In this document: positions 1-64,000 of the stretch, piece after piece
Layout of the letters: each line of letters starts with the position of its first letter
How positions within the stretch are numbered: the stretch's first letter is position 1
DNA from: Firmicutes bacterium ADurb.Bin153
GTDB lineage: Bacteria > Bacillota > DTU025 > MWDF01
Assembly: GCA_002070415.1 (NCBI GenBank)
Contig: MWDF01000007.1
Location: forward strand, 1 to 64,000
Length of the DNA stretch: 64,000 nt
Direction of reading: 5' to 3'
Position numbers and translations under genes: made by a program
The notes under the pieces: generated by a model
Told to the model about the DNA's origin: nothing
What the model saw: only the letters and a program-made list of their open reading frames with translations
The model's database searches: none

Positions 1-312
1 GTCATTTGGCTCGGTGCCTTCCTCCGTGTCCTGTGCCGTCTCGTCGGCCGCCTCATCGAAATCGTCCAGCACTTCGACCTGCTCGTACGCAGTGTCGGGC
101 ATGTCCTCGCCGGCCGCGGGCGCATAGGATATCAGGTCCTCTGCGACTTCCCTGAGCGCTCTCGATACGGGCTTCTCCTGCACCCAGTCCTCGTCGCTTG
201 CCTGGCCGGTGGCCACAAGGTGCCTTGCCCTCTTGGCTGCCATGACGACAAGCACGTACTTGTTGTCGGCCTTTGGCATTAGCTCCTCCATGGAAGGCTT
301 TATCATCGACAT
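1..312 (-). CDS. rpoZ: RNA polymerase omega subunit (partial, C-terminus beyond window)
   Basis: The first 104 codons read MSMIKPSMEEL, then a KYVLVVMAAKRARHL stretch and an acidic tail. This matches omega, the small RNA polymerase subunit that helps assembly of beta prime. The R-A-x-x-L helix and the position directly after gmk are typical. The ATG at 312 follows an AGGAGT at 330-325 (12 nt spacing); a second ATG lies at 306. The gene runs off the left edge, so its acidic C-terminal tail is incomplete. Family identity rests on the short conserved core plus synteny. Confidence 0.88.
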   Translation of the reverse strand, partial: MSMIKPSMEELMPKADNKYVLVVMAAKRARHLVATGQASDEDWVQEKPVSRALREVAEDLISYAPAAGEDMPDTAYEQVEVLDDFDEAADETAQDTEEGTEPND

Positions 313-376
313 ATGTCTATCCACACTCCTCACAAGATCTCAGAATTGCGTGACAGGCAGTGCCCATCAAATAATT

Positions 377-404
377 ATTATAACATGCGGAGGCTCATTT
401 GGTG
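377..404 (-). promoter_or_regulatory. Putative extended -10 promoter for rpoZ
   Basis: On the minus strand a perfect TATAAT at 382-377 is preceded by TGT, giving the extended -10 form TGnTATAAT, in an AT-rich patch just after the gmk stop. The -35 17 bp upstream (TCACCA) is weak. Transcription would start near 370 and give a leader of about 58 nt. It could let rpoZ be made separately from gmk. Confidence 0.45.
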
Positions 405-1006
405 ACCGAAGGCTTCGCAAGCCTCGCCACCTTCAGCCTTTCCGCCCACATTATCTTCTTTATATCCTCTATCGCCAGCTCAAGCTCGTCGTTCACCACG
501 TAGTAATCGTACTTGTACATCTCGCCCATCTCGACTTCGGCCTTCCTGATCCTCTTCTCTATCACCTCGGGCGAATCCGTGCTCCTTCCGAGGAGCCTCG
601 CCTTAAGGTCCTCGATCGACGGCGGCGTCAGGAATATCAGCACCGCCTCGGGCATCATCCTCTTGATCTGGGCGGCGCCTCTACATTCGATGTCCATGGC
701 GATGTCGTAGCCTTCGCCAAGCTTCTCCTCTACATAACCTCTCGGCGTGCCGTAAAGGTTCCCGACATACTCCTCATGTTCCAGGAAGTCCCCCGTCCCC
801 ACCTTCCTTAGGAACTCCTCCTTCGACATGAAGAAGTAGTTGACGCCGTCAACCTCGCCCGTCCTTGGCGGCCTCGTCGTGGCGGAGACAGAATAGCAAA
901 GCCCGGGAACCTCCTTCAGGAGTTGGGTAAGAACGGAATTCTTGCCCACTCCTGAAGGTCCCGAGATTACGAATAAGATTCCTCTTTCCCTTTTAAGTCC
1001 ATGCAT
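395..1006 (-). CDS. gmk: Guanylate kinase
   Basis: 203 aa, the usual length. Converts GMP to GDP with ATP in purine salvage and GTP/dGTP supply. The P-loop GPSGVGKN is at residues 16-23, followed by the GMP-binding region (TTRPPRTGEVDGVNYFF, about 43-59) and the YGTPR motif near 85. The Walker A Ser/Thr position is Asn, a position that also varies in other guanylate kinases. The ATG at 1006 has AGAGG upstream. It lies between mihF and rpoZ, the arrangement seen in actinobacteria (mihF-gmk-rpoZ) and, with remA in place of mihF, in Firmicutes. Confidence 0.96.
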   Translation of the reverse strand: MHGLKRERGILFVISGPSGVGKNSVLTQLLKEVPGLCYSVSATTRPPRTGEVDGVNYFFMSKEEFLRKVGTGDFLEHEEYVGNLYGTPRGYVEEKLGEGYDIAMDIECRGAAQIKRMMPEAVLIFLTPPSIEDLKARLLGRSTDSPEVIEKRIRKAEVEMGEMYKYDYYVVNDELELAIEDIKKIMWAERLKVARLAKPSVTK

Positions 1007-1055
1007 AGCAAACCTCTAAACCGCAAGCTATGCCGCGGACCAGCCTGTTCTGCGC

Positions 1056-1370
1056 CTATTTCTTGGCGAAATGCTCCTTCAGAGCTTCGATCTGGCGTAC
1101 GCCGAGGCCTTGTACCCTGCGGTTCTCGTCAATGCCTATCTCGTACATTATCTTCGCGGCGCGGACCTTGCCGATCCTAGGCAGAGACTGCAGGACATAC
1201 GAGACCCTCATCTTGCCGATGACCTCGTCGCCGGATTTCTTAAAGAGCTGGTCGAGGGTGATCTTGCCCTTCTTGACCTCGGCGCGGATCTTAGCCCTCT
1301 CGGACCTGACCTTCTGTGCCTTCATTAGCGCCTTCTTCTTCTGCTCCGGTGTAAGTTTGGGAAGCGGCAT
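1056..1370 (-). CDS. mihF: Integration host factor, actinobacterial type (mIHF-like)
   Basis: 104 aa, basic. A long N-terminal helix rich in Lys/Arg (about 8-36) is followed by a helix-two-turn-helix DNA-binding part at about 62-100: SLPRIGKVRAAKIM, then RRVQGLG-RQ-EAL. This closely resembles the mycobacterial mIHF signature (SLPKVGKV...RRLRGLGxRQ). Members bind and bend DNA and act as nucleoid proteins. The start at 1370 is chosen over 1385 because GGAGGTG lies 6 nt before ATG 1370. It sits between yicC and gmk, exactly where Firmicutes carry remA, an unrelated DNA-binding regulator. Confidence 0.9.
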   Translation of the reverse strand: MPLPKLTPEQKKKALMKAQKVRSERAKIRAEVKKGKITLDQLFKKSGDEVIGKMRVSYVLQSLPRIGKVRAAKIMYEIGIDENRRVQGLGVRQIEALKEHFAKK

Positions 1371-1432
1371 TATTAGCACCTCCATCCTTTCTTCTCTATC
1401 GCTTCATCGGCGCATCGCCGCGCCGTTAGCGC

Positions 1433-2305
1433 CTACTCGATGTTCTGTATCTGCTCCCTTATCTTCTCTATCTCGCTCTTCAGCTCCAGCACTAAGCCCG
1501 TTATCCGCACGTCCTGGGATTTCGATCCTATCGTGTTCGTCTCCCTGTTCATCTCCTGTACGAGGAAGTCCATCTTCCTTCCTATCGGGCCCTCGGCCTT
1601 CAGCATCCCCTCGAACTGGCCTATGTGGCTCCTCAGCCTCACGGTCTCCTCCGTGCAGTCGCACCTTTCGGCCATAAGGGCCACTTCCTGGGCGAACCTC
1701 GCCTCGTCCACCGTGAGCCTGATCTCCTCCAACCTCTTCATCAGCTTCTCGCGGTAGGCCGGAGTGCCCTCCGGCAGGAGCTTCTCCACCTCGGCAAGGT
1801 GTTCCGATACGGTCCCAAGCCGCCTTTCGATGTCCTTAGCCAGAGCCTCGCCCTCGGATTCCCTCATCACTACCAACGCCCGAAGAGAGCTGCCGGCCGC
1901 ATCCTCCAGCAACGCCCATACGCCCTCCAGGTCCGGCGGCACGTCCTTAAGGTTGATGACGTCCGGGAACGATGCGAGCCTAGCCACCCCGACGTCGGGC
2001 TCGAGCCCCAGGTCTATCGCCAGCGCCACGAGAGCTTCGTGGTACGCCCTAGCAAGCGATTCGTCGACCGCGACGCGCCTTGGCACTCCCTTGAGCCAAT
2101 CCACCGTCACGTACATGTCGACCTTCCCGCGGTCGAGGGCCGCCGCCATCAGCTTCCTCAGCCTGTCCTCGAGCGCCGAGAGCTCCTTTGGCATCCGTAT
2201 GTTCGTGTCAAGGAACTTGTTGTTTACCGCCTTCACCTCGACGATTATGTCGAGTGTATCTGATTGGGCCTCGCCCCTGCCATATCCCGTCATGCTCTTA
2301 GGCAA
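1433..2305 (-). CDS. yicC: YicC family endoribonuclease
   Basis: 290 aa, full family length. It begins PKSMTGYGRGEA, the hallmark YicC N-terminus, and ends with the DUF1732 region (GRKMDFLVQEMNRETNTIGSK, about 241-261, then an alpha-helical tail). YicC proteins are endoribonucleases; E. coli YicC is linked to decay of the small RNA RyhB. The start codon is TTG (2305-2303), preceded by GGGGTG. First gene of yicC-mihF-gmk-rpoZ, with a promoter immediately upstream at 2340-2368. Confidence 0.95.
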   Translation of the reverse strand: MPKSMTGYGRGEAQSDTLDIIVEVKAVNNKFLDTNIRMPKELSALEDRLRKLMAAALDRGKVDMYVTVDWLKGVPRRVAVDESLARAYHEALVALAIDLGLEPDVGVARLASFPDVINLKDVPPDLEGVWALLEDAAGSSLRALVVMRESEGEALAKDIERRLGTVSEHLAEVEKLLPEGTPAYREKLMKRLEEIRLTVDEARFAQEVALMAERCDCTEETVRLRSHIGQFEGMLKAEGPIGRKMDFLVQEMNRETNTIGSKSQDVRITGLVLELKSEIEKIREQIQNIE

Positions 2306-2339
2306 TGTCTACACCCCAGTTCAAAGTACCTTCACATCA

Positions 2340-2368
2340 ATGATAATCTCCAGTCGCCGTATTTGCAA
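2340..2368 (-). promoter_or_regulatory. Putative sigma-70-type promoter of yicC-mihF-gmk-rpoZ
   Basis: Minus-strand -35 TTGCAA (2368-2363), 17 bp spacer, -10 TATCAT (2345-2340, 5 of 6 consensus). Predicted start of transcription near 2333 gives a leader of about 28 nt to the TTG start of yicC. It lies in the AT-rich 254-bp divergent region 2306-2559. Confidence 0.5.
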
Positions 2369-2481
2369 TTGCATAATCGCTGTCGCTGCGCCTTAACCGC
2401 ACTTAAGCTATATTTGCTGGAAGTTAGCCAACCCTTGATTATGCTGTCATTATTCAACCAATTCACGTAAATTCCTGCTTT

Positions 2482-2511
2482 TTGTGAAACATAAATAGGA
2501 TAAAATATAGC
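2482..2511 (+). promoter_or_regulatory. Weak putative promoter of rqcH
   Basis: In the divergent intergenic region, plus-strand TTGTGA (2482-2487) and TATAGC (2506-2511) are 18 bp apart, each 4 of 6 to consensus; TAAAAT at 2501 is an alternative -10. The stretch 2400-2515 is strongly AT-rich, unlike the flanking genes. No terminator or other gene is seen in 2306-2559. Confidence 0.3.
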
Positions 2512-2559
2512 CAGGGGGCCGATTAGACCACAGGAATATGCATACAACCGGAGGCGCGC

Positions 2560-4263
2560 ATGAGGCTCGATGGGCTTACGCTGCTCGAATTATCGAAGGA
2601 GATCGATTCGTCCTGTTCCGGCCTGAGGGTCGACCGCATAAGCTCGGTGGGGCCGGGAGCGGTCCTGTTCGGGCTGCAGGGCGGCTTGGGAATATTCATG
2701 AGCTCCTCGCCGAAAGGCGCCAGGGCGGTCGTCACCGACGCCAAGGCGCAGGCGAGGTCCGACGCGTCGGGGTTCGTCATGGTCCTGAGGAAGCACCTAG
2801 AGGGCGGAAGGTTCGTCGGTGCCGTGAAGAGGCCCCTTGAGAACTCCCTGTCCTTCCGCTTCAGGGGCTGGGACGACGATGAGGGCACTAACCCCAAGTA
2901 CCTTGTGCTGGAAGCCGTGGGCGCAAGATCCAACATGTTCTTCTTGGACTGCTCGGGCACGATAATCGATTCTCTGAAGAAGTCGAAGGACGCGAGGAGC
3001 TCCCCCAGGCCCGACATGCCCGGAGAGATGTTCGCACCCCTTCCTGCGTTCGAGCTTCCCGACGCCCTAAGCTGCAGCAGGGACGCATTCATTGCCGCGG
3101 CGCTTCGGAGCAGGGCCGCAAGGCCGAACGCCCCCGTGGCGGCCTCCATAGGAAGCGGGCTGTACGGCATAGGCGAAGCCCACGTAAAGGACCTGATCGA
3201 AACGTCCGGCTACTTAGGGGACGACCCCGCCGTTGCCGCCGCATCGGCGTTCGACGCGCTGAGGGCGCGGCAGAGTGCGTTCGGGGAGAAAGTCTGGCCC
3301 TGTACGGTCGTCGGAGGAGACGGTAAAGCGAGGATCTCTCTCATACTGGCGGCCGATGGCAAAGGACGCGGGCCTTCCGAGTGCCTTGAGACGATGCTTC
3401 GCGGCATGGAGGAGGCCGAGGGTACTGCCTCCAGGAGGGCGGCGACGGCAAAATGGCTCGCCTCCGCTCTGGACAGGGCCGAGAACAAGCTCGGCACGAG
3501 GATGAGGGAGCTTACCGAGGCTGAGGAAGGCGAGAAGTACAGGGTCTGGGCCGACGCCATACTGGCCTCGATGCACGAATTCAGCGGGAAGGTGCCCGCT
3601 GTGGCTGTACTTGCCGACTACTCGAAGGAGGAGCCCGGGTCAGTCGAAGTACCAATGGACCCGGACAAGAGCGCCCCGAAGAACGCCGAGGGTTATTACA
3701 GGAAGTACAACAGGAGCAAGAGGGCGAAGAATATGCTCCTTGGACTAATAGAAACATCCAGGCAGGAGCTGGAATACCTCGTAAGGGTCAAAGACGCGCT
3801 CGACAGGGCCGAGGAGGCGAAGACCGTCGACCAGATAAGGGAGGAGCTCGGACAAGCCGGGTACTTGAAAGGCAGGAGGCAAAGGCAGGCCGAGGTCAGG
3901 AAGCACAAGGCGCCGCAGCCTGCGGAGCACATCCTCAAGACCGGCCACAAGCTCCTGGTGGGCAGGAACAACGCCCAGAACGACGAGCTTACTTTCTCCA
4001 TAGCCAATCCCTGGGACCTCTGGTTCCACGTGAAGGGCGCTCCTGGATCGCATGTGGTGCTGAGGCTGGAAAAGGGCGAGATACCGCAGGATGAGGCCAT
4101 AGAGGAAGCAGCCGGCATCGCCCTTAGGAATTCGTCGCAAAGGGATCTGGCGAAGGCCGAAGTGGACTACACCGAGGTGCGCAAGGTCAGGAAGATAAAA
4201 GGGGGCCTGCCCGGCGCTGTGACGTTCACGGGACAGAGGACCATCTCGGTGAGGCCCAGATGA
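2560..4263 (+). CDS. rqcH: NFACT family protein, Rqc2/RqcH homologue
   Basis: 567 aa, matching B. subtilis RqcH (570). It binds stalled 50S-nascent chain complexes and recruits alanyl-tRNA to add C-terminal alanine tails that mark peptides for degradation. The NFACT-N domain starts with ELSKEIDSSCSGLRVDRI. The middle is helical and coiled-coil-like, about 280-430. The C-terminal NFACT-R (DUF814) domain has LLVGRNNAQNDELT and WFHVKGAPGSHV near 465-505. ATG 2560 follows GGAGG. It is divergent from yicC and overlaps the convergent capA by 38 bp, so no terminator space exists between them. Confidence 0.93.
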   Translation: MRLDGLTLLELSKEIDSSCSGLRVDRISSVGPGAVLFGLQGGLGIFMSSSPKGARAVVTDAKAQARSDASGFVMVLRKHLEGGRFVGAVKRPLENSLSFRFRGWDDDEGTNPKYLVLEAVGARSNMFFLDCSGTIIDSLKKSKDARSSPRPDMPGEMFAPLPAFELPDALSCSRDAFIAAALRSRAARPNAPVAASIGSGLYGIGEAHVKDLIETSGYLGDDPAVAAASAFDALRARQSAFGEKVWPCTVVGGDGKARISLILAADGKGRGPSECLETMLRGMEEAEGTASRRAATAKWLASALDRAENKLGTRMRELTEAEEGEKYRVWADAILASMHEFSGKVPAVAVLADYSKEEPGSVEVPMDPDKSAPKNAEGYYRKYNRSKRAKNMLLGLIETSRQELEYLVRVKDALDRAEEAKTVDQIREELGQAGYLKGRRQRQAEVRKHKAPQPAEHILKTGHKLLVGRNNAQNDELTFSIANPWDLWFHVKGAPGSHVVLRLEKGEIPQDEAIEEAAGIALRNSSQRDLAKAEVDYTEVRKVRKIKGGLPGAVTFTGQRTISVRPR

Positions 4264-5413
4264 GGCCTTCGGCCTCTTCTGAAGCAAGCGTCCCGGTCCC
4301 GAACAGGTCCGGGTACATCCTTCTAAGAAGTGACGATGCCTTACTGCCGTCCGTCGTGAAGTAGGCCCTGCCCCCTTGCACCTCTACGCGGGTGCCAAGA
4401 AGGCGCGACCTTTTTGCCAGGTCCTCCAGGAGGGCCGTCCCGTCCCGTACCGCCATGGGGGCGGGACGGGAATCGGATATGACGTACGGGATCACCTCGG
4501 CCTCGGGCCTTCTTCCCTTCGCGAGGCTTATCATGGCCACCATGCTCTCGACCGTCCTCGGCTTCCTCTGGTCGAAAACGAAGTTGCCGAGCGAGTAGAA
4601 TACAAGGCCGCCTTCGTAGGCCTCGAAAGGTTGCAGCACGTGCGGATGGTGCCCCAGCACGACATCCGCGCCGGCATCTATCGCGGCGTGCGCGCGTGCA
4701 ATCTGTGCCCCATCGGGCATCGGCGAGTACTCTACCCCCCAGTGCACGGACACGATGACGAAATCGGCCGTCCGTTTGAGCCTCTTTATGTCCTCTTCCA
4801 TGTAGTAGGGTAGCGCCGGCGCTATCCCGGGCTTGCCTTCCCCCGCACCGAAAGTCTTCCTTTCGAATACGGACCAGAATATGTCGTGGAAGTCCGAGTA
4901 GGCAAGGAATCCCACCTTCAGGCCGTTGACCTCCAGGATCCTGCCCATCCTGGCCTCTTTCAGGCCGGGGCCGGCGCCGACGTAGGATATGCCGTGCTCG
5001 TCCAAGTGACTGAGCGTATCTAGGAGAGCTTCTTCCCCGTAGTCCATTATGTGGTTGTTCGCCACTGACACGATGTCTATGCCGGTGTCGGCGAGGAGCC
5101 CTAGCCTTTCGGGGCTCGTCCTGAACCATATGCCTTTGCCCGCAAGCCTTGCGCCCCTGGCGCTGACAGATGTTTCCAGGTTCAGGAATGCTATGTCGGC
5201 CGATGAAAGATCGTTTGCCGATCCCGAGAAAGCCCAGCCCTCGCCCATTCTGGCAAGTGAGCTCGCGACTCCCCTGTCCAGCATGGCATCCCCCGCGGCG
5301 GCTAGCACAAGCGCGGCCGGGCCATGTCCGCTTGGCGGCAAGCCGACGCTTTCACCGGACGAGGCACCGAAGGCCGCGAGCGTGAGCGTCGCGGCCGAAA
5401 GCACCGATATCAA
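4226..5413 (-). CDS. CapA/PgsA family metallophosphatase-fold protein, exported
   Basis: 395 aa. After a hydrophobic N-terminal segment (about 1-20) the CapA signature follows: GDAMLDRG near 41, NLE near 77, VANNH near 118, HWGVEY near 225 and GHHPHVLQ near 255, all metal-site motifs of the calcineurin-like fold. CapA/PgsA relatives act in polyglutamate capsule export, but no pgsB or pgsC is nearby, so the role is unknown. The only available start is TTG 5413, with a poor Shine-Dalgarno and no basic residue before the hydrophobic core. The upstream in-frame RWIKP would suit a signal peptide but has no ATG, GTG or TTG. Last gene of the 25-gene run, 29 nt after purB. Confidence 0.85.
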   Translation of the reverse strand: MISVLSAATLTLAAFGASSGESVGLPPSGHGPAALVLAAAGDAMLDRGVASSLARMGEGWAFSGSANDLSSADIAFLNLETSVSARGARLAGKGIWFRTSPERLGLLADTGIDIVSVANNHIMDYGEEALLDTLSHLDEHGISYVGAGPGLKEARMGRILEVNGLKVGFLAYSDFHDIFWSVFERKTFGAGEGKPGIAPALPYYMEEDIKRLKRTADFVIVSVHWGVEYSPMPDGAQIARAHAAIDAGADVVLGHHPHVLQPFEAYEGGLVFYSLGNFVFDQRKPRTVESMVAMISLAKGRRPEAEVIPYVISDSRPAPMAVRDGTALLEDLAKRSRLLGTRVEVQGGRAYFTTDGSKASSLLRRMYPDLFGTGTLASEEAEGLIWASPRWSSVP

Positions 5414-5442
5414 AGGTTTGATCCATCTTCCCGTTATGGTCC

Positions 5443-6738
5443 CTACTTCCTTTCGAACCTGGAGAACACCTCATCCACGTAGGCAGTGTGCCTGTCGTAG
5501 CTGAAGCACTCCTCGAGGTCCTCCTTCGCAAGACGCCCTGAGATCTCGGGGTCCTTCCTGCAAAGCTCGATGAAAGACGTCCCCTCGTCCCAGGCCTTCA
5601 TTGCGTTCTTCTGCACGATCGCGTACGCGTCGTCCCTGATCATGCCGGAATCGATGAGCTTCAGTAGCACGGTGCCGGAAAAGACGAGGCCCCCCGTCGA
5701 TTCGAGGTTCTTGAGCATCCTGTCCTTCCTTATTACCAGCCCCTCCATGATCCACGTGAACTTCCTGATTATGTAATCTGCGAGTATGGTGCTGTCCGGC
5801 ATTATCACCCGCTCCACGCTCGAGTGCGAGATGTCCCTCTCGTCCCAGAGCGCGATGTCCTCCATCGCCGCCAGGTGGTTCGACCTCAACAGCCTCGCCA
5901 TGCCGCACACCCTCTCGCAGGTTATGGGGTTCTTCTTGTGCGGCATCGCTGACGAGCCCTTCTGGCCCTTGCCGAACGGCTCCATGAGCTCGGATATCTC
6001 GGTCCTCTGCAGCGTCCTTATCGTCGTGGCGAACTTCTCCAGCGAGCTGCCCAGAAGCGCGAGCGATCCCGTAAGCGCCGCGTACCTGTCGCGCTGTATC
6101 ACCTGCGAGGAGACGTTCGCGGGCTTAAGGCCCAGCTTGGCGCATATGTGCTCTTCCACCGCCGGAGGTACTCCGGCGTAGGTGCCGACAGGGCCGGACA
6201 CCTTGCCGACCGCTATCTCGTGCCTTGCCGAGACTAGCCTCTCCCTCGCCCTTTCGAGCTCTGAGTACCAGTTGATCAGCTTCAGGCCCAGCGTGGTCGG
6301 CTCGGCATGTATGCCGTGGGTGCGTCCCATCATCAACGTCTTCTTGTTCTCCACGGCGGTCCTATAAAGCACGTCCATCAGGGTATCCAGGCTCCTTAGG
6401 ATTATGTCCACTGCCTCGGCCATGTTCACGGCCATCGCCGTGTCCAGCATGTCCGAGCTCGTCATGCCCAGGTGCAGGTGCTTCGCGGGCTCTCCGACGA
6501 TCTCCGATACCGCCGTCAGGAATGCGATCACGTCGTGGTTCGTTACCCTTTCTATCTCGGCGACCCTTTTCGGGTCCACCTTCACTGGCACCTTCAGGGC
6601 GTCTATGTCAGCCTTAGGCACGCGCCCGAGCAAGCTCCATGCCTCAGCCGACAGGACTTCCACCTTCAGCCAGGTCTCGAACCTGTGCTCGTCGCTCCAT
6701 ATGGCCTTCATCTCGGGGTATCCGTACCTGTCTATCAT
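5443..6738 (-). CDS. purB: Adenylosuccinate lyase
   Basis: 431 aa. Catalyses fumarate elimination from SAICAR and from adenylosuccinate in purine synthesis. Fumarase-superfamily motifs are complete: TSSD at 93-96, GRTHGIHAEPT with His141, and the flexible signature loop SSAMPHKKNP at 262-271 carrying the catalytic Ser263. ATG 6738 follows GGAGG. It lies between rluD and capA in the long envelope run rather than with other pur genes, so co-transcription would link purine supply to growth. Confidence 0.97.
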   Translation of the reverse strand: MIDRYGYPEMKAIWSDEHRFETWLKVEVLSAEAWSLLGRVPKADIDALKVPVKVDPKRVAEIERVTNHDVIAFLTAVSEIVGEPAKHLHLGMTSSDMLDTAMAVNMAEAVDIILRSLDTLMDVLYRTAVENKKTLMMGRTHGIHAEPTTLGLKLINWYSELERARERLVSARHEIAVGKVSGPVGTYAGVPPAVEEHICAKLGLKPANVSSQVIQRDRYAALTGSLALLGSSLEKFATTIRTLQRTEISELMEPFGKGQKGSSAMPHKKNPITCERVCGMARLLRSNHLAAMEDIALWDERDISHSSVERVIMPDSTILADYIIRKFTWIMEGLVIRKDRMLKNLESTGGLVFSGTVLLKLIDSGMIRDDAYAIVQKNAMKAWDEGTSFIELCRKDPEISGRLAKEDLEECFSYDRHTAYVDEVFSRFERK

Positions 6739-6754
6739 CGTAAACCTCCACCTA

Positions 6755-7660
6755 TCATCTAAGCCTTGCCAGCGCCCCTTCGAACTCTGCGCCCGGCCTT
6801 GATTCGAAGCTCATCCTCTCCCCGCTGACGGGATGGTCGAACTCCAGCCTCGCCGCATGAAGGGCCTGTGAACTCAGCCCCAGCTCCCCTTCTGCGCCTC
6901 CGTACTGGACGTCTCCCGCCACGGGATGGCCTATGTAGCCCATGTGCACCCTGATCTGGTGCGTCCTGCCCGTAAGCAGCCCCAGCTCGAGGAGGGTGTA
7001 GCCCTGGAAGCGCTCCAGGACTTTGAAGGACGTCACCGCGCCCCTTCCCGAAGGGGAGGCGGCCATCTTCTTCCTGTCTACTGGACTTCTCCCTATCGGC
7101 ACCTCAATCCTGCCGCCGTCCTCTGAGAAACCTCCGCGCACTATGGCCACGTACGTCCTCTTAACCTTCCTTGAGGCGAGGTCCGCCGACAGCTTTATGT
7201 GCGCTGCGTCCGTCTTGGCCACGATCATGAGCCCGGAGGTGTCCTTGTCGAGCCGGTGCACTATGCCGGGCCTTTGCTCTCCGCCTATCGACGAGAGGCT
7301 TCCCGGCCTTCCTAACAGCGCGTTTACCAGCGTGCCCGAGCTTCTGCCCGCCCCAGGGTGGACGACCAGGCCCTTGGGCTTGTCTATGACCATGAGGTGC
7401 GCGTCCTCGTAGACCACCGAAAGTTCGATGCTCTCGGCTTTTATCCCGGAGGGCGCCGGCGCCTCGGGTATATCCGCGTCTATCCTGTCGCCTTCCGACA
7501 GCCTGACCGAGGGCTTCGCCCTCCTGCCGTTTACGAGCACCCTTCCTTCGGCGATCAACTTTGCCGCAAAAGAGCGCGAAGGGGCCGTAGACCCCTTCGC
7601 CAAGAAAGCGTCCAGCCTGGTCCCGCAATCATCGGGACCGGCATAAGACGTCCTTATCAT
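6755..7660 (-). CDS. rluD: RluA family 23S rRNA pseudouridine synthase (RluD/YlyB-like)
   Basis: 301 aa. N-terminal S4 domain (about 14-60; RLDAFL, AKLIAEGRVLVNG) then the catalytic domain with HRLDKDTSG at 135-143, where Asp138 is the nucleophile, and LLTGRTHQIRVH later. RluD isomerises uridines in helix 69 of 23S rRNA; which positions this one modifies cannot be read from the sequence. The reading frame is open further upstream to 8014, but that part is antisense-frame shadow of lgt. ATG 7660 overlaps the lgt stop as ATGA, implying translational coupling. The lspA-rluD neighbourhood is common in Firmicutes (lspA-ylyB). Confidence 0.94.
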   Translation of the reverse strand: MIRTSYAGPDDCGTRLDAFLAKGSTAPSRSFAAKLIAEGRVLVNGRRAKPSVRLSEGDRIDADIPEAPAPSGIKAESIELSVVYEDAHLMVIDKPKGLVVHPGAGRSSGTLVNALLGRPGSLSSIGGEQRPGIVHRLDKDTSGLMIVAKTDAAHIKLSADLASRKVKRTYVAIVRGGFSEDGGRIEVPIGRSPVDRKKMAASPSGRGAVTSFKVLERFQGYTLLELGLLTGRTHQIRVHMGYIGHPVAGDVQYGGAEGELGLSSQALHAARLEFDHPVSGERMSFESRPGAEFEGALARLR

Positions 7661-8409
7661 TTTACCTGTGCCTTCCTCTTTCCCAGCTCGATTGCCAGGA
7701 CGCCGACGGACACGATGAACGTGACCACGGTGAATACCTGGGTCAGGGTGAGGGGCGCGAAGTAGTCCCTGGGTCCCACCCTGTAGAACTCGACCACGAA
7801 CCTGCCTACTGAGTACATCGCAACGTACAGGTACAACAGGAGGCCCTTGAACTTGGGCGACTTGTAGAACATGTACAGCAGCACGCCGAACATCAGAAAT
7901 CCCAGCAGGGAGGAATAGATCTGGGTGGGGTGCCTCAGCACGCTTCCGGGTCCGCAGGCCAGCGCCCACGGCAAATCCGACGGTATGCCGTAGCAGCATC
8001 CGTTGGCGAGGCATCCGAGCCTGACTATCCCATAGCCGAGAGCGAGGACTATCGCCCCTATGTCGGAACCGTTGGGGAAGCTTATCTTGCGGGACCTGGT
8101 GAACAGGTATCCTGTCAGGATGCCTCCGACGGCGCCTCCTATGAAGGACAGCCCGCCGTCCCTGAGGTAGAGTATGCTTACAGGATCGCTCATGTACTGG
8201 TCAAGGTTCAAGAGGACGTAAAGGATCCTCGCCGTGAGTATGGAGACGATGCATATGATGAGTGCGGCGTCGACCACGGTGTCGCCCTTCAGGTCCCTCT
8301 TCTTGCCGAGCAGCACGGCAACGATCGTGCAGACCACGAAGGCGAGCGCAAGCGATACGCCCCAGGTCAATATCGGATAGCTACCAATCTTGAATAGGGT
8401 CGGGTACAA
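7657..8409 (-). CDS. lgt: Prolipoprotein diacylglyceryl transferase
   Basis: 250 aa, about seven membrane segments. Transfers diacylglycerol from phosphatidylglycerol to the lipobox cysteine of prolipoproteins at the cytoplasmic membrane. The motif DGGLSFIGGAVGG (about 84-96) and RLGCLANGCCYG (about 131-142) are the Lgt core, followed by RHPTQIYSS. Start TTG 8409 with GGAGGA 6-7 nt upstream. The tandem lspA-lgt gives both first steps of lipoprotein maturation; lnt is not present in the window. Confidence 0.96.
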   Translation of the reverse strand: MYPTLFKIGSYPILTWGVSLALAFVVCTIVAVLLGKKRDLKGDTVVDAALIICIVSILTARILYVLLNLDQYMSDPVSILYLRDGGLSFIGGAVGGILTGYLFTRSRKISFPNGSDIGAIVLALGYGIVRLGCLANGCCYGIPSDLPWALACGPGSVLRHPTQIYSSLLGFLMFGVLLYMFYKSPKFKGLLLYLYVAMYSVGRFVVEFYRVGPRDYFAPLTLTQVFTVVTFIVSVGVLAIELGKRKAQVK

Positions 8410-8427
8410 AACAATTCCTCCTCTCGA

Positions 8428-8940
8428 CTAAGAAGCACGTAACATCGAATATATAAGGACAGCGGTCCCCAGGACGAGGAATGCGTCGGCGAGGTTGAAC
8501 ACCTGGAACATGGGTATCATCGGCATCTCTATGAAATCGATCACCCTGCCAAGCCTCGCCCTGTCTATGAAATTCCCCACGGATCCTGCCACCATCATCG
8601 CGGCCGCCACCCTGGTCGCCGGGCCCATTTCCCATACCCTTAGCCAGAATGCCGCAACGGCCGCCACGAAGGCCACCGTCACCGCCATTATGAACCAGAC
8701 CTTGCCGTGGAGGATGCCGTATGCGGCCCCCTCGTTGTAGACCAGGGTGAAGTTCAAGACTTTCCCGAGCGGCGTGCCGACCGACTGGTAGGGCCTGATG
8801 AGCCCTACGGCGGCCAGCTTCGATGCCTGGTCTATGGCCACGAGCGCCAGGCTAACCCTAACGAGCCAGCCGTACATCCTCGATACGGCGGCCCTGCCGG
8901 CGCCTCGGTTTCCTTCTCCGCACGAACCCGATTCTATCAC
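8428..8940 (-). CDS. lspA: Lipoprotein signal peptidase (signal peptidase II)
   Basis: Aspartic protease cleaving signal peptides from diacylated prolipoproteins. Conserved elements: an AIDQASK motif in the first membrane helix, NFTLVYNEGAAYGIL, GNFIDRARLGRVIDFI and FNLADAFLVLG, which provide the two catalytic Asp. About four membrane helices. Start is uncertain: GTG 8940 (170 aa) has AAGGGCAGG upstream but adds a 21-residue hydrophilic leader. ATG 8877 (149 aa) gives the canonical N-terminus MYGWLVRVSLALVAID but has GAGG directly touching it. Sits between divIVA and lgt. Confidence 0.93.
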   Translation of the reverse strand: MIESGSCGEGNRGAGRAAVSRMYGWLVRVSLALVAIDQASKLAAVGLIRPYQSVGTPLGKVLNFTLVYNEGAAYGILHGKVWFIMAVTVAFVAAVAAFWLRVWEMGPATRVAAAMMVAGSVGNFIDRARLGRVIDFIEMPMIPMFQVFNLADAFLVLGTAVLIYSMLRAS

Positions 8941-8970
8941 ACGCGGGACCTGCCCTTCAATAAATTAAAG

Positions 8971-9567
8971 CTATAGGCTGTAGTCGATGCCCGACGTAGC
9001 CTCGAAATCGTCTATCAGCTGCCTGTACGTCTCCAGGAAGCCCTTCATCCTGGCCCTTAGAGAAGCCTCCTGCGCCGAAAGGTCGGCGAGGCGCCTTTCT
9101 GCGGCCTTCACCTTCTCGTCAGCCTCATACACGGCCTTCGATGCGTCAAGCCTGGCCTTCTCCACTATCGCCGCAGCTTCGGCTCCCGCCGCCGTCCTCG
9201 CGTCCTCGGCCGCCTTCTGAGCCATAAGGAGTATCTCCTTTACGCTCTCGCCCAGGTCATGCTCCGCGGGCCTCGTCCATGCGCCCGCCTGCCTTGCAGG
9301 GGCTTCCTCGTGAAGTACCGCCTCCGCCCTTAGCTGGCGCGCCCTCGCCTCGGACGCCTCCTTGCCCTGCGGTTCCCTGGCGGGCTCGCGGACTTCTTCC
9401 TCCTCGATCGGCTCTATCGCGTCCGCGCCGCTGGTCTTCCTGTAGTACCTGAAGAGGGTCTCGTAGTCCTTCTGCAGCACGCTGAGGAAATCGTCGACTT
9501 CCGACCTGTCGTAGCCCCTCATCCTCACGGTGAATTCCTTGTTCATCAACTCAAGGGGGGTAATCAT
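8971..9567 (-). CDS. divIVA: DivIVA domain protein
   Basis: 198 aa. The N-terminus TPLELMNKEFTVRMRGYDRSEVDDFLSVL (about 3-31) is the membrane-binding DivIVA domain that recognises negatively curved membrane at poles and septa. An acidic linker and a long Ala/Glu/Arg coiled coil (about 105-185) follow. Such proteins recruit division or wall-synthesis partners. ATG 9567 has a purine-rich GGAGGCGTGAGG just upstream. It follows ylmH by 12 nt, the classical ylm-divIVA order of Gram-positive division clusters. Confidence 0.93.
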   Translation of the reverse strand: MITPLELMNKEFTVRMRGYDRSEVDDFLSVLQKDYETLFRYYRKTSGADAIEPIEEEEVREPAREPQGKEASEARARQLRAEAVLHEEAPARQAGAWTRPAEHDLGESVKEILLMAQKAAEDARTAAGAEAAAIVEKARLDASKAVYEADEKVKAAERRLADLSAQEASLRARMKGFLETYRQLIDDFEATSGIDYSL

Positions 9568-9579
9568 GCCTCACGCCTC

Positions 9580-10350
9580 CTATAGCGCAGAATATTTCGA
9601 GATCTTAAGAAGGATGCGGCCCTTCTTCGTGACCGGGCCCTCCTCTTCGACTATCATCCTTCCCCTTCCCCTCATCACTATCGTGTCGCCCTGCTTCACC
9701 CTGGCAGAGGGGTCCGTCACGGTCCTGCCGTTCAGCTTGGCCCTTCCTATCTCTATCTCCTGGGCGAGCCTCGTCCTGCTGGCCGGGAAGCCGCATGCCG
9801 CGACGGCATCAAGCCTCATGGAGTTCACCGTGGACTTTATCTCGCGGCGCGCCTGCCCAGGGAAGGACAGCTCTGTCGGGTCCGATTCAACCACCTCGAA
9901 AGGCAGCCCTCCGATGTCGACGCCCTTTGACAGAAGCCTCGCCACGGCACCGGCGGAGACGATGGCGCCTATCCCGCCCTCGGTCCTGAACACGTCCCCG
10001 ATGTCGGATCCCGCAACGCCAGAAGCCCTCACGTACGCGACCGTCTCCTCAGGGTCCGCCTGGGCCCCCTTTATCAGGATATACCCCAGGGAAGGGTCGA
10101 ATCCCTCCCAGTCGAACCCCGCCGGGGCCACTGCTATCTTCGCCCTTTGGGCGCCCCTGTAGCCCCCGAAGGGCCTCGCGTCTATCCCGGCCGCCTCGTC
10201 AAGCACCTGCCTTGCGGCGCCGACCGACGCGGCATCCATGAAGGCGGTGGTTCTCGGCCTTCCGTCCGCCGCCGCCTCCTCGCACGCCTTCGCCAGCAGG
10301 GCGGCCTCGCCCGCATCGAGCGCCTTGCCGAATTTCTCCAATAGGCCCAA
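9580..10350 (-). CDS. ylmH: YlmH family S4-domain RNA-binding protein
   Basis: 256 aa. The N-terminal two thirds form the YlmH-specific domain (about 25-165: FMDAASVGAARQVLDE, GFDPSLGYILIKG, VGDIGDVFRTEGG-like segment). The C-terminal S4 domain spans about 178-245 (MRLDAVAACGFPASRTRLAQEIEIGRAKLNG). S4 proteins bind structured RNA, and B. subtilis YlmH (RqcP2) is reported to be associated with ribosome quality control, which would fit rqcH in the same window. Start TTG 10350, 6 nt after yggS. Confidence 0.9.
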   Translation of the reverse strand: MGLLEKFGKALDAGEAALLAKACEEAAADGRPRTTAFMDAASVGAARQVLDEAAGIDARPFGGYRGAQRAKIAVAPAGFDWEGFDPSLGYILIKGAQADPEETVAYVRASGVAGSDIGDVFRTEGGIGAIVSAGAVARLLSKGVDIGGLPFEVVESDPTELSFPGQARREIKSTVNSMRLDAVAACGFPASRTRLAQEIEIGRAKLNGRTVTDPSARVKQGDTIVMRGRGRMIVEEEGPVTKKGRILLKISKYSAL

Positions 10351-10356
10351 GCCAGC

Positions 10357-11046
10357 TCACCTCTCGCCGAATATTGCCCTGCCGATCCTCACCATCGTCG
10401 AGCCTTCCGATATAGCTTCCTCGAAATCGGCGGACATCCCCATGGACAGTATGTCGAAGCCGCCGCGTCCCATTCTTGCCGCCCTAAGCCGCTCGAAAAG
10501 GGCCCTTGCCGCCGGGAAGTAGGACGATGAGCCCTCGAACGGGGGTATCACCATGATGCCCCTGACGTTAAGCGAGCCGAACCCGTCCAGCTTTAAAAGC
10601 AGCCCCTCGAGCGCTTCAGGCGCTATGCCGCCTTTGCTCCGCTCGTCGGCGATGTTCACCTGCGCCAGCACGTCCATGCGCCTTCCGAGCTCCGAGCACG
10701 CCCTGTCGAGCGCCGCAGCGGTGCTCTCCGAATCTATGCTCTGCACTGTCGTGAATATCCTGGCGGCCTTGCGGGCCTTGTTCCTCTGCAGCCCGCCGAC
10801 CAGATGCAGCATCGCGCCCGTAGGCAGCGAGCCCGCCTTGGATTCCGCCTCCTGCACGTAGTTCTCCCCGAACTCGAATATGCCGGCCCTGTACGCCTCT
10901 ATGACGGCCTCTGCGGGCTTCGTCTTGCTGACGGCGACCACCCTGACCGTGCCGGGTGCAATACCCGCCCGATCTTCGGCGGCGCGCACCCTGTCGAGGA
11001 GGCGCCTTACGCGCCCATCTATGGCGCCAAGACCGGGTTCAACCAT
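10357..11046 (-). CDS. yggS: PLP homeostasis protein, YggS/PROSC family
   Basis: 229 aa single-domain TIM barrel related to alanine racemase. Binds pyridoxal phosphate and buffers the free cofactor; no enzyme activity is established for the family. PLP lysine K41 lies in VAVSKTKP. Further family motifs are FGENYVQEA, HLVGGLQRNKA (commonly HxIGxLQxNK) and the C-terminal LSMGMSADFEEAISEGSTMVRIGRAIFG phosphate-binding region. ATG 11046 overlaps the upstream gene's stop by 8 nt. In Firmicutes this is ylmE in the same cluster; sepF and yggT, usually next to it, are absent here. Confidence 0.95.
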   Translation of the reverse strand: MVEPGLGAIDGRVRRLLDRVRAAEDRAGIAPGTVRVVAVSKTKPAEAVIEAYRAGIFEFGENYVQEAESKAGSLPTGAMLHLVGGLQRNKARKAARIFTTVQSIDSESTAAALDRACSELGRRMDVLAQVNIADERSKGGIAPEALEGLLLKLDGFGSLNVRGIMVIPPFEGSSSYFPAARALFERLRAARMGRGGFDILSMGMSADFEEAISEGSTMVRIGRAIFGER

Positions 11047-12289
11047 CGTACTTCACCTTGTCTCCCTGCCTGAGCTGGTCGGAGCTTACCGCGGCCTCCC
11101 CGTTCACGATGCCTAGCACATCCACTTCAATCAGCACGAACTTGTCCTTCCTTAGGACGTGCACGTACGACCCGCCCTCCCCGGTCGTTATGGCCCTCGC
11201 CGGGATGATCAGTCCCGAGTGGCTCTCAAGGAGCAGCTCCACGTCGACGGCCCTCATGTTCGTCATCGAGGAGACGTACCTGTCGATCGACATGTGCGCT
11301 ACGACTGCGCCTGAACCGTCGACCTTCGACCTTCTGACCTTCGCCGTGACCTTCTCCGAGGACAGCCTCGTGAACCTCACCTTCTGCACGGCCCCCGCTT
11401 TCAGCAGCTCGGGGTCCACTCCTACGGCATACAGCAGGAAGTCGGTGCTTATGCTGCCGATCTCCCTGAAGGCCACGTCCCCCGCTTCGATCTCGTCTCC
11501 CTGCGACCTTGCGCCCTTGCTTGCCTTCGCCGCTATCGTGGACGGCAGGTCCAGCAGCGACGGGTTCGCGGGCGAAAGCGTATCCTCCAGCCCGTCCCAG
11601 GAGTAGCTTATGACGGCGGGTCTTTCGGACCTCATCTTCACGCCGCCGGGATCGGCCTGCGCCTTCCCGGATGAGAGAACCGACTTCGAAAGGGCCAGCT
11701 TCTCCTCATATGCCGTTGCGGCCGCCTCCCTTTCCAGCACCGCCGCCGCGAGGACGTCACCGGCCTCGTCCAGCTGGGCCTTCACCCTGGCGGCCCCTTT
11801 CTGGTCCTCCTTCGCCTCGTACAGCTTGAGCTCCGACTGCTTCGCCGCAAGGAAGGACCTCGCCTCGTATTCCCGCGCCTCCGCCCCCTCAAGCTCCAAG
11901 AGCGCCGTGAGGAGCCCGGAATCCTCCTTGGCCTTCTCTTCGGGCGCCGCCTCCGAAAGGCCGCCGATTCTCGCCACGACCTCGCCCCTGGCCACCCTTG
12001 CGCCTTCGGGCGCCACTATGTTGAACGTTCCCGAATACGACGCCGTCACTGTCCTCTCGTCCCTTATGATCACCGCCTTTAGCGGCACGAACTTCTCCAG
12101 CGTCCCTTCCCTTGCGGCTATGGTGGGCGTTATCCTGCCTATCAGCGAATCGTACATCATCGAGTACGCGACCGTGAGGAACAGCAAGGCCATGGCCACT
12201 ACGACCCACAGCCTGAAACGCCTCAGGTAATCCGCCCTCTCGTTGGAGAAGGCGGTATCTTTCGTCCCCTTTGCCGGCTTTTCTTCCAT
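11039..12289 (-). CDS. HlyD-like single-pass membrane protein of the division cluster
   Basis: 416 aa from ATG 12289 (the frame continues upstream inside pgeF, but this ATG directly follows the pgeF stop). A basic cytoplasmic tail is followed by one membrane helix (about 28-50, WVVVAMALLFLTVAYSMMY), then a barrel/lipoyl-like segment (FNIVAPEGARVARGEVVARIGG, about 105-126). An Ala/Glu coiled coil (about 135-215) and a C-terminal beta-rich part come last. This is the layout of periplasmic adaptor (HlyD/membrane-fusion) proteins. No ABC or outer-membrane partner is adjacent. Similar proteins sit beside ylmE in many clostridial division clusters, so a structural role in division is possible. Confidence 0.72.
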   Translation of the reverse strand: MEEKPAKGTKDTAFSNERADYLRRFRLWVVVAMALLFLTVAYSMMYDSLIGRITPTIAAREGTLEKFVPLKAVIIRDERTVTASYSGTFNIVAPEGARVARGEVVARIGGLSEAAPEEKAKEDSGLLTALLELEGAEAREYEARSFLAAKQSELKLYEAKEDQKGAARVKAQLDEAGDVLAAAVLEREAAATAYEEKLALSKSVLSSGKAQADPGGVKMRSERPAVISYSWDGLEDTLSPANPSLLDLPSTIAAKASKGARSQGDEIEAGDVAFREIGSISTDFLLYAVGVDPELLKAGAVQKVRFTRLSSEKVTAKVRRSKVDGSGAVVAHMSIDRYVSSMTNMRAVDVELLLESHSGLIIPARAITTGEGGSYVHVLRKDKFVLIEVDVLGIVNGEAAVSSDQLRQGDKVKYDG

Positions 12290-12291
12290 CC

Positions 12292-13104
12292 TCAGACGGC
12301 TATGGCCGCTATCGCGGCCGAACGCCCGGTCCTCCCCCTGTCCCTCCTGTGCGAGAAGAACAGACCCTCCTCGCAGGAAGTGCATCCTTCGTACCTTTCT
12401 ATCCTGTCCGGGGCGAATCCGAGCCCTATGAGCCTGAGCTCGTTCATCAGGCCGAGGTCCGCCCTGGACTTTCCTCCTTCTGCCGTCAGCGCGGCGGCGC
12501 CTCCGGCGCCTGCCAGCGCCAGTGCCACATCATCGCCCACCTCGTAGCAGCAAGGACCCACACAGGGCCCGATCGCGGCCATGAAATCCCCGGCCCTTCC
12601 CTTGTCGAAGCCCATCCTTAATGCTAGCTTGACAGCTACATCCAGTACCGTGCCCCTCCATCCTGCGTGCGCGAGCCCTATCTTCCTCGCGGCCCTGTCG
12701 GCCACTACCACCGGCACGCAGTCCGCGAATGTGGAGATGAGCGCGACGCCCGCAATGGCCGTGTACATCCCGTCGGTAGAGGGAAAAGACTTGCCGTATT
12801 CGAGGCCTCCGCATCCTTTGAGGGCCTCGGTGACCTCTACGATCCTGTCCCCGTGCACCTGCCGCATGGCGGCGGCGGCCGAAGGGTCCAGGCCCAGGGC
12901 CTTAAGGGCCGCGGTCCTGTTCATCCTCACGTTCGCCGGATCGTCCGGCACCCCGAAACCCATGTTGAGCCCGTCGAAAGGACGAGGGCTCCATCCGCCC
13001 ATCCTCGTCGTGAACGCGGCAATGAAGCCCTCCTCTTCGAATATCGAGGATTCGATGAGCGCAAGCCCACCGTCCTTTGAGCGTATCCTAAGGCCCGCTC
13101 CCAT
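12292..13104 (-). CDS. pgeF: Purine nucleoside phosphorylase / laccase-domain protein (YfiH/YlmD family)
   Basis: 270 aa. Cu-oxidase_4 (DUF152) family. Zinc-site residues are visible: His in MRQVHGDRI (about 80-88), Cys in TFADCVPVVV (about 125-134) and His in GLAHAGWRGTV (about 142-152), with CCYEVG further on. Human FAMIN and bacterial relatives phosphorolyse adenosine and inosine; E. coli PgeF was also described as editing wrongly built peptidoglycan precursors, which would suit this operon. Equivalent to ylmD in Firmicutes clusters. Four nt after the Hint-like gene and 2 nt before the HlyD-like gene. Confidence 0.92.
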   Translation of the reverse strand: MGAGLRIRSKDGGLALIESSIFEEEGFIAAFTTRMGGWSPRPFDGLNMGFGVPDDPANVRMNRTAALKALGLDPSAAAAMRQVHGDRIVEVTEALKGCGGLEYGKSFPSTDGMYTAIAGVALISTFADCVPVVVADRAARKIGLAHAGWRGTVLDVAVKLALRMGFDKGRAGDFMAAIGPCVGPCCYEVGDDVALALAGAGGAAALTAEGGKSRADLGLMNELRLIGLGFAPDRIERYEGCTSCEEGLFFSHRRDRGRTGRSAAIAAIAV

Positions 13105-13108
13105 GGGG

Positions 13109-13666
13109 CTACTGTTTCCCCGCGAGGACCACTATCCCGTCGGCGACGATGTCGCCGGACGCGGTCTTGAGGAAATACAGCTTGATGCCCTCCGCGGGGA
13201 TCTTCTGCTTCTCCATCAGGCCCTGGCCCCTTACTATCACCTGTTTCCTGGGGTCCGTGTGCCCGTTCCTCAGCATCATGTAGTCGTGGAAGGACAGCGT
13301 ATCGCCCGCGGCGAGCTGCTCCACCTGCGTGACGGCCTTCTTTCCGCCCCTTATTATCGGCACTTCCGTGCCGCAGGCGAACCTGGCCTTGCCGGCGCGC
13401 ACCGACAGTGCGACTATCGATTCGTGCTCCCAGAAGCGCCTCCTGGCCACCTCTTCGACATCGGTCCAGCCCGTCGAGCACAGGACCTTGAAGTTGAAGC
13501 TCGCAGGGCCGTTCTCCTCCGGCTCCCTGTCGAGGTACGCGTCGAACCAGCCTACCTCCGTCTTTATCACCTGGGTGCCGTCCACGAGCAGCACTATCTC
13601 GGCGCCTTCGGGCAGGCCTCCCATGAAGTTCGGTTCCGTGTCATAGAGTCTTGTTTCTTGCGGCAT
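13109..13666 (-). CDS. Uncharacterised protein with Hint (hedgehog/intein)-like pattern, directly after ftsZ
   Basis: 185 aa, no signal peptide or membrane segment. Residues about 22-45 (AEIVLLVDGTQVIKTEVGW), 95-127 (ARFACGTEVPIIRGG, then VEQLAAGDTLSF) and 162-182 (KLYFLKTASGDIVADGIVVL) resemble the successive blocks of a Hint fold (DTxVxxxdG; THPhxxxxG...hxxLxxGDxh; hYxhxhxxxxxhhADGIhVHN). The splicing residues are missing: no N-terminal Cys/Ser nucleophile, Glu replaces the block B His, and there is no C-terminal His-Asn. It would therefore be a non-catalytic Hint domain. ATG 13666 has GGAG 11 nt upstream. Between ftsZ and pgeF it is probably co-transcribed with division genes. The fold call is inference from pattern only. 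Confidence 0.6.
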   Translation of the reverse strand: MPQETRLYDTEPNFMGGLPEGAEIVLLVDGTQVIKTEVGWFDAYLDREPEENGPASFNFKVLCSTGWTDVEEVARRRFWEHESIVALSVRAGKARFACGTEVPIIRGGKKAVTQVEQLAAGDTLSFHDYMMLRNGHTDPRKQVIVRGQGLMEKQKIPAEGIKLYFLKTASGDIVADGIVVLAGKQ

Positions 13667-13682
13667 ATGCTGGTTTTCTCCT

Positions 13683-14777
13683 TTAGCGCCTCAGGAAAGG
13701 CGGGATGTCGTCATCATCTTCGTCTGGTGCCGGCGCGGTCCTTGCCGCGGCCCTATTTTCATCCTGATAGGCGGGCCTTGCCGCCTGGGGCCTCCTCTGT
13801 GCGTACCTTGACTGCGTCGAGGGCTGCTCGCTGAAGCCGGCGGCTATGACCGTTATCTTCACCTTGCCCTCCATGGACGGGTCGACCACAGAGCCGAATA
13901 TTACCATGGCTTCGGGGTCCACGCTCTCGTGGATGTGCTCGGCGGCCTTGTAGACCTCGCTTAGCGTCAGGTCGTCGCCTCCGGTCACGTTGAACAGCAC
14001 TCCCTTCGCCCCCTGGATCGAAGCTTCCAGCAGCGGGCTGGAGATCGCCTCCTTGGCGGCGATGAGGGCCCTGTCCTCGCCCTCGGCTATGCCTATGCCC
14101 ATCAGGGCGGAGCCGGCGTTGGTCATGATGGTCTTCACGTCCGCGAAGTCCACGTTGACCTCCCCTGCCTTGACTATTACGTCCGTTATGCCCTGTATGC
14201 CCTGCCTGAGCACGTCGTCGGCCACCCTGAAGGCCTCGGAGAGCCTGGTGTTCTTCTCTACTACTGTAAGCAGCCTCTCGTTGGGTATTATGATCAGGGT
14301 GTCGACCTTGCCCCTCAGCTCATCTATCCCCTTGGCGGCATAGTCCGCCCGCCTCACTCCCTCGAAGTTGAACGGCTTCGTCACGACGCCGACCGTCAGC
14401 GCCCCGGATTTCCTAGCCAGCTCGGCGATGAGAGGACTCGCCCCGGTCCCGGTGCCCCCTCCCATCCCCGCGGTCACGAACACCATGTCGGCGCCTTCCA
14501 GCGCCTCGGCGATGCCGTCGGTGCTCTCCTCGGCGGCCTGCTTGCCGATCTCGGGGTTCGCCCCTGCTCCGAGCCCTTTCGTCAGGTTCGCGCCCAGCTG
14601 CACCTTCTTGGGAGCCAGAGAACGCGACAGGGCCTGCGCGTCGGTGTTCATGCTTATGAATTCCACTCCGTCTATGCCGGCGTCAACCATCCTGTTGACG
14701 GCGTTGCACCCCGCACCGCCCACTCCAACGACTTTTATCTTGGCCGACCCGAGGCCTTCGGGCTCAACTACGAACAT
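13683..14777 (-). CDS. ftsZ: Cell division GTPase FtsZ
   Basis: 364 aa. Tubulin homologue that polymerises into the division ring. The nucleotide-binding half (about 13-190) has [20 protein letters not shown] and the tubulin signature GGGTGTG at 107-113. The T7 loop region [11 protein letters not shown] provides the catalytic Asp for the next subunit. A short Pro/Ala/Arg linker leads to the C-terminal peptide DDIPPFLRR (356-364) that binds FtsA and other partners. ATG 14777 has GAGGGGG upstream. Follows ftsA by 17 nt at the end of the classical dcw order. Confidence 0.98.
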
Positions 14778-14794
14778 GTGCTTTCCCCCTCATA

Positions 14795-16051
14795 TCAGTT
14801 AAGGTCTATCAGACCTTTTAGTAGGTCCTTCACTCCGCGCCCGCGGTGTCTCTCCTTCTTCTGCGCCGTCGCCTCGCCCGCCGTGCTGCGGTCCATCAGG
14901 CACGTCCTCATAAGGCCCGCCGCCGCGGACATCTGAGGGAAGTCCAGCTGCTTGGGAAGCCCAAGGTCCGCCGACGGCCTTGCCACCCTCGCGGGCACCT
15001 TGAGGTTCTCCTGTATGAACTCCGGCAGGTACGGCATCAAGCTTCCGCCCCCGGTCAGCACAATCCCGGAGGGCAGCCTGCCCAGCAGGCCCTCGGCGTC
15101 TATCTCCGCTGCCACCCTGTCCAGTATCTCGAATATGCGGGCTTCTATGACCCTGCACAGCTCCGACCTCGACACGGCGCAGCCGAGTGATGCGTCGTGC
15201 CCGGTCGCCATGGTCGAAGCGTCGATGACCTCGTCCTTGTCTACCAAGGCGGGCCTTGCCGTGCCGAACCTTACCTTCAGCTGCTCCGCCTGGTTGACCG
15301 GGACCTGGAGCACCTTGGCGATGTCGTTGGTTATGTTGGCGCTTCCCATCGGGACCGAGGCGAGCCTTATCAGGCTCCTGTCGGAGTAGATGGATATGTC
15401 GGTCGTACCGGCCCCCATGTCAACGACGGCGGCCCCCCACTCCTTCTCCTCGGGGCTTAGCACCGCCTCCGCCGCACAGATCGAGTTCGCGTACTTGCCG
15501 GCAAGTTCCGTCCTCAGGGATTTCATTATCGTGTCGCACGCCTCAAGCTGCTGGGTGTTCGCCGTTATGACGACGGCGTCGGTCTCTATCCTGACCGCGT
15601 TCATGCCCACCGGCCTGTTCATGCCCTTCTGGCCGTCCACTATGATGTCTCTGGGAATAATTCCCATCAGGGCCGAATCCTCCGGCAGGCGCAGTATGCC
15701 CGCGTAGCTTACGACCCTGTCGACGTCGTCCTGGGTGATCCTCCTGGGCCCCTTCTCGAGGGGTATCATGCCGTACGAGCGCATGGACGAGATGTGCCTT
15801 CCGCCTATTCCGACGACCGCCTGCCTCGCCACGAGGCCGCTCGTGTCCTCGGCCTTCGCCACCGCCGCGGATATGGCGCCTATAGCCGCCTCCACGTCGG
15901 TTATGATGCCCTTCTTCACTCCTTCGGACGAGACCACCCCGTAGCCTTCCACCGCGGGTCTTCCCGCGTCGTCCGCGACGAACATCAAAGCGGCCACCTT
16001 AGAGGTGCCGATGTCCACCGCCACTATGCCGTAATCCTCGTTCCTCGCCAT
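14795..16051 (-). CDS. ftsA: Cell division protein FtsA
   Basis: 418 aa. Actin-like ATPase that tethers FtsZ to the membrane. Phosphate-1 motif VAVDIGTSKVAAL (about 10-22), SHS2/1C insertion (about 84-160), phosphate-2 VVDMGAGTTDISIY (about 209-222) and adenosine motif GIVLTGGGSLMPYL (about 333-346). The last residues, GVKDLLKGLIDLN, form the amphipathic membrane-targeting helix after a basic linker. Between ftsQ and ftsZ, with gaps of 18 and 17 nt. Confidence 0.97.
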   Translation of the reverse strand: MARNEDYGIVAVDIGTSKVAALMFVADDAGRPAVEGYGVVSSEGVKKGIITDVEAAIGAISAAVAKAEDTSGLVARQAVVGIGGRHISSMRSYGMIPLEKGPRRITQDDVDRVVSYAGILRLPEDSALMGIIPRDIIVDGQKGMNRPVGMNAVRIETDAVVITANTQQLEACDTIMKSLRTELAGKYANSICAAEAVLSPEEKEWGAAVVDMGAGTTDISIYSDRSLIRLASVPMGSANITNDIAKVLQVPVNQAEQLKVRFGTARPALVDKDEVIDASTMATGHDASLGCAVSRSELCRVIEARIFEILDRVAAEIDAEGLLGRLPSGIVLTGGGSLMPYLPEFIQENLKVPARVARPSADLGLPKQLDFPQMSAAAGLMRTCLMDRSTAGEATAQKKERHRGRGVKDLLKGLIDLN

Positions 16052-16069
16052 ATCACCTTCACCTAAGGC

Positions 16070-16834
16070 CTACTTGGTGCCGAGCACCGGCCTTTCGGTC
16101 ACCCTCACGTCTATGTATTTGAAAGCCTGCTTCCTTGACCTTGCGCCGGCAAGGATACCGACGGCCGTGTCCAGCCTCTCCTCTATGCCGTCGGCGGCGC
16201 CTAGCATGATCCGCGAACCTTCATTGGTAATTATAACAATATCCGATGTGTCTTTCACGTTGACTTCTGAGATGTTGGGCACGTTCCTCGCCGCGAGCAT
16301 GGCGCCTACCGAGCACGCGGCCCCTATCCTGTCGGCCGGCAGGGCGACCTCGCCCAGCAGGACGAATGACGGCGCCACCCCGGTGATTATCGGCACGTTC
16401 CGGTCAGTCACAGCCTCAGACACCCCTATTACTAGGCCCAGCGCCGAAAGGTCCATGAAGAAGCCCCCGTACGGCAGGTAGGCCGCGGTCTTCCTTTCGA
16501 CCAGGGTGATCTCCATCCTCGAGGGGTACTTCTTCCTCACGCTGGCGGATTCCATCCTGGGCGCCCTTAGTATCCTGGCGATCACGCCGGACGAGTTGAT
16601 GAGGAGCATGTTCTTGTCCCTGGGCACTTCGGCGAGCTCTGCCACCTCGTCCGCCGAGAAGTACGCGTTGCCTCGGACAGTGACCTCCCTTACGTCGAAC
16701 GCCGGGGAGTAGAGGAAAGTCACGACGGAGATGAGCACGAACACGACCAGTATGGGAAGCGCCGCGGGCTTTCTCGGGCCCGTGCGCCGCAGCGTGTCCC
16801 ATGTCCTTCTCGGCCTACTCGACATCCCAATCAC
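16070..16834 (-). CDS. ftsQ: Cell division protein FtsQ/DivIB
   Basis: 254 aa bitopic protein. Basic cytoplasmic tail (about 1-26), one membrane helix (about 27-47, LPILVVFVLISVVTFLY), then the POTRA domain starting FDVREVTVRGNAYFSADEV (about 50-68) and the FtsQ beta domain (VERKTAAYLPYGGFFMDLSALG). It links wall synthases to the Z ring with FtsL. The start is probably GTG 16834 (GAGG 7 nt upstream); ATG 16825 is the alternative. It overlaps the murB stop by 20 nt. Confidence 0.93.
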   Translation of the reverse strand: MIGMSSRPRRTWDTLRRTGPRKPAALPILVVFVLISVVTFLYSPAFDVREVTVRGNAYFSADEVAELAEVPRDKNMLLINSSGVIARILRAPRMESASVRKKYPSRMEITLVERKTAAYLPYGGFFMDLSALGLVIGVSEAVTDRNVPIITGVAPSFVLLGEVALPADRIGAACSVGAMLAARNVPNISEVNVKDTSDIVIITNEGSRIMLGAADGIEERLDTAVGILAGARSRKQAFKYIDVRVTERPVLGTK

Positions 16835-17747
16835 CCACGAGCCTCACTTCCGGCTCCAGCCTCTCGCCCGTAGTCTCGCGCACTATCCTCGCGACCAGCT
16901 CCAGCAGCTCCCTTACGTCCCGGGCGGTCGCGCCTTTCACGTTCACTATGAAGTTGGCGTGCCTGTTGGACACTGCTGCGCCCCCGACAGACGTCCCCTT
17001 GAGGCCGCACTGGTCTATCAGTCTGCCGGCGCCCTTGCCCGACGGATTCCTGAACACGCAGCCTGCGCTGGGAAGTTCCAGAGGCTGCTTGCGGGCCCTG
17101 TCCTCCAGCAGCTCCGAGATCTTCTGCCTTATCCTGTCCTTGTCGATGCTTATGAGCTTGGCGTGCACTCTTGTGGCGATGAGCCCGTCGCGCATGAGCG
17201 CGCTCGTCTTGGGGCCGAAGGCCATCTCCTCCCTGGTGAGCTCCATCGCGTTGCCGCTTCCGTCCACGGCCTCGACCAGGGTCGTCACGTCGGATATGTT
17301 CCAGCCGTACGCTCCTGCGTTCATGTACAGCCCGCCGCCTACGGAACCGGGTATCCCGCACGCTTCCGTGAAGCCGGACAATCCCATGCCGGCGAGGTCG
17401 TTGGCCAGCCTCGGCATCAAAGCGCCCGCCTCGGCGACCAGGTTCCCGTCCTCGGCCGTCCAGGCGCACATCCGGTTCGTCCTTATGACGATGCCCCTGA
17501 TTCCCCTGTCGGACACAAGAAGGTTGCTGCCGGCGCCCATCACCAGCCGCCCGATCCCCTCGGCGCTCGTCCATGCCAGCACCTTGGACAGGGCCTCGGG
17601 GCTCGACGGCGAGCACATGAAATCCGCGGGCCCTCCTATCCTGAATGTGGTGTAGGACGACATCGGCTCGTCGACGAGCACCCTCCAGCCGCACATCAAG
17701 GAGAGCTCGTTGACGGCTTTCTCGGAAAGGGTAGTCCTTTCTGCCAT
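16815..17747 (-). CDS. murB: UDP-N-acetylenolpyruvoylglucosamine reductase
   Basis: 310 aa. FAD enzyme reducing UDP-GlcNAc-enolpyruvate to UDP-MurNAc with NADPH. FAD-binding motifs: YTTFRIGGPADF (about 32-43), LVMGAGSNLLVSDRG (about 68-82) and CGIPGSVGGGLYMNAGAYG (130-148). The short C-terminal domain without the Tyr loop marks it as type II. The proton-donor position is Cys230 in PSAGCVFRNP, where E. coli has Ser229; Cys at this site is known in some MurB enzymes. ATG 17747 comes 2 nt after murC. Confidence 0.96.
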   Translation of the reverse strand: MAERTTLSEKAVNELSLMCGWRVLVDEPMSSYTTFRIGGPADFMCSPSSPEALSKVLAWTSAEGIGRLVMGAGSNLLVSDRGIRGIVIRTNRMCAWTAEDGNLVAEAGALMPRLANDLAGMGLSGFTEACGIPGSVGGGLYMNAGAYGWNISDVTTLVEAVDGSGNAMELTREEMAFGPKTSALMRDGLIATRVHAKLISIDKDRIRQKISELLEDRARKQPLELPSAGCVFRNPSGKGAGRLIDQCGLKGTSVGGAAVSNRHANFIVNVKGATARDVRELLELVARIVRETTGERLEPEVRLVGDWDVE

Positions 17748-17749
17748 CG

Positions 17750-19123
17750 CTACTTATCCTCCAAATGCTCGGCAATGATCCTCGAAGCTTTCCAGATGTC
17801 CCCGGCTCCCATGGTCACGACCGTATCGCCCTGCCTGAGCATAGCGAGCGCCCAGTCGGCCGCCTCCTCGGCGCCTTCGGCGAAGGACACCTCCACGTCG
17901 CTTTCCGCCCTTATCCTCTCGGCGAGGGTCCTTCCGTTGACACCCTCGATCGGGCTTTCCCCCGTGCCCTTGTAGTAGACCTCGGTCACGAGCAGCCTGT
18001 CCGCGTCCTTGAACGCGGAGGCGAACCTGTCCATTAGCAGCTTGGTCCTCGTGAAGCGCTGGGGCTGGAACAGGGCGATGAGCCTGCCTCTGCCGGCGGC
18101 CTTCAGCGCGGCCAGCGTCGCTTTGACTTCCTCCGGGTGGTGGGCGTAGTCGTCGACCACCCTTATGCCGTTTACGAAGGCTATGAGCTGGCAGCGCCTG
18201 TCGGCGCCCGCGAAGCCCGCAAGGCCCGCCGATACAAGTCCCATGGGGATCCCCAGCTCCAGCGCCATGGCGGCGGCTCCTATCGCGTTCGACACGTTGT
18301 GCAGCCCGGGCACGGCAAGGTCCACGCGCCCCAGGGGCTCACCGCCCCTTGTGACGGTGAACGAGGAGCCCATCCCGTGACGGTCCACACAGGACGCGGA
18401 ATAGCCCTCCTTCTCGGACAGGCCGTACCTTACCGTCCTGCAGGGCGCGCCGCAGGCAGCTTCCAGGGCGTCTTGTGAATCCGCGCAGACGACAAGGACG
18501 CCCTTAGGGTCCAGCTGCGAGGCGAACTGCCTGAACGCGGCCTTTATCGCCTCGTATGAGCCGTAGTGGTCCCTGTGGTCGTCGTCAACGTTGGTGATCA
18601 CCGCGGCGTAGGGCCTAAGCCTTAGGAACGTGCCGAAGGCCTCGTCCGCCTCCACGAGCATGTTCGGCCCGGCGCCGTAGCGCCCTCCTGTGGGAAGGCC
18701 GGGCAGCCCAGAGCCCACCAGGGCCTTCGGATCCAGCCCCGCTTCCACCATTATGTACATGAGCATGGCGGTAGTCGTGGTCTTGCCGTGCGTGCCGGTG
18801 ATTCCTATGCCCTTGCTAGCGTTGAAAAGCTCCGCGAGGAGCTCGGCCCTCGGCATCGTCTTGATGCCGAGCCTTGCCGCTTCCGTAAGCTCGGGGTCGG
18901 ACACGGGCACCGCGTTGGAGAATACGACTATGTCTGAGCCTACTACCAGCTCCGGCCTGTGGCCTATCCACACCCTGGCCCCCATGCCCTCCAGCTCCCT
19001 GAGTCCGGCGCTGTCTTTTATGTCGGATCCTGTTACTTCTCTTCCCATCCTGAGGAGTATGGACGCAAGGGGCCTCATGCCGTACCCGCCGGCCCCGATG
19101 AAGTGGAACCTGCCCTCAGTCAT
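17750..19123 (-). CDS. murC: UDP-N-acetylmuramate--L-alanine ligase
   Basis: 457 aa. ATP-dependent addition of L-Ala to UDP-MurNAc. N-terminal Rossmann part with HFIGAGGYGMRPLA (7-20), central ATP domain with GITGTHGKTTT (107-117), VEADEAFGTF and NVDDDHRDHYG, and a C-terminal domain with VVDDYAHHPEEVKATL and FQPQRFTRTK. ATG 19123 overlaps the murG stop as ATGA. MurC precedes MurB here, without the fusion or ddl neighbour seen in some groups. Confidence 0.97.
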   Translation of the reverse strand: MTEGRFHFIGAGGYGMRPLASILLRMGREVTGSDIKDSAGLRELEGMGARVWIGHRPELVVGSDIVVFSNAVPVSDPELTEAARLGIKTMPRAELLAELFNASKGIGITGTHGKTTTTAMLMYIMVEAGLDPKALVGSGLPGLPTGGRYGAGPNMLVEADEAFGTFLRLRPYAAVITNVDDDHRDHYGSYEAIKAAFRQFASQLDPKGVLVVCADSQDALEAACGAPCRTVRYGLSEKEGYSASCVDRHGMGSSFTVTRGGEPLGRVDLAVPGLHNVSNAIGAAAMALELGIPMGLVSAGLAGFAGADRRCQLIAFVNGIRVVDDYAHHPEEVKATLAALKAAGRGRLIALFQPQRFTRTKLLMDRFASAFKDADRLLVTEVYYKGTGESPIEGVNGRTLAERIRAESDVEVSFAEGAEEAADWALAMLRQGDTVVTMGAGDIWKASRIIAEHLEDK

Positions 19124-20265
19124 CTCGCATCCTCCCCTCTCATGTGCTTCTCTACGAGATCGGCCACCATCGAGGCGGCATGCGGCGTCGCCAGCTTCTT
19201 GGCGGCCTCTCCCATCGCCCCAAGCCTTGCGGGATCGCCCGCCAGCAGGTCCACCACGCTTGAAAGCTTCGCCCCGTCCAGCACGGCGTCCTCTATAGCT
19301 ATCGCCGCGCCGCTTTCTTCCATCGCCCTCGCGTTCTTCCTCTGTACGTCGTCGGGGACATACGGGTGCGGTACCAGCACAGACGGTACGCCCTTGGCTG
19401 TTATCTCGGCGAGGGTGAGCGCCCCTGCCCTGGATACGACCATGTCCGACGCGGCAAGCGCGGCCGCCATGTCGTGTATGTAGGGCACCACGTAGTTGGC
19501 GCCCCCGCCCACCTCGAAATCCCTCGCAAAGTCCAGGCCCTCGGCTTCCGCCCTTCCCGCGTACTTCTCGAAGTTGGCGTTCCCCGTCGCGAGGATGTAC
19601 CTAACGCCCTTGCCTTCGGAAAGTTTCATGGCCCCCACGGCGGCCTCGTTTATCCTAACGGCGCCCTGGCTGCCTCCGAAGACGAGCACCGTGAACGGGC
19701 CGTGGGCCAGGTTGAGCCTCGCTTCCCCCTCGGGCCTCGTTGTCTTGGTCATGGAAGTCCTTATCGGATTGCCGGTATGGATGACATCGGCAGGGCCCTT
19801 GAAGCCGCTCCTGGAGCTCTCCCAGCTTATGGCGACCCCTTTCGCGAACCTGGCGAGCACCCTGTTGGCAAGCCCGGGGTAGACGTTCTGCTCGTGGAGT
19901 ATCAGAGGCCTTCCGCAGAGCACCGCGGCCGCACCGACCGGAAACGACGCGTAGCCTCCCGTGCCTATCACGGCGTCGGGGGCGAACCTGTTGACTATCC
20001 CTATCGCCTTGAAGACCGACGCCGCCGCCTTGTAGGCGGAGACCAGGGCCCCGAGCCCGGCCCTCCTGGACATGCCCCGCACGTCGAGGGCCACGAACTC
20101 ATAACCCTCCCTCGGCACAAGGTCGCTTTCCAGCCCCCTTGCCCCGCCAACGTACAGGAACGAGGCCCCGGGGTGCCTCGCCTTTAGCTCTGCCGCTATC
20201 GCCAACGCCGGATATATGTGACCGCCGGTGCCCCCGCCGGTGATTAGGAAACGCTGGATCGACAT
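19120..20265 (-). CDS. murG: UDP-GlcNAc:lipid I GlcNAc transferase
   Basis: 381 aa, GT28 family. Converts lipid I to lipid II at the inner membrane face. The first G-loop TGGGTGGHIYPALAIA lies at 9-24, then GTGGYASFP and HEQNVYPGLANR in the N-terminal domain. The UDP-GlcNAc-binding C-terminal domain has FGGSQGA, SRAGALTLAEI and a PHPYVPDDVQRKNA motif. ATG 20265 has GGGGAGG at the ftsW stop, 2 nt away. Confidence 0.97.
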   Translation of the reverse strand: MSIQRFLITGGGTGGHIYPALAIAAELKARHPGASFLYVGGARGLESDLVPREGYEFVALDVRGMSRRAGLGALVSAYKAAASVFKAIGIVNRFAPDAVIGTGGYASFPVGAAAVLCGRPLILHEQNVYPGLANRVLARFAKGVAISWESSRSGFKGPADVIHTGNPIRTSMTKTTRPEGEARLNLAHGPFTVLVFGGSQGAVRINEAAVGAMKLSEGKGVRYILATGNANFEKYAGRAEAEGLDFARDFEVGGGANYVVPYIHDMAAALAASDMVVSRAGALTLAEITAKGVPSVLVPHPYVPDDVQRKNARAMEESGAAIAIEDAVLDGAKLSSVVDLLAGDPARLGAMGEAAKKLATPHAASMVADLVEKHMRGEDAR

Positions 20266-20267
20266 GT

Positions 20268-21374
20268 CTACCTCCCCTGCAGGGTACCCCTGGAGATGTT
20301 AAGAAGAAGGCCTATTGCGGCCATCGTAGGTATCATGGACGAGCCTCCGGCCGAGACGAGCGGCAACGTCATGCCCGTCACGGGCAGCAGGTTCGCCACG
20401 ACCCCCATGTTTATGAACGCCTGGAGTGCTATCCACATAGAAAGCCCGTAGGCAAGCGTAGACCTGAACGTGTCCTCCGCCAGGTTGGCAAGCCTTAATC
20501 CTCTTATCGCGATTATCAGATACAGCGCACCGAATCCCAGGGTGCCGATGAGCCCCAGCTCCTCGCCCACGACGGCGAATATGAAGTCGGTGTGCTGCTC
20601 CGGTATGTAGTACATCTTCTGCCTGGAAAGTCCGAGCCCGAGGCCCTTTATGCCTCCCGAGCCGAGGGCGTAGAGCGTCTGGACTATCTGGTAGCCGGAC
20701 GATCTGGCATCGGACCAGGGGTTCAGGAACCCCGTTATCCTCCGCCACCTGTACGGCTCGCGCACCGCCCAGATGAACCCGCCTATGACTGCGGGGGATC
20801 CGATCATCGCAAGAACGGCCTTGTGCTTAGTGTTCGTGAACACCACGGTCAGGCCGAGCACCAGGAAGAGGCCCGCGGTGCTGAAGTCGGGCTCGAGGAA
20901 CACAAGGCCCAGGGCCGAGAGTGTGAGCACCACGGGTACGATCACCGTGTAGATGAAGTCAGTCTTCCCCTGCTGTCCGATGTAGTCGAAATACCACGCC
21001 AGCAGATATATGAGGGCGGGCTTTGCGAACTCCGACGGCTGCAGGGTGCCTATCCCTAGGTCGATCCATCTCCTTGCGCCGCCGACGGACTTGCCTATCA
21101 CGAGGACGGCGGCAAGGGAGGCGAGCGACGCCAGGAATACGGGTACTGCCAGCTTCTTCGCGTTCTCCAGCCTGAGCCTCATGCATACGTACATGGTAGC
21201 GATGCCGAGCGCCACCCAGATTACCTGCTTCTTTATGTAGTAGAACATGTCGCCGAAGTCGGTCAGCGCCTGGGTCTGGGAGGCGCTGAACACCATGACG
21301 AGGCCCGCACCCAGAAGGAGCATGGCCGGTACGAATATCGACATGTCATAGGCCCTCTGCCTGTAGTCTTTCAT
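20268..21374 (-). CDS. ftsW: SEDS glycosyltransferase FtsW
   Basis: 368 aa, about ten membrane segments. Polymerises lipid II at the septum together with the class B PBP FtsI. SEDS motifs: FSASQ (about 29-33), GGARRWIDLGIGTLQPSEFAKPA (about 98-120) and the C-terminal GEELGLIG, NMGVVANLLPVTGMTLPLVSAGGSSM. It directly follows mraY by 1 nt; murD, usually placed between these two genes, is missing. FtsW rather than RodA is chosen from the dcw context. Confidence 0.95.
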   Translation of the reverse strand: MKDYRQRAYDMSIFVPAMLLLGAGLVMVFSASQTQALTDFGDMFYYIKKQVIWVALGIATMYVCMRLRLENAKKLAVPVFLASLASLAAVLVIGKSVGGARRWIDLGIGTLQPSEFAKPALIYLLAWYFDYIGQQGKTDFIYTVIVPVVLTLSALGLVFLEPDFSTAGLFLVLGLTVVFTNTKHKAVLAMIGSPAVIGGFIWAVREPYRWRRITGFLNPWSDARSSGYQIVQTLYALGSGGIKGLGLGLSRQKMYYIPEQHTDFIFAVVGEELGLIGTLGFGALYLIIAIRGLRLANLAEDTFRSTLAYGLSMWIALQAFINMGVVANLLPVTGMTLPLVSAGGSSMIPTMAAIGLLLNISRGTLQGR

Positions 21375-21375
21375 C

Positions 21376-22329
21376 CTAACCCCTTATGAACACCAGTATT
21401 CCCAGAGCGCCGCATATGAACGACGCTATCCAGAATCCCACGGCCACGTGGGTCTCCGGATAGCCCAGCAGTTCGAAATGGTGGTGTATGGGCGCCATCT
21501 TGAAAAGGCGCCTTTTGAGCTTCCTTATGTAGTATACCTGGATGACCGACGAGAGCACCTCCACCGCGTACAGGGCCCCTATCACCGCAAGCAGCAGCTC
21601 GTTGTGAGTGAGCACCGCCAGCGCGCCCAGTATGCCCCCCAGGCCCAGCGATCCCGTATCCCCCATGAAGACCAGGGCGGGATTCGAGTTGAAGACTAGG
21701 AAGGCAAGGCACGAGCCGACGAAGGCCGCCGACAGCGCCGTGATGTCCTCCTGCATGCAGAGGAACGCTATTACTCCGTATGCGCCTATTGAGGCGGCCG
21801 CGGCCCCGGCTGCGAGGCCGTCCACCCCGTCGGCGAAGTTCATTCCGTTGGCAGCGCCTATTACGATGAACATCGCGAACGGGATGTAGAAAAGACCCAT
21901 GCTTATCGGTCCGCCCATGAAGGGCACCTTCACGTCCCCGCCGTAGGTGGCGTAGGCGAACCATGCGAGGGCGCCCGCGAACACCAGCTGTCCAAGGAAC
22001 TTGAACCTCCCCTTAAGGCCGAGGCTCCTCTTGTTTTTTATCTTCAGGTAGTCGTCGAGGAAGCCGATCGCCGCGAAGCCCGCCGCCGTTATGGTAGCCA
22101 TGAGGACGTCCATGGTGAAAGGTATGAAGAATATGAGCGAGACGGTGACTCCCGCTGCCATGATTATCCCTCCCATGCTGGGAGTGCCCTGCTTGGAAAG
22201 GTGGGTGCTGGGCCCGTCGTCCCTTACGAACTGCCCCAGCTTGAACTTCTTCAGCTGCTTGATTATCCAGGGCGCCACCAGGACGCCCGTAACGCATGAA
22301 GCGATGAATGACAATACCGCGCTTTGCAT
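21376..22329 (-). CDS. mraY: Phospho-MurNAc-pentapeptide transferase
   Basis: 317 aa, about ten membrane helices. Transfers phospho-MurNAc-pentapeptide to undecaprenyl phosphate, giving lipid I. Motifs: LSKQGTPSMGGI (near 45), FLDDYLKIKN (near 93), NGMNFADGVDGLAAG (near 164) and HHHFELLGYPE near the C-terminus, which carry the catalytic Asp and His residues. ATG 22329 is chosen over GTG 22347 because AGGAG lies 10 nt before it and the GTG has no ribosome-binding site. Confidence 0.97.
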   Translation of the reverse strand: MQSAVLSFIASCVTGVLVAPWIIKQLKKFKLGQFVRDDGPSTHLSKQGTPSMGGIIMAAGVTVSLIFFIPFTMDVLMATITAAGFAAIGFLDDYLKIKNKRSLGLKGRFKFLGQLVFAGALAWFAYATYGGDVKVPFMGGPISMGLFYIPFAMFIVIGAANGMNFADGVDGLAAGAAAASIGAYGVIAFLCMQEDITALSAAFVGSCLAFLVFNSNPALVFMGDTGSLGLGGILGALAVLTHNELLLAVIGALYAVEVLSSVIQVYYIRKLKRRLFKMAPIHHHFELLGYPETHVAVGFWIASFICGALGILVFIRG

Positions 22330-22348
22330 GCTCGTCTTACTCCTCACA

Positions 22349-23767
22349 CTAATGTGCTGATTCCGTAATCCCCGTCAAGATCGCCACTACCTTGTCCATG
22401 CCGATCGACCTGCTGCCCTTAACAAGCACCAGGGCGTCCTTGGGCGCGACGCGGACGATCTTCTCGGCCGCCTCCTCGTGCGTATCGGTGTGTACCGCGT
22501 TCTTGTATCCTGCGGCTACGAGTCCCTCGAATATCCCATGCCCAAGGGCCCCCATGGTGACTATGCCGCCCACCGGCAGCTTCGCCAGCTTGCCGCCCAG
22601 TTCGTGATGCATCATGAGCGAGGTTGCGCCGAGTTCCACCATCCCTCCGAGGACGAGATACAGGGGCTTCCCGGCAGCAAGGGCCATGGCGGAGTCCGCG
22701 GCCGCGGGCACGGATTCCGGATTCGCGTTGTACGTGTCGTCCAGTACGTCGAATCCCGCAAGGGCGTGCTTTACGCACATCCTCATGGCAGAGGGCCTGA
22801 AATCGGCCAAGGCTGCCCTTATGTCGTCGGGGTCCACCCCTTCGGAAAGCCCTGCGCATGTGGCGGCAAGGGCGTTCCTCACCTGGTGGGAGCCCGCGAA
22901 GGGCACCCTGACCCCTTCGATCTCATCCATATCAAGGCCCAGCAGGGCCTTGGCCTTCTCCGATAACCTTATCCCGAACGTCGAACCGTCCTTGTCGTAT
23001 GATACGTCCGCCGCCGTCAGGTCCGAACCCTGCCTGAAGCCGTAGCTCAGCCAGGGGCACCTGCTGACGGACCTCATGGCGTAAACCATGTCGTCGTCCA
23101 TGTTCAGGATGGCGAGCCCATCTGGAGGAAGCGCCTCCACGAGCTCGGCCTTGGCCTTGGCGATTCCTTCCTTCGAACCGAGGAACTCCATGTGCATGCT
23201 GCCGACTATGGTTACTATCCCCTTCTTCGGAAGCGCGATGTCGGCCAGGTTCCTTATCTGGCCTGCCCCTCTCATCGCCATCTCGATGACCGCGACCTGA
23301 TGGTCCGGCTCAAGGCCCAGCAACGTCAGCGGGCAGCCTATCTCCCCGTTGAGGTTGCCCACGGTCCTTAGCACCTTGTATCTCCTGGACAGGACCGCGG
23401 CGGTCATGTCCTTCGTCGTCGTCTTGCCGGCCGAGCCTGTCACGCCTATTACCGGCAGGTCGAACCTCCTTCGGTGCATGGCGGCGACCTTGCCCAGGGC
23501 CACGAGCGCATCGTCTGTCAGGACCACGCTCATGCCGGCGGGCACGCGATCGGGAATCCTCGAAACCAGCGCCGCCCTGGCCCCGTTCCCGTATGCGTCC
23601 TCGAGGTAGTCATGCCCGTCCACGCGCTCTCCTTTGAGCGCCACGAACAGCCACCCGTCGGCCTTGTGCCTGCTGTCGGTGGCAAACCCTGCTACGGTGC
23701 CCGCGGCCGGCCCTGAGGCCAACCTTCCCTCAGACGCTCCGATTATCCATCCCAAGTCGAACATCAT
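22349..23767 (-). CDS. murF: UDP-MurNAc-tripeptide--D-alanyl-D-alanine ligase
   Basis: 472 aa. Adds D-Ala-D-Ala to the stem peptide. ATP motif GVTGSAGKTTT at 108-118, then GNLNGEIGCPLTLL, EMAMRGAGQI and LDDTYNANPESVPAA, all MurF hallmarks. The start ATG ATG (23767) overlaps the murE stop as ATGA. The D-Ala-D-Ala ligase that would supply its substrate is not in the window. Confidence 0.97.
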   Translation of the reverse strand: MMFDLGWIIGASEGRLASGPAAGTVAGFATDSRHKADGWLFVALKGERVDGHDYLEDAYGNGARAALVSRIPDRVPAGMSVVLTDDALVALGKVAAMHRRRFDLPVIGVTGSAGKTTTKDMTAAVLSRRYKVLRTVGNLNGEIGCPLTLLGLEPDHQVAVIEMAMRGAGQIRNLADIALPKKGIVTIVGSMHMEFLGSKEGIAKAKAELVEALPPDGLAILNMDDDMVYAMRSVSRCPWLSYGFRQGSDLTAADVSYDKDGSTFGIRLSEKAKALLGLDMDEIEGVRVPFAGSHQVRNALAATCAGLSEGVDPDDIRAALADFRPSAMRMCVKHALAGFDVLDDTYNANPESVPAAADSAMALAAGKPLYLVLGGMVELGATSLMMHHELGGKLAKLPVGGIVTMGALGHGIFEGLVAAGYKNAVHTDTHEEAAEKIVRVAPKDALVLVKGSRSIGMDKVVAILTGITESAH

Positions 23768-25260
23768 TTCCCGAGAAGCTCCGTTATCGCGGAAGCTGCC
23801 TCCTCCCTGTCGTCGAAATGGACCGTAGTCTGGCCCTTTATCTGATATGTCTCGTGGCCCTTGCCTGCGATCACCACGAGGTCTCCCTGCCTTGCAAGCC
23901 TTACGGCCTTCTTTATCGCGGCCCGCCTGTCGGGCTCCACCTCATATGCCTTGCCCGGGATCATGCCCTCGGAGATCTCCCTTATTATCGCCATGGGGTC
24001 CTCGCTCCTGGGATTGTCCGAGGTGAGCAGGGTGTAGTCGGCCAGCTGCTGCGATACTGCCCCCATCTTCGGCCTTTTGGTCCTGTCGCGGTCGCCGCCG
24101 CAGCCGAAGACCGAGATGAGCCTGCCTGACGTGATGTCGCGCGCGGTCCTGAGCACGTTCTCCAGGCTGTCGGGCGTGTGCGCGTAGTCCACGACCACGG
24201 CGAAGTCCTGGCCCGCGTCCACCCTCTGGAACCTGCCCGGCACGCCTTCGAAGCTTGCAAGGGCCGCCGCGGACCTGTCAAGCCCGATGCCGGCCGCAAG
24301 GCAGGCTCCCATCGCTGCCAGGCAGTTGTATATGTTGAAGCTGCCCATCAGCTTCGTTGTCACCTCCACGCTCTCGCCTTCTATCGTCCTAACCGTGAAC
24401 GTGTTTCCGCCTAGGCCCTTCCTGATGTCGTCGGCGTAAAGGAAGGATCCTTTCTGCAGGCCGTATGTGATGCTCCTCGCGCCGGCCTCCCTGGCATGCC
24501 TTCCCATGAAGCCGGAGTACTGGTCGTCGGCGTTGAGCACGGCCGCCTTGACGGGGAGCTTGTTTGCGCCCCCCCTGTTCTGGCTTAGCGAGGAGAACAG
24601 CTTCGCCTTCGCTATCGCATACCCCTCGAAAGTCAGGTGGTAATCCAGGTGGTCGTGTCCAAGGTTCGTGAACACGCCGACGTCGAAGCAGATGTCAGAG
24701 ACGCGCCCTTGCACAAGCGCATGGGAGGATACTTCCATGACCGCGGCCCTGCACCCCGCCTCTACCATCTCGGACATGTAGGACGCTATGTCCAGCGATT
24801 CGGGCGTAGTGTTTCCCGCGGTCATCGTCCTGGCACCCGTCCTGTACTGGATCGTGCCCATCAGGCCGCACTTTATCCCGCATTCGTTCAGGATATGCTC
24901 TATAAGGTATGTCGTCGTGGTCTTGCCCTTCGTCCCTGTCACGCCTATTACCGTGATCCTCGACGACGGGTCGTGATAGAACCTGGTGGCAAGCTTCGAC
25001 AGCGCATCCCTGCTGTCGGGCACCTTTACGCCGACCACGCCGGCCGGCATCTCGCAGTCCCTGCTGTGGACGACCGCCGCGGCGCCTCTTTCGCAGGCCG
25101 AAGCTATGAAATCATGCCCGTCGAGCTTCGCGCCGATGAGCGCCACGTACATATCGCCATTTGCCACCTGCCTCGAGTCGTAGCAGATCTTGTTTATCTC
25201 CGGGTCCGACGGACCGCGGCCCCATTCCCCTATTCCGTCTACGAGCTTTGAGAGCTTCAT
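23764..25260 (-). CDS. murE: UDP-MurNAc-tripeptide synthetase, probably meso-DAP adding
   Basis: 498 aa. Adds the third stem residue. ATP loop GVTGTKGKTTT at 106-116, then TTPESLDIASYM, EVSSHALVQGRV, FTNLGHDHLDYH and DYAHTPDSLENVL. The specificity loop is DNPR at 415-418, typical of meso-diaminopimelate enzymes; this agrees with the dapA-lysC-asd-dapB genes at the right end of the window. ATG 25260 follows GAGGTGA. Confidence 0.97.
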   Translation of the reverse strand: MKLSKLVDGIGEWGRGPSDPEINKICYDSRQVANGDMYVALIGAKLDGHDFIASACERGAAAVVHSRDCEMPAGVVGVKVPDSRDALSKLATRFYHDPSSRITVIGVTGTKGKTTTTYLIEHILNECGIKCGLMGTIQYRTGARTMTAGNTTPESLDIASYMSEMVEAGCRAAVMEVSSHALVQGRVSDICFDVGVFTNLGHDHLDYHLTFEGYAIAKAKLFSSLSQNRGGANKLPVKAAVLNADDQYSGFMGRHAREAGARSITYGLQKGSFLYADDIRKGLGGNTFTVRTIEGESVEVTTKLMGSFNIYNCLAAMGACLAAGIGLDRSAAALASFEGVPGRFQRVDAGQDFAVVVDYAHTPDSLENVLRTARDITSGRLISVFGCGGDRDRTKRPKMGAVSQQLADYTLLTSDNPRSEDPMAIIREISEGMIPGKAYEVEPDRRAAIKKAVRLARQGDLVVIAGKGHETYQIKGQTTVHFDDREEAASAITELLGK

Positions 25261-25281
25261 CCTATCACCTCACATCGCTTA

Positions 25282-27417
25282 CTACTGTGTCCTGAGCCAG
25301 ACAGTTATCTGCGTGCCCTTCAAGTACTTGCCCCCCGGCGCCGGCGACTGCTTGTATACAAGGCCGCTTCCTTCGGGCGACAACGAGAAGCCCGAGATGC
25401 CCGCCGCTATCGCAGCTGACTTCAAAGACTTGCCCCTGAGGTCCGGCACGACCGCGTCCGGCCCGCCCTTTTCCCCTTTGGATCCCTGTTCGGCGAAGTA
25501 GATTATGACCGCAGAACCTTTCGCCGCCGAAGTCCCGGGCCTCGGTACCATCTCGGTCGCGACGGCGCCTTCGCCTTCCGATGCCATCGCAAGGCCGGCT
25601 GACCTCAACAGGGCCGCCGCTTGCGTCCTTACGGTACCTATTACGTTGGGCACCTTTGTGAGCTGGGCCGCTTTCTCAGACGCGGTGACCTTCTCACTCG
25701 GCGCCACTTCCATATACCTCATTATATCCGATGCGATGCGCTGGAACACGGGAGCGGCCACCGTTCCGCCGTATCTGTTCTCGGTGGACGGCTCGTCGAT
25801 GGCGACCAGCACGGCCACCCTAGGCTCGTCGGCGGGGAGGTATCCCATGAAGGACGACACCCTCTTGTCGCCGTAACCTCCGCTTTCCGGCTTCTGCGCG
25901 GTGCCGGTCTTGCCGGCGACCCTGTAGCCGGGCGGGACCGCCTTGGTGCCGGAGCCTATCGTCGTCACGTCGTGCAGCATCTTCTGTACCTTGGCCACCG
26001 TGGCGTCCGAAAGCACCTTCCTTATCTTCGCGGGGTTAGTCCTCTTCACCAGGGTCCCCGAAGTATCGCGCAGCTCCTTTACCAGGTATGGCCTCATGAG
26101 AGTGCCGCCGTTGGCGATGGCGGAAAGGGCCGAGACCAGCTGCAGGCCGCTCACCGAAATGCCCTGGCCGAATGCGTATGTGGCCTGCTCCACAACCCTG
26201 AACTGCTTGAGGCTATGGAGGAGGCCCGTTGCCTCGCCCGGGAAGTCCACGCCGGTCTTGGAGCCGAAGCCGAACGCCGTGACGTAATGCATGAATTTCT
26301 CCGGCCCCAGCTTAAGGGCTAGGCTGCTGAAAACTGGGTTGCAGGAGTTCGCCATCGCCTCCGCCAGGGTCTGCTCGCCGTGGCCTCCGGCCTTCCAGCA
26401 CCTGATGGTCGCGTTGGCCACTTTTATCTGCCCGGGGTCGTAGAACTTGTCGTCTATGTCCGCAAGGCCCTCTTCTATCGCCGCGGCCGCCACTATCAGC
26501 TTGAAGGTGGAACCGGGCTCGTAAGAGTCGGTGATCGGCGTAAGCCTCCTCTGCTTCGTGGAAGACGCGAACGGTTCGTTGGGATTCGTGAACGGATAGG
26601 TGGCTATGGCAAGCAGCTCACCCGTCATAGGGTCCATCGCTACGGCGAAGCCGCCCTTGGCCCCGAACTCCCTGACCGCGCTCTCAAGGTGCTTCTCGCA
26701 GCTGTACTGTATGTTCTCGTCGATCGTGAGGACGACGTCCAGGCCGTTTACGGCGGGGGTGAAGACTTCTTGTCCTCCGGGGATTATGTTGCCCCTGGCG
26801 TCGCGCTCAGCCTGCAGGAGCCCCGCGGTGCCGGCCAGCGTCCTGTCGCACTGCGCCTCCATCCCCTCAAGGCCCTGGTTGTCGCTCCCGGCGAAACCGA
26901 CCAGCTGGCCGGCAAGGCTGCCTTTGGGGTAGAAGCGCTGGCCCTGGGCGAGGACCGTAAGCCCTGTCACCCTCTGTGCGGCTATGGACCTGAGCGCCTC
27001 ATAGCTCACCTTGCGCGCGATTATCCCTGGCTTCTGCCCGGGTTTCAGCTGCTCCGCGAGCTTCTTCTGGTCAAGGCCGAGTATCGGGGCGAGCTTCGCC
27101 GCCGCCTTCTGCGGGTCCTTCAGGTCCTGGGGCCGCACGAATATCGAGTTGGACGTGATGCTGTATGCAAGCTCGGTGCCGTTCCTGTCCAGGATCCTCC
27201 CTCTTACGGGATCGACTTCGGACGGCTTGACCCTCTGGGACAGGGCCTCCTCTGCGTACTCCGACGCTTTGAAGACCTGGATGTAGGTGAGCCTTACGAA
27301 GAGTATCGAGTAAAGGAAAATAACCAGGATCAATGACATCCAAATGCCCTTGATCCTGGTCCTCCTAGCGTCATCTGCCGTATCGCGTATTATCTTGCGC
27401 CCATCAGGCGGATTCAC
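25282..27417 (-). CDS. ftsI: Class B penicillin-binding protein FtsI/PBP2 with two PASTA domains
   Basis: 711 aa transpeptidase partner of FtsW. Cytoplasmic tail, membrane helix about 24-43, dimerisation region (RGRILDRNGTELAYS, about 72-86). The transpeptidase domain has catalytic Ser303 in STFK (303-306), SCN at 358-360 and KTGT at 503-506. Two PASTA repeats follow at about 588-642 and 655-708, beginning VPNVIG and VPDLRG. The PASTA tail is a Gram-positive-type (PBP2x/SpoVD) feature. The GTG start at 27417 has a weak ribosome-binding site, 19 nt after ftsL. Confidence 0.96.
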   Translation of the reverse strand: MNPPDGRKIIRDTADDARRTRIKGIWMSLILVIFLYSILFVRLTYIQVFKASEYAEEALSQRVKPSEVDPVRGRILDRNGTELAYSITSNSIFVRPQDLKDPQKAAAKLAPILGLDQKKLAEQLKPGQKPGIIARKVSYEALRSIAAQRVTGLTVLAQGQRFYPKGSLAGQLVGFAGSDNQGLEGMEAQCDRTLAGTAGLLQAERDARGNIIPGGQEVFTPAVNGLDVVLTIDENIQYSCEKHLESAVREFGAKGGFAVAMDPMTGELLAIATYPFTNPNEPFASSTKQRRLTPITDSYEPGSTFKLIVAAAAIEEGLADIDDKFYDPGQIKVANATIRCWKAGGHGEQTLAEAMANSCNPVFSSLALKLGPEKFMHYVTAFGFGSKTGVDFPGEATGLLHSLKQFRVVEQATYAFGQGISVSGLQLVSALSAIANGGTLMRPYLVKELRDTSGTLVKRTNPAKIRKVLSDATVAKVQKMLHDVTTIGSGTKAVPPGYRVAGKTGTAQKPESGGYGDKRVSSFMGYLPADEPRVAVLVAIDEPSTENRYGGTVAAPVFQRIASDIMRYMEVAPSEKVTASEKAAQLTKVPNVIGTVRTQAAALLRSAGLAMASEGEGAVATEMVPRPGTSAAKGSAVIIYFAEQGSKGEKGGPDAVVPDLRGKSLKSAAIAAGISGFSLSPEGSGLVYKQSPAPGGKYLKGTQITVWLRTQ

Positions 27418-27436
27418 ATCGGATCAACCCCAAGCA

Positions 27437-28006
27437 TCACTGCAGTACTTCCGGCAAGCTTCCGTTGGCATTCGCGTGCCAGGTGGATATCATGCTGGAA
27501 GTCGCGCTTATCGCCGTACTCTTCAGCCATGAGCCGAATATTGCCAGCACGGTCGGCACTTCTATCTCAAGCCTCGCGATGCCCTTCGGTCCCGTCTGAG
27601 CGGACTTCTCTTCGATGACGGCCGGTTTGTCTGCCGCCTTGTCCCTGAGGAGCAGGGCGGTGTTCGTAACGTCCACCATCCCGAGCCTCTCCCTGGCCAC
27701 CTTCTCGACCTTGGCCATCGAGTTCAGCTCCGCGAGCTCCATGCTCTTCTCGTTGTACACCTGCTTCAGCCCGGCGATCTGCGACTCAAGAGCGTCTATC
27801 TGCGAATATGCCGAGATCACGGCCGAGCGTTGCGCAAGGTAACCCATGGCTATAAGCACCGCGACGAATATTATAGCAGAAACGGAGAGCATCATGGAGT
27901 TCGGATTCGATGCCCTCGCACGCCTTGCCGCCCTGTTGTCGGTCCTTCTTGCGACCCTTCTGCGTTTCTTTATGGCTATCGGCCTTGAATCTGCATATAT
28001 CCTCAT
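27437..28006 (-). CDS. ftsL: FtsL-like septum protein
   Basis: 189 aa. A very basic cytoplasmic tail (about 10-35, many Arg/Lys), one membrane helix (about 38-58, MMLSVSAIIFVAVLIAMGYLA), then a leucine-zipper coiled coil (about 62-95) and the short ERLGMVDV motif near 106, as in FtsL/DivIC. A further 70 residues, including a hydrophobic stretch (VPTVLAIFGSWL), extend past the usual FtsL end. ATG 28006 is preferred to the upstream in-frame start because AGGAG lies 10 nt before it. Position between rsmH and ftsI supports the call. Confidence 0.86.
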   Translation of the reverse strand: MRIYADSRPIAIKKRRRVARRTDNRAARRARASNPNSMMLSVSAIIFVAVLIAMGYLAQRSAVISAYSQIDALESQIAGLKQVYNEKSMELAELNSMAKVEKVARERLGMVDVTNTALLLRDKAADKPAVIEEKSAQTGPKGIARLEIEVPTVLAIFGSWLKSTAISATSSMISTWHANANGSLPEVLQ

Positions 28007-28013
28007 GGAAGCT

Positions 28014-28964
28014 TCACTCCTGGTTAGAGATTTTCTCAACTGCCCTTAGCTTCGCGCTCCTGGCCCGCTGGTTATGTTCTATCTCCGCCTCGCTCGGAAG
28101 GACCGGTTTCCTCGTCAGCACTGTCGCTGTCGGCTTCAGTCCGCATACGCAAACGGGGATGTCCGGCGGACATGTGCACGGGTTCTCTGCGCTTCTGAAT
28201 ATGTTCTTGACTATCCTGTCCTCAAGGGAATGGTAGCTGAGTACCGCCAGCCGTCCGCCCGGCCTGAGCGCTTCGATTGCTTTGGGAAGGGCCTTCTCGA
28301 TGTTCTCGAGCTCCGTATTCACCGCGATCCTCAGGGCCTGGAACGTCCTCCTCGCGGGGTGCTGGCCCTTCTCCCTCGCGCCCTTCGGGATCGCCGCCTC
28401 GATTATGCCTATCAGCTGGCCTGTCGTCTCGATCCGGGATTTCGTCCTGAAGTCCGCTATGAAGCGGGCTATCCTCGCCGCCCACCGTTCCTCCCCGAAG
28501 TTGCCTATCAGCCTCGTAAGCCTTCTCTCGTCGGCCTCGTTGACCAAGCTTGCGGCGGTTACTGCAGCCGACCTGTCCATCCTCATGTCTAGCGGAGCGT
28601 CTTCCCTGTAGGTGAAACCCCTGCCAGTCTCGTCCAACTGGAATGAGCTCACGCCGAGGTCGAAAAGGGCTCCGTCCACTTTCCCGATGCCCAGCTTCGC
28701 GAGGACTTCGTCCAGCTTCACGTAGGAGGATTTCTCTATGAAGGTCTCGCACTCGATGCCCGACAGCCTCTGCTGCGCCGCCTCGATCGCGTCCTGGTCC
28801 ACGTCAAGTCCCACTATCGTGCCGCCCTGGCCCAGTATGCCTGCTGCTTTGAGGGCATGGCCGCCGCCTCCGAGGGTGCAGTCCAAGTAGATGCCGCCCG
28901 GCTTGAGGTCTAGGATTTCAAAGACTTCGCCGGTCATCACCGGCTCGTGTTCGAATGTCTTCAT
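28014..28964 (-). CDS. rsmH: 16S rRNA (cytosine1402-N4)-methyltransferase
   Basis: 316 aa. SAM-dependent methyltransferase acting on the P-site region of 16S rRNA. Motifs: HEPVMTGEV at 6-14, the SAM loop DCTLGGGGHA (about 28-37), LFDLGVSSFQLDETGRGF (about 101-118) and LRPGGRLAVLSYHSLEDRIVK. The Cys-rich NPCTCPPDIPVCVCG segment near 270 is family-typical. ATG 28964 overlaps the mraZ stop as ATGA. Confidence 0.97.
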   Translation of the reverse strand: MKTFEHEPVMTGEVFEILDLKPGGIYLDCTLGGGGHALKAAGILGQGGTIVGLDVDQDAIEAAQQRLSGIECETFIEKSSYVKLDEVLAKLGIGKVDGALFDLGVSSFQLDETGRGFTYREDAPLDMRMDRSAAVTAASLVNEADERRLTRLIGNFGEERWAARIARFIADFRTKSRIETTGQLIGIIEAAIPKGAREKGQHPARRTFQALRIAVNTELENIEKALPKAIEALRPGGRLAVLSYHSLEDRIVKNIFRSAENPCTCPPDIPVCVCGLKPTATVLTRKPVLPSEAEIEHNQRARSAKLRAVEKISNQE

Positions 28965-29404
28965 ACGCTGCCCTTGAGGCCCATATCGGCGAGGTCCTCG
29001 GCAAGCTTCTCATAGAACGGGGATGTCTCTTCCTCGTACTTGCCGTAGGTTTCGACCGCCCAGACCTCGAAACGGTTGATCGCGCCCGTTATCACTATGT
29101 CCCGCGCGATGTTCGCCATCTCGCGAAGCTTCTGCGGGAGCACCACCCTGCCCTGGCTGTCCAGGTCGCACTCTACGGCGTTCGCCGATATCATGCGCAG
29201 GTACTGCCTTACTTCTTTCTTCTCTACGGGCATCGACGTGATTGTGGAGATGTATTTGCCGAACTCTTCGACCGGGAAGCAGGCGAGGCATCCGTCCAGG
29301 CCCCTTGTGGCTATGAACTTGCCGTCCAGCTCCGAGCGGAACTTCGACGGGACGATGATTCTGTTCTTGTCGTCAAGCGAGTGCTTGTACTCTCCGATGA
29401 ACAC
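28961..29404 (-). CDS. mraZ: Transcriptional regulator MraZ
   Basis: 147 aa with two SpoVT/AbrB-like halves: GEYKHSLDDKNRIIVPSKFR (about 4-23) and AVECDLDSQGRVVLPQKLR (about 76-94). MraZ oligomers bind repeated boxes before their own gene and usually repress the dcw operon. Here three 10-bp repeats lie at 29421-29450, 17 bp before the GTG start. GGAGGTG is 5 nt upstream of GTG 29404. First gene of the 25-gene run. Confidence 0.96.
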   Translation of the reverse strand: MFIGEYKHSLDDKNRIIVPSKFRSELDGKFIATRGLDGCLACFPVEEFGKYISTITSMPVEKKEVRQYLRMISANAVECDLDSQGRVVLPQKLREMANIARDIVITGAINRFEVWAVETYGKYEEETSPFYEKLAEDLADMGLKGSV

Positions 29405-29420
29405 CGTCCCACCTCCTCGG

Positions 29421-29450
29421 CTTTACTCCATTTTACACCACTTCACTCCA
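29421..29450 (-). promoter_or_regulatory. MraZ box: three 10-bp direct repeats upstream of mraZ
   Basis: Read on the minus strand, three consecutive decamers are TGGAGTGAAG, TGGTGTAAAA and TGGAGTAAAG, all TGG(A/T)GTRAAR with an exact 10-bp period (one helical turn). TGG-containing repeats at 10-bp spacing before mraZ are the known MraZ operator design. They end 17 bp before the start codon and would cover the translation-proximal leader or promoter. A TAGAAT at 29469-29464 could be the -10, but no convincing -35 is seen. Confidence 0.8.
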
Positions 29451-29499
29451 CCTTGCTACATCAATTCTATGCCCGAGCAGGAAATCCTTCCTGGTGAAC

Positions 29500-29531
29500 A
29501 AAAAAATGACGCCACTTTACAAAGTGGCGTC
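29500..29531 (-). terminator. Rho-independent terminator after ymdB
   Basis: A perfect 10-bp stem (29508-29517 with 29522-29531) and a 4-nt loop, followed on the minus strand by a run of T from 29507 to 29500. It ends the rny-ymdB transcript and insulates mraZ, whose promoter must therefore lie between here and 29405. Confidence 0.9.
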
Positions 29532-29556
29532 TAGGCAGCTAGATACATGTTTATCC

Positions 29557-30330
29557 CTAGAGAGTGTAGTTGATCCTCTCAATCGACCTGGATTTACCGG
29601 TGGAGTGGTCGATATCTATGATCACCGCGTTAACCATGGCCCTTCCTCCACCGACCTCGAACTTGGTAGGCATGCCGGTCAGGAACCTGGGTATAACGGT
29701 TGAGCTCTCCATCCCGATGACGGAATCCACGGGCCCGCACATGCCTACGTCGGTTATGTATGCCGTCCCGTTGGGCAAGACCCTTTCGTCGGCGGTCTGA
29801 ACGTGGGTGTGCGTCCCTACCACTGCCGCCGCCCTTCCGTCCAGGTAGATGCCCAGGGCGTTCTTCTCCGACGTCGCCTCGGCGTGGAAGTCGACGATTA
29901 TCGCGTCCGCGTCCTTGCTCAGGCTCTCGATTATCTCATCGGCCTTCCTGAACGGACAGTCGTTGCCGCCCATGAACACCCTGCCCTGTAGGTTTATCAC
30001 GGCCAGGCGGAACGAGTTCGACCTTACCACGGCGAAGCCTCTCCCCGGGACACCGGGCGGGTAGTTAGCTGGCCTTATCACCCTGTCCAAGGAGACGATC
30101 CTGTCGGCCATTTCCTTCTTGTTCCACACGTGGTTGCCCGTAGTTATGAGGTCCGCGCCCATTTTCAGGAGCTGGTCCGCGTTCTCGGGCGTAAGGCCTA
30201 TGCCGCCGGAGGCGTTCTCGCCGTTGATGACTATGAAATCGGCGCCTTCGGACCTTGCGGCCTTAATGCCGTCCTCCAGCGCCGTCCTTCCAGGTTTGCC
30301 GACTATGTCCCCGAAGAAAGCCACCTTCAC
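29557..30330 (-). CDS. ymdB: YmdB family metallophosphoesterase
   Basis: 257 aa. Calcineurin-like phosphoesterase of the TIGR00282/YmdB family; B. subtilis YmdB hydrolyses 2',3'-cyclic nucleotides and influences biofilm and sporulation gene expression. Metal motifs: FFGDIVGKPGR at 5-15, VINGENASGG near 35, TTGNHVWN near 64, DFHAEATSEK near 146 and GTHTHVQTAD near 172. GTG 30330 overlaps the upstream stop as GTGA. The rny-ymdB association is conserved in Firmicutes. Confidence 0.94.
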   Translation of the reverse strand: MKVAFFGDIVGKPGRTALEDGIKAARSEGADFIVINGENASGGIGLTPENADQLLKMGADLITTGNHVWNKKEMADRIVSLDRVIRPANYPPGVPGRGFAVVRSNSFRLAVINLQGRVFMGGNDCPFRKADEIIESLSKDADAIIVDFHAEATSEKNALGIYLDGRAAAVVGTHTHVQTADERVLPNGTAYITDVGMCGPVDSVIGMESSTVIPRFLTGMPTKFEVGGGRAMVNAVIIDIDHSTGKSRSIERINYTL

Positions 30331-30881
30331 TTCACAGCGGCCCCCTTCCCCGCGATAAGGGGTTTGTCGAAAACCACTATCCTTCCCTCGTCCCTATAGC
30401 CGATTATGTCCTTCTCGCCGGCAGACGTCTTGACGTCTATGAGCATGTTGTTGATGGTATCGTCGCTCGGAAGCGAATCGGCTATGTCCTCGTCCTGGGT
30501 GTCCTTAAGCAGCGCCGTCTCGAAGAACTCCTCCATGATCCCGACTATAAGGGCTATTTCCTCGCTGGTGAGGCTGGCGATGTCCCTGAGCATCGTAAGC
30601 CTTGTGTATTCGCCGAGTTCCTCCACCTTCAGCTCGATCTTGCCGTCGGCAGGCATCCTCAGTATGTCCCAGATGGCGTCGATGCTGTACGCCATGCGGT
30701 TCCTGAGCGCGTCTATCTCGTCTTGGGCCACCTTCCTGCAGATGAGGAAAGACATCCCCAGCCTGGTGTCATCAGGCGAATACTGAGCTGAACAGATCTC
30801 GCTGTGCCTGGTCAGCAGGGAGAACAGAAGGCCGATGCCGCTGTTAGCCGGTTCATAGTCCTGTCTGTTTTGATCCCTCAT
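30327..30881 (-). CDS. Uncharacterised protein between rny and ymdB
   Basis: 184 aa, soluble, no signal peptide or recognised catalytic motif. The first part (about 14-50: GIGLLFSLLTRHSEICSAQYSPDDTRLGMSFLICRKV) looks like alternating helix and strand. The middle (about 52-125) is helical and acidic, and the C-terminus ends in a strand-rich KDIIGYRDEGRIVVF. A strong ribosome-binding site (AGGAGGGGAG) precedes ATG 30881. It is translationally coupled to ymdB by GTGA, so it is likely needed in a fixed ratio. I do not recognise the family; a role in RNA decay or in YmdB function is only a context guess. Confidence 0.75.
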   Translation of the reverse strand: MRDQNRQDYEPANSGIGLLFSLLTRHSEICSAQYSPDDTRLGMSFLICRKVAQDEIDALRNRMAYSIDAIWDILRMPADGKIELKVEELGEYTRLTMLRDIASLTSEEIALIVGIMEEFFETALLKDTQDEDIADSLPSDDTINNMLIDVKTSAGEKDIIGYRDEGRIVVFDKPLIAGKGAAVK

Positions 30882-30917
30882 ATTCTCCCCTCCTATCTAG
30901 TTATGGAATTGTCCTTA

Positions 30918-30943
30918 AGGCCGGACGTAATCCCGCCCGGCCT
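30918..30943 (-). other. GC-rich hairpin between rny and the unknown gene
   Basis: Inverted repeat AGGCCGG (30918-30924) with CCGGCCT (30937-30943), 12-nt loop. No T run follows on the minus strand, so it is more likely an mRNA processing or stabilising stem than a terminator. Confidence 0.4.
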
Positions 30944-30955
30944 CCGCACATCGCA

Positions 30956-32512
30956 TTATTTCGCGTAGTCGACCGACCTCGTCTCCCGGATGATCGTCAC
31001 TTTTATCTGTCCGGGGTACTCGAGCTCGCCTTCGATCCTCTTCGCTATGTCCTTGCCAAGAGTCACGGTCGCATAATCGTCTATCTTCTCGGGTTTCACC
31101 ATTATGCGTATCTCGCGGCCGGCCTGGATCGCGAATGCCCTGTCTACGCCCTCGTAAGAATCGGCTATCTCCTCCAGCTTCTCGAGCCTCTTTATATAGG
31201 TCTCGAGGGTCTCGCGCCTTGCGCCGGGCCTTGCCGCTGATATGGCGTCGGCCGCTTGCACAAGCACTGCTTCCACGCTGGCGGGTTCGATGTCGCCGTG
31301 GTGGGATTCGATGCCGTTGATGACCAGGGCGGATTCCCTGTACTTCCTGGCCAGGTCGGCTCCGATCGTCACGTGGGGCCCTTCCACTTCGTGGTCTATG
31401 GCCTTCCCTATGTCGTGAAGAAGGCCAGCCCTCTTCGCCAGCGTGACGTCAGCGCCCAGTTCAGAGGCCATGGTGCCGGCCAGCCTTGCCACCTCTATGG
31501 AATGGTTCAGTACGTTCTGTCCGTAGCTCGTCCTGAACCTCAGCCTGCCGAGCAACCTCTGGAGCTCCGGATGGAGCCCGATGACGCCCGTCTCCAGTAT
31601 GGCCCTTTCGCCCTCGTCCCTGATTACGGCGTCCACTTCTTTTTGGGCCCTTTCGACCATTTCCTCTATCCTGGCGGGCTGGATGCGCCCGTCTTGTATC
31701 AGTCGTTCGAGGGCTATCCTCGCTACTTCCCTCCTTACGGGATCGAAGCTGGATAGGATCACCGCCTCCGGGGTGTCGTCTATGATCAGGTCTACGCCCG
31801 TCAGCGTCTCGAGCGCCCTAATGTTCCTGCCTTCCCTTCCGATGATCCTGCCTTTCATCTCATCGCTTGGAAGGGGAACCACCGATACCGTCGTCTCTGT
31901 CACGTGCTCGGCCGCGCACCTTTGTATGGCCTGTGTGATTATGTCCCTGGATTTCTTGTCAGCTTCGTCCTTTGCCTGTGATTCTATTTCTTTGATCATG
32001 ATAGCCGCATCATGCCTTATTTCCGTTTCAACTTCCTTGAGCAGCTCCGCCTTCGCCTGTTCGCTCGTCAGGCTGCTTATACGTTCCAGCTCGGCCCTGT
32101 GCTTCTCGTGGGCTTCGTTGATATCCTGCTCAAGCCTCTTGAGTTCCTTGTCGCGCCTTTCGAGTTCGCCTTCCTTCTTGTCGAGGCCCTCGGTCTTCCG
32201 GTCGATCATCTCTTCCCTTTGCATGAGCCTTCTTTCGACTCTTTGCATCTCAAGGCGCCTTTCCTTGTTGTCCCTGTCGGCCTCGGCCCTCATCTTGTGG
32301 GCCTCCTCCTTGGCTTCCAGGAGCAGCTCGCGCCTTTCTGCCTCTCCTGCCCGCTGTGCTTCTGCCATTATCTCCTTGGCTCGGTCCTCGGCGCTTCCTA
32401 TCTTCCTCTCGGCGAATTGTTTCCTGAGGATATATCCTGCCGCGAATCCAACACAACCAGCGGCTGCCGTGATACCTATAACAATCGACGTATCCAGTAA
32501 ACACACCTCCAA
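30956..32512 (-). CDS. rny: Ribonuclease Y
   Basis: 518 aa by the longest frame. Membrane-anchored endoribonuclease that initiates mRNA decay. N-terminal membrane helix (about 9-29), long charged coiled coil (about 35-170), KH domain with [23 protein letters not shown] (about 219-241), then the HD domain with [12 protein letters not shown] (about 366-377) and [15 protein letters not shown]. It is close to B. subtilis RNase Y throughout. The start is unclear: TTG 32512 and GTG 32506 overlap the GGAGGTG, while a CTG at 32497 would be ideally spaced and give an N-terminus like the family. Confidence 0.96.
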
Positions 32513-32526
32513 TTTTCAAAGATCTG

Positions 32527-32538
32527 AAAAGGCCTTTT
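32527..32538. other. 12-bp perfect palindrome upstream of rny
   Basis: AAAAGGCCTTTT lies just upstream of the rny ribosome-binding site; a GGCAGG/CCTGCC inverted repeat is a little further upstream (about 32560). Either could be an operator or leader hairpin. The gap 32513-32611 also holds a TATGAT (32577-32572) with no good -35. Confidence 0.3.
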
Positions 32539-32596
32539 GCCACGCAGGGCAGGGCCTGCCGTAATTTTCACATCATATTTGGTAGACATTGCTACA

Positions 32597-32647
32597 AAGA
32601 TAACAATACAACAGCTGGACATCCTAGTCAAATAGGAGATCCAGCTG
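32597..32647 (-). terminator. Terminator after recX
   Basis: Stem CAGCTGGA/TCCAGCTG (32612-32619 with 32640-32647) continues, after two mismatches, with TCCTA/TAGGA. On the minus strand it is followed by a T-rich but interrupted tract (TTGTATTGTTATCTTTG). It separates recA-recX from rny. Confidence 0.7.
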
Positions 32648-32655
32648 GCAAATCG

Positions 32656-33117
32656 CTATTCATCTGTATCGTATGCTGCTCTTATGGCCTTTGCGACCAC
32701 ATCGGATCCGAAACCCTTCGAACCCAGGAACCTTGCCGCTTTCGCCAACGCGTTCCTGTCCTTTTCCCTTACCCGTCCGTGCGCCTTGGACAAAAGCCTT
32801 ACTGCCGCGGCAACCTCGTCGACCCCCGACCATGCCCTGTCCACCGCGGATTCGGCTATGTCTTTGGGAATCCCCCTCTCGATGAGCTTGTGAAAGGCCA
32901 TCATCCTTCCCATCCTGCCCGATGCGGCCAACTCGTCGGCCCACCTTACGGCGGCTGCCTCATCGCCCAAAAGCCGCTCCGACCTGAGCGCTTCCACCGC
33001 GGCGCCGGCAGATTCCGAATCATGGCCCCTCCTGGCCAGGTACGCCTTCACCTCGGCCTCCGACCTCGAACGGGCGGAAAGGTATCTGACTGCTTCCTTG
33101 AGGGGGTCCTTCCTCAT
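32656..33117 (-). CDS. recX: Regulatory protein RecX
   Basis: 153 aa, made of three-helix repeats. It begins KEAVRYLSARSRSEAEVKAYLARRG (about 7-31), the usual RecX opening, and later KLIERGIPKDIAESAVDRAW. RecX binds RecA filaments and limits their activity. ATG 33117 is 2 nt after the recA stop, so recX is translated from the recA mRNA; a terminator follows. Confidence 0.92.
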   Translation of the reverse strand: MRKDPLKEAVRYLSARSRSEAEVKAYLARRGHDSESAGAAVEALRSERLLGDEAAAVRWADELAASGRMGRMMAFHKLIERGIPKDIAESAVDRAWSGVDEVAAAVRLLSKAHGRVREKDRNALAKAARFLGSKGFGSDVVAKAIRAAYDTDE

Positions 33118-33119
33118 CT

Positions 33120-34157
33120 TCAGGCCTTGGCGACCGCATCCCCGCCTTCAGGCTGAACGCCGGTTCCGCCCCAGTGCAGGCCGAGTTTCTCCTTGATCTT
33201 AATCTCTATCTCGTCCGACAGCTCCTTGTTCGCCTTCAGCAGCTGCCTCGTGTTCTCGCGGCCCTGCGCCAGCCTCGTGTCCCCGTAAGAGAACCATGCT
33301 CCGCTCTTCATGATGATTCCGTTGGCCTCGCCTATGTCTATCAGAGAGCCTTCCTTGGAGATGCCCTCGCCGTAGATTATGTCGAACTCTGCTTCCTTGA
33401 ACGGGGGGGCGACCTTGTTCTTGACTATCTTCGCCCTAGTGCGGTTGCCGACCATCTCGGAGCCCTGCTTAAGGGATTCTATCCTCCTTACCTCTATGCG
33501 CACCGAGGAATAGAACTTCAGGGCCCTTCCTCCGGGGGTGACCTCGGGATTGCCGAACATTATGCCGACTTTCTCCCTTATCTGGTTTATGAAGATCACG
33601 CATGAGTTCGACTTGGAGATTGCCCCGGTGAGCTTCCTTAAGGCCTGCGACATCAGCCTCGCCTGAAGGCCGACGAAGGAATCGCCCATCTCGCCTTCTA
33701 TCTCGGACCTGGGCACCAGCGCCGCCACCGAGTCCACTACCACTATGTCGACAGCCCCGCTGCGTACCAGGGCTTCGGTTATCTCAAGCGCCTGCTCTCC
33801 TGTATCCGGCTGGGATACTAGCAGATTGTCTATGTCCACGCCGAGCTTCTTGGCGTACTTGGCGTCCAGGGCGTGCTCCGCGTCTATGAAGGCGGCTATG
33901 CCCCCCGCGATCTGGGCTTGCGCTATGGCATGCAGGGCTACCGTCGTCTTGCCGGATGCCTCCGGGCCGAAGACTTCTATAACCCTTCCCCTCGGGAACC
34001 CGCCCACGCCCAGGGCGATATCCAATGCGATCGAACCGCTCGGTATTACGTCGACCGCCTTGATGTCGGCATCCCCCATCCTCATGATGGCGCCTTTGCC
34101 GTATTCCTTCTCGAGCTGTGCCAATGCCGCATTCAGAGCTTTCTGCCTGTCGGACAA
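33120..34157 (-). CDS. recA: Recombinase RecA
   Basis: 345 aa. ATP-dependent strand exchange and SOS coprotease. Walker A GPEASGKT at 64-71, then the [15 protein letters not shown] region, [20 protein letters not shown] and the DNA-binding loop 2 area [20 protein letters not shown]. The start is set at TTG 34157 because AAAGGGGAG lies 6 nt upstream and the protein then begins [12 protein letters not shown] like other RecAs. ATG 34175, six codons earlier, has no ribosome-binding site. A promoter with a LexA-like box lies just upstream. Confidence 0.97.
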
Positions 34158-34194
34158 TCGAAACTCCCCTTTCATGGAGGAACTAACCGTCTAG

Positions 34195-34213
34195 ATTATA
34201 GCACATATGTTCG
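34195..34213 (-). promoter_or_regulatory. recA promoter with LexA-like (SOS) box
   Basis: On the minus strand TGCTATAAT (34203-34195) is a perfect extended -10. Immediately upstream and overlapping it, CGAACATATGTGCT (34213-34200) matches the Gram-positive LexA/Cheo box CGAACN4GTTCG at 8 of 10 fixed positions. The -35 is weak, as expected for an extended -10. Placement would let LexA block polymerase. It begins within a few bases of the thpR stop. Confidence 0.62.
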
Positions 34214-34219
34214 GTATTC

Positions 34220-34783
34220 CTAGCCCCTTTCGAAGCCGAACCATCCCGCCCTCGTATAGATGGGTCCCATTGGCGTGAGTTCGCTTTCGTACAGCGAAAA
34301 ACCTTCATGCAAGACGTCCTCCTGCAAATCCTTGAACAGGGGCCTTATCTCCTCCCACACGGGGAGGTTGGATCCCTCCCTCACCCTGCAGATTGTTAGG
34401 TGGGGAGAGAATTGCCGCGCTTCCTTCTGGAAGCCCAGCCCTTCCAGGGAATCATCGATATCTTCCGCCAACCTTGCGAGCTTCCCGGCCCGTTCCGAGG
34501 CGCCGACCCAGATCGCGCCGGCCGACCTTCCCCTGCCGAAACGGCCGAATCCCCCGTACCTTACGCTTATGGGGCGGTGCCGCGAAGCTGCTTTCCCGAG
34601 CGCTTCCGCGACTGATATGACAGCTTCCTCACGGACGTCCCCCAGGAATTTGAGCGTAAGGTGCATGTTCTCTGGCTTCACCCAGCTTACTCCGCTGTAG
34701 GCGGCCTTGTCGAAGCCGGGGCTGGAGAATATCGTCTCCCTCAGAGCCAGAGGAAGGTCCAAAGCTACGAACATCCTTTTCAA
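34220..34783 (-). CDS. thpR: RNA 2',3'-cyclic phosphodiesterase (2H family)
   Basis: About 187 aa. Two-histidine phosphoesterase fold with both HxTx motifs: HLTLKFLGD (about 41-49) and HLTICRVRE (about 128-136). It begins RMFVALDLP, the family opening. Such enzymes open cyclic phosphates and can ligate tRNA halves in vitro. The start could be TTG 34783 (GAGGTG 4 nt upstream), ATG 34774 or GTG 34795. Encoded ahead of recA but recA has its own promoter. Confidence 0.93.
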   Translation of the reverse strand: MKRMFVALDLPLALRETIFSSPGFDKAAYSGVSWVKPENMHLTLKFLGDVREEAVISVAEALGKAASRHRPISVRYGGFGRFGRGRSAGAIWVGASERAGKLARLAEDIDDSLEGLGFQKEARQFSPHLTICRVREGSNLPVWEEIRPLFKDLQEDVLHEGFSLYESELTPMGPIYTRAGWFGFERG

Positions 34784-34815
34784 AGCACACCTCACGACGA
34801 TTATGTATAATGGGT

Positions 34816-34843
34816 TTGGAATGCACCATAATCATTTTATACT
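34816..34843 (+). promoter_or_regulatory. Putative promoter of the plsC-type gene
   Basis: Plus-strand TTGGAA (34816-34821), 16 bp, TATACT (34838-34843), followed by GGAGG before ATG 34873. The 77-bp divergent gap is AT-rich and also holds a second TATAAT at 34806 without a good -35. Confidence 0.5.
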
Positions 34844-34872
34844 AGAACTATCCCACTTAGGGTGGAGGATGC

Positions 34873-36135
34873 ATGAAAAAGGCGATCGGATCTGTATTGC
34901 TCTTCCTGTTACGGCTGATCCTGCCGGTCTACTTCAAACTGTTCGGAAAGCTGAGAATCGGCTCCATAGACCTCAAGGGCGTGAAGGCTCCGTTCTTCCT
35001 GGTCTCCAACCACCAGGCGACCATGGACCCCTTCCTGGTCGGCGTCCTGGTCCCTGGGCCCATAAGCTTCGTGGCTACCGACATGCTGTTTAGGGTCCCC
35101 GTCATGAACTTCCTTATGACATCCATAGGCTCGATACCCAAGAGCAAGTTCGCGATAGACTCATCTGCTGTAAGGCAGATGATGCGGTGCGTGCGCAACA
35201 GCTGCTCCGTCGGCATCTTCCCCGAAGGGCAAAGGTGCATCGCTGGATACACTGAACCGTTGGTCCCGGGGATAGGAAAGCTCGCGAAGATGCTCGACGT
35301 GCCCGTCATAGCGGCGAAGCTGCAGGGCGGGTTCTTTGCGGATCCGTTCTGGGCCCTTAAGAAAAGGCACGGCGGCACCACCGTGAACATAAGGCCCCTT
35401 CTTACTAAAGAGCAGCTCAGGTCGATGGAACCTTCCCAGGTCGAAGACGCGATAGTAGGGGCTTTGAAACACAGCGACTACGAATGGATAAAGACTAGGC
35501 CCGAACTTAGGTACAAGGGCAGGGATAAGGCCCTGGGCCTGCACAATATTATGTTCATCTGCCCCGAGTGCATGGCCACCGATTGCTTCAAGACTTCCGG
35601 CGACGTGGCCACGTGCAAGAACTGCGGATACTCGGTCGCCTGGGGCGAGAGGGGGGAGTTCGTGCCTCAAGACGGGGGCAGGCTCCACTACGAGAACCTT
35701 GAATCCCAGGACAGGTGGCAGGAGGCCTACATCTCATCGAAGGCGTCGGAAGCCTTGCTCAAGCCTGCGGGGGCCCTTGTCTACGGGCCGCTGGAAGCCA
35801 CCATCAGGAGGAGCAGGAAGGCCAAGCCACTTATGGTCATAGGGGAGGGCAGGATCAGCCTCCACAACGACTCCTTAAGGCTGGACACCGAGGCGGATTG
35901 CCCTAAGGCGTTCAGCCTTGCGCAGATATCGGGCTTTGCCATATCCGCGGTAAGGAGCAAGCACAACAGGATGTTCGAGTTCATAGACGAGGACGGGTCC
36001 CTTTACAATTTCATCCTGCACGACCCGTTGGAAAGCACGTACAAATGGCACCTGACGGTCGCCTACCTGAGGGCCCGAATCAAGGCGGCATCCGAAGGCG
36101 CCGACCTGCCCGGTGCGGTCAGTGCAGCGATTTGA
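34873..36135 (+). CDS. plsC: PlsC-type acyltransferase fused to a zinc ribbon and a PH-like C-terminal domain
   Basis: 420 aa, almost twice a usual PlsC. Residues 1-205 are the acyltransferase: N-terminal hydrophobic helix, NHQATMD (HX4D, His47/Asp52) and FPEGQR (116-121). It would acylate lysophosphatidic acid at the membrane. A zinc ribbon follows with CPEC (230-233) and CKNC (248-251). Residues about 300-405 are beta-rich and end in a helix (GEGRISLHNDSLRL, MFEFIDEDGSLYNFIL), similar in pattern to a PH/GRAM domain. The added domains suggest regulation or membrane sensing. The 3' end overlaps the convergent threonine synthase gene by 17 bp. Confidence 0.85.
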   Translation: MKKAIGSVLLFLLRLILPVYFKLFGKLRIGSIDLKGVKAPFFLVSNHQATMDPFLVGVLVPGPISFVATDMLFRVPVMNFLMTSIGSIPKSKFAIDSSAVRQMMRCVRNSCSVGIFPEGQRCIAGYTEPLVPGIGKLAKMLDVPVIAAKLQGGFFADPFWALKKRHGGTTVNIRPLLTKEQLRSMEPSQVEDAIVGALKHSDYEWIKTRPELRYKGRDKALGLHNIMFICPECMATDCFKTSGDVATCKNCGYSVAWGERGEFVPQDGGRLHYENLESQDRWQEAYISSKASEALLKPAGALVYGPLEATIRRSRKAKPLMVIGEGRISLHNDSLRLDTEADCPKAFSLAQISGFAISAVRSKHNRMFEFIDEDGSLYNFILHDPLESTYKWHLTVAYLRARIKAASEGADLPGAVSAAI

Positions 36136-37240
36136 GGCCCGATCCGCACATCGGAAGCGCCAACGTCCCCTTGAAGCCTTCCCCAACCGCCCAGGCCATG
36201 GCCCCGGCTACCGTGGCCGCGCTGGTCGGTTCTGCGAATATGCCGGACTTCGAAAGCAGGGTCCCGTACCTTATGATGTCCTCCTCACCTGCTTCGACGA
36301 CGGTGCCGCCCATCTCCCTTAGCGCCTCAAGCATCTGGGCTCCGCGCACGGGCGCGGCGATCGCTATTCCTTCCGCCGCGGTGCCTTCGTTCACGACGGG
36401 CGCCACCGTGCGCTTTCCTCCGATGAACGCCCTGTAAAGGGGCGCGCACCTTGCGGCCTGCACGGCGATAACCATCGGCATCCGCCCTATCGCCCCTCCG
36501 GCGAACAACGACTTAAGCCCGAGATGGAGGCCAAGCAGCAAGGTCCCGTTGCCTACAGGTACCGCCAGCGCCTCAGGCAATCTGCCGCCCATCTGTTCCC
36601 ATATCTCGTATACGTACGTCTTGGTGCCCTGGTAGAACATCGGGTTATAGACGTGGCTGGCATAATACCTGCCCGCTTCCGCCTGCTTCAGCGCCGCCGC
36701 CGCCGTGTCCTCCCTGTTGCCGCGTACGATCGTCACCGTCGCATTGTACGCTTTGATCTGCGATATCTTGTTGGGCGAAGTCCCTTCGGGGACGAGGATC
36801 TCACAGCCGATGCCTAGCCTTGAGGCATACGCGGCTATCGAGTTGCCTGCATTGCCGCTCGAATCCTGCACGACCGATACGACCCCCGAGGCTTTTGCGG
36901 CCGCCATCAGGACCGCGGCCCCCCTGTCCTTGAAGGACAGGGTCGGCATGGCGTAGTCCATCTTGCAACGGATGTCGACGCCGCCGAGGCCGAGCTCCGC
37001 AAGCCCCGTCATGCCCTCCGCCATCGTGGCGTTTCGCCAATGCCCGTCGATTACATCCGGCATCAGGCGCCTGTACCTGAACACCCCGTGCGCGTCGTCG
37101 CAAAGCGACGTTGCCGAAAAAGCGTCATCCAGGCCCCCTACGTCCAGGAGCCCTCCGCACGTGCACCTGTGCCGCGCCTCAGCTAGGCCGAAGCTTGCGC
37201 CGCACGAATGGCAGACGAAGAACGCCTCCCTGCCCGCCAT
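36119..37240 (-). CDS. thrC: Threonine synthase-like PLP enzyme with N-terminal zinc ribbon
   Basis: 373 aa, fold type II. N-terminal FFVCHSCG...CTCGG (Cys 10, 13, 26, 28) is the small zinc-ribbon head of archaeal-type threonine synthases. PLP lysine K104 is in TLSFKDRGA, followed by DSSGNAGNSIAAYA (126-139) and the phosphate loop PVGNGTLLLG. Threonine synthase converts O-phosphohomoserine to threonine. Related lyases share the fold, so substrate is probable, not proven. AGGTGAT serves as ribosome-binding site. Seven nt after ridA. Confidence 0.82.
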   Translation of the reverse strand: MAGREAFFVCHSCGASFGLAEARHRCTCGGLLDVGGLDDAFSATSLCDDAHGVFRYRRLMPDVIDGHWRNATMAEGMTGLAELGLGGVDIRCKMDYAMPTLSFKDRGAAVLMAAAKASGVVSVVQDSSGNAGNSIAAYASRLGIGCEILVPEGTSPNKISQIKAYNATVTIVRGNREDTAAAALKQAEAGRYYASHVYNPMFYQGTKTYVYEIWEQMGGRLPEALAVPVGNGTLLLGLHLGLKSLFAGGAIGRMPMVIAVQAARCAPLYRAFIGGKRTVAPVVNEGTAAEGIAIAAPVRGAQMLEALREMGGTVVEAGEEDIIRYGTLLSKSGIFAEPTSAATVAGAMAWAVGEGFKGTLALPMCGSGLKSLH

Positions 37241-37247
37241 CCTCCGA

Positions 37248-37628
37248 TCACCTGCGCTCCGCCACGAACTCTATCTCGACGTCGAGCCCGTAATGCAGCT
37301 TCCCTCCCAAGGGCACGACCGTCCTTGCCGGTTTGTGCCCTTCGAAGAAGGCCGAGTACGCCGCGTTGAACCTCGCCCATAGGGCGATGTCCGATATGTA
37401 GGCAGTGATCTTCACTACGTCGTCCTTTGTGCATCCTGCCGATTTCAAAAGGGCGCCCAGGTTGAAGAACAGGACTTCGAGCTGCTCTTCGAAGCTACCC
37501 ATGATGGGGGCCCCCGTGCCCAGGTCGACCGGCAGCATGCCGGATGCGAATACGAGCCCGCCGGATTCTATCGCGGGAGTGTAGTGGCCTTTAGGTTCCG
37601 GGACATCCTTTACCTGTATCTTCCTCAT
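37248..37628 (-). CDS. ridA: RidA family reactive imine deaminase
   Basis: 126 aa. Hydrolyses 2-aminoacrylate and related imines released by PLP enzymes. VFASGMLPVDLGTG (about 26-39), the key Arg in KPARTVVPLG (about 100-109) and the C-terminal VEIEFVA are all present. ATG 37628 has GAGGGGAA upstream; the longer frame reaching 37667 lies inside pncC. The start overlaps the pncC stop as ATGA. The neighbouring PLP enzyme is a plausible source of its substrate. Confidence 0.93.
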   Translation of the reverse strand: MRKIQVKDVPEPKGHYTPAIESGGLVFASGMLPVDLGTGAPIMGSFEEQLEVLFFNLGALLKSAGCTKDDVVKITAYISDIALWARFNAAYSAFFEGHKPARTVVPLGGKLHYGLDVEIEFVAERR

Positions 37629-38113
37629 GATATTCCCCTCTTTGCTAGATATTCTGCCAGGAAGCACAGCGCGTTCCTCACGGAAGCCTCCCTTACCGCC
37701 TTCCTGTCACCCGAAAAGGAGTATCTCCTCGTTTCCGTCTCGTGCCCTGCCATCGAGCAAGCAATGTATACAAGGCCGGCAGGGTTCCCGTCTAGGTCCG
37801 GGCCCGGTCCTGCCACCCCCGTGACCGAACAAGCTATGTCGGCCCCCGATACCGCAAGCGCGCCTTCTGCCATCGCCGCAGCCGCGGGCCCGCTGACGGC
37901 CCCGGACAGTGCCAGCACGCTTCCGGGCACCTTGAGGATGGAAGCCTTCGCCTCGGGGGAGTACGTGACCAGGGAGGCCTCGAAGCACAAGGACGCGCCC
38001 GGCACATCGGTGATAGCCGATGAGAGCATCCCCCCCGTACAGGATTCCGCAAGGGCCAGCCTTGCGCCGGCCCTTGTAAGTGCCTCTATTATCTTCTCGG
38101 CGTCCCGGTTCAT
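37625..38113 (-). CDS. pncC: CinA C-terminal domain protein, nicotinamide-nucleotide amidase
   Basis: 162 aa, CinA_C only, without the N-terminal MoeA-like domain. ALAESCTGGMLSSAITDVPGASLCF (about 20-44) and TGVAGPGPDLDGNPAGLVYIA (about 98-118) are the family signatures. PncC deamidates NMN to NaMN in NAD recycling. ATG 38113 comes 2 nt after rpe; the 3' end is coupled to ridA. Confidence 0.93.
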   Translation of the reverse strand: MNRDAEKIIEALTRAGARLALAESCTGGMLSSAITDVPGASLCFEASLVTYSPEAKASILKVPGSVLALSGAVSGPAAAAMAEGALAVSGADIACSVTGVAGPGPDLDGNPAGLVYIACSMAGHETETRRYSFSGDRKAVREASVRNALCFLAEYLAKRGIS

Positions 38114-38115
38114 CC

Positions 38116-38754
38116 CTAGCCCCTCAGCGTCCTTATCGCCGCCTCGGCGTCTTCCGCCCTGAATATGTAGGTTCCGGCGACGAGCACGTCAGCTCCGGCG
38201 CGCCTTACCTTCTCGGCCGTCTTGGAGTTCACGCCCCCGTCGACTTCGATCATTATGTTCCTGCCGGAGGCGGCCACGAGCTCCGCCACTTCGGCGATCT
38301 TCGTCGTCTGGCCCTCGATGAAGTCCTGCCCTCCGAAGCCCGGGTTCACCGTCATGATCAGGACCAGGTCGGCTAGGTCAAGCACGTTCTCAATCATCAC
38401 CGAGGGGTCCGAGGGATTTAGCGCCACCCCGGCCAGCCCGCCCAGCTCTTTGATCCTGCCCAGCTGCCTGTGGAGGTGCCTTGTCGCATCGGGATGCACC
38501 GTTATTATCGAAGCGCCTGCTTCCATGAACGATTCAAGGTGGTGCTCCGGCCTTTCGATCATCAGGTGCACGTCCAGGGGTTTGTCGGTGAGCCTGCTAA
38601 GAGTCTTCACCATGCCCTGGCCGAAAGTGATGTTGGGCACGTATGAGCCGTCCATCACGTCGACATGCACGAAATCGGCCGATTCGATCCTTGATATCTC
38701 CCCTGCCAGGTCCGCAAGGTCGGCCGACAGTATGGACGGTGCGATCTTGATCAT
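38116..38754 (-). CDS. rpe: Ribulose-phosphate 3-epimerase
   Basis: 212 aa TIM barrel of the pentose phosphate pathway. It begins IKIAPSILSADL; metal and catalytic motifs are HVDVMDGSYVPNITFG (about 30-45), DVHLMIERPE, LIMTVNPGFGGQDFI and MIEVDGGVN. ATG 38754, preceded by GGGGTGAGCAGG, is chosen over the longer frame to 38802, which lies inside rsgA. The rsgA-rpe order is the same as in Firmicutes. Confidence 0.96.
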   Translation of the reverse strand: MIKIAPSILSADLADLAGEISRIESADFVHVDVMDGSYVPNITFGQGMVKTLSRLTDKPLDVHLMIERPEHHLESFMEAGASIITVHPDATRHLHRQLGRIKELGGLAGVALNPSDPSVMIENVLDLADLVLIMTVNPGFGGQDFIEGQTTKIAEVAELVAASGRNIMIEVDGGVNSKTAEKVRRAGADVLVAGTYIFRAEDAEAAIRTLRG

Positions 38755-38768
38755 CCTGCTCACCCCAG

Positions 38769-39659
38769 TCAGTCGTATTTCCTCTTCTCCGCCTCCATGC
38801 ACTCCTCCAGGAGGGCTATGTAGTGCTTGTACCTTCCTTTGGAGATCGCGCCAGAGCCGACCGCCTCCTTGACCGAGCAGCCCGGCTCCGCGTTATGCCT
38901 GCATCCCTTGAAGCGGCACGTGCCCTCGTGTTCGTAGATGTCGGGCATCAGTTCCCTGACCTCGTCAGGGCCCACCCCGGCTAGTTCCAGGGAAGAAAAC
39001 CCGGGGCTGTCGGCCACGTACCCCCCCTCGGAGAGCCTAAGCAGGCTGACCTGCCTTGTCGTATGCCTTCCCCTGCCGATCCTCTCGCTTACTTCTCCCG
39101 TCTTCAGGCCCAGACCCGGCATCATCGCGTTTATGAGGGTCGACTTGCCCGCCCCTGATTGCCCCGCGAATATGCTGATCCTGCCCTTAAGGAGCTCCTT
39201 CAGCTTCCCCACGCCCTCGTTCTTCGGCGCTGACAGGGTGATGAAGCTGTAGCCGGTCCCCTTGTAATGCTCCTCGACCATCACCGATACGTCGTCCTTG
39301 GCGATGTCCGCCTTGGTAGCGCAGATCACTATTCCCAATTTCTGCCTTTCGGCGAGCGCGCACAGCCTGTCGGTGAGCATAAGGTCCACATCTGGCGAGA
39401 CAAGGGGTGTGAATATGGCCACCAGGTCCACGTTCGCCACCGGGGGCCTGACCAGGAAGTTGCGCCTGGGCAGCACTTCCTCTATCACGTGCTCTCCGCC
39501 CTTTTCGATCAGCCTGACGTTGTCGCCGGCCACGATCTCCTGCTCGGTGAGCCTGAGCTTGCCTCTGATCCTGCAGGTGAACTGCTCTCCGCCGGATTCG
39601 ACCTCCGCGAAGCCGCCCTTGATTCCTATTATCACCCCTGCGAAGCTTCTATACGTCAT
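38769..39659 (-). CDS. rsgA: Ribosome small subunit-dependent GTPase RsgA
   Basis: 296 aa. Circularly permuted GTPase that checks late 30S maturation. N-terminal OB fold (about 5-65), permuted G motifs with ATKAD (G4, about 113-117) before GQSGAGKST (G1, about 165-173) and DSPGFSSLEL (G3), then the C-terminal zinc finger (CRFKGCRHNAEPGCSV). ATG 39659 overlaps the pknB stop by 11 nt. The stp-pknB-rsgA-rpe block is conserved in Gram-positive bacteria. Confidence 0.97.
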   Translation of the reverse strand: MTYRSFAGVIIGIKGGFAEVESGGEQFTCRIRGKLRLTEQEIVAGDNVRLIEKGGEHVIEEVLPRRNFLVRPPVANVDLVAIFTPLVSPDVDLMLTDRLCALAERQKLGIVICATKADIAKDDVSVMVEEHYKGTGYSFITLSAPKNEGVGKLKELLKGRISIFAGQSGAGKSTLINAMMPGLGLKTGEVSERIGRGRHTTRQVSLLRLSEGGYVADSPGFSSLELAGVGPDEVRELMPDIYEHEGTCRFKGCRHNAEPGCSVKEAVGSGAISKGRYKHYIALLEECMEAEKRKYD

Positions 39660-41568
39660 ATGCTTTGTAGAGAGAGCCGTCCACCCAGACTTCTATCCTT
39701 CCGCTGCCGAAGACCTCCACCATCTGGACGACGCCCTCGCCGCTCTTCAGCGATTTCGGCCCGAAGACGATCCTGCTGCCGTAGGTGTCGTTGACCTTCA
39801 TGACGACCTCCTGGATCCAGGTCTCCTTGGGCACCGTGTACGATATCTCGAATTTCTTGCTCCCGTCCCCGGATCCCGCCCCCATGCTCTGAGCCGTCGT
39901 CGAGACCTTAAGGTCAACGAGGCTTCCGCTGTCGACCTCGGTACCGGCTACGGGCGTCTGTGCCATCACGGTCCCCTTGGGATACGCCTCGGACACCGCT
40001 TCTATTATCAGCCCTATGTTAAGGCCGGCGGCCTTTATTAGCGACTCGGCCTCCTTGTAGTCGAAGCCGATGACATCAGGCACTGCGATCGTCGGAGACG
40101 GGCCCTGGGATATGACCACCGTCACGGGCATGCCCTTGTCGAGCATGCTTCCCGCGGGCGGGTCATGCCTTACGATCTTCCCCTCCGGGACCGCAGGGTC
40201 GTACTCGAACACGTTCTCACCCACGGTAAAACCGGCGGCCTCGAGGATGATCCCTGCCTCCCTCAAGTCCTTGCCGATGACGTCCGGCACCGTGCCCAGG
40301 TCCGGCCCGAGGCTGACCACCAGCTCGACATCCGAATTGACCTTCCTGGAGGTCCCTGCCGCGGGGACTTGCGATATCACGGAATCGGCCGGCACCGATT
40401 TGTCGTACCTCGAATCCTCTATCGCCGCATTAAGCTTGAGCTCCTTGAGCCTGACCCTGGCGTCTTCGATGTTCATGCCCACAACGTCAGGGACTTTCAC
40501 TTCGTCGACGTCCATCCACCTGTCCCATGCCAGGTAGATGCCTCCTGCTACGGCGGACGCCACGAGCACGAAGACGGATACCAGTATGATGAGGTTCCTA
40601 AGCGCCTTCTTCTGGTCGTAGCCGCCCTTGCCCCGATCCTTCATGCCGATGCCTCCCCCTTCGACCTTCCTGAAGGTCTTCGTGGCGGAACCGGCAGCCC
40701 CCGACACGATCGTATCGTCCTTGACGTCCGCATCCCGCTTTATGTAAGCCCCTTCCGCGAGCATCAGAGCCGCCTTGAACTCCTCGGCGCTCTGGAACCT
40801 TCGCGCGGGGTCCTTCTCCATCGACTTGAATATGGCCCTCTCCAGCATCGGGCTGATCGCGGGGTTGGCCCTCCTGGGTGGCGAGGGCTTCTCGGATATG
40901 TGCTTTATGGCGACCGCCACCTGGCCTTCGCCGGTGAACGGGAGTTTCCCTGTCAGCATCTCGTATAGGAGCACGCCCGTGGAATATATGTCGGACTTGT
41001 TTGTCGCAACGTCGCCCTTCGCCTGCTCGGGTGATGTGTAGTTCACAGTACCCACGACCATGCCGGTCTGGGTCAGGTCCGCCTCGCTGGAGGCCCTGGC
41101 TATCCCGAAATCGGCGATCTTCACCCTGCCGTCGCTCGATATGAGTATGTTGTGCGGCTTTATGTCCCTGTGCACAAGGCCGTGCGAATGTGCGTGCCAC
41201 AGGCCGTCGAGTATCTGGTTTACTATCCCGACCGCCTTGAGCACGGGCATCGGGCCGCGGAATCCCTTCATCTCCTGCTCGAGCGACCTTCCGGCCACGA
41301 ACTCCATCACGATGTAATCCAGCCCTCGGTCGGAGCCCACGTCGAACACTCCCACGATGTTCGGATGCGACAACCTTGCGGCAGACAGGGCCTCTTTCCT
41401 GAAACGCCCCTTGGACGCCTCGTTGGCGGAGAACTGGTCCCTCAGGATCTTTATCGCCACGGTCCTTGCGAGCACCCTGTCATATGCCCTGTAGACGGTG
41501 GACATGCCGCCCTCGCCGACCAGCTCCTCTATCTCGTAGCGTCCAGAAAGGACGTAGCCGATGTCCAT
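39649..41568 (-). CDS. pknB: Serine/threonine protein kinase with PASTA domains (PknB/PrkC type)
   Basis: 639 aa membrane kinase. Kinase domain about 10-270: GEGGMSTV (18-25), AIK Lys40, HRDIKPHN (133-140), DFG (153-155) and a TSPE activation segment. A linker leads to one membrane helix (about 326-348) and three extracellular PASTA repeats starting VPDVVG (359), VPDVIG and VPDVIG. The last 65 residues form an extra beta-rich domain. PASTA repeats bind muropeptides or lipid II. Start ATG 41568 (TTG 41571 is possible). Four to seven nt after its phosphatase gene. Confidence 0.95.
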   Translation of the reverse strand: MDIGYVLSGRYEIEELVGEGGMSTVYRAYDRVLARTVAIKILRDQFSANEASKGRFRKEALSAARLSHPNIVGVFDVGSDRGLDYIVMEFVAGRSLEQEMKGFRGPMPVLKAVGIVNQILDGLWHAHSHGLVHRDIKPHNILISSDGRVKIADFGIARASSEADLTQTGMVVGTVNYTSPEQAKGDVATNKSDIYSTGVLLYEMLTGKLPFTGEGQVAVAIKHISEKPSPPRRANPAISPMLERAIFKSMEKDPARRFQSAEEFKAALMLAEGAYIKRDADVKDDTIVSGAAGSATKTFRKVEGGGIGMKDRGKGGYDQKKALRNLIILVSVFVLVASAVAGGIYLAWDRWMDVDEVKVPDVVGMNIEDARVRLKELKLNAAIEDSRYDKSVPADSVISQVPAAGTSRKVNSDVELVVSLGPDLGTVPDVIGKDLREAGIILEAAGFTVGENVFEYDPAVPEGKIVRHDPPAGSMLDKGMPVTVVISQGPSPTIAVPDVIGFDYKEAESLIKAAGLNIGLIIEAVSEAYPKGTVMAQTPVAGTEVDSGSLVDLKVSTTAQSMGAGSGDGSKKFEISYTVPKETWIQEVVMKVNDTYGSRIVFGPKSLKSGEGVVQMVEVFGSGRIEVWVDGSLYKAYDV

Positions 41569-41575
41569 CAATTAG

Positions 41576-42292
41576 TTACCTCACATCGCTTTCATCAATA
41601 AGTGCGGCCACGACGGTTATGTTGTCCTCCCCGCCCCTTATGTTGGCAAGGCGCATCAGGTCCTCGCAGACCGACATCAAATCCGCCGTAACCGAGAACC
41701 TCTCGGCGATCTCCACCTCGTTTACGTGCTCCCAGAAACCGTCGGTGCAAAGCACCATGACATCGTCCGGTTCCAGCTCAGCCTCGATGAGCTCCGGCTC
41801 AAGTTCCTTGCTCGCCCCGAGGCAGCGGACAACTGCGTACCTTCCCGGATGCGTGGATGCCTCCTCTGCTTTGAGGAAGCCGCTCTGCACGAGCTGTCCA
41901 GCCAGGGAGTGGTCCGAGGTGAGCTGCTTTGCCGAACCGTCCCTCACGAGGTAGGCCCTGGAGTCGCCCACGTGCGCGACGAGGGCCTTCCCGGCCTTTA
42001 TGACAGCCGCGGTCATCGTCGTCCCCATCCCCTTGAGCTCCGGGTCCTCGTCGGCCATCCGCAGTATTGCCGAGTTGGCGTCCTCCATGAACGCCTTCAT
42101 GTCCTCGAGGCTGCCTATGCCGCCGGCTCTCATGTTGAACAGGCCGATTGCGGTACCGGACGCCTCGGCCCCGCCGCTGTGCCCGCCGAGGCCGTCGGCC
42201 ACGGCGAGGAAGCGGCCCTCCGAGGAGGCCATCCCGGAGTCCTGGTTGCTCGCCCTGTTCCTTCCCTTGTCAGTCGAAAAGCCTATTAGCAT
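41576..42292 (-). CDS. stp: PP2C-type serine/threonine phosphatase (Stp/PrpC)
   Basis: 238 aa, the usual PrpC length. Metal-binding PP2C motifs are in order: RNRASNQDSG (11-20), VADGLGGHSGGAEAS (31-45), GMGTTMTAAV, VGDSRAYLV, LTSDHSL, LCTDGFWEHV and GGEDNITVV. It reverses PknB phosphorylation. ATG 42292 is preceded by GGGGGTA; the frame is open further upstream but without a start resembling the family. Confidence 0.95.
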   Translation of the reverse strand: MLIGFSTDKGRNRASNQDSGMASSEGRFLAVADGLGGHSGGAEASGTAIGLFNMRAGGIGSLEDMKAFMEDANSAILRMADEDPELKGMGTTMTAAVIKAGKALVAHVGDSRAYLVRDGSAKQLTSDHSLAGQLVQSGFLKAEEASTHPGRYAVVRCLGASKELEPELIEAELEPDDVMVLCTDGFWEHVNEVEIAERFSVTADLMSVCEDLMRLANIRGGEDNITVVAALIDESDVR

Positions 42293-42313
42293 CAAGTACC
42301 CCCAACTGTTGTA

Positions 42314-42319
42314 ATTATA
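42314..42319 (-). promoter_or_regulatory. Putative -10 element upstream of stp
   Basis: A perfect TATAAT on the minus strand in the 50-bp gap after rlmN, inside the palindrome GTTGTAATTATACAAC (42308-42323). No good -35 is found. It may drive the stp-pknB-rsgA-rpe-pncC-ridA-thrC run, with the palindrome as a possible operator. Confidence 0.35.
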
Positions 42320-42342
42320 CAACGGTACGAAGCCTCGCTGCA

Positions 42343-43404
42343 TCAGGGCTGCAAGGACCGTTTCCTCCTCAGCCTGAGCTGGCCGCACGCCCCTTCGATC
42401 TCGGAGCCCATCTCCCGCCTGCTCGTGACCGCAAGGCCCGCGTCCTCTAGCACTTTCTTAAACGCCGCCACGGTCGCTTCCGTCGACCTGACAAGCCCGC
42501 TTTCGGGTACGGCGTTCAGCGGTATCAGGTTGACGTGCGCAAGGCTCCCCTTAAGCAGCCTGACGAGGGCTGCCGCCTGGGCGAGCGAGTCGTTGACGCC
42601 CTTTATCATGACGTACTCGTACGTCACCCTCCGTCCCGTCCTGTCCGCATACCTCCTGGCCGCCCCGACCACATCCTCTATGTTGTAGAGCTTGTTGACC
42701 GGCATTATCCGGTCTCTCGTGGCGTCATCCGGCGCGTGCAGCGATATGGACAGGGTTATCTGAAGGTCCTCGCCGGAAAGCTTCTCGATTCCCGGCACTA
42801 TGCCGCAAGTGGACAGGGTGATCCGCCTGGCGCCCACGTTGATCCCCTTGCCCCAGTTGAGCACCCTTATGAACTGCAGTACCGCGTCATAGTTCATGAG
42901 CGGCTCGCCCATGCCCATGACTACGACGGAGGATATCCTCTTGTCCTTGGCGAGCCTTGAGGCCTCAATGAACTGCCAGCACATCTCCCCTGCCGTAAGG
43001 TCCCTCGAGAAGCCGCTTATCGCCGACGCGCAGAAGGCGCAGCCCATCTTGCATCCCGCCTGGCTCGACACGCACAGGGAAAGCCCGTAGTCGTGCTCCA
43101 TCAGCACGGCCTCGGCGTTCGCCCCGTCCGAAAAACCCATCAGAAGCTTTGTGGTCCTGTCCTTCGCCCTTTTCACGTCGAGCACCGAAGGCGGCCTTAT
43201 CGGTGCTATGTTCGACAGCTTCTCCCTCAGGTCGGCGGGGATGTTCGTCATCTCGTCATAGCCTTCGGCCTTCTTCGAGTATATCCATTCGAGGATTTGT
43301 GAGGCCCTGTACTTGGGATGCCCGAGGCCGAGCATTATCGGCTCCAGGTCCTTGGGCAGCATCCCCACCGCCTCTATGCGTCTTTTTGTCGATGTTTCCT
43401 CCAT
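42343..43404 (-). CDS. rlmN: 23S rRNA (A2503-C2)/tRNA (A37-C2)-methyltransferase RlmN
   Basis: 353 aa radical SAM methyltransferase. The 4Fe-4S motif CKMGCAFC has Cys118, 122 and 125; GMGEPLMNYD, SLHAPDD and the C-terminal LRLRR region follow. The methyl-carrying Cys is expected in REMGSEIEGACGQLR near the end, where the Cys is present. ATG 43404 has AAGGGGAAG upstream. Precedes the kinase/phosphatase run as in many Firmicutes. Confidence 0.97.
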   Translation of the reverse strand: MEETSTKRRIEAVGMLPKDLEPIMLGLGHPKYRASQILEWIYSKKAEGYDEMTNIPADLREKLSNIAPIRPPSVLDVKRAKDRTTKLLMGFSDGANAEAVLMEHDYGLSLCVSSQAGCKMGCAFCASAISGFSRDLTAGEMCWQFIEASRLAKDKRISSVVVMGMGEPLMNYDAVLQFIRVLNWGKGINVGARRITLSTCGIVPGIEKLSGEDLQITLSISLHAPDDATRDRIMPVNKLYNIEDVVGAARRYADRTGRRVTYEYVMIKGVNDSLAQAAALVRLLKGSLAHVNLIPLNAVPESGLVRSTEATVAAFKKVLEDAGLAVTSRREMGSEIEGACGQLRLRRKRSLQP

Positions 43405-43427
43405 TACTTCCCCTTTTCCTAGGCCAA

Positions 43428-43454
43428 GGCCCGGGACATACAGTTTCCCGGGCC
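43428..43454. other. GC-rich hairpin between nucleoside permease gene and rlmN
   Basis: GGCCCGGGA (43428-43436) pairs with TCCCGGGCC (43446-43454), loop of 9. On the minus strand it lies 29 nt after the permease stop but is not followed by a T run, so it is a weak terminator candidate or an mRNA end stabiliser. Confidence 0.45.
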
Positions 43455-43482
43455 GGCGCTATTGCTGTTTATCGTGCGTCGG

Positions 43483-44550
43483 TCAGACGGATCCCCTCCG
43501 CCTGTAGGGCAGGCCGCTGGCCGCAGGCGGCGTAAGCCTTCCCACGAATCCGGCGAGCGCCAGCATCGTGAGTATGTACGGCAGCATGAGCAGGAAATCC
43601 GTCGGTATGCTGGTCATGTTCCACGACTGGGATATGAACTTGAACCCGGTCGCAAGGCCGAAGAACAACGACGCCAGGAACGCCCCCAGCGGTGTCCACT
43701 TGCCGAATATCATCGCGGCGATGGCGATGTAGCCCCTGCCGTCGGTCATGCCCTCCTTGAAGAGCGAAAGCTGGCCGAGCGAGAGCGTCACTCCGCTGAG
43801 CCCCGCGAGCACCCCTGACAATATAACGCAGAAGTACCTGGTCCCGGTGACGTTTATGCCCACCGTGTCGGCGGCTTCTGGATGTTCGCCGCATGCGCGT
43901 ATCCTAAGTCCGAGCGGAGTACGGAACAGCACCAACTGCGCCAGTACCACAAGAATCAGGGCTATGTAGACCGGTGGTGTGTTGCTGCCCAGTACATCCC
44001 CTATTATAGGTATGTTCCTGAAGAAGTCGGGCATGATCCAGTTCGCAAGCTTCGTCACCCTGTCGGTCTGGCCCGCCCTGTGGAATACCGCCTTCAGCAG
44101 GAAGCCCGTCAGCGCGAGGGCGAAGACGTTGATCGCGACCCCGCTCACGGTCTGGTTGGCGTGGTGGGATATGCAGACATAGGCATGCAGAGCCGCAGCA
44201 AGGCCTCCGGCTATCATCCCTCCTAGCACTCCCAGCCATGCGCTGCCCGTGAAGTGCGATACCATTACGCCGAAGAACGCGCCTATTAGCATCATCCCTT
44301 CGAGGCCGATGTTGACCACGCCCGACCTCTCGGAGAACACTGCCCCTATGCTGGTTAGTATAAGGGGGGTGGCCATGAAGATCCCGGTGGAGAAGAAGTC
44401 GACCACCAGATAGCTGAACATCTCCCCTCCCATGGACCTTATGCTGTTTACGCAGAACACGGTTATGAGTACGGCCAGGGCCGCGCCGAGCCAGAATGCC
44501 CTGGACCTGGCCAATTTGTGCCAGTCCACACCCTTGTTGATCCCGCTCAT
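43483..44550 (-). CDS. ABC transporter permease, BMP/nucleoside family (second permease)
   Basis: 355 aa, about eight to nine membrane segments, BPD_transp_2 family. ERSGVVNIGLEGMMLIGA (about 74-91) is the family signature and FRTPLGLRIRACGEHPEAADTVGIN the cytoplasmic coupling region. Resembles B. subtilis NupQ/YufQ. ATG 44550 overlaps the first permease's stop as ATGA. Last gene of the importer operon. Substrate (nucleosides, purines or riboflavin-like compounds) is inferred only from family. Confidence 0.9.
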   Translation of the reverse strand: MSGINKGVDWHKLARSRAFWLGAALAVLITVFCVNSIRSMGGEMFSYLVVDFFSTGIFMATPLILTSIGAVFSERSGVVNIGLEGMMLIGAFFGVMVSHFTGSAWLGVLGGMIAGGLAAALHAYVCISHHANQTVSGVAINVFALALTGFLLKAVFHRAGQTDRVTKLANWIMPDFFRNIPIIGDVLGSNTPPVYIALILVVLAQLVLFRTPLGLRIRACGEHPEAADTVGINVTGTRYFCVILSGVLAGLSGVTLSLGQLSLFKEGMTDGRGYIAIAAMIFGKWTPLGAFLASLFFGLATGFKFISQSWNMTSIPTDFLLMLPYILTMLALAGFVGRLTPPAASGLPYRRRGSV

Positions 44551-45650
44551 GCCCTGCCCACCTCCTTGCCCACCGTCTTCTTGTCGGTTCCCAGTATCTT
44601 CCTTATCGGCAGCCAGCCCTTCACTATGCCCTCGGCGGCCACGATTATTATTATCACGCCCTGCATGATGCCTATGGTCTCCTTGGGCACGCCCGCCAGC
44701 ATCTGCATCGTCTGGGAGCCCCTCTGGAGTATGCCGAACAGCAGAGCCGCCGGCAGGACGCCCAGCGGGTGGCTCTTTCCGACAAGTGCGACCGCGATCC
44801 CGTCGAGCCCGTAGCCCTGGAAGGCGAATATGTCCAGGAACTTGAACTGTATGCCCATGATCTGCACGGATCCGGCAAGGCCCGCTAGCGCGCCGGAGAT
44901 GAACATGGCGGCCACTACGTTCGTCGGGACGCTGATGCCTCCGTACCTGGCAGCTTCGGGATTGAAGCCCACGGCCCTTATCTGGTAGCCGATCGTCGTC
45001 TTGAACAGCAGGTAGTATACCAGCAGCGCGGCCGCCACCGCTATTATTATCCCGCTGTTCACCCTTACGGGGCTGTCCTGCCCGAAGAACCTCCAGAGCT
45101 TCGCCGTGTCGAGTATCTCCCTGCTGTAAGGGCTGGTTATCCCGGGGTCCTTTATGGGCCCGTTCACCAGGAAGTGCGACAGGTAGAGGGCGATGTAGTT
45201 CATCATGATGCTGTTGACGACCTCATGTATGCCGAACTTCGCCTTCAGGAAGCCCGGGACGGAAGCCCATATCGCCCCGCAGGCCATGCCCGAGAGCATC
45301 GTGAGGGGAAGGTGTATGAAAGTCGGAAGGCCAAGGTCCATCGCCCCCACCACCGCGGCGCCTATGAGCCCCACGATGTACTGCCCTTCACAGCCGATGT
45401 TGAAAAGCCCGCACCTGAAGCCCAGCGCTATGGCAAGGCCGGTGAATATGAGAGGGGTTGTGTATACTACGGTCTCGCTGATGTACTCCAGATTTCCGAA
45501 ACACCCCATGATGAGGGCCTTGTAGCCTTCTATCGCGTTGACGCCTGTGAGCGTCATCAACACACCGCCGAGAACGAGCCCTATCAGGACCGCCGTTACG
45601 GGCACTATGAGCTCCTTGATGGCGGAATTGTCCTTATTCCTTCCCATCAC
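44547..45650 (-). CDS. ABC transporter permease, BMP/nucleoside family (first permease)
   Basis: 367 aa, multiple membrane helices. FRCGLFNIGCEGQYIVGL (about 78-95) and FKTTIGYQIRAVGFNPEAARYGGIS mark the NupP/YufP type of BPD_transp_2 permease. Forms the heteromeric channel with the next gene's product. The start GTG 45650 or ATG 45647 overlaps the ATPase stop; AAGGGGGTGAT is the ribosome-binding site. Confidence 0.9.
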   Translation of the reverse strand: MMGRNKDNSAIKELIVPVTAVLIGLVLGGVLMTLTGVNAIEGYKALIMGCFGNLEYISETVVYTTPLIFTGLAIALGFRCGLFNIGCEGQYIVGLIGAAVVGAMDLGLPTFIHLPLTMLSGMACGAIWASVPGFLKAKFGIHEVVNSIMMNYIALYLSHFLVNGPIKDPGITSPYSREILDTAKLWRFFGQDSPVRVNSGIIIAVAAALLVYYLLFKTTIGYQIRAVGFNPEAARYGGISVPTNVVAAMFISGALAGLAGSVQIMGIQFKFLDIFAFQGYGLDGIAVALVGKSHPLGVLPAALLFGILQRGSQTMQMLAGVPKETIGIMQGVIIIIVAAEGIVKGWLPIRKILGTDKKTVGKEVGRA

Positions 45651-47209
45651 ATCACCCCCTTATGGGAAACGGGCATCGAGCCGGCCATCATAAGTCCCAG
45701 TGTCTCCTCGGTGGCGTCTTTGATGTCCATGGTCCCCATTATCCTGCCCTCGTATATCACGGCTATCCTGTCGGAGAGCGACATTATCTCGTCGAGTTCC
45801 AACGACACTAGAAGAACCGCCTTGCCGGAATCCCTTTCGGACACGAGCCTTCTGTGTATGTACTCTATCGCGCCGACGTCAAGGCCCCTGGTGGGCTGCG
45901 CGACGACGATCAGCTCGGGCGTCCTGGAAAGCTCCCTTGCCAGGATCGCCTTCTGCTGGTTTCCTCCAGACAGCGAGCCGGCCTTCGTATCCTCGTCCGG
46001 CGTCCTTACGTCGAACTCGGAGATCAGCTTCCTGGCGTACGACTTTATCTCGTCCCAGCGCAGGTTGATGCCCCTGCTGTAGGGCTTCTTGTTGAACGTC
46101 TGCAGTATCATGTTCTCGGCGACCGTGAAGTCGAGAACCAGGCCGTGCTTCTGCCTGTCCTCGGGGACGTGCACTATGCCGGCATCGAAGCACTTCTTCG
46201 GGGGAAGGTTGGTTATGTCCCTGCCGTTGAGGGTCACTTTCCCCGCGCTGAGCCTCCTCATGCCGGTTATGCACTGCACCAGCTCGGTCTGGCCGTTGCC
46301 GTCCACACCGCAGATGCCGAGTATCTCTCCCGCCCTCACGTTGAAGTCTATGCCCCTTAGCGCCGGAAGACCCCTGTCGTTCTCCGCCGTGAGCCCCTCC
46401 ACCTTGAACTTCTCCTCGCCGGGCCTTGCGGGTTCCTTGTGGACCACAAGCTCCACCTCGCGCCCTACCATCATGTTGGCGAGCTGGCTCGGGGAAGTCT
46501 GGGACGTCTCTACGGAGCCGATGATCTTCCCGTGGTTTATCACAGTGACCCTGTCGGAGATCTCCATGACCTCCTTGAGCTTGTGGGATATGAATATGAT
46601 AGACTTCCCGTCATGCACGAGCTTGCGCATGATCACGAAGAGCTCTTTCGTTTCCTGTGGCGTGAGCACCGCGGTAGGCTCGTCCAATATCAGCACTTCT
46701 GCCCCTCTGTGAAGGGCCTTCAGTATCTCCACCCTCTGCTGCATTCCCACCGAGATGTCCATGACCTTGGCGTCCGGCTCTATCGCAAGGCCGAAGGTCG
46801 TGGATATCTCCATCAGCTCCGCCTTCGCTTTCTTCCTGTCGATGAAGAAGCCGTACTTCATGGGTTCGTTCCCGAGCACGAGGTTCTCGGCGACGGTCAG
46901 AGGCTTGATCAGCATGAAGTGCTGATGGACCATGCCTATGCCCTGCCTCAGCGTGTCCGCGGGCCCGTTGACCACAAGGGGCTCGCCCTTGTAGAAGATC
47001 TCGCCCTTGTCCTGCTTGTACAATCCGTAGAGTATCTTCATCAGCGTCGATTTGCCCGCCCCGTTCTCCCCCAACAGGCAGTGGATCTCGCCTTTCTTTA
47101 GGTCGAAGTCCACATCCGAGTTAGCGACTATACCGGGGAAGGCCTTGGTTATCCCCTTCATCTCGAGGATCACCTGGTCGATGGCGACGTTTGAATCTCT
47201 TTCCGACAT
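45647..47209 (-). CDS. ABC transporter ATP-binding protein with two nucleotide-binding domains (NupO-like)
   Basis: 520 aa. Tandem sugar/nucleoside-type ATPase. NBD1: Walker A GENGAGKS (47-54), signature ISVGMQQR, Walker B EVLILDEPTAVL. NBD2 from about 265: Walker A is degenerate (GVDGNGQTE, no Lys), with LSGGNQQK signature, as is normal for this class. ATG 47209 has GGAGGAAAG upstream; the frame to 47239 is a weaker option. Follows bmpA after a strong hairpin. Confidence 0.94.
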   Translation of the reverse strand: MSERDSNVAIDQVILEMKGITKAFPGIVANSDVDFDLKKGEIHCLLGENGAGKSTLMKILYGLYKQDKGEIFYKGEPLVVNGPADTLRQGIGMVHQHFMLIKPLTVAENLVLGNEPMKYGFFIDRKKAKAELMEISTTFGLAIEPDAKVMDISVGMQQRVEILKALHRGAEVLILDEPTAVLTPQETKELFVIMRKLVHDGKSIIFISHKLKEVMEISDRVTVINHGKIIGSVETSQTSPSQLANMMVGREVELVVHKEPARPGEEKFKVEGLTAENDRGLPALRGIDFNVRAGEILGICGVDGNGQTELVQCITGMRRLSAGKVTLNGRDITNLPPKKCFDAGIVHVPEDRQKHGLVLDFTVAENMILQTFNKKPYSRGINLRWDEIKSYARKLISEFDVRTPDEDTKAGSLSGGNQQKAILARELSRTPELIVVAQPTRGLDVGAIEYIHRRLVSERDSGKAVLLVSLELDEIMSLSDRIAVIYEGRIMGTMDIKDATEETLGLMMAGSMPVSHKGVM

Positions 47210-47225
47210 GTCTTTCCTCCGTATT

Positions 47226-47262
47226 GGAAAACCGGGCACCTAGCTCATGGCTAGGCACCCGG
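47226..47262 (-). terminator. Large hairpin (partial terminator/attenuator) between bmpA and the ATPase gene
   Basis: CCGGG...CCTAGC pairs with GCTAGG...CCCGG across 47232-47262, with a symmetric CA/CA internal loop. On the minus strand TTTT follows. Such stems after binding-protein genes let part of the transcription stop and protect the upstream mRNA, giving more binding protein than permease. Confidence 0.65.
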
Positions 47263-47310
47263 CTCCTGATACAACAGGGCTTAATTCAGCCGTGCGCTCT
47301 TGGACATCGG

Positions 47311-48324
47311 TTACTTCGTCGATATCCTGTCAGCTTCGTTCATGCCGTCCGGCACGGACTTCTGGCCGGCTATGATCATGCTCGCCCACGCGTTCGCCTT
47401 TGCGATCGCACCGGCAGATGTGTTCTTGCTGGTGGTGGCGGCCATTCCTACGCCCGCCTCCTTGAGTCCGAGGTAGGTCGCGCCAGCCTTGAACTTCCCG
47501 TCGATGAGGGCCTTGCTGCCCATGAACACGCCGTTGTCGACGCGCTTGATCATCGAGGAGAGCGACCATTTCGGCGAGAGCTCGAACTGGTCGGAGTCGA
47601 CGCCGATTACCCATACGTTCTTCGTCTCGTTCGCGGCCTCGAACATGCCGATGCCTGTTCCGCCGGAGGCGTGGTAGATGACGTCAGCCTTCTGCCTTAT
47701 CATGGAGACCGCTATCGCCTTGCCAGCCGCGGGGTCGTTGAACGATCCTGCATAGTTGCGAAGGAGCTTGATGCTCTTGTCGACAGCTTCGACCCCGGCC
47801 CTGAAACCGGCCTCGAAACGCCATATGACGGGGAACTCCATACCGCCTATGAAGCCTATCACCTTGCTCTTCGTCGTCATAGCGGCGAGTACGCCCATCA
47901 GGAACGAGCCTTCGTTCTCCTTGTACATCACCGACATCACGTTCGGATGGGTCTTGTACCAGGCATCCTCCCATGCGTTGTCGATTATGCCGAACTTGGT
48001 GTTGGGATACTGTGCCGATACCTTCTCGATGGCGTCGGCCATCAGGAATCCGATGCCCCATACCATGTCGTAGCCTTCCTTGGCGAAGGCGGCGAGGTTG
48101 GGTTCATAGTCGGACGGGGTGCGGGATTCGGCATACTTCGTCTTGGCTCCGAGTTCCTTTGCCACTCTCTGAAGTCCGAGATAGGCGGAGTCGTTGAACG
48201 ACTTGTCGCCCAAACCGCCGATGTCGAATACTATAGCGATCTTGTACTCCTTGGAGAAGGACGGAATCGCCATGATGGCCAGGAGCAGCGCCGCAGTGAT
48301 TATCAGGGTGAAAGCGCGCTTCAT
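47311..48324 (-). CDS. bmpA: BMP family basic membrane protein, solute-binding component
   Basis: 337 aa from ATG 48324 (GGAGG 11 nt upstream; ATG 48333 is possible). Signal peptide MKRAFTLIITAALLLAIMA..., with likely cleavage near residue 24-25. No Cys follows, so unlike PnrA and Gram-positive homologues this is not a lipoprotein. The mature part starts YKIAIVFDIGGLGDKSFNDSAYLGL, the BMP hallmark, with later GFLMADAIEKVS, GFIGGMEFPVIWRFEAGF and YHASGGTGIGMFEA. It delivers nucleoside-like ligands to the adjacent permeases. Confidence 0.93.
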   Translation of the reverse strand: MKRAFTLIITAALLLAIMAIPSFSKEYKIAIVFDIGGLGDKSFNDSAYLGLQRVAKELGAKTKYAESRTPSDYEPNLAAFAKEGYDMVWGIGFLMADAIEKVSAQYPNTKFGIIDNAWEDAWYKTHPNVMSVMYKENEGSFLMGVLAAMTTKSKVIGFIGGMEFPVIWRFEAGFRAGVEAVDKSIKLLRNYAGSFNDPAAGKAIAVSMIRQKADVIYHASGGTGIGMFEAANETKNVWVIGVDSDQFELSPKWSLSSMIKRVDNGVFMGSKALIDGKFKAGATYLGLKEAGVGMAATTSKNTSAGAIAKANAWASMIIAGQKSVPDGMNEADRISTK

Positions 48325-48477
48325 TGAGGACATTACCTCCATTCGATGGGGATCCGGTACACCGGAGGTCCCTTTAATATGCATGCATGTATCGCCGTGC
48401 CTTCAGGGTCCCGGCTCACCATGATGCATGCTTCCATGAACATTATAATTAATTAGGTCCGGTTAATGCTACTTCAT

Positions 48478-48505
48478 ATTATAAGTTTCTGCCGGGTTCA
48501 TTCAA
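48478..48505 (-). promoter_or_regulatory. Promoter of bmpA and the importer operon
   Basis: Minus-strand -35 TTGAAT (48505-48500), 16-bp spacer, -10 TATAAT (48483-48478, perfect). Transcription would start near 48471, leaving a long leader before ATG 48324. Confidence 0.6.
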
Positions 48506-48603
48506 TGTTCTCCTCATGGATTGTTTCTTAATTAGAACATGCTACGACTATCATCAGGGCTGCCAGGCATGGCTTTTAAGTCCAAATCCGAGTCCGTGCC
48601 AAA

Positions 48604-48632
48604 TTGCATAATGTTCGCGGTGGGACTAGAAT
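48604..48632 (+). promoter_or_regulatory. Promoter of gdh
   Basis: Plus-strand -35 TTGCAT (48604-48609), exactly 17 bp, -10 TAGAAT (48627-48632). Start near 48639, directly before the GTGTAT-TCAGT-ATACAC inverted repeat (48644-48660), which is placed like a repressor site. A GGAGGTG precedes ATG 48684. Confidence 0.6.
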
Positions 48633-48683
48633 TATATATGGACGTGTATTCAGTATACACTATCAAGCAGGAGGTGCTGTTTA

Positions 48684-49946
48684 ATGGCTCAAAGCACATA
48701 CGAACAGGTCTTGGCCAGGCTAAAGCTGGCTAAGGAAGTCCTTAACCTGGATGAAGGCACTTTCGCGATCCTATGCGAACCCGAAAGGGCGCTGGAAGTG
48801 AACATGCCGGTAAGGATGGACGACGGAAGCATAAAGGTATTCAAGGGATTCAGGGTACAGCACAACACTTCGAGAGGCCCCGGAAAGGGCGGCGTCCGCT
48901 ACCATGTAGACGTCAACTACGACGAAGTCAAGTCGCTCGCGGCTTGGATGTCCTTCAAGTGCGGCGTCGTGGACATCCCCTACGGCGGGGCGAAGGGCGG
49001 AGTATGCGTCGACGTGACGAAGCTTTCCGAAGGGGAGCTCGAGCGCCTCACCCGTTGCTACACTGCAAGGATAGCCCCGATCATCGGGCCCATGAAGGAC
49101 GTTCCGGCGCCCGACGTTAACACCAGCGGCAAGATAATGGCCTGGATGGTGGACACCTATTCGGCGCTCACCGGCCAGTACCAGCCCGGCGTGGTCACCG
49201 GCAAGCCCCTTTCGGTCAACGGCTCGCTCGGAAGGAACGAAGCCACCGGACGCGGCATCACGATAGCCGTCCGTGAGCTCCTCAAGAGGCTAAACCTCGA
49301 CCCGAAGAAGGTCACCGTGGCGGTACAGGGCTTCGGCAACGTAGGCGGACTCGGCTCGATACTGATGAGCAGCCTCCTCGGTGTCAAGATCGTCGCGATA
49401 AGCGACATCACCGGCACCTATTACAACCCCAACGGAGTCAACGTAAAGGCCGCTTTCGAACACTCCGGCAAGAGCCCCAAGAAGTTGCTCGAAGGCTACA
49501 CGGAGCCCGGCATGGTGAAGATCGACGACCCCAAGGCCGTCCTCTACACCGAATGCGACCTCCTCGTGCCTGCGGCGCTTGAGAACCAGATCACTGCCGA
49601 GAACGCAGGCAAGATCAAGGCGAAGAACATCGTCGAGGCCGCTAACGGCCCCATCACCGCCGAAGCGGACGAGATCCTCAAGAAGGCCGGGAAGGTCGTC
49701 GTACCGGACATACTCGCCAACGCGGGCGGAGTCACCGTATCCTACTTCGAGTGGGTGCAGAACCTGTACGGCTACTACTGGACCGTCGACGAAGTGAACG
49801 ACAGGCTCGACGTCAAGATGAGCTCGGCGTTCGATTCCTGCTGGGAGTTCGCGAAGGAGAAGAACATCACCATGCGCATAGCCGCCTACTGCCTCGCCAT
49901 CAAGAGGATAGTGGACGCCATGCAGGCAAGGGGCATCTTCCTATAA
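48684..49946 (+). CDS. gdhA: Glutamate dehydrogenase
   Basis: 420 aa hexameric-type enzyme interconverting glutamate and 2-oxoglutarate plus ammonia. Substrate motifs: RGPGKGGVRYH with K68, PYGGAKGGV with Lys104 catalytic, and VPAPDVNTSG. The Rossmann domain has VAVQGFGNVG. Similar 420-aa forms are often NAD-dependent and catabolic. Codons here are strongly biased to C-ending forms (AAC, GAC, GTC, AAG), more than in neighbours, as expected for a highly expressed gene. Own promoter and terminator make it monocistronic. Confidence 0.96.
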   Translation: MAQSTYEQVLARLKLAKEVLNLDEGTFAILCEPERALEVNMPVRMDDGSIKVFKGFRVQHNTSRGPGKGGVRYHVDVNYDEVKSLAAWMSFKCGVVDIPYGGAKGGVCVDVTKLSEGELERLTRCYTARIAPIIGPMKDVPAPDVNTSGKIMAWMVDTYSALTGQYQPGVVTGKPLSVNGSLGRNEATGRGITIAVRELLKRLNLDPKKVTVAVQGFGNVGGLGSILMSSLLGVKIVAISDITGTYYNPNGVNVKAAFEHSGKSPKKLLEGYTEPGMVKIDDPKAVLYTECDLLVPAALENQITAENAGKIKAKNIVEAANGPITAEADEILKKAGKVVVPDILANAGGVTVSYFEWVQNLYGYYWTVDEVNDRLDVKMSSAFDSCWEFAKEKNITMRIAAYCLAIKRIVDAMQARGIFL

Positions 49947-49980
49947 TCCAGGATCGTCGTAACCGATGATACGGACGAAG

Positions 49981-50010
49981 GCCCGGCTCGATGAAGCCGG
50001 GCTTTCCTTT
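49981..50010 (+). terminator. Terminator of gdh
   Basis: Perfect 8-bp stem GCCCGGCT/AGCCGGGC (49981-49988 with 49995-50002), 6-nt loop, then TTTCCTTT on the plus strand. It lies 35 nt after the gdh stop and 20 nt before the convergent rimO end. Confidence 0.88.
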
Positions 50011-50029
50011 ACGCTTACCGGGATCGTCC

Positions 50030-51367
50030 CTACTCGACTATATCCGCTCCGAGGTCGTATTCCGCGGCGCTGGTTATCCTAGCTTTCAGCACGCTGCCCG
50101 GGGCCAGGGTGCAATCCCCTATCAGTATGTGCCCGTCCTCCTCGGGGGCTTCCGCGTACGACCTGGCTGACACCAACAGCTCGGATTCGTCCGAAGGCCC
50201 GTCCACCATCACCGTCGTTACCTCACCTATCCTGGATTCATTGTACTCGAGGCTGATCTCGGCAAGCAGCGACATGACCGCACGTTCTCTTTCGTCCTTC
50301 TCCTCCTCGGCGACCTGGTCCGGCATCGACGCGGCCGGTGTCCCCTCCTCGGGGCTGAACTTGAACACGCCCGCCCTTTGTGGCCCGACCAGCCTTATGA
50401 AATCCAATAATTCCCTGAAATCCGCCTCGCTCTCGCCGGGGAAGCCGACCATGAACGTCGTCCTGACTACGAAACCAGGCCTCGCCCTCCTCAGCCTGCC
50501 CACCACGTCGATTATGGCTTCGGGGCTTCCGAGCCTGTTCATGGCGGAGAGAACCTTCGCTGAGCCGTGCTGCATAGGAAGGTCCATATAAGGAAGCAGC
50601 CTGCCTTTGAGCCCGTCCTCGAAGAGGCCTATGAGCTCATCGTCAACCCTGGAAGGATAGGCGTACATCAGCCTAAGCCACATCAGCCCGTCCAGCCCGG
50701 CAAGCTGCTTGACAAGCTCGCCAAGCAGGGGCCTGCCGTACAGGTCGGTCCCGTACCTGGTGGGGTCCTGGGCTATGACCACAAGCTCCTTGACCCCTGC
50801 TCCGAGGAGCCTTCCGGCCTCGTCGACCACATCCTCCATCGGCTTGCTTACATGCGGGCCTCTGATGTCGGGGATCATGCAGTAGGAGCACCTGTTGTTG
50901 CATCCGTCGGAGATCTTGATGTACGCGTAATGGCCTGCATTGGTCAGCATCCTGGGTGCCTTCGACCCGAGGTATCCTTTTCCGGAGAGCACCGACGGAG
51001 ACTTCCTGTCCAGGGCCTCTCGCACGAACTCGGCCACCTTGTCGTAGGAGCCCGGCGAAATCACGCCGTCTATCTCCGGCATCTCCTTTGCCAGGTCCGT
51101 TCCGTACCTGTTCGGCAGGCATCCGGAGACGAGCACGGCCCTCAGCTTGCCGGCCCTTTTCTCCTCGGCGCATTCGAGTATCACGTCTATGGCCTCCTCA
51201 CAGGCGCTCTGAAGGAAGCTGCACGTGTTCACTATGACCGCGTCGGCGGGCTCGTCCTCGCCCGCGATCGCCATGCCCGCCTCGGCGAGCCTGCCGAGCA
51301 GGAACTCGCTGTCCACCCTGTTCTTGGCACAACCCAGGGATATGATCCTGATTCGCGTCTTTACCAT
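50030..51367 (-). CDS. rimO: Ribosomal protein S12 methylthiotransferase RimO
   Basis: 445 aa. Adds a methylthio group to an Asp of ribosomal protein S12. N-terminal MTTase domain begins RIISLGCAKNRVDSE with cluster Cys13, Cys49 and Cys83. The radical SAM motif CNNRCSYC has Cys156, 160 and 163. The C-terminal TRAM domain starts about residue 380. SLGCAKNxVDSE separates RimO from MiaB. ATG 51367 is 3 nt after the GDT1 gene. Confidence 0.95.
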   Translation of the reverse strand: MVKTRIRIISLGCAKNRVDSEFLLGRLAEAGMAIAGEDEPADAVIVNTCSFLQSACEEAIDVILECAEEKRAGKLRAVLVSGCLPNRYGTDLAKEMPEIDGVISPGSYDKVAEFVREALDRKSPSVLSGKGYLGSKAPRMLTNAGHYAYIKISDGCNNRCSYCMIPDIRGPHVSKPMEDVVDEAGRLLGAGVKELVVIAQDPTRYGTDLYGRPLLGELVKQLAGLDGLMWLRLMYAYPSRVDDELIGLFEDGLKGRLLPYMDLPMQHGSAKVLSAMNRLGSPEAIIDVVGRLRRARPGFVVRTTFMVGFPGESEADFRELLDFIRLVGPQRAGVFKFSPEEGTPAASMPDQVAEEEKDERERAVMSLLAEISLEYNESRIGEVTTVMVDGPSDESELLVSARSYAEAPEEDGHILIGDCTLAPGSVLKARITSAAEYDLGADIVE

Positions 51368-51370
51368 GCC

Positions 51371-51646
51371 CTATATCTTGCCCCACATAAGCAGGGCGCC
51401 CATTATGATCATCGCGGCGCCCGCCACATATTTCAACACGTTCTCCGGCACGAGCCTGCCGACGACGGCCCCGGCGAGCACGCCTATCACGCTGGTCGTA
51501 ACCAACGCGGCGGCGGCTCCGATGAGCACTCCCCATCTCGAAGCCGGATCGCACTTGGCCGAAAGGACCATTGTCGCCAGCTGGGTCTTGTCGCCCAGCT
51601 CGGCAAGGAAAACAACCGCGAAAGTACTTAGAGCCAGCTTGACCAT
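51371..51646 (-). CDS. Half-size GDT1/TMEM165 (UPF0016) family cation transporter
   Basis: 91 aa with three membrane helices and one copy of the family motif ELGDKTQLAT (about 16-25). Most members have two inverted copies in about 190 aa; this is one repeat, so it must dimerise or pair with another protein. Relatives export Mn2+ or exchange Ca2+/H+. ATG 51646 has GGAGGTATTCAGG upstream. No second copy is seen in this window. Confidence 0.88.
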   Translation of the reverse strand: MVKLALSTFAVVFLAELGDKTQLATMVLSAKCDPASRWGVLIGAAAALVTTSVIGVLAGAVVGRLVPENVLKYVAGAAMIIMGALLMWGKI

Positions 51647-51668
51647 CCTGAATACCTCCGAAAATGCC

Positions 51669-52523
51669 TTAGGAAACCGTGTCCTGCGAAAGCCTCAGCT
51701 CCATCTCGACCCTCGTCCTGTCCTGCCTGAGGCCGAGGCATCTCACTAACCTCTCGTTCTCCCCGCCCTCCGGGACGGTGGTGAACACGGCCGGCAGGAA
51801 CCGGGCCGTAGGAAGCTGGAATATCAGCTCCGTCGCCTCTTCCGGGCTCGCCCCGTTCCTTACGTTAAGGTCGAGCACCCAGCAGAGGGACCTGGTCGAG
51901 TATATCATATAGCCGAATGGTTCGCCGTGTTTCCACGCCATCACGCAAACGACGTTGTCCTTGAGGTTCATAAGGCTCCTGGGCTCGTTCTCCCAAAGGG
52001 GCGGCCTGTCCGGCCGGCCCGTCAACGAGAAGGCCTCCTCTATGCCCGGGTGGGTGAAAGTGAGCGTGTTGGAAGGCTTGCATTTTATGTTGCCCTCCCA
52101 ATGGCCGATCCTCCTGACGGGTCCGAATCCCAACGACCTGTACAGCGAAAGCGCCCTTTTGTTCTCCTCGAACACGTGCAGGCCGACTTTCCTGCATCCC
52201 CATGCCCTGGTCCTTGCAAGGCCCCACTGCATCAGCCTCCTGCCGCAGCCCTCGCCCCTGAAGGAGGGATTAACGGCAAGCGAGGCCACATACCCCCTGT
52301 CCGGCTCCCTCAGGCCGATGAGGACTACCCCTACGGGCCTGTCCTCCGAATAGGCGACCGCCGAGGCCTTGGGTTCTATGTCCAGCCAGCCCGTCACCCT
52401 CCTGTACCCCTGGGGGCCGTGCATCATCACCGACGGTTCTGTGTCCTGCCAGCACTCGTCGAAGACCGATGCCACCTCGGCCTCGTCGATGTCCGACACC
52501 TGGACGATCCTGATGTCCATCAC
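51669..52523 (-). CDS. GNAT family N-acetyltransferase
   Basis: 284 aa. The N-terminal GNAT domain (about 4-150) has the acetyl-CoA loop in LAVNPSFRGEGCGRRLMQW (about 82-100) and EENKRALSLYRSLGF (about 119-133). The C-terminal part (about 170-280) looks like a second, degenerate GNAT-like half without an obvious acetyl-CoA loop. Substrate unknown. The start GTG 52523 (or ATG 52520) overlaps the ygiQ stop. Confidence 0.88.
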   Translation of the reverse strand: MMDIRIVQVSDIDEAEVASVFDECWQDTEPSVMMHGPQGYRRVTGWLDIEPKASAVAYSEDRPVGVVLIGLREPDRGYVASLAVNPSFRGEGCGRRLMQWGLARTRAWGCRKVGLHVFEENKRALSLYRSLGFGPVRRIGHWEGNIKCKPSNTLTFTHPGIEEAFSLTGRPDRPPLWENEPRSLMNLKDNVVCVMAWKHGEPFGYMIYSTRSLCWVLDLNVRNGASPEEATELIFQLPTARFLPAVFTTVPEGGENERLVRCLGLRQDRTRVEMELRLSQDTVS

Positions 52524-54376
52524 TCGCGGTACCGCCCCTTCTGATTTCCGGTACGTCCGCCGCCGCCGGTCCTAGCCGGCCATTGCATCCTGTCCGTCCG
52601 CTCCGGCCGCACGAGGCATCCGTGCCCGTATCCTATGAGGTCCTCCCTGCCAAGCTTAGTTAGCGCCTGTCTTACGAGCCTCCAGTTCTGCGGCATCGAC
52701 CACTGCAGAAGGGCCCTTTGCATCTGCTTCTCCTCGCCCTTCGCCACGTGCACCGGCTCCATCGTTATCGGATCCAGGCCCGTATAGTACATGGTGGTCG
52801 CCTCGGTGCCGGGGGTCGGCGTGAAGTCCTGGACCTGCTCCGGCGCGTAACCGAGCAATCCCTTCAGGTAGAGCGCAAGCTCGAGCGCATCCGAAAGGCT
52901 TGCGCCCGGGTGCCCCGATATGAAATACGAGATGAGGTACTGCTCCTTGCCGCACTCGTCAGAGAAGGCCTTGAAGAGCTCCCTGAATCTCTCATACTCG
53001 GCTCCTGTGGCCTTGCGCATCACCGAAAGCACCCCCTCGCATATGTGCTCGGGCGCTATCTTGAGCTGTCCGCTGACGTTGTTGGCCACTATGTGCCTCG
53101 TAAGGGCCATGCCCTCCTTCGATCCCATCAGGTAGTCGTACCTGAGCCCGGACCTGACGAAGACCTTCCTGACGCCCGGGACGGATTCGGCCTTCTTCAG
53201 GAGCTCCTCGTAGCGCTCCTGCCCGTCATTCATGAAGCGGCATCTATCTGGCCATACGCAGGCCCTCGCCCCGTCGCACGCAACGTCCGATCCGCAATGG
53301 GACGCGTAGTAGTTGGCCGAAGGTCCCCCGATGTCATGCACAATGCCCTTGAACCTGGGATCCTTGGTGAATCCTGTTATCTCGGATAGGATTGAATCCT
53401 CGCTCCTGGACTGTATCGCCCTGCCCTGGTGCGCCCAGAGGGCGCAGAACGAGCAGGAGCCGAAGCAGCCCCTGTGCGCCGTTACAGAGAACAGTACCTC
53501 CTCTAGGGCTGGCACTCCCTCCTTGTCGTACATGGGATGCCAGCGCCTGGTGTATCCCAACGAGGCGATGCCGTCCAGCTCCTCTGTGCTCAGGACCCGC
53601 TGGGGCCACACGACCACGTAGCGGTTGGCGTGCGCCTGCGCTATCGGCCTGGGAGATCTCCTCAGGCTCTCTCTCATCTGTGAGCCGAAGGATTCCGCAT
53701 AGGCCCTCTTGTCGGTGCTTACCTCATCGAAAGAGGCTATCTCAAGGTGGTCAGCCTGAGGCGGCTGCTTTTCGACCGTGGCCGTTCCCGGGATTCCGGA
53801 CAGGTCCGCCGACCCCGCATCGAGCCTTGCCGCTATCTCCAGCGCCGCTTTCTCCCCCATGCCGTAGACCAGGATGTCCGCCCTGGAATCCAGGAGCACG
53901 GACCGCCTTACCGAATCGTCCCAGTAGTCGTAGTGGGCCAGCCTCCTCATGGAGGCCTCAATCCCCCCCAGAACCAGGGGCAGGCCCGGCCAGGCGCTCC
54001 TCGCCCTGTTCGAATATACGACGACAGCCCTGTCCGGCCTCCTGCCCGGAACGCCGCCAGGCGAGAAATCGTCCTTCTTCCTCCTGAACTTCGAGGGGGA
54101 GTAATTCGATACCATAGAGTCGAGGTTGCCGGACGTTATCCCGCAAAACAGCCTCGGCCTCGGGAATGCCTTGAAAGCCTCGTCGGACCTGAAGTCCGGC
54201 TGGGGCATTATCGCCACCTTATAGCCCTTCGATTCAAGAACCCTGCCGATTGCGGCCGCGCCGAAGGCAGGGTGGTCGACGTATGCATCTCCCGTTACTA
54301 TTACTATGTCCGGCCTGTCCCATCCCCGTTTCGCTATCTCTTCGGGGCTGGCAGGCAGCGGCCTTGTACCTTCCAT
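52520..54376 (-). CDS. ygiQ: YgiQ family radical SAM protein
   Basis: 618 aa. An N-terminal cobalamin-binding-like region (about 20-110, DIVIVTGDAYVDHPAFGAA) precedes the radical SAM domain. CFGSCSFC gives Cys304, 308 and 311. DIGGPSANYY and a C-terminal DUF3362-type region (QDFTPTPGTEATTMYYTG) follow. The function of the family is not established. ATG 54376 has GGAGGTG. First gene of ygiQ-GNAT-GDT1-rimO. Confidence 0.93.
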   Translation of the reverse strand: MEGTRPLPASPEEIAKRGWDRPDIVIVTGDAYVDHPAFGAAAIGRVLESKGYKVAIMPQPDFRSDEAFKAFPRPRLFCGITSGNLDSMVSNYSPSKFRRKKDDFSPGGVPGRRPDRAVVVYSNRARSAWPGLPLVLGGIEASMRRLAHYDYWDDSVRRSVLLDSRADILVYGMGEKAALEIAARLDAGSADLSGIPGTATVEKQPPQADHLEIASFDEVSTDKRAYAESFGSQMRESLRRSPRPIAQAHANRYVVVWPQRVLSTEELDGIASLGYTRRWHPMYDKEGVPALEEVLFSVTAHRGCFGSCSFCALWAHQGRAIQSRSEDSILSEITGFTKDPRFKGIVHDIGGPSANYYASHCGSDVACDGARACVWPDRCRFMNDGQERYEELLKKAESVPGVRKVFVRSGLRYDYLMGSKEGMALTRHIVANNVSGQLKIAPEHICEGVLSVMRKATGAEYERFRELFKAFSDECGKEQYLISYFISGHPGASLSDALELALYLKGLLGYAPEQVQDFTPTPGTEATTMYYTGLDPITMEPVHVAKGEEKQMQRALLQWSMPQNWRLVRQALTKLGREDLIGYGHGCLVRPERTDRMQWPARTGGGGRTGNQKGRYRE

Positions 54377-54428
54377 TCACACCTCCGGCCGCCCCCGCTG
54401 TGCGCTTGGGAGCATGCCATGTTCTGCC

Positions 54429-54434
54429 ATTATA
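54429..54434 (-). promoter_or_regulatory. Putative -10 element before ygiQ
   Basis: Perfect minus-strand TATAAT in the 78-bp gap between rodZ and ygiQ, with only a poor -35 17 bp upstream. An ACGTACGT palindrome lies at 54442-54449. Confidence 0.35.
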
Positions 54435-54454
54435 GTCAAAATACGTACGTCAGC

Positions 54455-55264
54455 TCAGAAAGGCCCGTATCCCGCCGGGAAGGCTATGTCCATGGCCTTC
54501 CTCGCCACCCCCGGCACGCCCAGGTCCTCCCCGTTATAGTTCAGGGACGTGGCCCCGGCGTTTCCTATCCTCACCCAGATGCCCTTGTCGCCGCTGAGGT
54601 CCAGCGAGTCGCCCGCCTTGAGTATGCCCTCGAACGCCTTCTTCCCGTCTGCGTACGCCCTTATCCAGCAGTTGTCGCTGAACGATATCCTCAGTGTGTG
54701 CTGTGATTTAGGCAAGGCGGGGGCCTCTTGCACCTCGGTTTCGGCTGTAACGGCGGGGGCCTCCTGCGTCTCGGGGGCGGTCTGGGCGCCCTGCGCGGGC
54801 GCGGTTTCGCCGGGTATCGCCTCGTCCTTTCCAAGCAGCCCTCCGAAGGCGATGTAGGCGACCAACACAACGGCGGCCAGCAGGAAGATGGCAAGGGCCG
54901 TGGTCAGCGTCCTCCTTCGCGCGGCCTGCCTCCTCTTCTGTTCCATCCTTATCCTGTGGAGCATCCTCTTGTCCATGGAGGTCTCAGAAGGCGGCAGGAC
55001 CGGCTGCTTCGGCTCCTCCGACTGGGCCTCGGCCATCTCCTTTTCGAGCATCGACGCCGCTTGCTGGGGATCCATCCCCAGGAACGAAGCGTAGCTCTTC
55101 ACATAGAGCTTCAGGTAGATCTCGCCCGGGATGGCGCCGTAGTCCCCCTTTTCGATAGCCTCAAGATAGGCGGACCTTATCAGTGTCGCGCCTTCGACGT
55201 CCGCAAGGCTTGCCCCCATGGCCTGTCGGCGTTCTTGAAGCAGCTCGCCTATCTTCTTCTGCAC
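54455..55264 (-). CDS. rodZ: RodZ-like helix-turn-helix membrane protein
   Basis: 269 aa. The N-terminal HTH_25 domain (about 3-72, IGELLQERRQAMGASLADVE, YLKLYVKSYASFLGMD) binds MreB in the family. A basic stretch (about 99-118) precedes one membrane helix (119-142), then a Pro/Ala/Glu/Thr linker and a C-terminal DUF4115 beta domain (about 187-250, RISFSDNCWIRAYADGKKAFEG). RodZ links the rod complex to wall growth. GTG 55264 has AGGGGG upstream. It follows ftsK by 19 nt. Confidence 0.9.
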   Translation of the reverse strand: MQKKIGELLQERRQAMGASLADVEGATLIRSAYLEAIEKGDYGAIPGEIYLKLYVKSYASFLGMDPQQAASMLEKEMAEAQSEEPKQPVLPPSETSMDKRMLHRIRMEQKRRQAARRRTLTTALAIFLLAAVVLVAYIAFGGLLGKDEAIPGETAPAQGAQTAPETQEAPAVTAETEVQEAPALPKSQHTLRISFSDNCWIRAYADGKKAFEGILKAGDSLDLSGDKGIWVRIGNAGATSLNYNGEDLGVPGVARKAMDIAFPAGYGPF

Positions 55265-55283
55265 GCGTCATACCCCCTATCGG

Positions 55284-57632
55284 TCATCCCTGCTGCCTGA
55301 GCTCCCTTAGGAGATCCTCCAGCTGGACCGGTGTCATCAGTATGTTCCGGGCCTTGCTGGCGTTGTGCGGCCCGATTATGCCCATGAGCTCCATCGTGTC
55401 GATTAGCCTCGCAGCCCTTGCGTACCCCACCCTGAAGCGCCTTTGTACCTTGGATATGGATGCCTCCCCGGATTCGACTATGAGCCTTGCGGCGTCCTCG
55501 AACAGCTCGTCTGTCACGTCGGCCGTGGCGCTGTCGCTCTCCTTCGATTCAACGGGTTTCGCTACGTAAACCGGCTCCCCCTGGTTCTTCAGGAACTCAA
55601 CCAGCGCCAGGACCTCGGAATCGGATATGTACGCGCCCTGCACCCTCACGGGTTTCGGAAGGCCGATGGGGTGGAACAGCATGTCGCCCTTTCCTAGCAG
55701 CCTCTCCGCGCCGGCCGAATCCAGGATCACCCTCGAGTCTATCTGGGACGATACGGCGAAGGCTATCCTCGATGGGATGTTGGCCTTGATTATGCCGGTG
55801 ACTATGTCCACCGAGGGCCTCTGGGTCGCGATTATCAGGTGTATGCCCGCGGCCCTCGCCATGAAGGCCAGCCTGCAGATGGCGTCTTCCACATCGTTCT
55901 TGGCCACCATCATCAGGTCCGCCAGCTCGTCGAGGATGACCACTATGTACGGCAGCCTCCTCGGGCTGAACGGTATCTGCCCCGACACGATGGCCTCCTC
56001 GGAGTCCCCGTCGACGATCTGCTCGAGCATGCCCTTGTCCAGCATCTCGTTGTACTGCGATATGTTCCTGGCTCCCGCCATCTGGAAGATGCGGTAACGG
56101 TTCTCCATCTCCTCGCATACCCACTTGAGGTATCCCGCCGCCTTCTTGGGTTCCGTCACCACGGGGGCGATCAGGTGGGGGATGCCGTTGTACACCGAGA
56201 GTTCAACCCTCTTCGGGTCTATCATAAGGAGCCTTACATCGTCGGGCGTAGCCCTGAAGAGCAGGCTTGCGATGATCGTATTAAGGCATACGCTCTTGCC
56301 CGACCCGGTGGATCCTGCCACCAGCAGATGCAGTATGTCAGTCAGGTCGGCAACTATGGCGTTTCCTGCGATGTCCTTGCCCAAAGCGACGATGAGGCGC
56401 CCTTCGGCCTTCTGGTACGCTTCGGTCTCCAGCACGTCCCTGAAGTAGACGAAACCCTTGTCCCTGTTGGGAATCTCCACTCCCACGGCGGCCTTGCCCG
56501 GTATCGGGGCCTCTATCCTTATGCCGGGGGCGGCGAAAGCAAGCGCTATGTCGTCCGCAAGGCTCGCTATCCTGGACACCTTCACGCCAGAGCTGGGCTG
56601 CACTTCGAACCTGGTGACCGTGGGCCCCTGGCTTACGCTCACCACCTTCGCTGACACGCCGAACGAGGCGAGCGTCGCTTCCAGCGTCTTCGACATGTCG
56701 GCCACGTCGTACGATTCGGCCTTGCTCTTCTTCCTGGTTATCGGCACGTTGAGTATGCTAAGTGGCGGAAGCAGCGGCAGATGCCCGGGCCGGTCCTGCT
56801 GGGGCTGCTCGGGCTTCCTCCAATCGTCCAGCCTCCGCGGCCTCGGCTCCCTCCTCCTCGGAAGAGGAATGACCGGACCGTCGTCTTGCGAAAGCCCGTC
56901 CTCGTTTTCCGCGAAGCTGATCGATGGCCTGTCTTCTAGAACCGTAGCCGTTTCGGCCTGCTCTTTAAGGCTTAAGTCGTTTTCTACCGGCTCCCTTGCG
57001 GGCTGCTCGAGCACCTTCAGGACCAGGGCCTTGTACCCTGCCGCGATGAGGCGCCCCGCCGAGATCGCCATGTACCAAAGCATGGCGAACAGGAAGGCCG
57101 CCGCGGTGCTGACCGGTATGTTGGAGAGCACCACAAGCGCCAACAGCCCGGTAGCCGAGAATACGATGCCGGTCCCTATCCTGCCGACGAGGCCGGTCGT
57201 AATCCTGGCGAGCGCGGCTCCCATCGCGCCTCCGCCGCCTCCGTACATGCCGAACTCGTTTCCGAATACGGCCGCCAGCGCGGCCGCGGACGCGACCAGG
57301 CCAGTCAGCGCCACCATTCGCGCCGAGCCGAAATAGCCCTTCTTCCTCACCAGCATCAGTATGCCTGCATAGCCGAGGGCCGCGGGCAGTATGTAGACCG
57401 TGAAGCCCAGCAGCCACTTGAGCCATCCTGCGACCTTAGCGCCCAGTATGCCCACGGAACCCGACTGAGGCGCCCCCGCCTCTTCGAGCACGAGGAACAC
57501 GAACACCAATAGGGCCCCCGCCAGGCAGATTATGCCCATGGCCTCGAGTCCCAGCTGTCCTCCGAGCACTTCTTCGGCCTGCGGCTTCCTCTTCGCCGCT
57601 TCCTCGGCCCTGCGGGCCTTCCTTACAGCCAA
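55284..57632 (-). CDS. ftsK: DNA translocase FtsK/SpoIIIE
   Basis: 782 aa. Four to five N-terminal membrane helices (about 30-205), a short charged/Pro linker (about 210-295), then the motor: alpha domain (about 300-420) and RecA-like beta domain with Walker A GSTGSGKS (440-447) and Walker B VVILDELADLM. The C-terminal gamma winged helix (about 715-775) recognises KOPS-like DNA. It pumps chromosome DNA through the closing septum. Start TTG 57632 with GGAGGTG upstream. Compact linker, like SpoIIIE. Confidence 0.96.
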   Translation of the reverse strand: MAVRKARRAEEAAKRKPQAEEVLGGQLGLEAMGIICLAGALLVFVFLVLEEAGAPQSGSVGILGAKVAGWLKWLLGFTVYILPAALGYAGILMLVRKKGYFGSARMVALTGLVASAAALAAVFGNEFGMYGGGGGAMGAALARITTGLVGRIGTGIVFSATGLLALVVLSNIPVSTAAAFLFAMLWYMAISAGRLIAAGYKALVLKVLEQPAREPVENDLSLKEQAETATVLEDRPSISFAENEDGLSQDDGPVIPLPRRREPRPRRLDDWRKPEQPQQDRPGHLPLLPPLSILNVPITRKKSKAESYDVADMSKTLEATLASFGVSAKVVSVSQGPTVTRFEVQPSSGVKVSRIASLADDIALAFAAPGIRIEAPIPGKAAVGVEIPNRDKGFVYFRDVLETEAYQKAEGRLIVALGKDIAGNAIVADLTDILHLLVAGSTGSGKSVCLNTIIASLLFRATPDDVRLLMIDPKRVELSVYNGIPHLIAPVVTEPKKAAGYLKWVCEEMENRYRIFQMAGARNISQYNEMLDKGMLEQIVDGDSEEAIVSGQIPFSPRRLPYIVVILDELADLMMVAKNDVEDAICRLAFMARAAGIHLIIATQRPSVDIVTGIIKANIPSRIAFAVSSQIDSRVILDSAGAERLLGKGDMLFHPIGLPKPVRVQGAYISDSEVLALVEFLKNQGEPVYVAKPVESKESDSATADVTDELFEDAARLIVESGEASISKVQRRFRVGYARAARLIDTMELMGIIGPHNASKARNILMTPVQLEDLLRELRQQG

Positions 57633-57645
57633 ACCTGCACCTCCG

Positions 57646-58476
57646 CTAGATACCTAATGCCAGATAAAGGTAGAGATTGATTCCCGCCATGGCGAACGCC
57701 CATACCGCAAACAGGACGAAATTCCTCTTCCTCGCCACCCTCCTAAGCGCCGAGATCGCAAAGAGCCCGGTCAAAAGGCTTGTCGCGACGCCGATCCCGG
57801 CATAGAGCCCATGGGCTCCTCCCAAGGCTATGCCGCCTTGCATCACCTGGAGTAGGAAGGCCCCCAGGATGACGGGAAGCGACGCCAGCATCGAATAGTC
57901 GACCGCCCAGCCCGCCGTCAGGCCGAAGGCGATTCCGGCAGCGATTGTCATGCCCGACCTCGAGATGCCGGGGAATATCGCAAGGGCCTGCGCAAGGCCT
58001 ATTAACAGGGCCGTCCCCAGAGGCATGCCCATCGGCCCGTCTATCTTCCCCCCGCGCCTGCCGGAGATAGTCAGCAGGATTATGCCGGTAACCGTAAGGA
58101 ATGCGGAGATGGCGACAGCGCTCGTAAAAGCCGCCTCCACCTTGTCCTGCAGCAGGAAGCCGGCCGCCGCCGCGGGTATTGAGGTTATCACCAGCAGCAT
58201 CAGGAGCCTTCCGCCCCCCACGCTGTCCCAGTCCTTGCTCCTGCCTTTGGCCCTCGCCGTCGGGCTAAGCGCGTCCATCCCGTACATCAGGATGTCCCTG
58301 AAGTAATAAATGATCACGGCGAGCGCCGTGCCCATGTGGACGGCGACGTCGAAACCCAGCTCCGCTTCTATGCCAACTATCCTGTGCGCTATCGCAAGAT
58401 GCCCAGAGCTGGACACGGGCAGGAATTCCGTCAATCCCTGCACTAGGCCCAGCAGGGCATACTTAAGGTAATCCAT
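57646..58476 (-). CDS. uppP: Undecaprenyl-diphosphatase
   Basis: 276 aa, about eight membrane helices. Dephosphorylates undecaprenyl diphosphate to recycle the lipid carrier used by MraY. Both signature loops are present: GLTEFLPVSSSGHL (about 14-27) and PGISRSGMTIA (about 170-180). ATG 58476 has AGAGGAGTG upstream. Lies between rnj and ftsK. Confidence 0.97.
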   Translation of the reverse strand: MDYLKYALLGLVQGLTEFLPVSSSGHLAIAHRIVGIEAELGFDVAVHMGTALAVIIYYFRDILMYGMDALSPTARAKGRSKDWDSVGGGRLLMLLVITSIPAAAAGFLLQDKVEAAFTSAVAISAFLTVTGIILLTISGRRGGKIDGPMGMPLGTALLIGLAQALAIFPGISRSGMTIAAGIAFGLTAGWAVDYSMLASLPVILGAFLLQVMQGGIALGGAHGLYAGIGVATSLLTGLFAISALRRVARKRNFVLFAVWAFAMAGINLYLYLALGI

Positions 58477-58492
58477 GTGAACACTCCTCTGT

Positions 58493-58510
58493 GACGCCCC
58501 TTGCGGCGTC
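58493..58510. other. Small hairpin between rnj and uppP
   Basis: GACGCC (58493-58498) pairs with GGCGTC (58505-58510), 6-nt loop, just upstream of the uppP ribosome-binding site on the minus strand. No T run follows. It could modulate uppP translation or mark a processing site. Confidence 0.35.
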
Positions 58511-58539
58511 CCGCCCGGTCCCGGATGCTGACCTTTGTC

Positions 58540-60207
58540 CTATAGCTCCAGCACGTGGGGTATTATCAAGGGTTTCCTGCCGGTCCTCTGCGAGAGCACC
58601 GAAACGATGCTGCCCCTCACCGTCTCCGCGACGGCGGCGGCGCCCACATCTCGCTGCCTGCTGAGGACCTTCCTGCACTGTGCGGTCACCTCGTCGAACA
58701 GAGCCTCAGATTCCTTCTCGTATACGAAGCCCCTGGATATGATCTCGGGTCCTCTCAGCAGCTCGCCCGTCTCCTTGTCGATGACGACCACCGCCACCAG
58801 TATGCCGTCGTTGGAAAGGAGCATCCTGTCCCTTAGCACGTACTTGCCCACGTCTCCGACCCCGTACCCGTCCACCATCACCCTGCCCGCCTGGACGTGC
58901 CCGTCCAGCCTGGCCTTGCCGCCCTTTATCTCTATGATCTCGCCCGACCCTGCGATGAGGACCTTTGACTTGTTCATGCCCATGCGGATCGCGAGCTTGG
59001 CATGGCTGTGCAGGTGGCTGTACTCTCCGTGGACCGGCGTGAAGTGCCTCGGTTTTACCAGCGCGAGGATGAGCTTGAGCTCTTCCTGGCTCGCATGCCC
59101 GGATACGTGTATGTTGGCGTCCTTCCTTCCGATGACCTCCGCGCCCTGCCTGTACAGGTGGTTTACGGTCCTGAAGACGGACTTCTCGTTGCCCGGGATT
59201 GTGCTGGCGGATATTACGACCGTGTCGCCCTTCTTTATCGAAGTCCTCTTGAACTCCGACATAGCCATCCTGGTGAGGGCCGACGTCGGCTCCCCCTGGG
59301 TCCCCGTGGTCATTATGACTACCTCGTTATCGGGCAGGTCGTCGACTTGAGAAAGCTCTACCATGACGCCCGGATAAGGTTTCAAGTAGCCCAGCTCGGT
59401 GGCGATCTTGCTGTTGGTTACAAGGCTTCTTCCCGCGAACGCGACTTTCCTTCCGGTGGCCGCCGCGGCCTGCAGTACTTGCTGTATCCTCGCTACATGT
59501 GACGCGAAGGTCGCGACTAGCACCCTGCCTTCGGCCGCCCTGAAAGTCTCGAGCAGCCCCTCGCCCACTATGCTCTCCGAGCCGGTGTAGCCTGGGTTTA
59601 CGGCGTTCGTGGAATCGGACATCATGAGTATCACGCCCTGGCTTCCCAGCTGGGCGAACCGCGAGAGGTCCATCCTTTTGCCGTCTATCGGGGTCTGGTC
59701 GATCTTGAAATCGCCCGTATGCAGTATCAGACCGGCCTTCGTGCTTATCGCCAGCCCGAAACTGTCGGCTATGCTGTGGCATACGGTTATGAACTCGACC
59801 TTGAGGCTCCCTACCTGTATTATGTCCCCGGCGGCCACAGTATGTCCAGCTTCGCCGAGCGCCATGCCCTGCTCCTTAAGCCTTGCGTTCACGAATGCCA
59901 TGGTGAGCGGGCCCCCGTATACGGGGATTTCGGGCAGCCCTCTTAGCAGGTACGGTATCGCACCTATGTGGTCCTCGTGGCCGTGTGTGAGGAACAGCCC
60001 CTTCACCTTGTCCTTGTTCGCCGTGATGTACGAGAAGTCCGGGATGACGATATCGACGCCGGGCATGTCCTCCTCCGGGAACATGAGGCCCGCGTCGACG
60101 ATTATCATCTCTTCCTCGGTCTCTATCAGCGTGCAGTTAAGGCCTATCTCCCCTACCCCTCCGAGCGGGATCACCTTGACCGTCGCCGGCTTTCTTCTTG
60201 TTCTCAA
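58540..60207 (-). CDS. rnj: Ribonuclease J
   Basis: 555 aa metallo-beta-lactamase/beta-CASP nuclease with 5'-exonuclease and endonuclease activity. LTHGHEDH (73-80) gives His75, His77, Asp79 and His80 for zinc. HTGDFKIDQTP, DSTNA, the beta-CASP ASHVARIQQ and VSGHASQEELK with PVHGEYSHL complete the active site. A C-terminal domain (about 450-555) follows. Start TTG 60207 with GGGAGGTAA. RNase J and RNase Y together indicate Firmicutes-style mRNA decay. Confidence 0.97.
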   Translation of the reverse strand: MRTRRKPATVKVIPLGGVGEIGLNCTLIETEEEMIIVDAGLMFPEEDMPGVDIVIPDFSYITANKDKVKGLFLTHGHEDHIGAIPYLLRGLPEIPVYGGPLTMAFVNARLKEQGMALGEAGHTVAAGDIIQVGSLKVEFITVCHSIADSFGLAISTKAGLILHTGDFKIDQTPIDGKRMDLSRFAQLGSQGVILMMSDSTNAVNPGYTGSESIVGEGLLETFRAAEGRVLVATFASHVARIQQVLQAAAATGRKVAFAGRSLVTNSKIATELGYLKPYPGVMVELSQVDDLPDNEVVIMTTGTQGEPTSALTRMAMSEFKRTSIKKGDTVVISASTIPGNEKSVFRTVNHLYRQGAEVIGRKDANIHVSGHASQEELKLILALVKPRHFTPVHGEYSHLHSHAKLAIRMGMNKSKVLIAGSGEIIEIKGGKARLDGHVQAGRVMVDGYGVGDVGKYVLRDRMLLSNDGILVAVVVIDKETGELLRGPEIISRGFVYEKESEALFDEVTAQCRKVLSRQRDVGAAAVAETVRGSIVSVLSQRTGRKPLIIPHVLEL

Positions 60208-60241
60208 AATTACCTCCCTATTCCTGATACTCTATTCTCCC

Positions 60242-60294
60242 GTGGCCCTTACATGCACATAAAGCCAAGGGCGGTTCAGTCCCGCCCCGGCCAC
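60242..60294. other. Nested inverted repeats between dapA and rnj
   Basis: In the 104-nt gap an outer pair GTGGCC (60242-60247) and GGCCAC (60289-60294) encloses an inner stem GGGCGG/CCGCCC (60269-60274 with 60282-60287). On the minus strand only a loosely T-rich TTGGCTTTATG follows the inner stem. It may be a weak terminator for the dap run or a leader structure for rnj. Confidence 0.45.
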
Positions 60295-60311
60295 AGGTTG
60301 TACCTACATAC

Positions 60312-61208
60312 TTATTTCCCCAGTCCGGCCGACTCGAAGGCCGACCTGACCTTCGCCATCTCCGCTTCCGTAATGTCGACAAGCGGCGGCCTTACCGGCC
60401 CCGCATCAATGCCGACCAGCGACAGCGCAGCCTTCACGGGTATCGGGTTCGTGGTTATGAAGACCGACTTGAACACCGGCAGCAGCCTCCTGTGGATCTC
60501 CGCGGCCTTCTTGGGATCCCCTGCCGTAAACGCGTACACCATCTCGTGTATCTCGTTGCCGCAGATGTGGGAAGCGACGCTGACGATCCCGTCGGCGCCT
60601 ACCGACAGGAGGGGCACCGTCAGGTTGTCGTCCCCGCTCAGCACCGAGAAGCCCTCGGGCGCCCCGGTGACGATCTCCGCGGCCTGGTCCAGGCTTCCTG
60701 ATGCTTCCTTGACCGCTACTATGTTATCGTGCTCCCTCGCGAGGGCGAGCGTGGTCTCGGGGAGCATGTTCACCCCGGTCCTTCCGGGGACCACATACAG
60801 AAGCACAGGGAGCTTCGTGCTCCTCGCTATCATCGAGAAGTGGAGCTTGAGCCCGGCCTGGGGCGGCTTGTTATAGTACGGCGTGACGAGCATGCACCCG
60901 TCCACGCCCAGTTTTTCGGCCTTCTTCGTGAATTCTATCGACGATGCCGTATCGTTTCCTCCAGTGCCCGCGATCACCGGGGCCTTCGCGCCGACCGCGC
61001 CTTTCACGGCAGAGAACAGCTTGAGCTTCTCCTCCGCGGTCAGGGTGGGGGACTCTCCTGTGGTCCCGCTGACCACGATCGCGTCGGAGCCGTTCCTTAC
61101 CAGGAAGTCCGCAAGCTTCTCAGCCTTGGCGTAGTCGACCGATAGGTCCTCTTTCATGGGGGTCACCATCGCGGTGAGCACCCTTAGTCTCTTTCCGTCT
61201 ATCAACAT
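60312..61208 (-). CDS. dapA: 4-hydroxy-tetrahydrodipicolinate synthase
   Basis: 298 aa TIM barrel condensing pyruvate with aspartate semialdehyde. Motifs: VVSGTTGESPTL (about 45-56), proton-relay Tyr111/Tyr138 region (TPYYNKP, LLYVVPGRTG) and Schiff-base Lys167 in VAVKEAS. ATG 61208 has GGAGGTAAC upstream; the long frame to 61427 is inside lysC. Last gene of dapB-asd-lysC-dapA, which makes lysine and meso-DAP. Confidence 0.97.
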   Translation of the reverse strand: MLIDGKRLRVLTAMVTPMKEDLSVDYAKAEKLADFLVRNGSDAIVVSGTTGESPTLTAEEKLKLFSAVKGAVGAKAPVIAGTGGNDTASSIEFTKKAEKLGVDGCMLVTPYYNKPPQAGLKLHFSMIARSTKLPVLLYVVPGRTGVNMLPETTLALAREHDNIVAVKEASGSLDQAAEIVTGAPEGFSVLSGDDNLTVPLLSVGADGIVSVASHICGNEIHEMVYAFTAGDPKKAAEIHRRLLPVFKSVFITTNPIPVKAALSLVGIDAGPVRPPLVDITEAEMAKVRSAFESAGLGK

Positions 61209-61225
61209 GCCGTTACCTCCGTTCA

Positions 61226-62443
61226 TCACATGCCGGGCTCGAATTCGCTGTGCAGCGCCCTGGCAGCGCGTTCGACGTCCTCCGCCCTCATAAGGCATGA
61301 AATCGAGTTGTGCGAGTCCGACGTCTGGATGATCTCTATGCCCGCATCCCTTAGCGCCTTTACTACCTTCGACATTACGCCCGGGATCCCCCTCATGATC
61401 TGACCCACGACCGATACCGTCCCGCACCCGCGCTTGGTGGAGAATTCGAAGCCCATGCCGCTAAGGCAGGCTTCCGTCCTGTCCGCGTCCTTGTCCGAGA
61501 CTATGAACGCGACCCTGTCTGCGAACAGGCTTATCATATCTATGGAGATGCCGGCCGCCGCAAGGGAGTTCAGCACCTCTAGGGAGACGTCCTCGCCGGA
61601 CTTCCCGCTTATGTCTATCAGGACCCTGGTCACGCCGAGGGTGTGCGTGATGCCGGAGACCGGCTTGTCGGGGACCGTGGAACCAACGTCGCTTATCGGG
61701 CCGTCGTCCACCACGGTGCCCTCGGATTCGGAGAAGGTGTTCCTTATGACGAGCGGGGTCCTCGACTTCATCGCTATCTCCACGGCCCTGGGGTGCACCA
61801 CCTTCGAGCCCAGGTTCGCCATCTCCGCCATGTCGTGGTAGGAGACGTTCTTCTGGAAACGCGCTTCCGGGACTATCCTCGGGTCCGCCGTCATGACGCC
61901 TTCGACGTCCGTGTAGATCTCCACCTTCTCGGCCTTGAGGGCCGCGGCCAACGCGGCCGCCGTCGTATCGCTGCCGCCCCTTCCGAGCGTGGTTATGTCC
62001 CCCGACCTGTTCATGCCCTGGAAGCCCGCAACTACCGGCACTATGCCCTCCTCCAGGAGCATGGACAACCTGCTTGTGTCTATGGACGAGATCCTTGCGT
62101 CGGTGAAGTTGCCGTCGGTCATTATGCCGGCTTGGAACCCTGTCATCGACATGGCGTTAAGGCCTTCCGCCTTTAGCGCCGAGGCTAGGATCGCCGCCGA
62201 TATGACCTCCCCGCAGGAGGCTATCGCGTCCCTTTCCCTTGATTCCACTTCCTGGCAGTATGACGAAATCAGGTCCAGGAGCGTGTCGGTCGCGTACGGC
62301 GCGGGCCTCCTGCCCATGGCCGAGACTACGACCACCACCTTGTTCCCCGCTCCTATCGCCTTCTTGACCTTGGCCGCGACCTTCGCGCAAGAATCCCTTG
62401 ACGCAACCGAGGTGCCGCCGAATTTCTGTACAATTATGCCCAA
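61226..62443 (-). CDS. lysC: Aspartate kinase (monofunctional)
   Basis: 405 aa. Phosphorylates aspartate, the entry step of the lysine, threonine, methionine and DAP routes. Kinase domain with VQKFGGTSVAS (5-15), TLGRGGSDTTAAALA (about 151-165) and EIYTDVEGVMTADPR. Two C-terminal ACT domains (about 265-400) should sense an end product. Start TTG 62443 with GGGGGTG upstream. Grouping with dap genes suggests DAP/lysine duty. Confidence 0.95.
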   Translation of the reverse strand: MGIIVQKFGGTSVASRDSCAKVAAKVKKAIGAGNKVVVVVSAMGRRPAPYATDTLLDLISSYCQEVESRERDAIASCGEVISAAILASALKAEGLNAMSMTGFQAGIMTDGNFTDARISSIDTSRLSMLLEEGIVPVVAGFQGMNRSGDITTLGRGGSDTTAAALAAALKAEKVEIYTDVEGVMTADPRIVPEARFQKNVSYHDMAEMANLGSKVVHPRAVEIAMKSRTPLVIRNTFSESEGTVVDDGPISDVGSTVPDKPVSGITHTLGVTRVLIDISGKSGEDVSLEVLNSLAAAGISIDMISLFADRVAFIVSDKDADRTEACLSGMGFEFSTKRGCGTVSVVGQIMRGIPGVMSKVVKALRDAGIEIIQTSDSHNSISCLMRAEDVERAARALHSEFEPGM

Positions 62444-62459
62444 GACGCAGCACCCCCGA

Positions 62460-63476
62460 TCATTCCAGAAGCCCCAGGGCTATCTGGATGGCGTTCGTCG
62501 CAGCGCCCTTCTTGAGCTGGTCGCCAACCGCCCACAGGGCAATCGACCTCGGTGCGGAGCTGTCGACCCTCACCCTGCCCACGTGCACCAGGGTGCTGCC
62601 CGATACCTTGAACGGCATGGGGTACACGTACTTCGCGGGGTCGTCCTCCAGGACGAGGCCCTTGCCGGTGGCGATGGCGTCCTTGACGTCCTCTATGTCG
62701 AAGTCCTTTACGGTCTCTACAAACAGCGCCTCCGAGTGGGAGCGGAACACCGGCACGCGCACCGTCGTCGCGCAAACCATGATGGACTGGTCGCCGAAGA
62801 TCTTCCTGGTCTCGTCCACCATCTTGTGCTCCTCTTTCGTGTACCCGTCCTCCATGAAGACGTCTATGTGGGGTATGAGGTTGAAGGCTATCTGGTGGTG
62901 GACGGTGCCGTTCTTCATCGGCAGGACCTCTGGTTTCGCCTGCCGTCCGGCCAGCACGTCCTCGCTTTCCTTCCTTAGTTCCTCTATCGCGGCCCATCCG
63001 GCGCCCGATACGGCCTGGTAGGTCGCCGCGATTATCCTCTTTATCCCATAGTTGCGATAGATGGGCTCGATCGCCACGCACATTATTATCGTGCTGCAGT
63101 TCGGGTTGGCGATTATGCCCTTGTTCTTCCTGGCAGCGTCCATGTTCACCTCTGGTACGACCAGCGGGACGTCGGGGTCCATCCTCCAGGCGCTGGAATT
63201 GTCGACCGCAAGGCAGCCGCGCCGCGCGGCTTCCGGCGCCAGCTCCTTGGACACGACAGATCCTGCGCTGAAGAAGGCCACGTCCATGCCCTTGAATGAA
63301 TCGGGGACGGCCTTCTCTACTTTTATGAGCCCGTACGGGGTTTCCATCGTCTTCCCCGCCGAGTGCTCCGAAGCAAGGAGCCTGAGCTCGGAGACAGGAT
63401 ATGCCAGCTCCTTCAGGCCTTGCACCATCTCTCTGCCTACGGCGCCCGTGGCGCCTACGATGCATACTTTCGACAT
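62460..63476 (-). CDS. asd: Aspartate-semialdehyde dehydrogenase
   Basis: 338 aa. Reduces aspartyl phosphate with NADPH. NADP loop VGATGAVGREM (7-17), DNSSAWRMDPDVPLVVPEVN (92-111), catalytic Cys127 in NPNCSTI (124-130), and the active-site His region in RVPVFRSHSEALFVE. ATG 63476 has GAAGGTG upstream. Between dapB and lysC. Confidence 0.97.
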   Translation of the reverse strand: MSKVCIVGATGAVGREMVQGLKELAYPVSELRLLASEHSAGKTMETPYGLIKVEKAVPDSFKGMDVAFFSAGSVVSKELAPEAARRGCLAVDNSSAWRMDPDVPLVVPEVNMDAARKNKGIIANPNCSTIIMCVAIEPIYRNYGIKRIIAATYQAVSGAGWAAIEELRKESEDVLAGRQAKPEVLPMKNGTVHHQIAFNLIPHIDVFMEDGYTKEEHKMVDETRKIFGDQSIMVCATTVRVPVFRSHSEALFVETVKDFDIEDVKDAIATGKGLVLEDDPAKYVYPMPFKVSGSTLVHVGRVRVDSSAPRSIALWAVGDQLKKGAATNAIQIALGLLE

Positions 63477-63493
63477 ACGAACACCTTCAATCT

Positions 63494-64000
63494 TCAGAAG
63501 TCGAGGCCCATGACCTTCTCAAGGCCGATTACCGGCCCGTCAAGCCCCATGACCTTCCTTACGGCAAGGATCACGCCGGGCATGAAGGATTCCCTGCCCA
63601 ACGAATCGTGCTTGATCGTAAGCACTTGTCCGAGGCCGCCGAAGATCACCTCCTGATGGGCTACGAAGCCCTGAAGTCTTACGCTGTGTATTTTTATCCC
63701 GTCGAACTCGCCGCCCCTAGAAGGCGGCTCGTCCGTGTCGTGCGCCCTCGACCGGCCGCCTGCCTCGGCTACCATCGCCGCGGTGGCCTTGGCGGTACCC
63801 GACGGGGCGTCCAGCTTCTTGTCGTGATGTAGCTCTATTATCTCGCAGTCCGGCATGTACTTCGCGGCCACCTTTGACATCTGCATCATCAGCACGGCGC
63901 CGATTGCGAAGTTCGGTGCGAGCAGCCCGCCGACTCCGGCTTTAGTCGATTCCCGCACCAAGCGGTCCACGGTGCCTCGCGGCATGCCCGTAGTGCCCAC
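63494..64000 (-). CDS. dapB: 4-hydroxy-tetrahydrodipicolinate reductase (partial, N-terminus beyond window)
   Basis: C-terminal 168 residues; the frame is open to the window edge. It starts VGTTGMPRG, which in full-length DapB lies near residue 100, so roughly the NAD(P)-binding third is missing. The catalytic ELHHDKKLDAPSGTAKATA segment (about 54-71 of the visible part) and the LQGFVAHQEVIFGGLGQ strand are intact. First known gene of the dapB-asd-lysC-dapA run; it may begin further to the right. Confidence 0.95.
   Translation of the reverse strand: MGTTGMPRGTVDRLVRESTKAGVGGLLAPNFAIGAVLMMQMSKVAAKYMPDCEIIELHHDKKLDAPSGTAKATAAMVAEAGGRSRAHDTDEPPSRGGEFDGIKIHSVRLQGFVAHQEVIFGGLGQVLTIKHDSLGRESFMPGVILAVRKVMGLDGPVIGLEKVMGLDF

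Follow-up and report, generated by a model that had tools for sequence, protein, structure and literature searches.

On the minus strand of the window (the whole stretch of DNA that was analysed, 64,000 nucleotides), a single gene lies between ftsZ and pgeF in the order murC-murB-ftsQ-ftsA-ftsZ-Hint gene-pgeF-hlyD-yggS-ylmH-divIVA, in which the genes from ftsA to divIVA are named from Pfam matches and murC, murB and ftsQ from reading the translations (Table 1). A sequence-only reading had proposed, without stating the strand, that this open reading frame encodes a splicing-dead protein of the Hint fold; the open reading frame was confirmed, on the minus strand. It is preceded by an AAAGGAG-type Shine-Dalgarno sequence, which is kept in genome G002, and its product begins with an extension seen only in the window's genus, for which disorder is predicted (residues 1-13 with pLDDT below 50 in the AlphaFold2 model). 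Further downstream, yggS and then directly ylmH occupy positions 9580-11046. Many genomes of the phylum have a HlyD_2 family gene (PF12700) adjoining yggS, with no clear export system alongside.

Table 1. Features of the Hint-gene locus and of the encoded protein in the window
Feature	Position	Strand	Remarks
ftsZ	13683..14777	-	Pfam; 16-nt gap between ftsZ stop and Hint-fold gene
Stand-alone Hint-fold gene	13109..13666	-	ATG at 13666; 185 aa; product predicted to be catalytically dead
N-terminal extension, 14 residues	13625..13666	-	Window's genus only; from alignment and model
Block A region, MGGLPEGA	13601..13624	-	Orthologues xxC(L/V)xEDT; nucleophile replaced by Gly17
GWT...RRxxWExE, residues 66-82	13421..13471	-	Most conserved stretch of the family, by alignment
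Block B region, FACGTE, residues 96-101	13364..13381	-	Orthologues LTGxHx; Thr replaced by Ala97, His by Thr100
Block F/G region, KLYFLKTASGDIVADGIVVLA, residues 163-183 approx.	13118..13180	-	Orthologues VYQLETxDGTLVANDFLVHxx
pgeF/ylmD	12292..13104	-	Pfam PF02578; 4-nt gap after Hint-fold gene
HlyD_2 family membrane protein gene	11039..12289	-	Pfam PF12700

Predicted fold

Searched alone, the window protein gave no match to any Pfam or NCBIfam profile and no Hint sequence match in the PDB, so that the motifs read from its sequence lay beyond confirmation by a simple profile search. A sequence search of the PDB with the family profile likewise returned no significant intein match, inteins appearing only below significance; the best matches in that search, stretches of WD40 repeats, were judged to be due to chance. 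Once the orthologues and the predicted structure are used, the resemblance to Hint domains is far above chance. Among the relatives, matches to the Pfam profiles Intein_splicing (five members) and Hint (one member) all fall short of the curated cut-offs, and the match to NCBIfam intein_Nterm starts exactly at Cys4 in orthologues L024, L018 and L019. Orthologue L022 scores above the cut-off of NCBIfam intein_Cterm (19.1 versus 15.6 bits; model positions 1-22 of 24), with a match that stops two positions before the end of the model.

AlphaFold2 models, built with a shallow alignment of 11 sequences, were obtained for the window protein (pLDDT 80.6, pTM 0.76) and for orthologue L024 (pLDDT 89.0, pTM 0.84). 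When the window model was compared with the PDB by Foldseek, all 50 matches listed were inteins, Hedgehog-Hint domains or BIL domains, with a best E-value of 6.6e-8 and TM-scores of up to 0.82 on the target. The L024 model gave the same result (50 of the 50 matches listed), and neither search had a non-Hint fold among the 50. The only helix of four or more residues in the window model spans residues 38-45. The proposed Hint fold is therefore borne out by the model and by structural matches over the full length of the protein, with which the motifs of the orthologues agree, and assignment of the window protein to this fold is, as a prediction, well supported.

Catalytic residues

The three blocks on which the original reading was founded are all present, namely IVLLVDGT (residues 24-31), GTEVPIIRGG...VEQLAAGDTL (99-124) and TASGDIVADGIVVL (168-181), and the family alignment confirms that the catalytic residues said to be missing are indeed absent. 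The N-terminal Cys/Ser nucleophile, which is Cys4 in all nine orthologues of the other two families, f2 and f3, is lacking in the window protein, as is the block B Thr, also present in 9/9; both were lost only in the window's genus and are kept in every f2/f3 member. The block B His is found in six of the nine f2/f3 members (as TGxH) and is Gln in the other three, while the penultimate His is kept in five of eight, lost in three and replaced by Leu181 in the window protein, where Ala182 occupies the position of the terminal Asn. Each of these two His residues varies inside one genus (g4, L022 versus L024; g6, L018 versus L019). Neither the terminal Asn nor the F-block Asp occurs in any of the ten complete family members aligned. 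The chemistry of class 3 inteins was excluded, there being no Cys at position F4 (Phe165 in the window protein; Q, E or S in other members), and the two residues of the Hedgehog acyl shift, the Cys and the block B His, are both absent from the window protein. There are no exteins: the f2/f3 Hint domain starts three residues into the protein, and the window protein has only its disordered extension of 14 residues.

Catalytic residues have, by the alignment, been lost stepwise across the family. On sequence grounds, splicing and Asn-dependent C-terminal cleavage are ruled out for the whole family; an N-terminal acyl shift is ruled out for the window protein, which also lacks the residues that BIL-type self-cleavage should require, and appears unlikely in the f2/f3 members. 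Loss of catalysis in the window protein is thus well supported. The most conserved stretch of the family lies elsewhere, in the segment GWT...RRxxWExE, where G66, W67, R75, R76, W79, E80 and E82 are invariant, and this segment is a candidate partner-binding surface.

Distribution and selection

Whole-genome searches identified orthologues in 11 of the order's 12 genomes, and these 12 also make up the whole class as sampled. The twelfth is G001, an assembly of 77% completeness in which ftsZ was likewise undetected, so the absence of the Hint gene from this genome is uninformative. A family profile run against 399 genomes of the phylum revealed no other convincing member; two weak matches, L038 and L039, were rejected since the open reading frames concerned read, from their translations, as a RecJ-like exonuclease and a P-type ATPase. 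Searches of IMG/VR, plasmids and phages returned no relatives, and PHROGs gave no significant match. Within the order, no match to Pfam Intein_splicing was obtained at E ≤ 0.1, in a search that missed the Hint genes themselves too, and a resident donor intein was therefore not found. Nor was a Hint-like gene present beside the related hlyD genes examined elsewhere in the phylum, at 20 loci; where these loci were readable, the gene upstream of hlyD was pgeF, nrdR-like, phoU-like or another gene (those besides pgeF being named from reading the translations). Within this sampling, the Hint gene is specific to this order of Bacillota.

The reading frame is open in every complete copy of the gene. 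Values of dN/dS were 0.163 between two species of the window's genus (in family f1), 0.21 within g4 and 0.17 within g6, in the range of those of pgeF, hlyD, ylmH and divIVA, and purifying selection at dN/dS 0.16 argues that the gene is no decaying intein pseudogene. Between the two f1 species the Hint protein is 87% identical, above the products of pgeF, yggS, hlyD, ylmH and divIVA (76-83%); between f1 and f2 it is the most divergent of the genes compared (26% identity). In the family tree the stem leading to f1 is long and the tips are short, a pattern that suggests accelerated change along the f1 branch, where the catalytic residues went, followed by constraint.

Locus history

In f2/f3 the gene order is ftsZ-spoIIGA-sigE-sigG-spoIIR-ymxH-Hint gene-(pgeF in f3)-hlyD-yggS-ylmH-divIVA, in which SpoIIR, the PRC barrel protein and one sigma factor were identified by Pfam and spoIIGA and the other sigma gene from the translations. 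The gene is thus kept upstream of (pgeF-)hlyD-yggS-ylmH-divIVA, and conservation of position in orthologues, which had been proposed as a check, is found on this side of the locus. The window's genus lacks the sporulation block (L018:4469-8414; L023:6788-10572) at this locus, at 13666-13683 of the window, and it is because of this that the Hint gene abuts ftsZ there and is probably read from the ftsZ side. In f2/f3 it is preceded by a sigma-A-type promoter, TTGAAA-N17-TATACT, as read from the sequences. A partnership with FtsZ or PgeF, which had been suggested from adjacency in the window, is weakened by these findings: adjacency to ftsZ follows from loss of the sporulation block, the f2/f3 gene stands five sporulation-related genes away from ftsZ, and pgeF, matched at the f1 and f3 loci, has no match at f2 loci. 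A link to FtsZ is not specifically supported. The constant downstream neighbour, in every readable locus, is the HlyD_2 gene.

Discussion

Inteins and their relatives are usually viewed as selfish or autoprocessing elements, either working or decaying, and we know of no earlier conserved, non-catalytic, stand-alone Hint protein. The family described here suggests a third fate, in which the Hint fold is kept under selection, in a division gene cluster, after catalysis has been lost. The description of the window protein as stand-alone, splicing-dead and repurposed finds support, taken together, in the model, the orthologues, the alignment and the evidence of selection. We consider it reasonably probable that it is an order-specific, non-catalytic Hint protein whose role in the division/envelope operon is that of a binding module, where the binding and the partner are what we infer. 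The stronger proposition, that a catalysis-free Hint domain has been fully exapted as a fixed and selected part of the cell-division/envelope operon of the order, we hold tentatively, at slightly short of an even chance.

Our working model is that the ancestor of the order acquired the Hint fold in its division/envelope gene cluster, most simply in a single event, and that the fold has since been retained there without catalytic function. In the window's genus the protein should neither splice nor cleave by any known Hint route, because the nucleophile, the block B Thr and His, the penultimate His and the terminal Asn are all absent. It may instead be a cytoplasmic binding module, contacting a product of its own operon through the horseshoe groove that holds the extein in active relatives, through the family-specific RRxxWExE segment, or through both. 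The likeliest single partner would be the HlyD_2 membrane protein, since its gene is the sole neighbour kept downstream in every readable locus.

Each of the known Hint systems shares part of this picture. The predicted models have the fold of class 1 mini-inteins (TFIIB Mvu mini-intein, 5o9i; NrdJ-1, 8ubs) over the whole length, and the block A, B and F/G signatures of these inteins also occur in the orthologues, but the family has no host protein, terminal Asn or +1 nucleophile, and the window's genus has lost every catalytic residue. BIL domains (2lwy) likewise represent a bacterial Hint fold outside conserved housekeeping exteins; they are self-cleaving and are found in hypervariable regions of non-conserved proteins (PMC7765530), whereas the window protein is stand-alone, at a fixed locus across the order, and without the residues for cleavage. 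The Hog-Hint domain of Hedgehog (1at0) shares the fold of the window model, yet the window protein has no upstream signalling domain and neither the Cys nor the His of the acyl shift. The literature search yielded a single splicing-dead stand-alone intein, Arth_1007 of Arthrobacter FB24, which is similarly an intein-type protein without a recognisable host protein; it was judged a decayed pseudogene by its authors, who expect inactive inteins to gather mutations (PMC3196547), in contrast to the window family, which is conserved across the order under purifying selection.

The gene could also be viewed as a decaying, functionless intein pseudogene like Arth_1007, and the loss of all catalytic residues, the lack of any host protein around the Hint domain and the greatest f1-f2 divergence of the genes compared are what such decay could produce. 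An open frame in all complete copies at dN/dS of 0.16-0.21 largely refutes it, however, and with identity between two species above that of five neighbouring genes, and a promoter and Shine-Dalgarno sequence that are conserved, we find it very hard to credit. The chance that the protein has some other fold, and that its likeness to Hint domains is an artefact of prediction, seems to us close to negligible: the alignment is shallow and single-sequence searches with the window protein are empty, but the sequence motifs are in agreement with both models (pLDDT 81 and 89), and the 50 matches listed in either search contain no other fold.

Two further explanations were weighed. Given the invariant Cys4 and block B Thr, the f2/f3 domain could retain residual chemistry, performing an N-S acyl shift at Cys4 and clipping off its own tripeptide, fMet-x-x, an ability lost secondarily in the window's genus; the Cys indeed always stands exactly two residues after the start Met, and only small residues or Asn (G, S, C, N) occur at position -1. 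We nevertheless regard this as unlikely. No member has the F-block Asp or the terminal Asn, and a tripeptide would make an odd substrate. The block B His is replaced in three of nine members and the penultimate His in three of eight, with changes inside g4 and g6; the block B His is described as highly conserved, and its mutation as resulting in inactive precursor or inhibited cleavage (PMC7765530). That the Hint protein replaces a missing FtsZ anchor, SepF, appears more doubtful still. No SepF (PF04472) was detected in the order's 12 genomes, whereas 175 of 200 phylum genomes have it, and the Hint gene lies in the same operon region; yet more than a dozen other SepF-less genomes of the phylum have no Hint gene, and we do not take the lack of SepF as evidence of replacement. 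FtsA, moreover, is present (Pfam), the Hint gene is apart from ftsZ in sporulating relatives, and the ends of the AlphaFold2 model offer no candidate membrane-binding helix, the only helix of four or more residues being that at residues 38-45.

The family supplies a graded set of intermediates, from those that keep Cys and Thr, through loss of His, to loss of all, on which both the loss of splicing chemistry and the gain of a new role become testable.

The start region of the gene outside the window's genus has features of its own. A Cys-rich leader peptide (CYTFACWRRC) that could be read before the Hint domain of relatives was discarded, as the codons read as WRR are in fact the Shine-Dalgarno sequence TGGAGG, and the start follows downstream. 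The combined -10 box and Shine-Dalgarno motif occurs once per genome in seven genomes, each time before the Hint gene, and at no other site across the order's 12 genomes. Any hairpin around the f2/f3 Shine-Dalgarno sequence is of non-significant energy (z -0.1 to -1.5). The promoter/leader TATACTTnCGCCTnCTGGAGGCGATG is strongly conserved (L024:7017-7042, with equivalents in G003, G004, G005, G007, G008 and G011) and contains an inverted repeat, CGCCT/AGGCG, that spans the Shine-Dalgarno sequence; this leader is a possible autoregulatory site.
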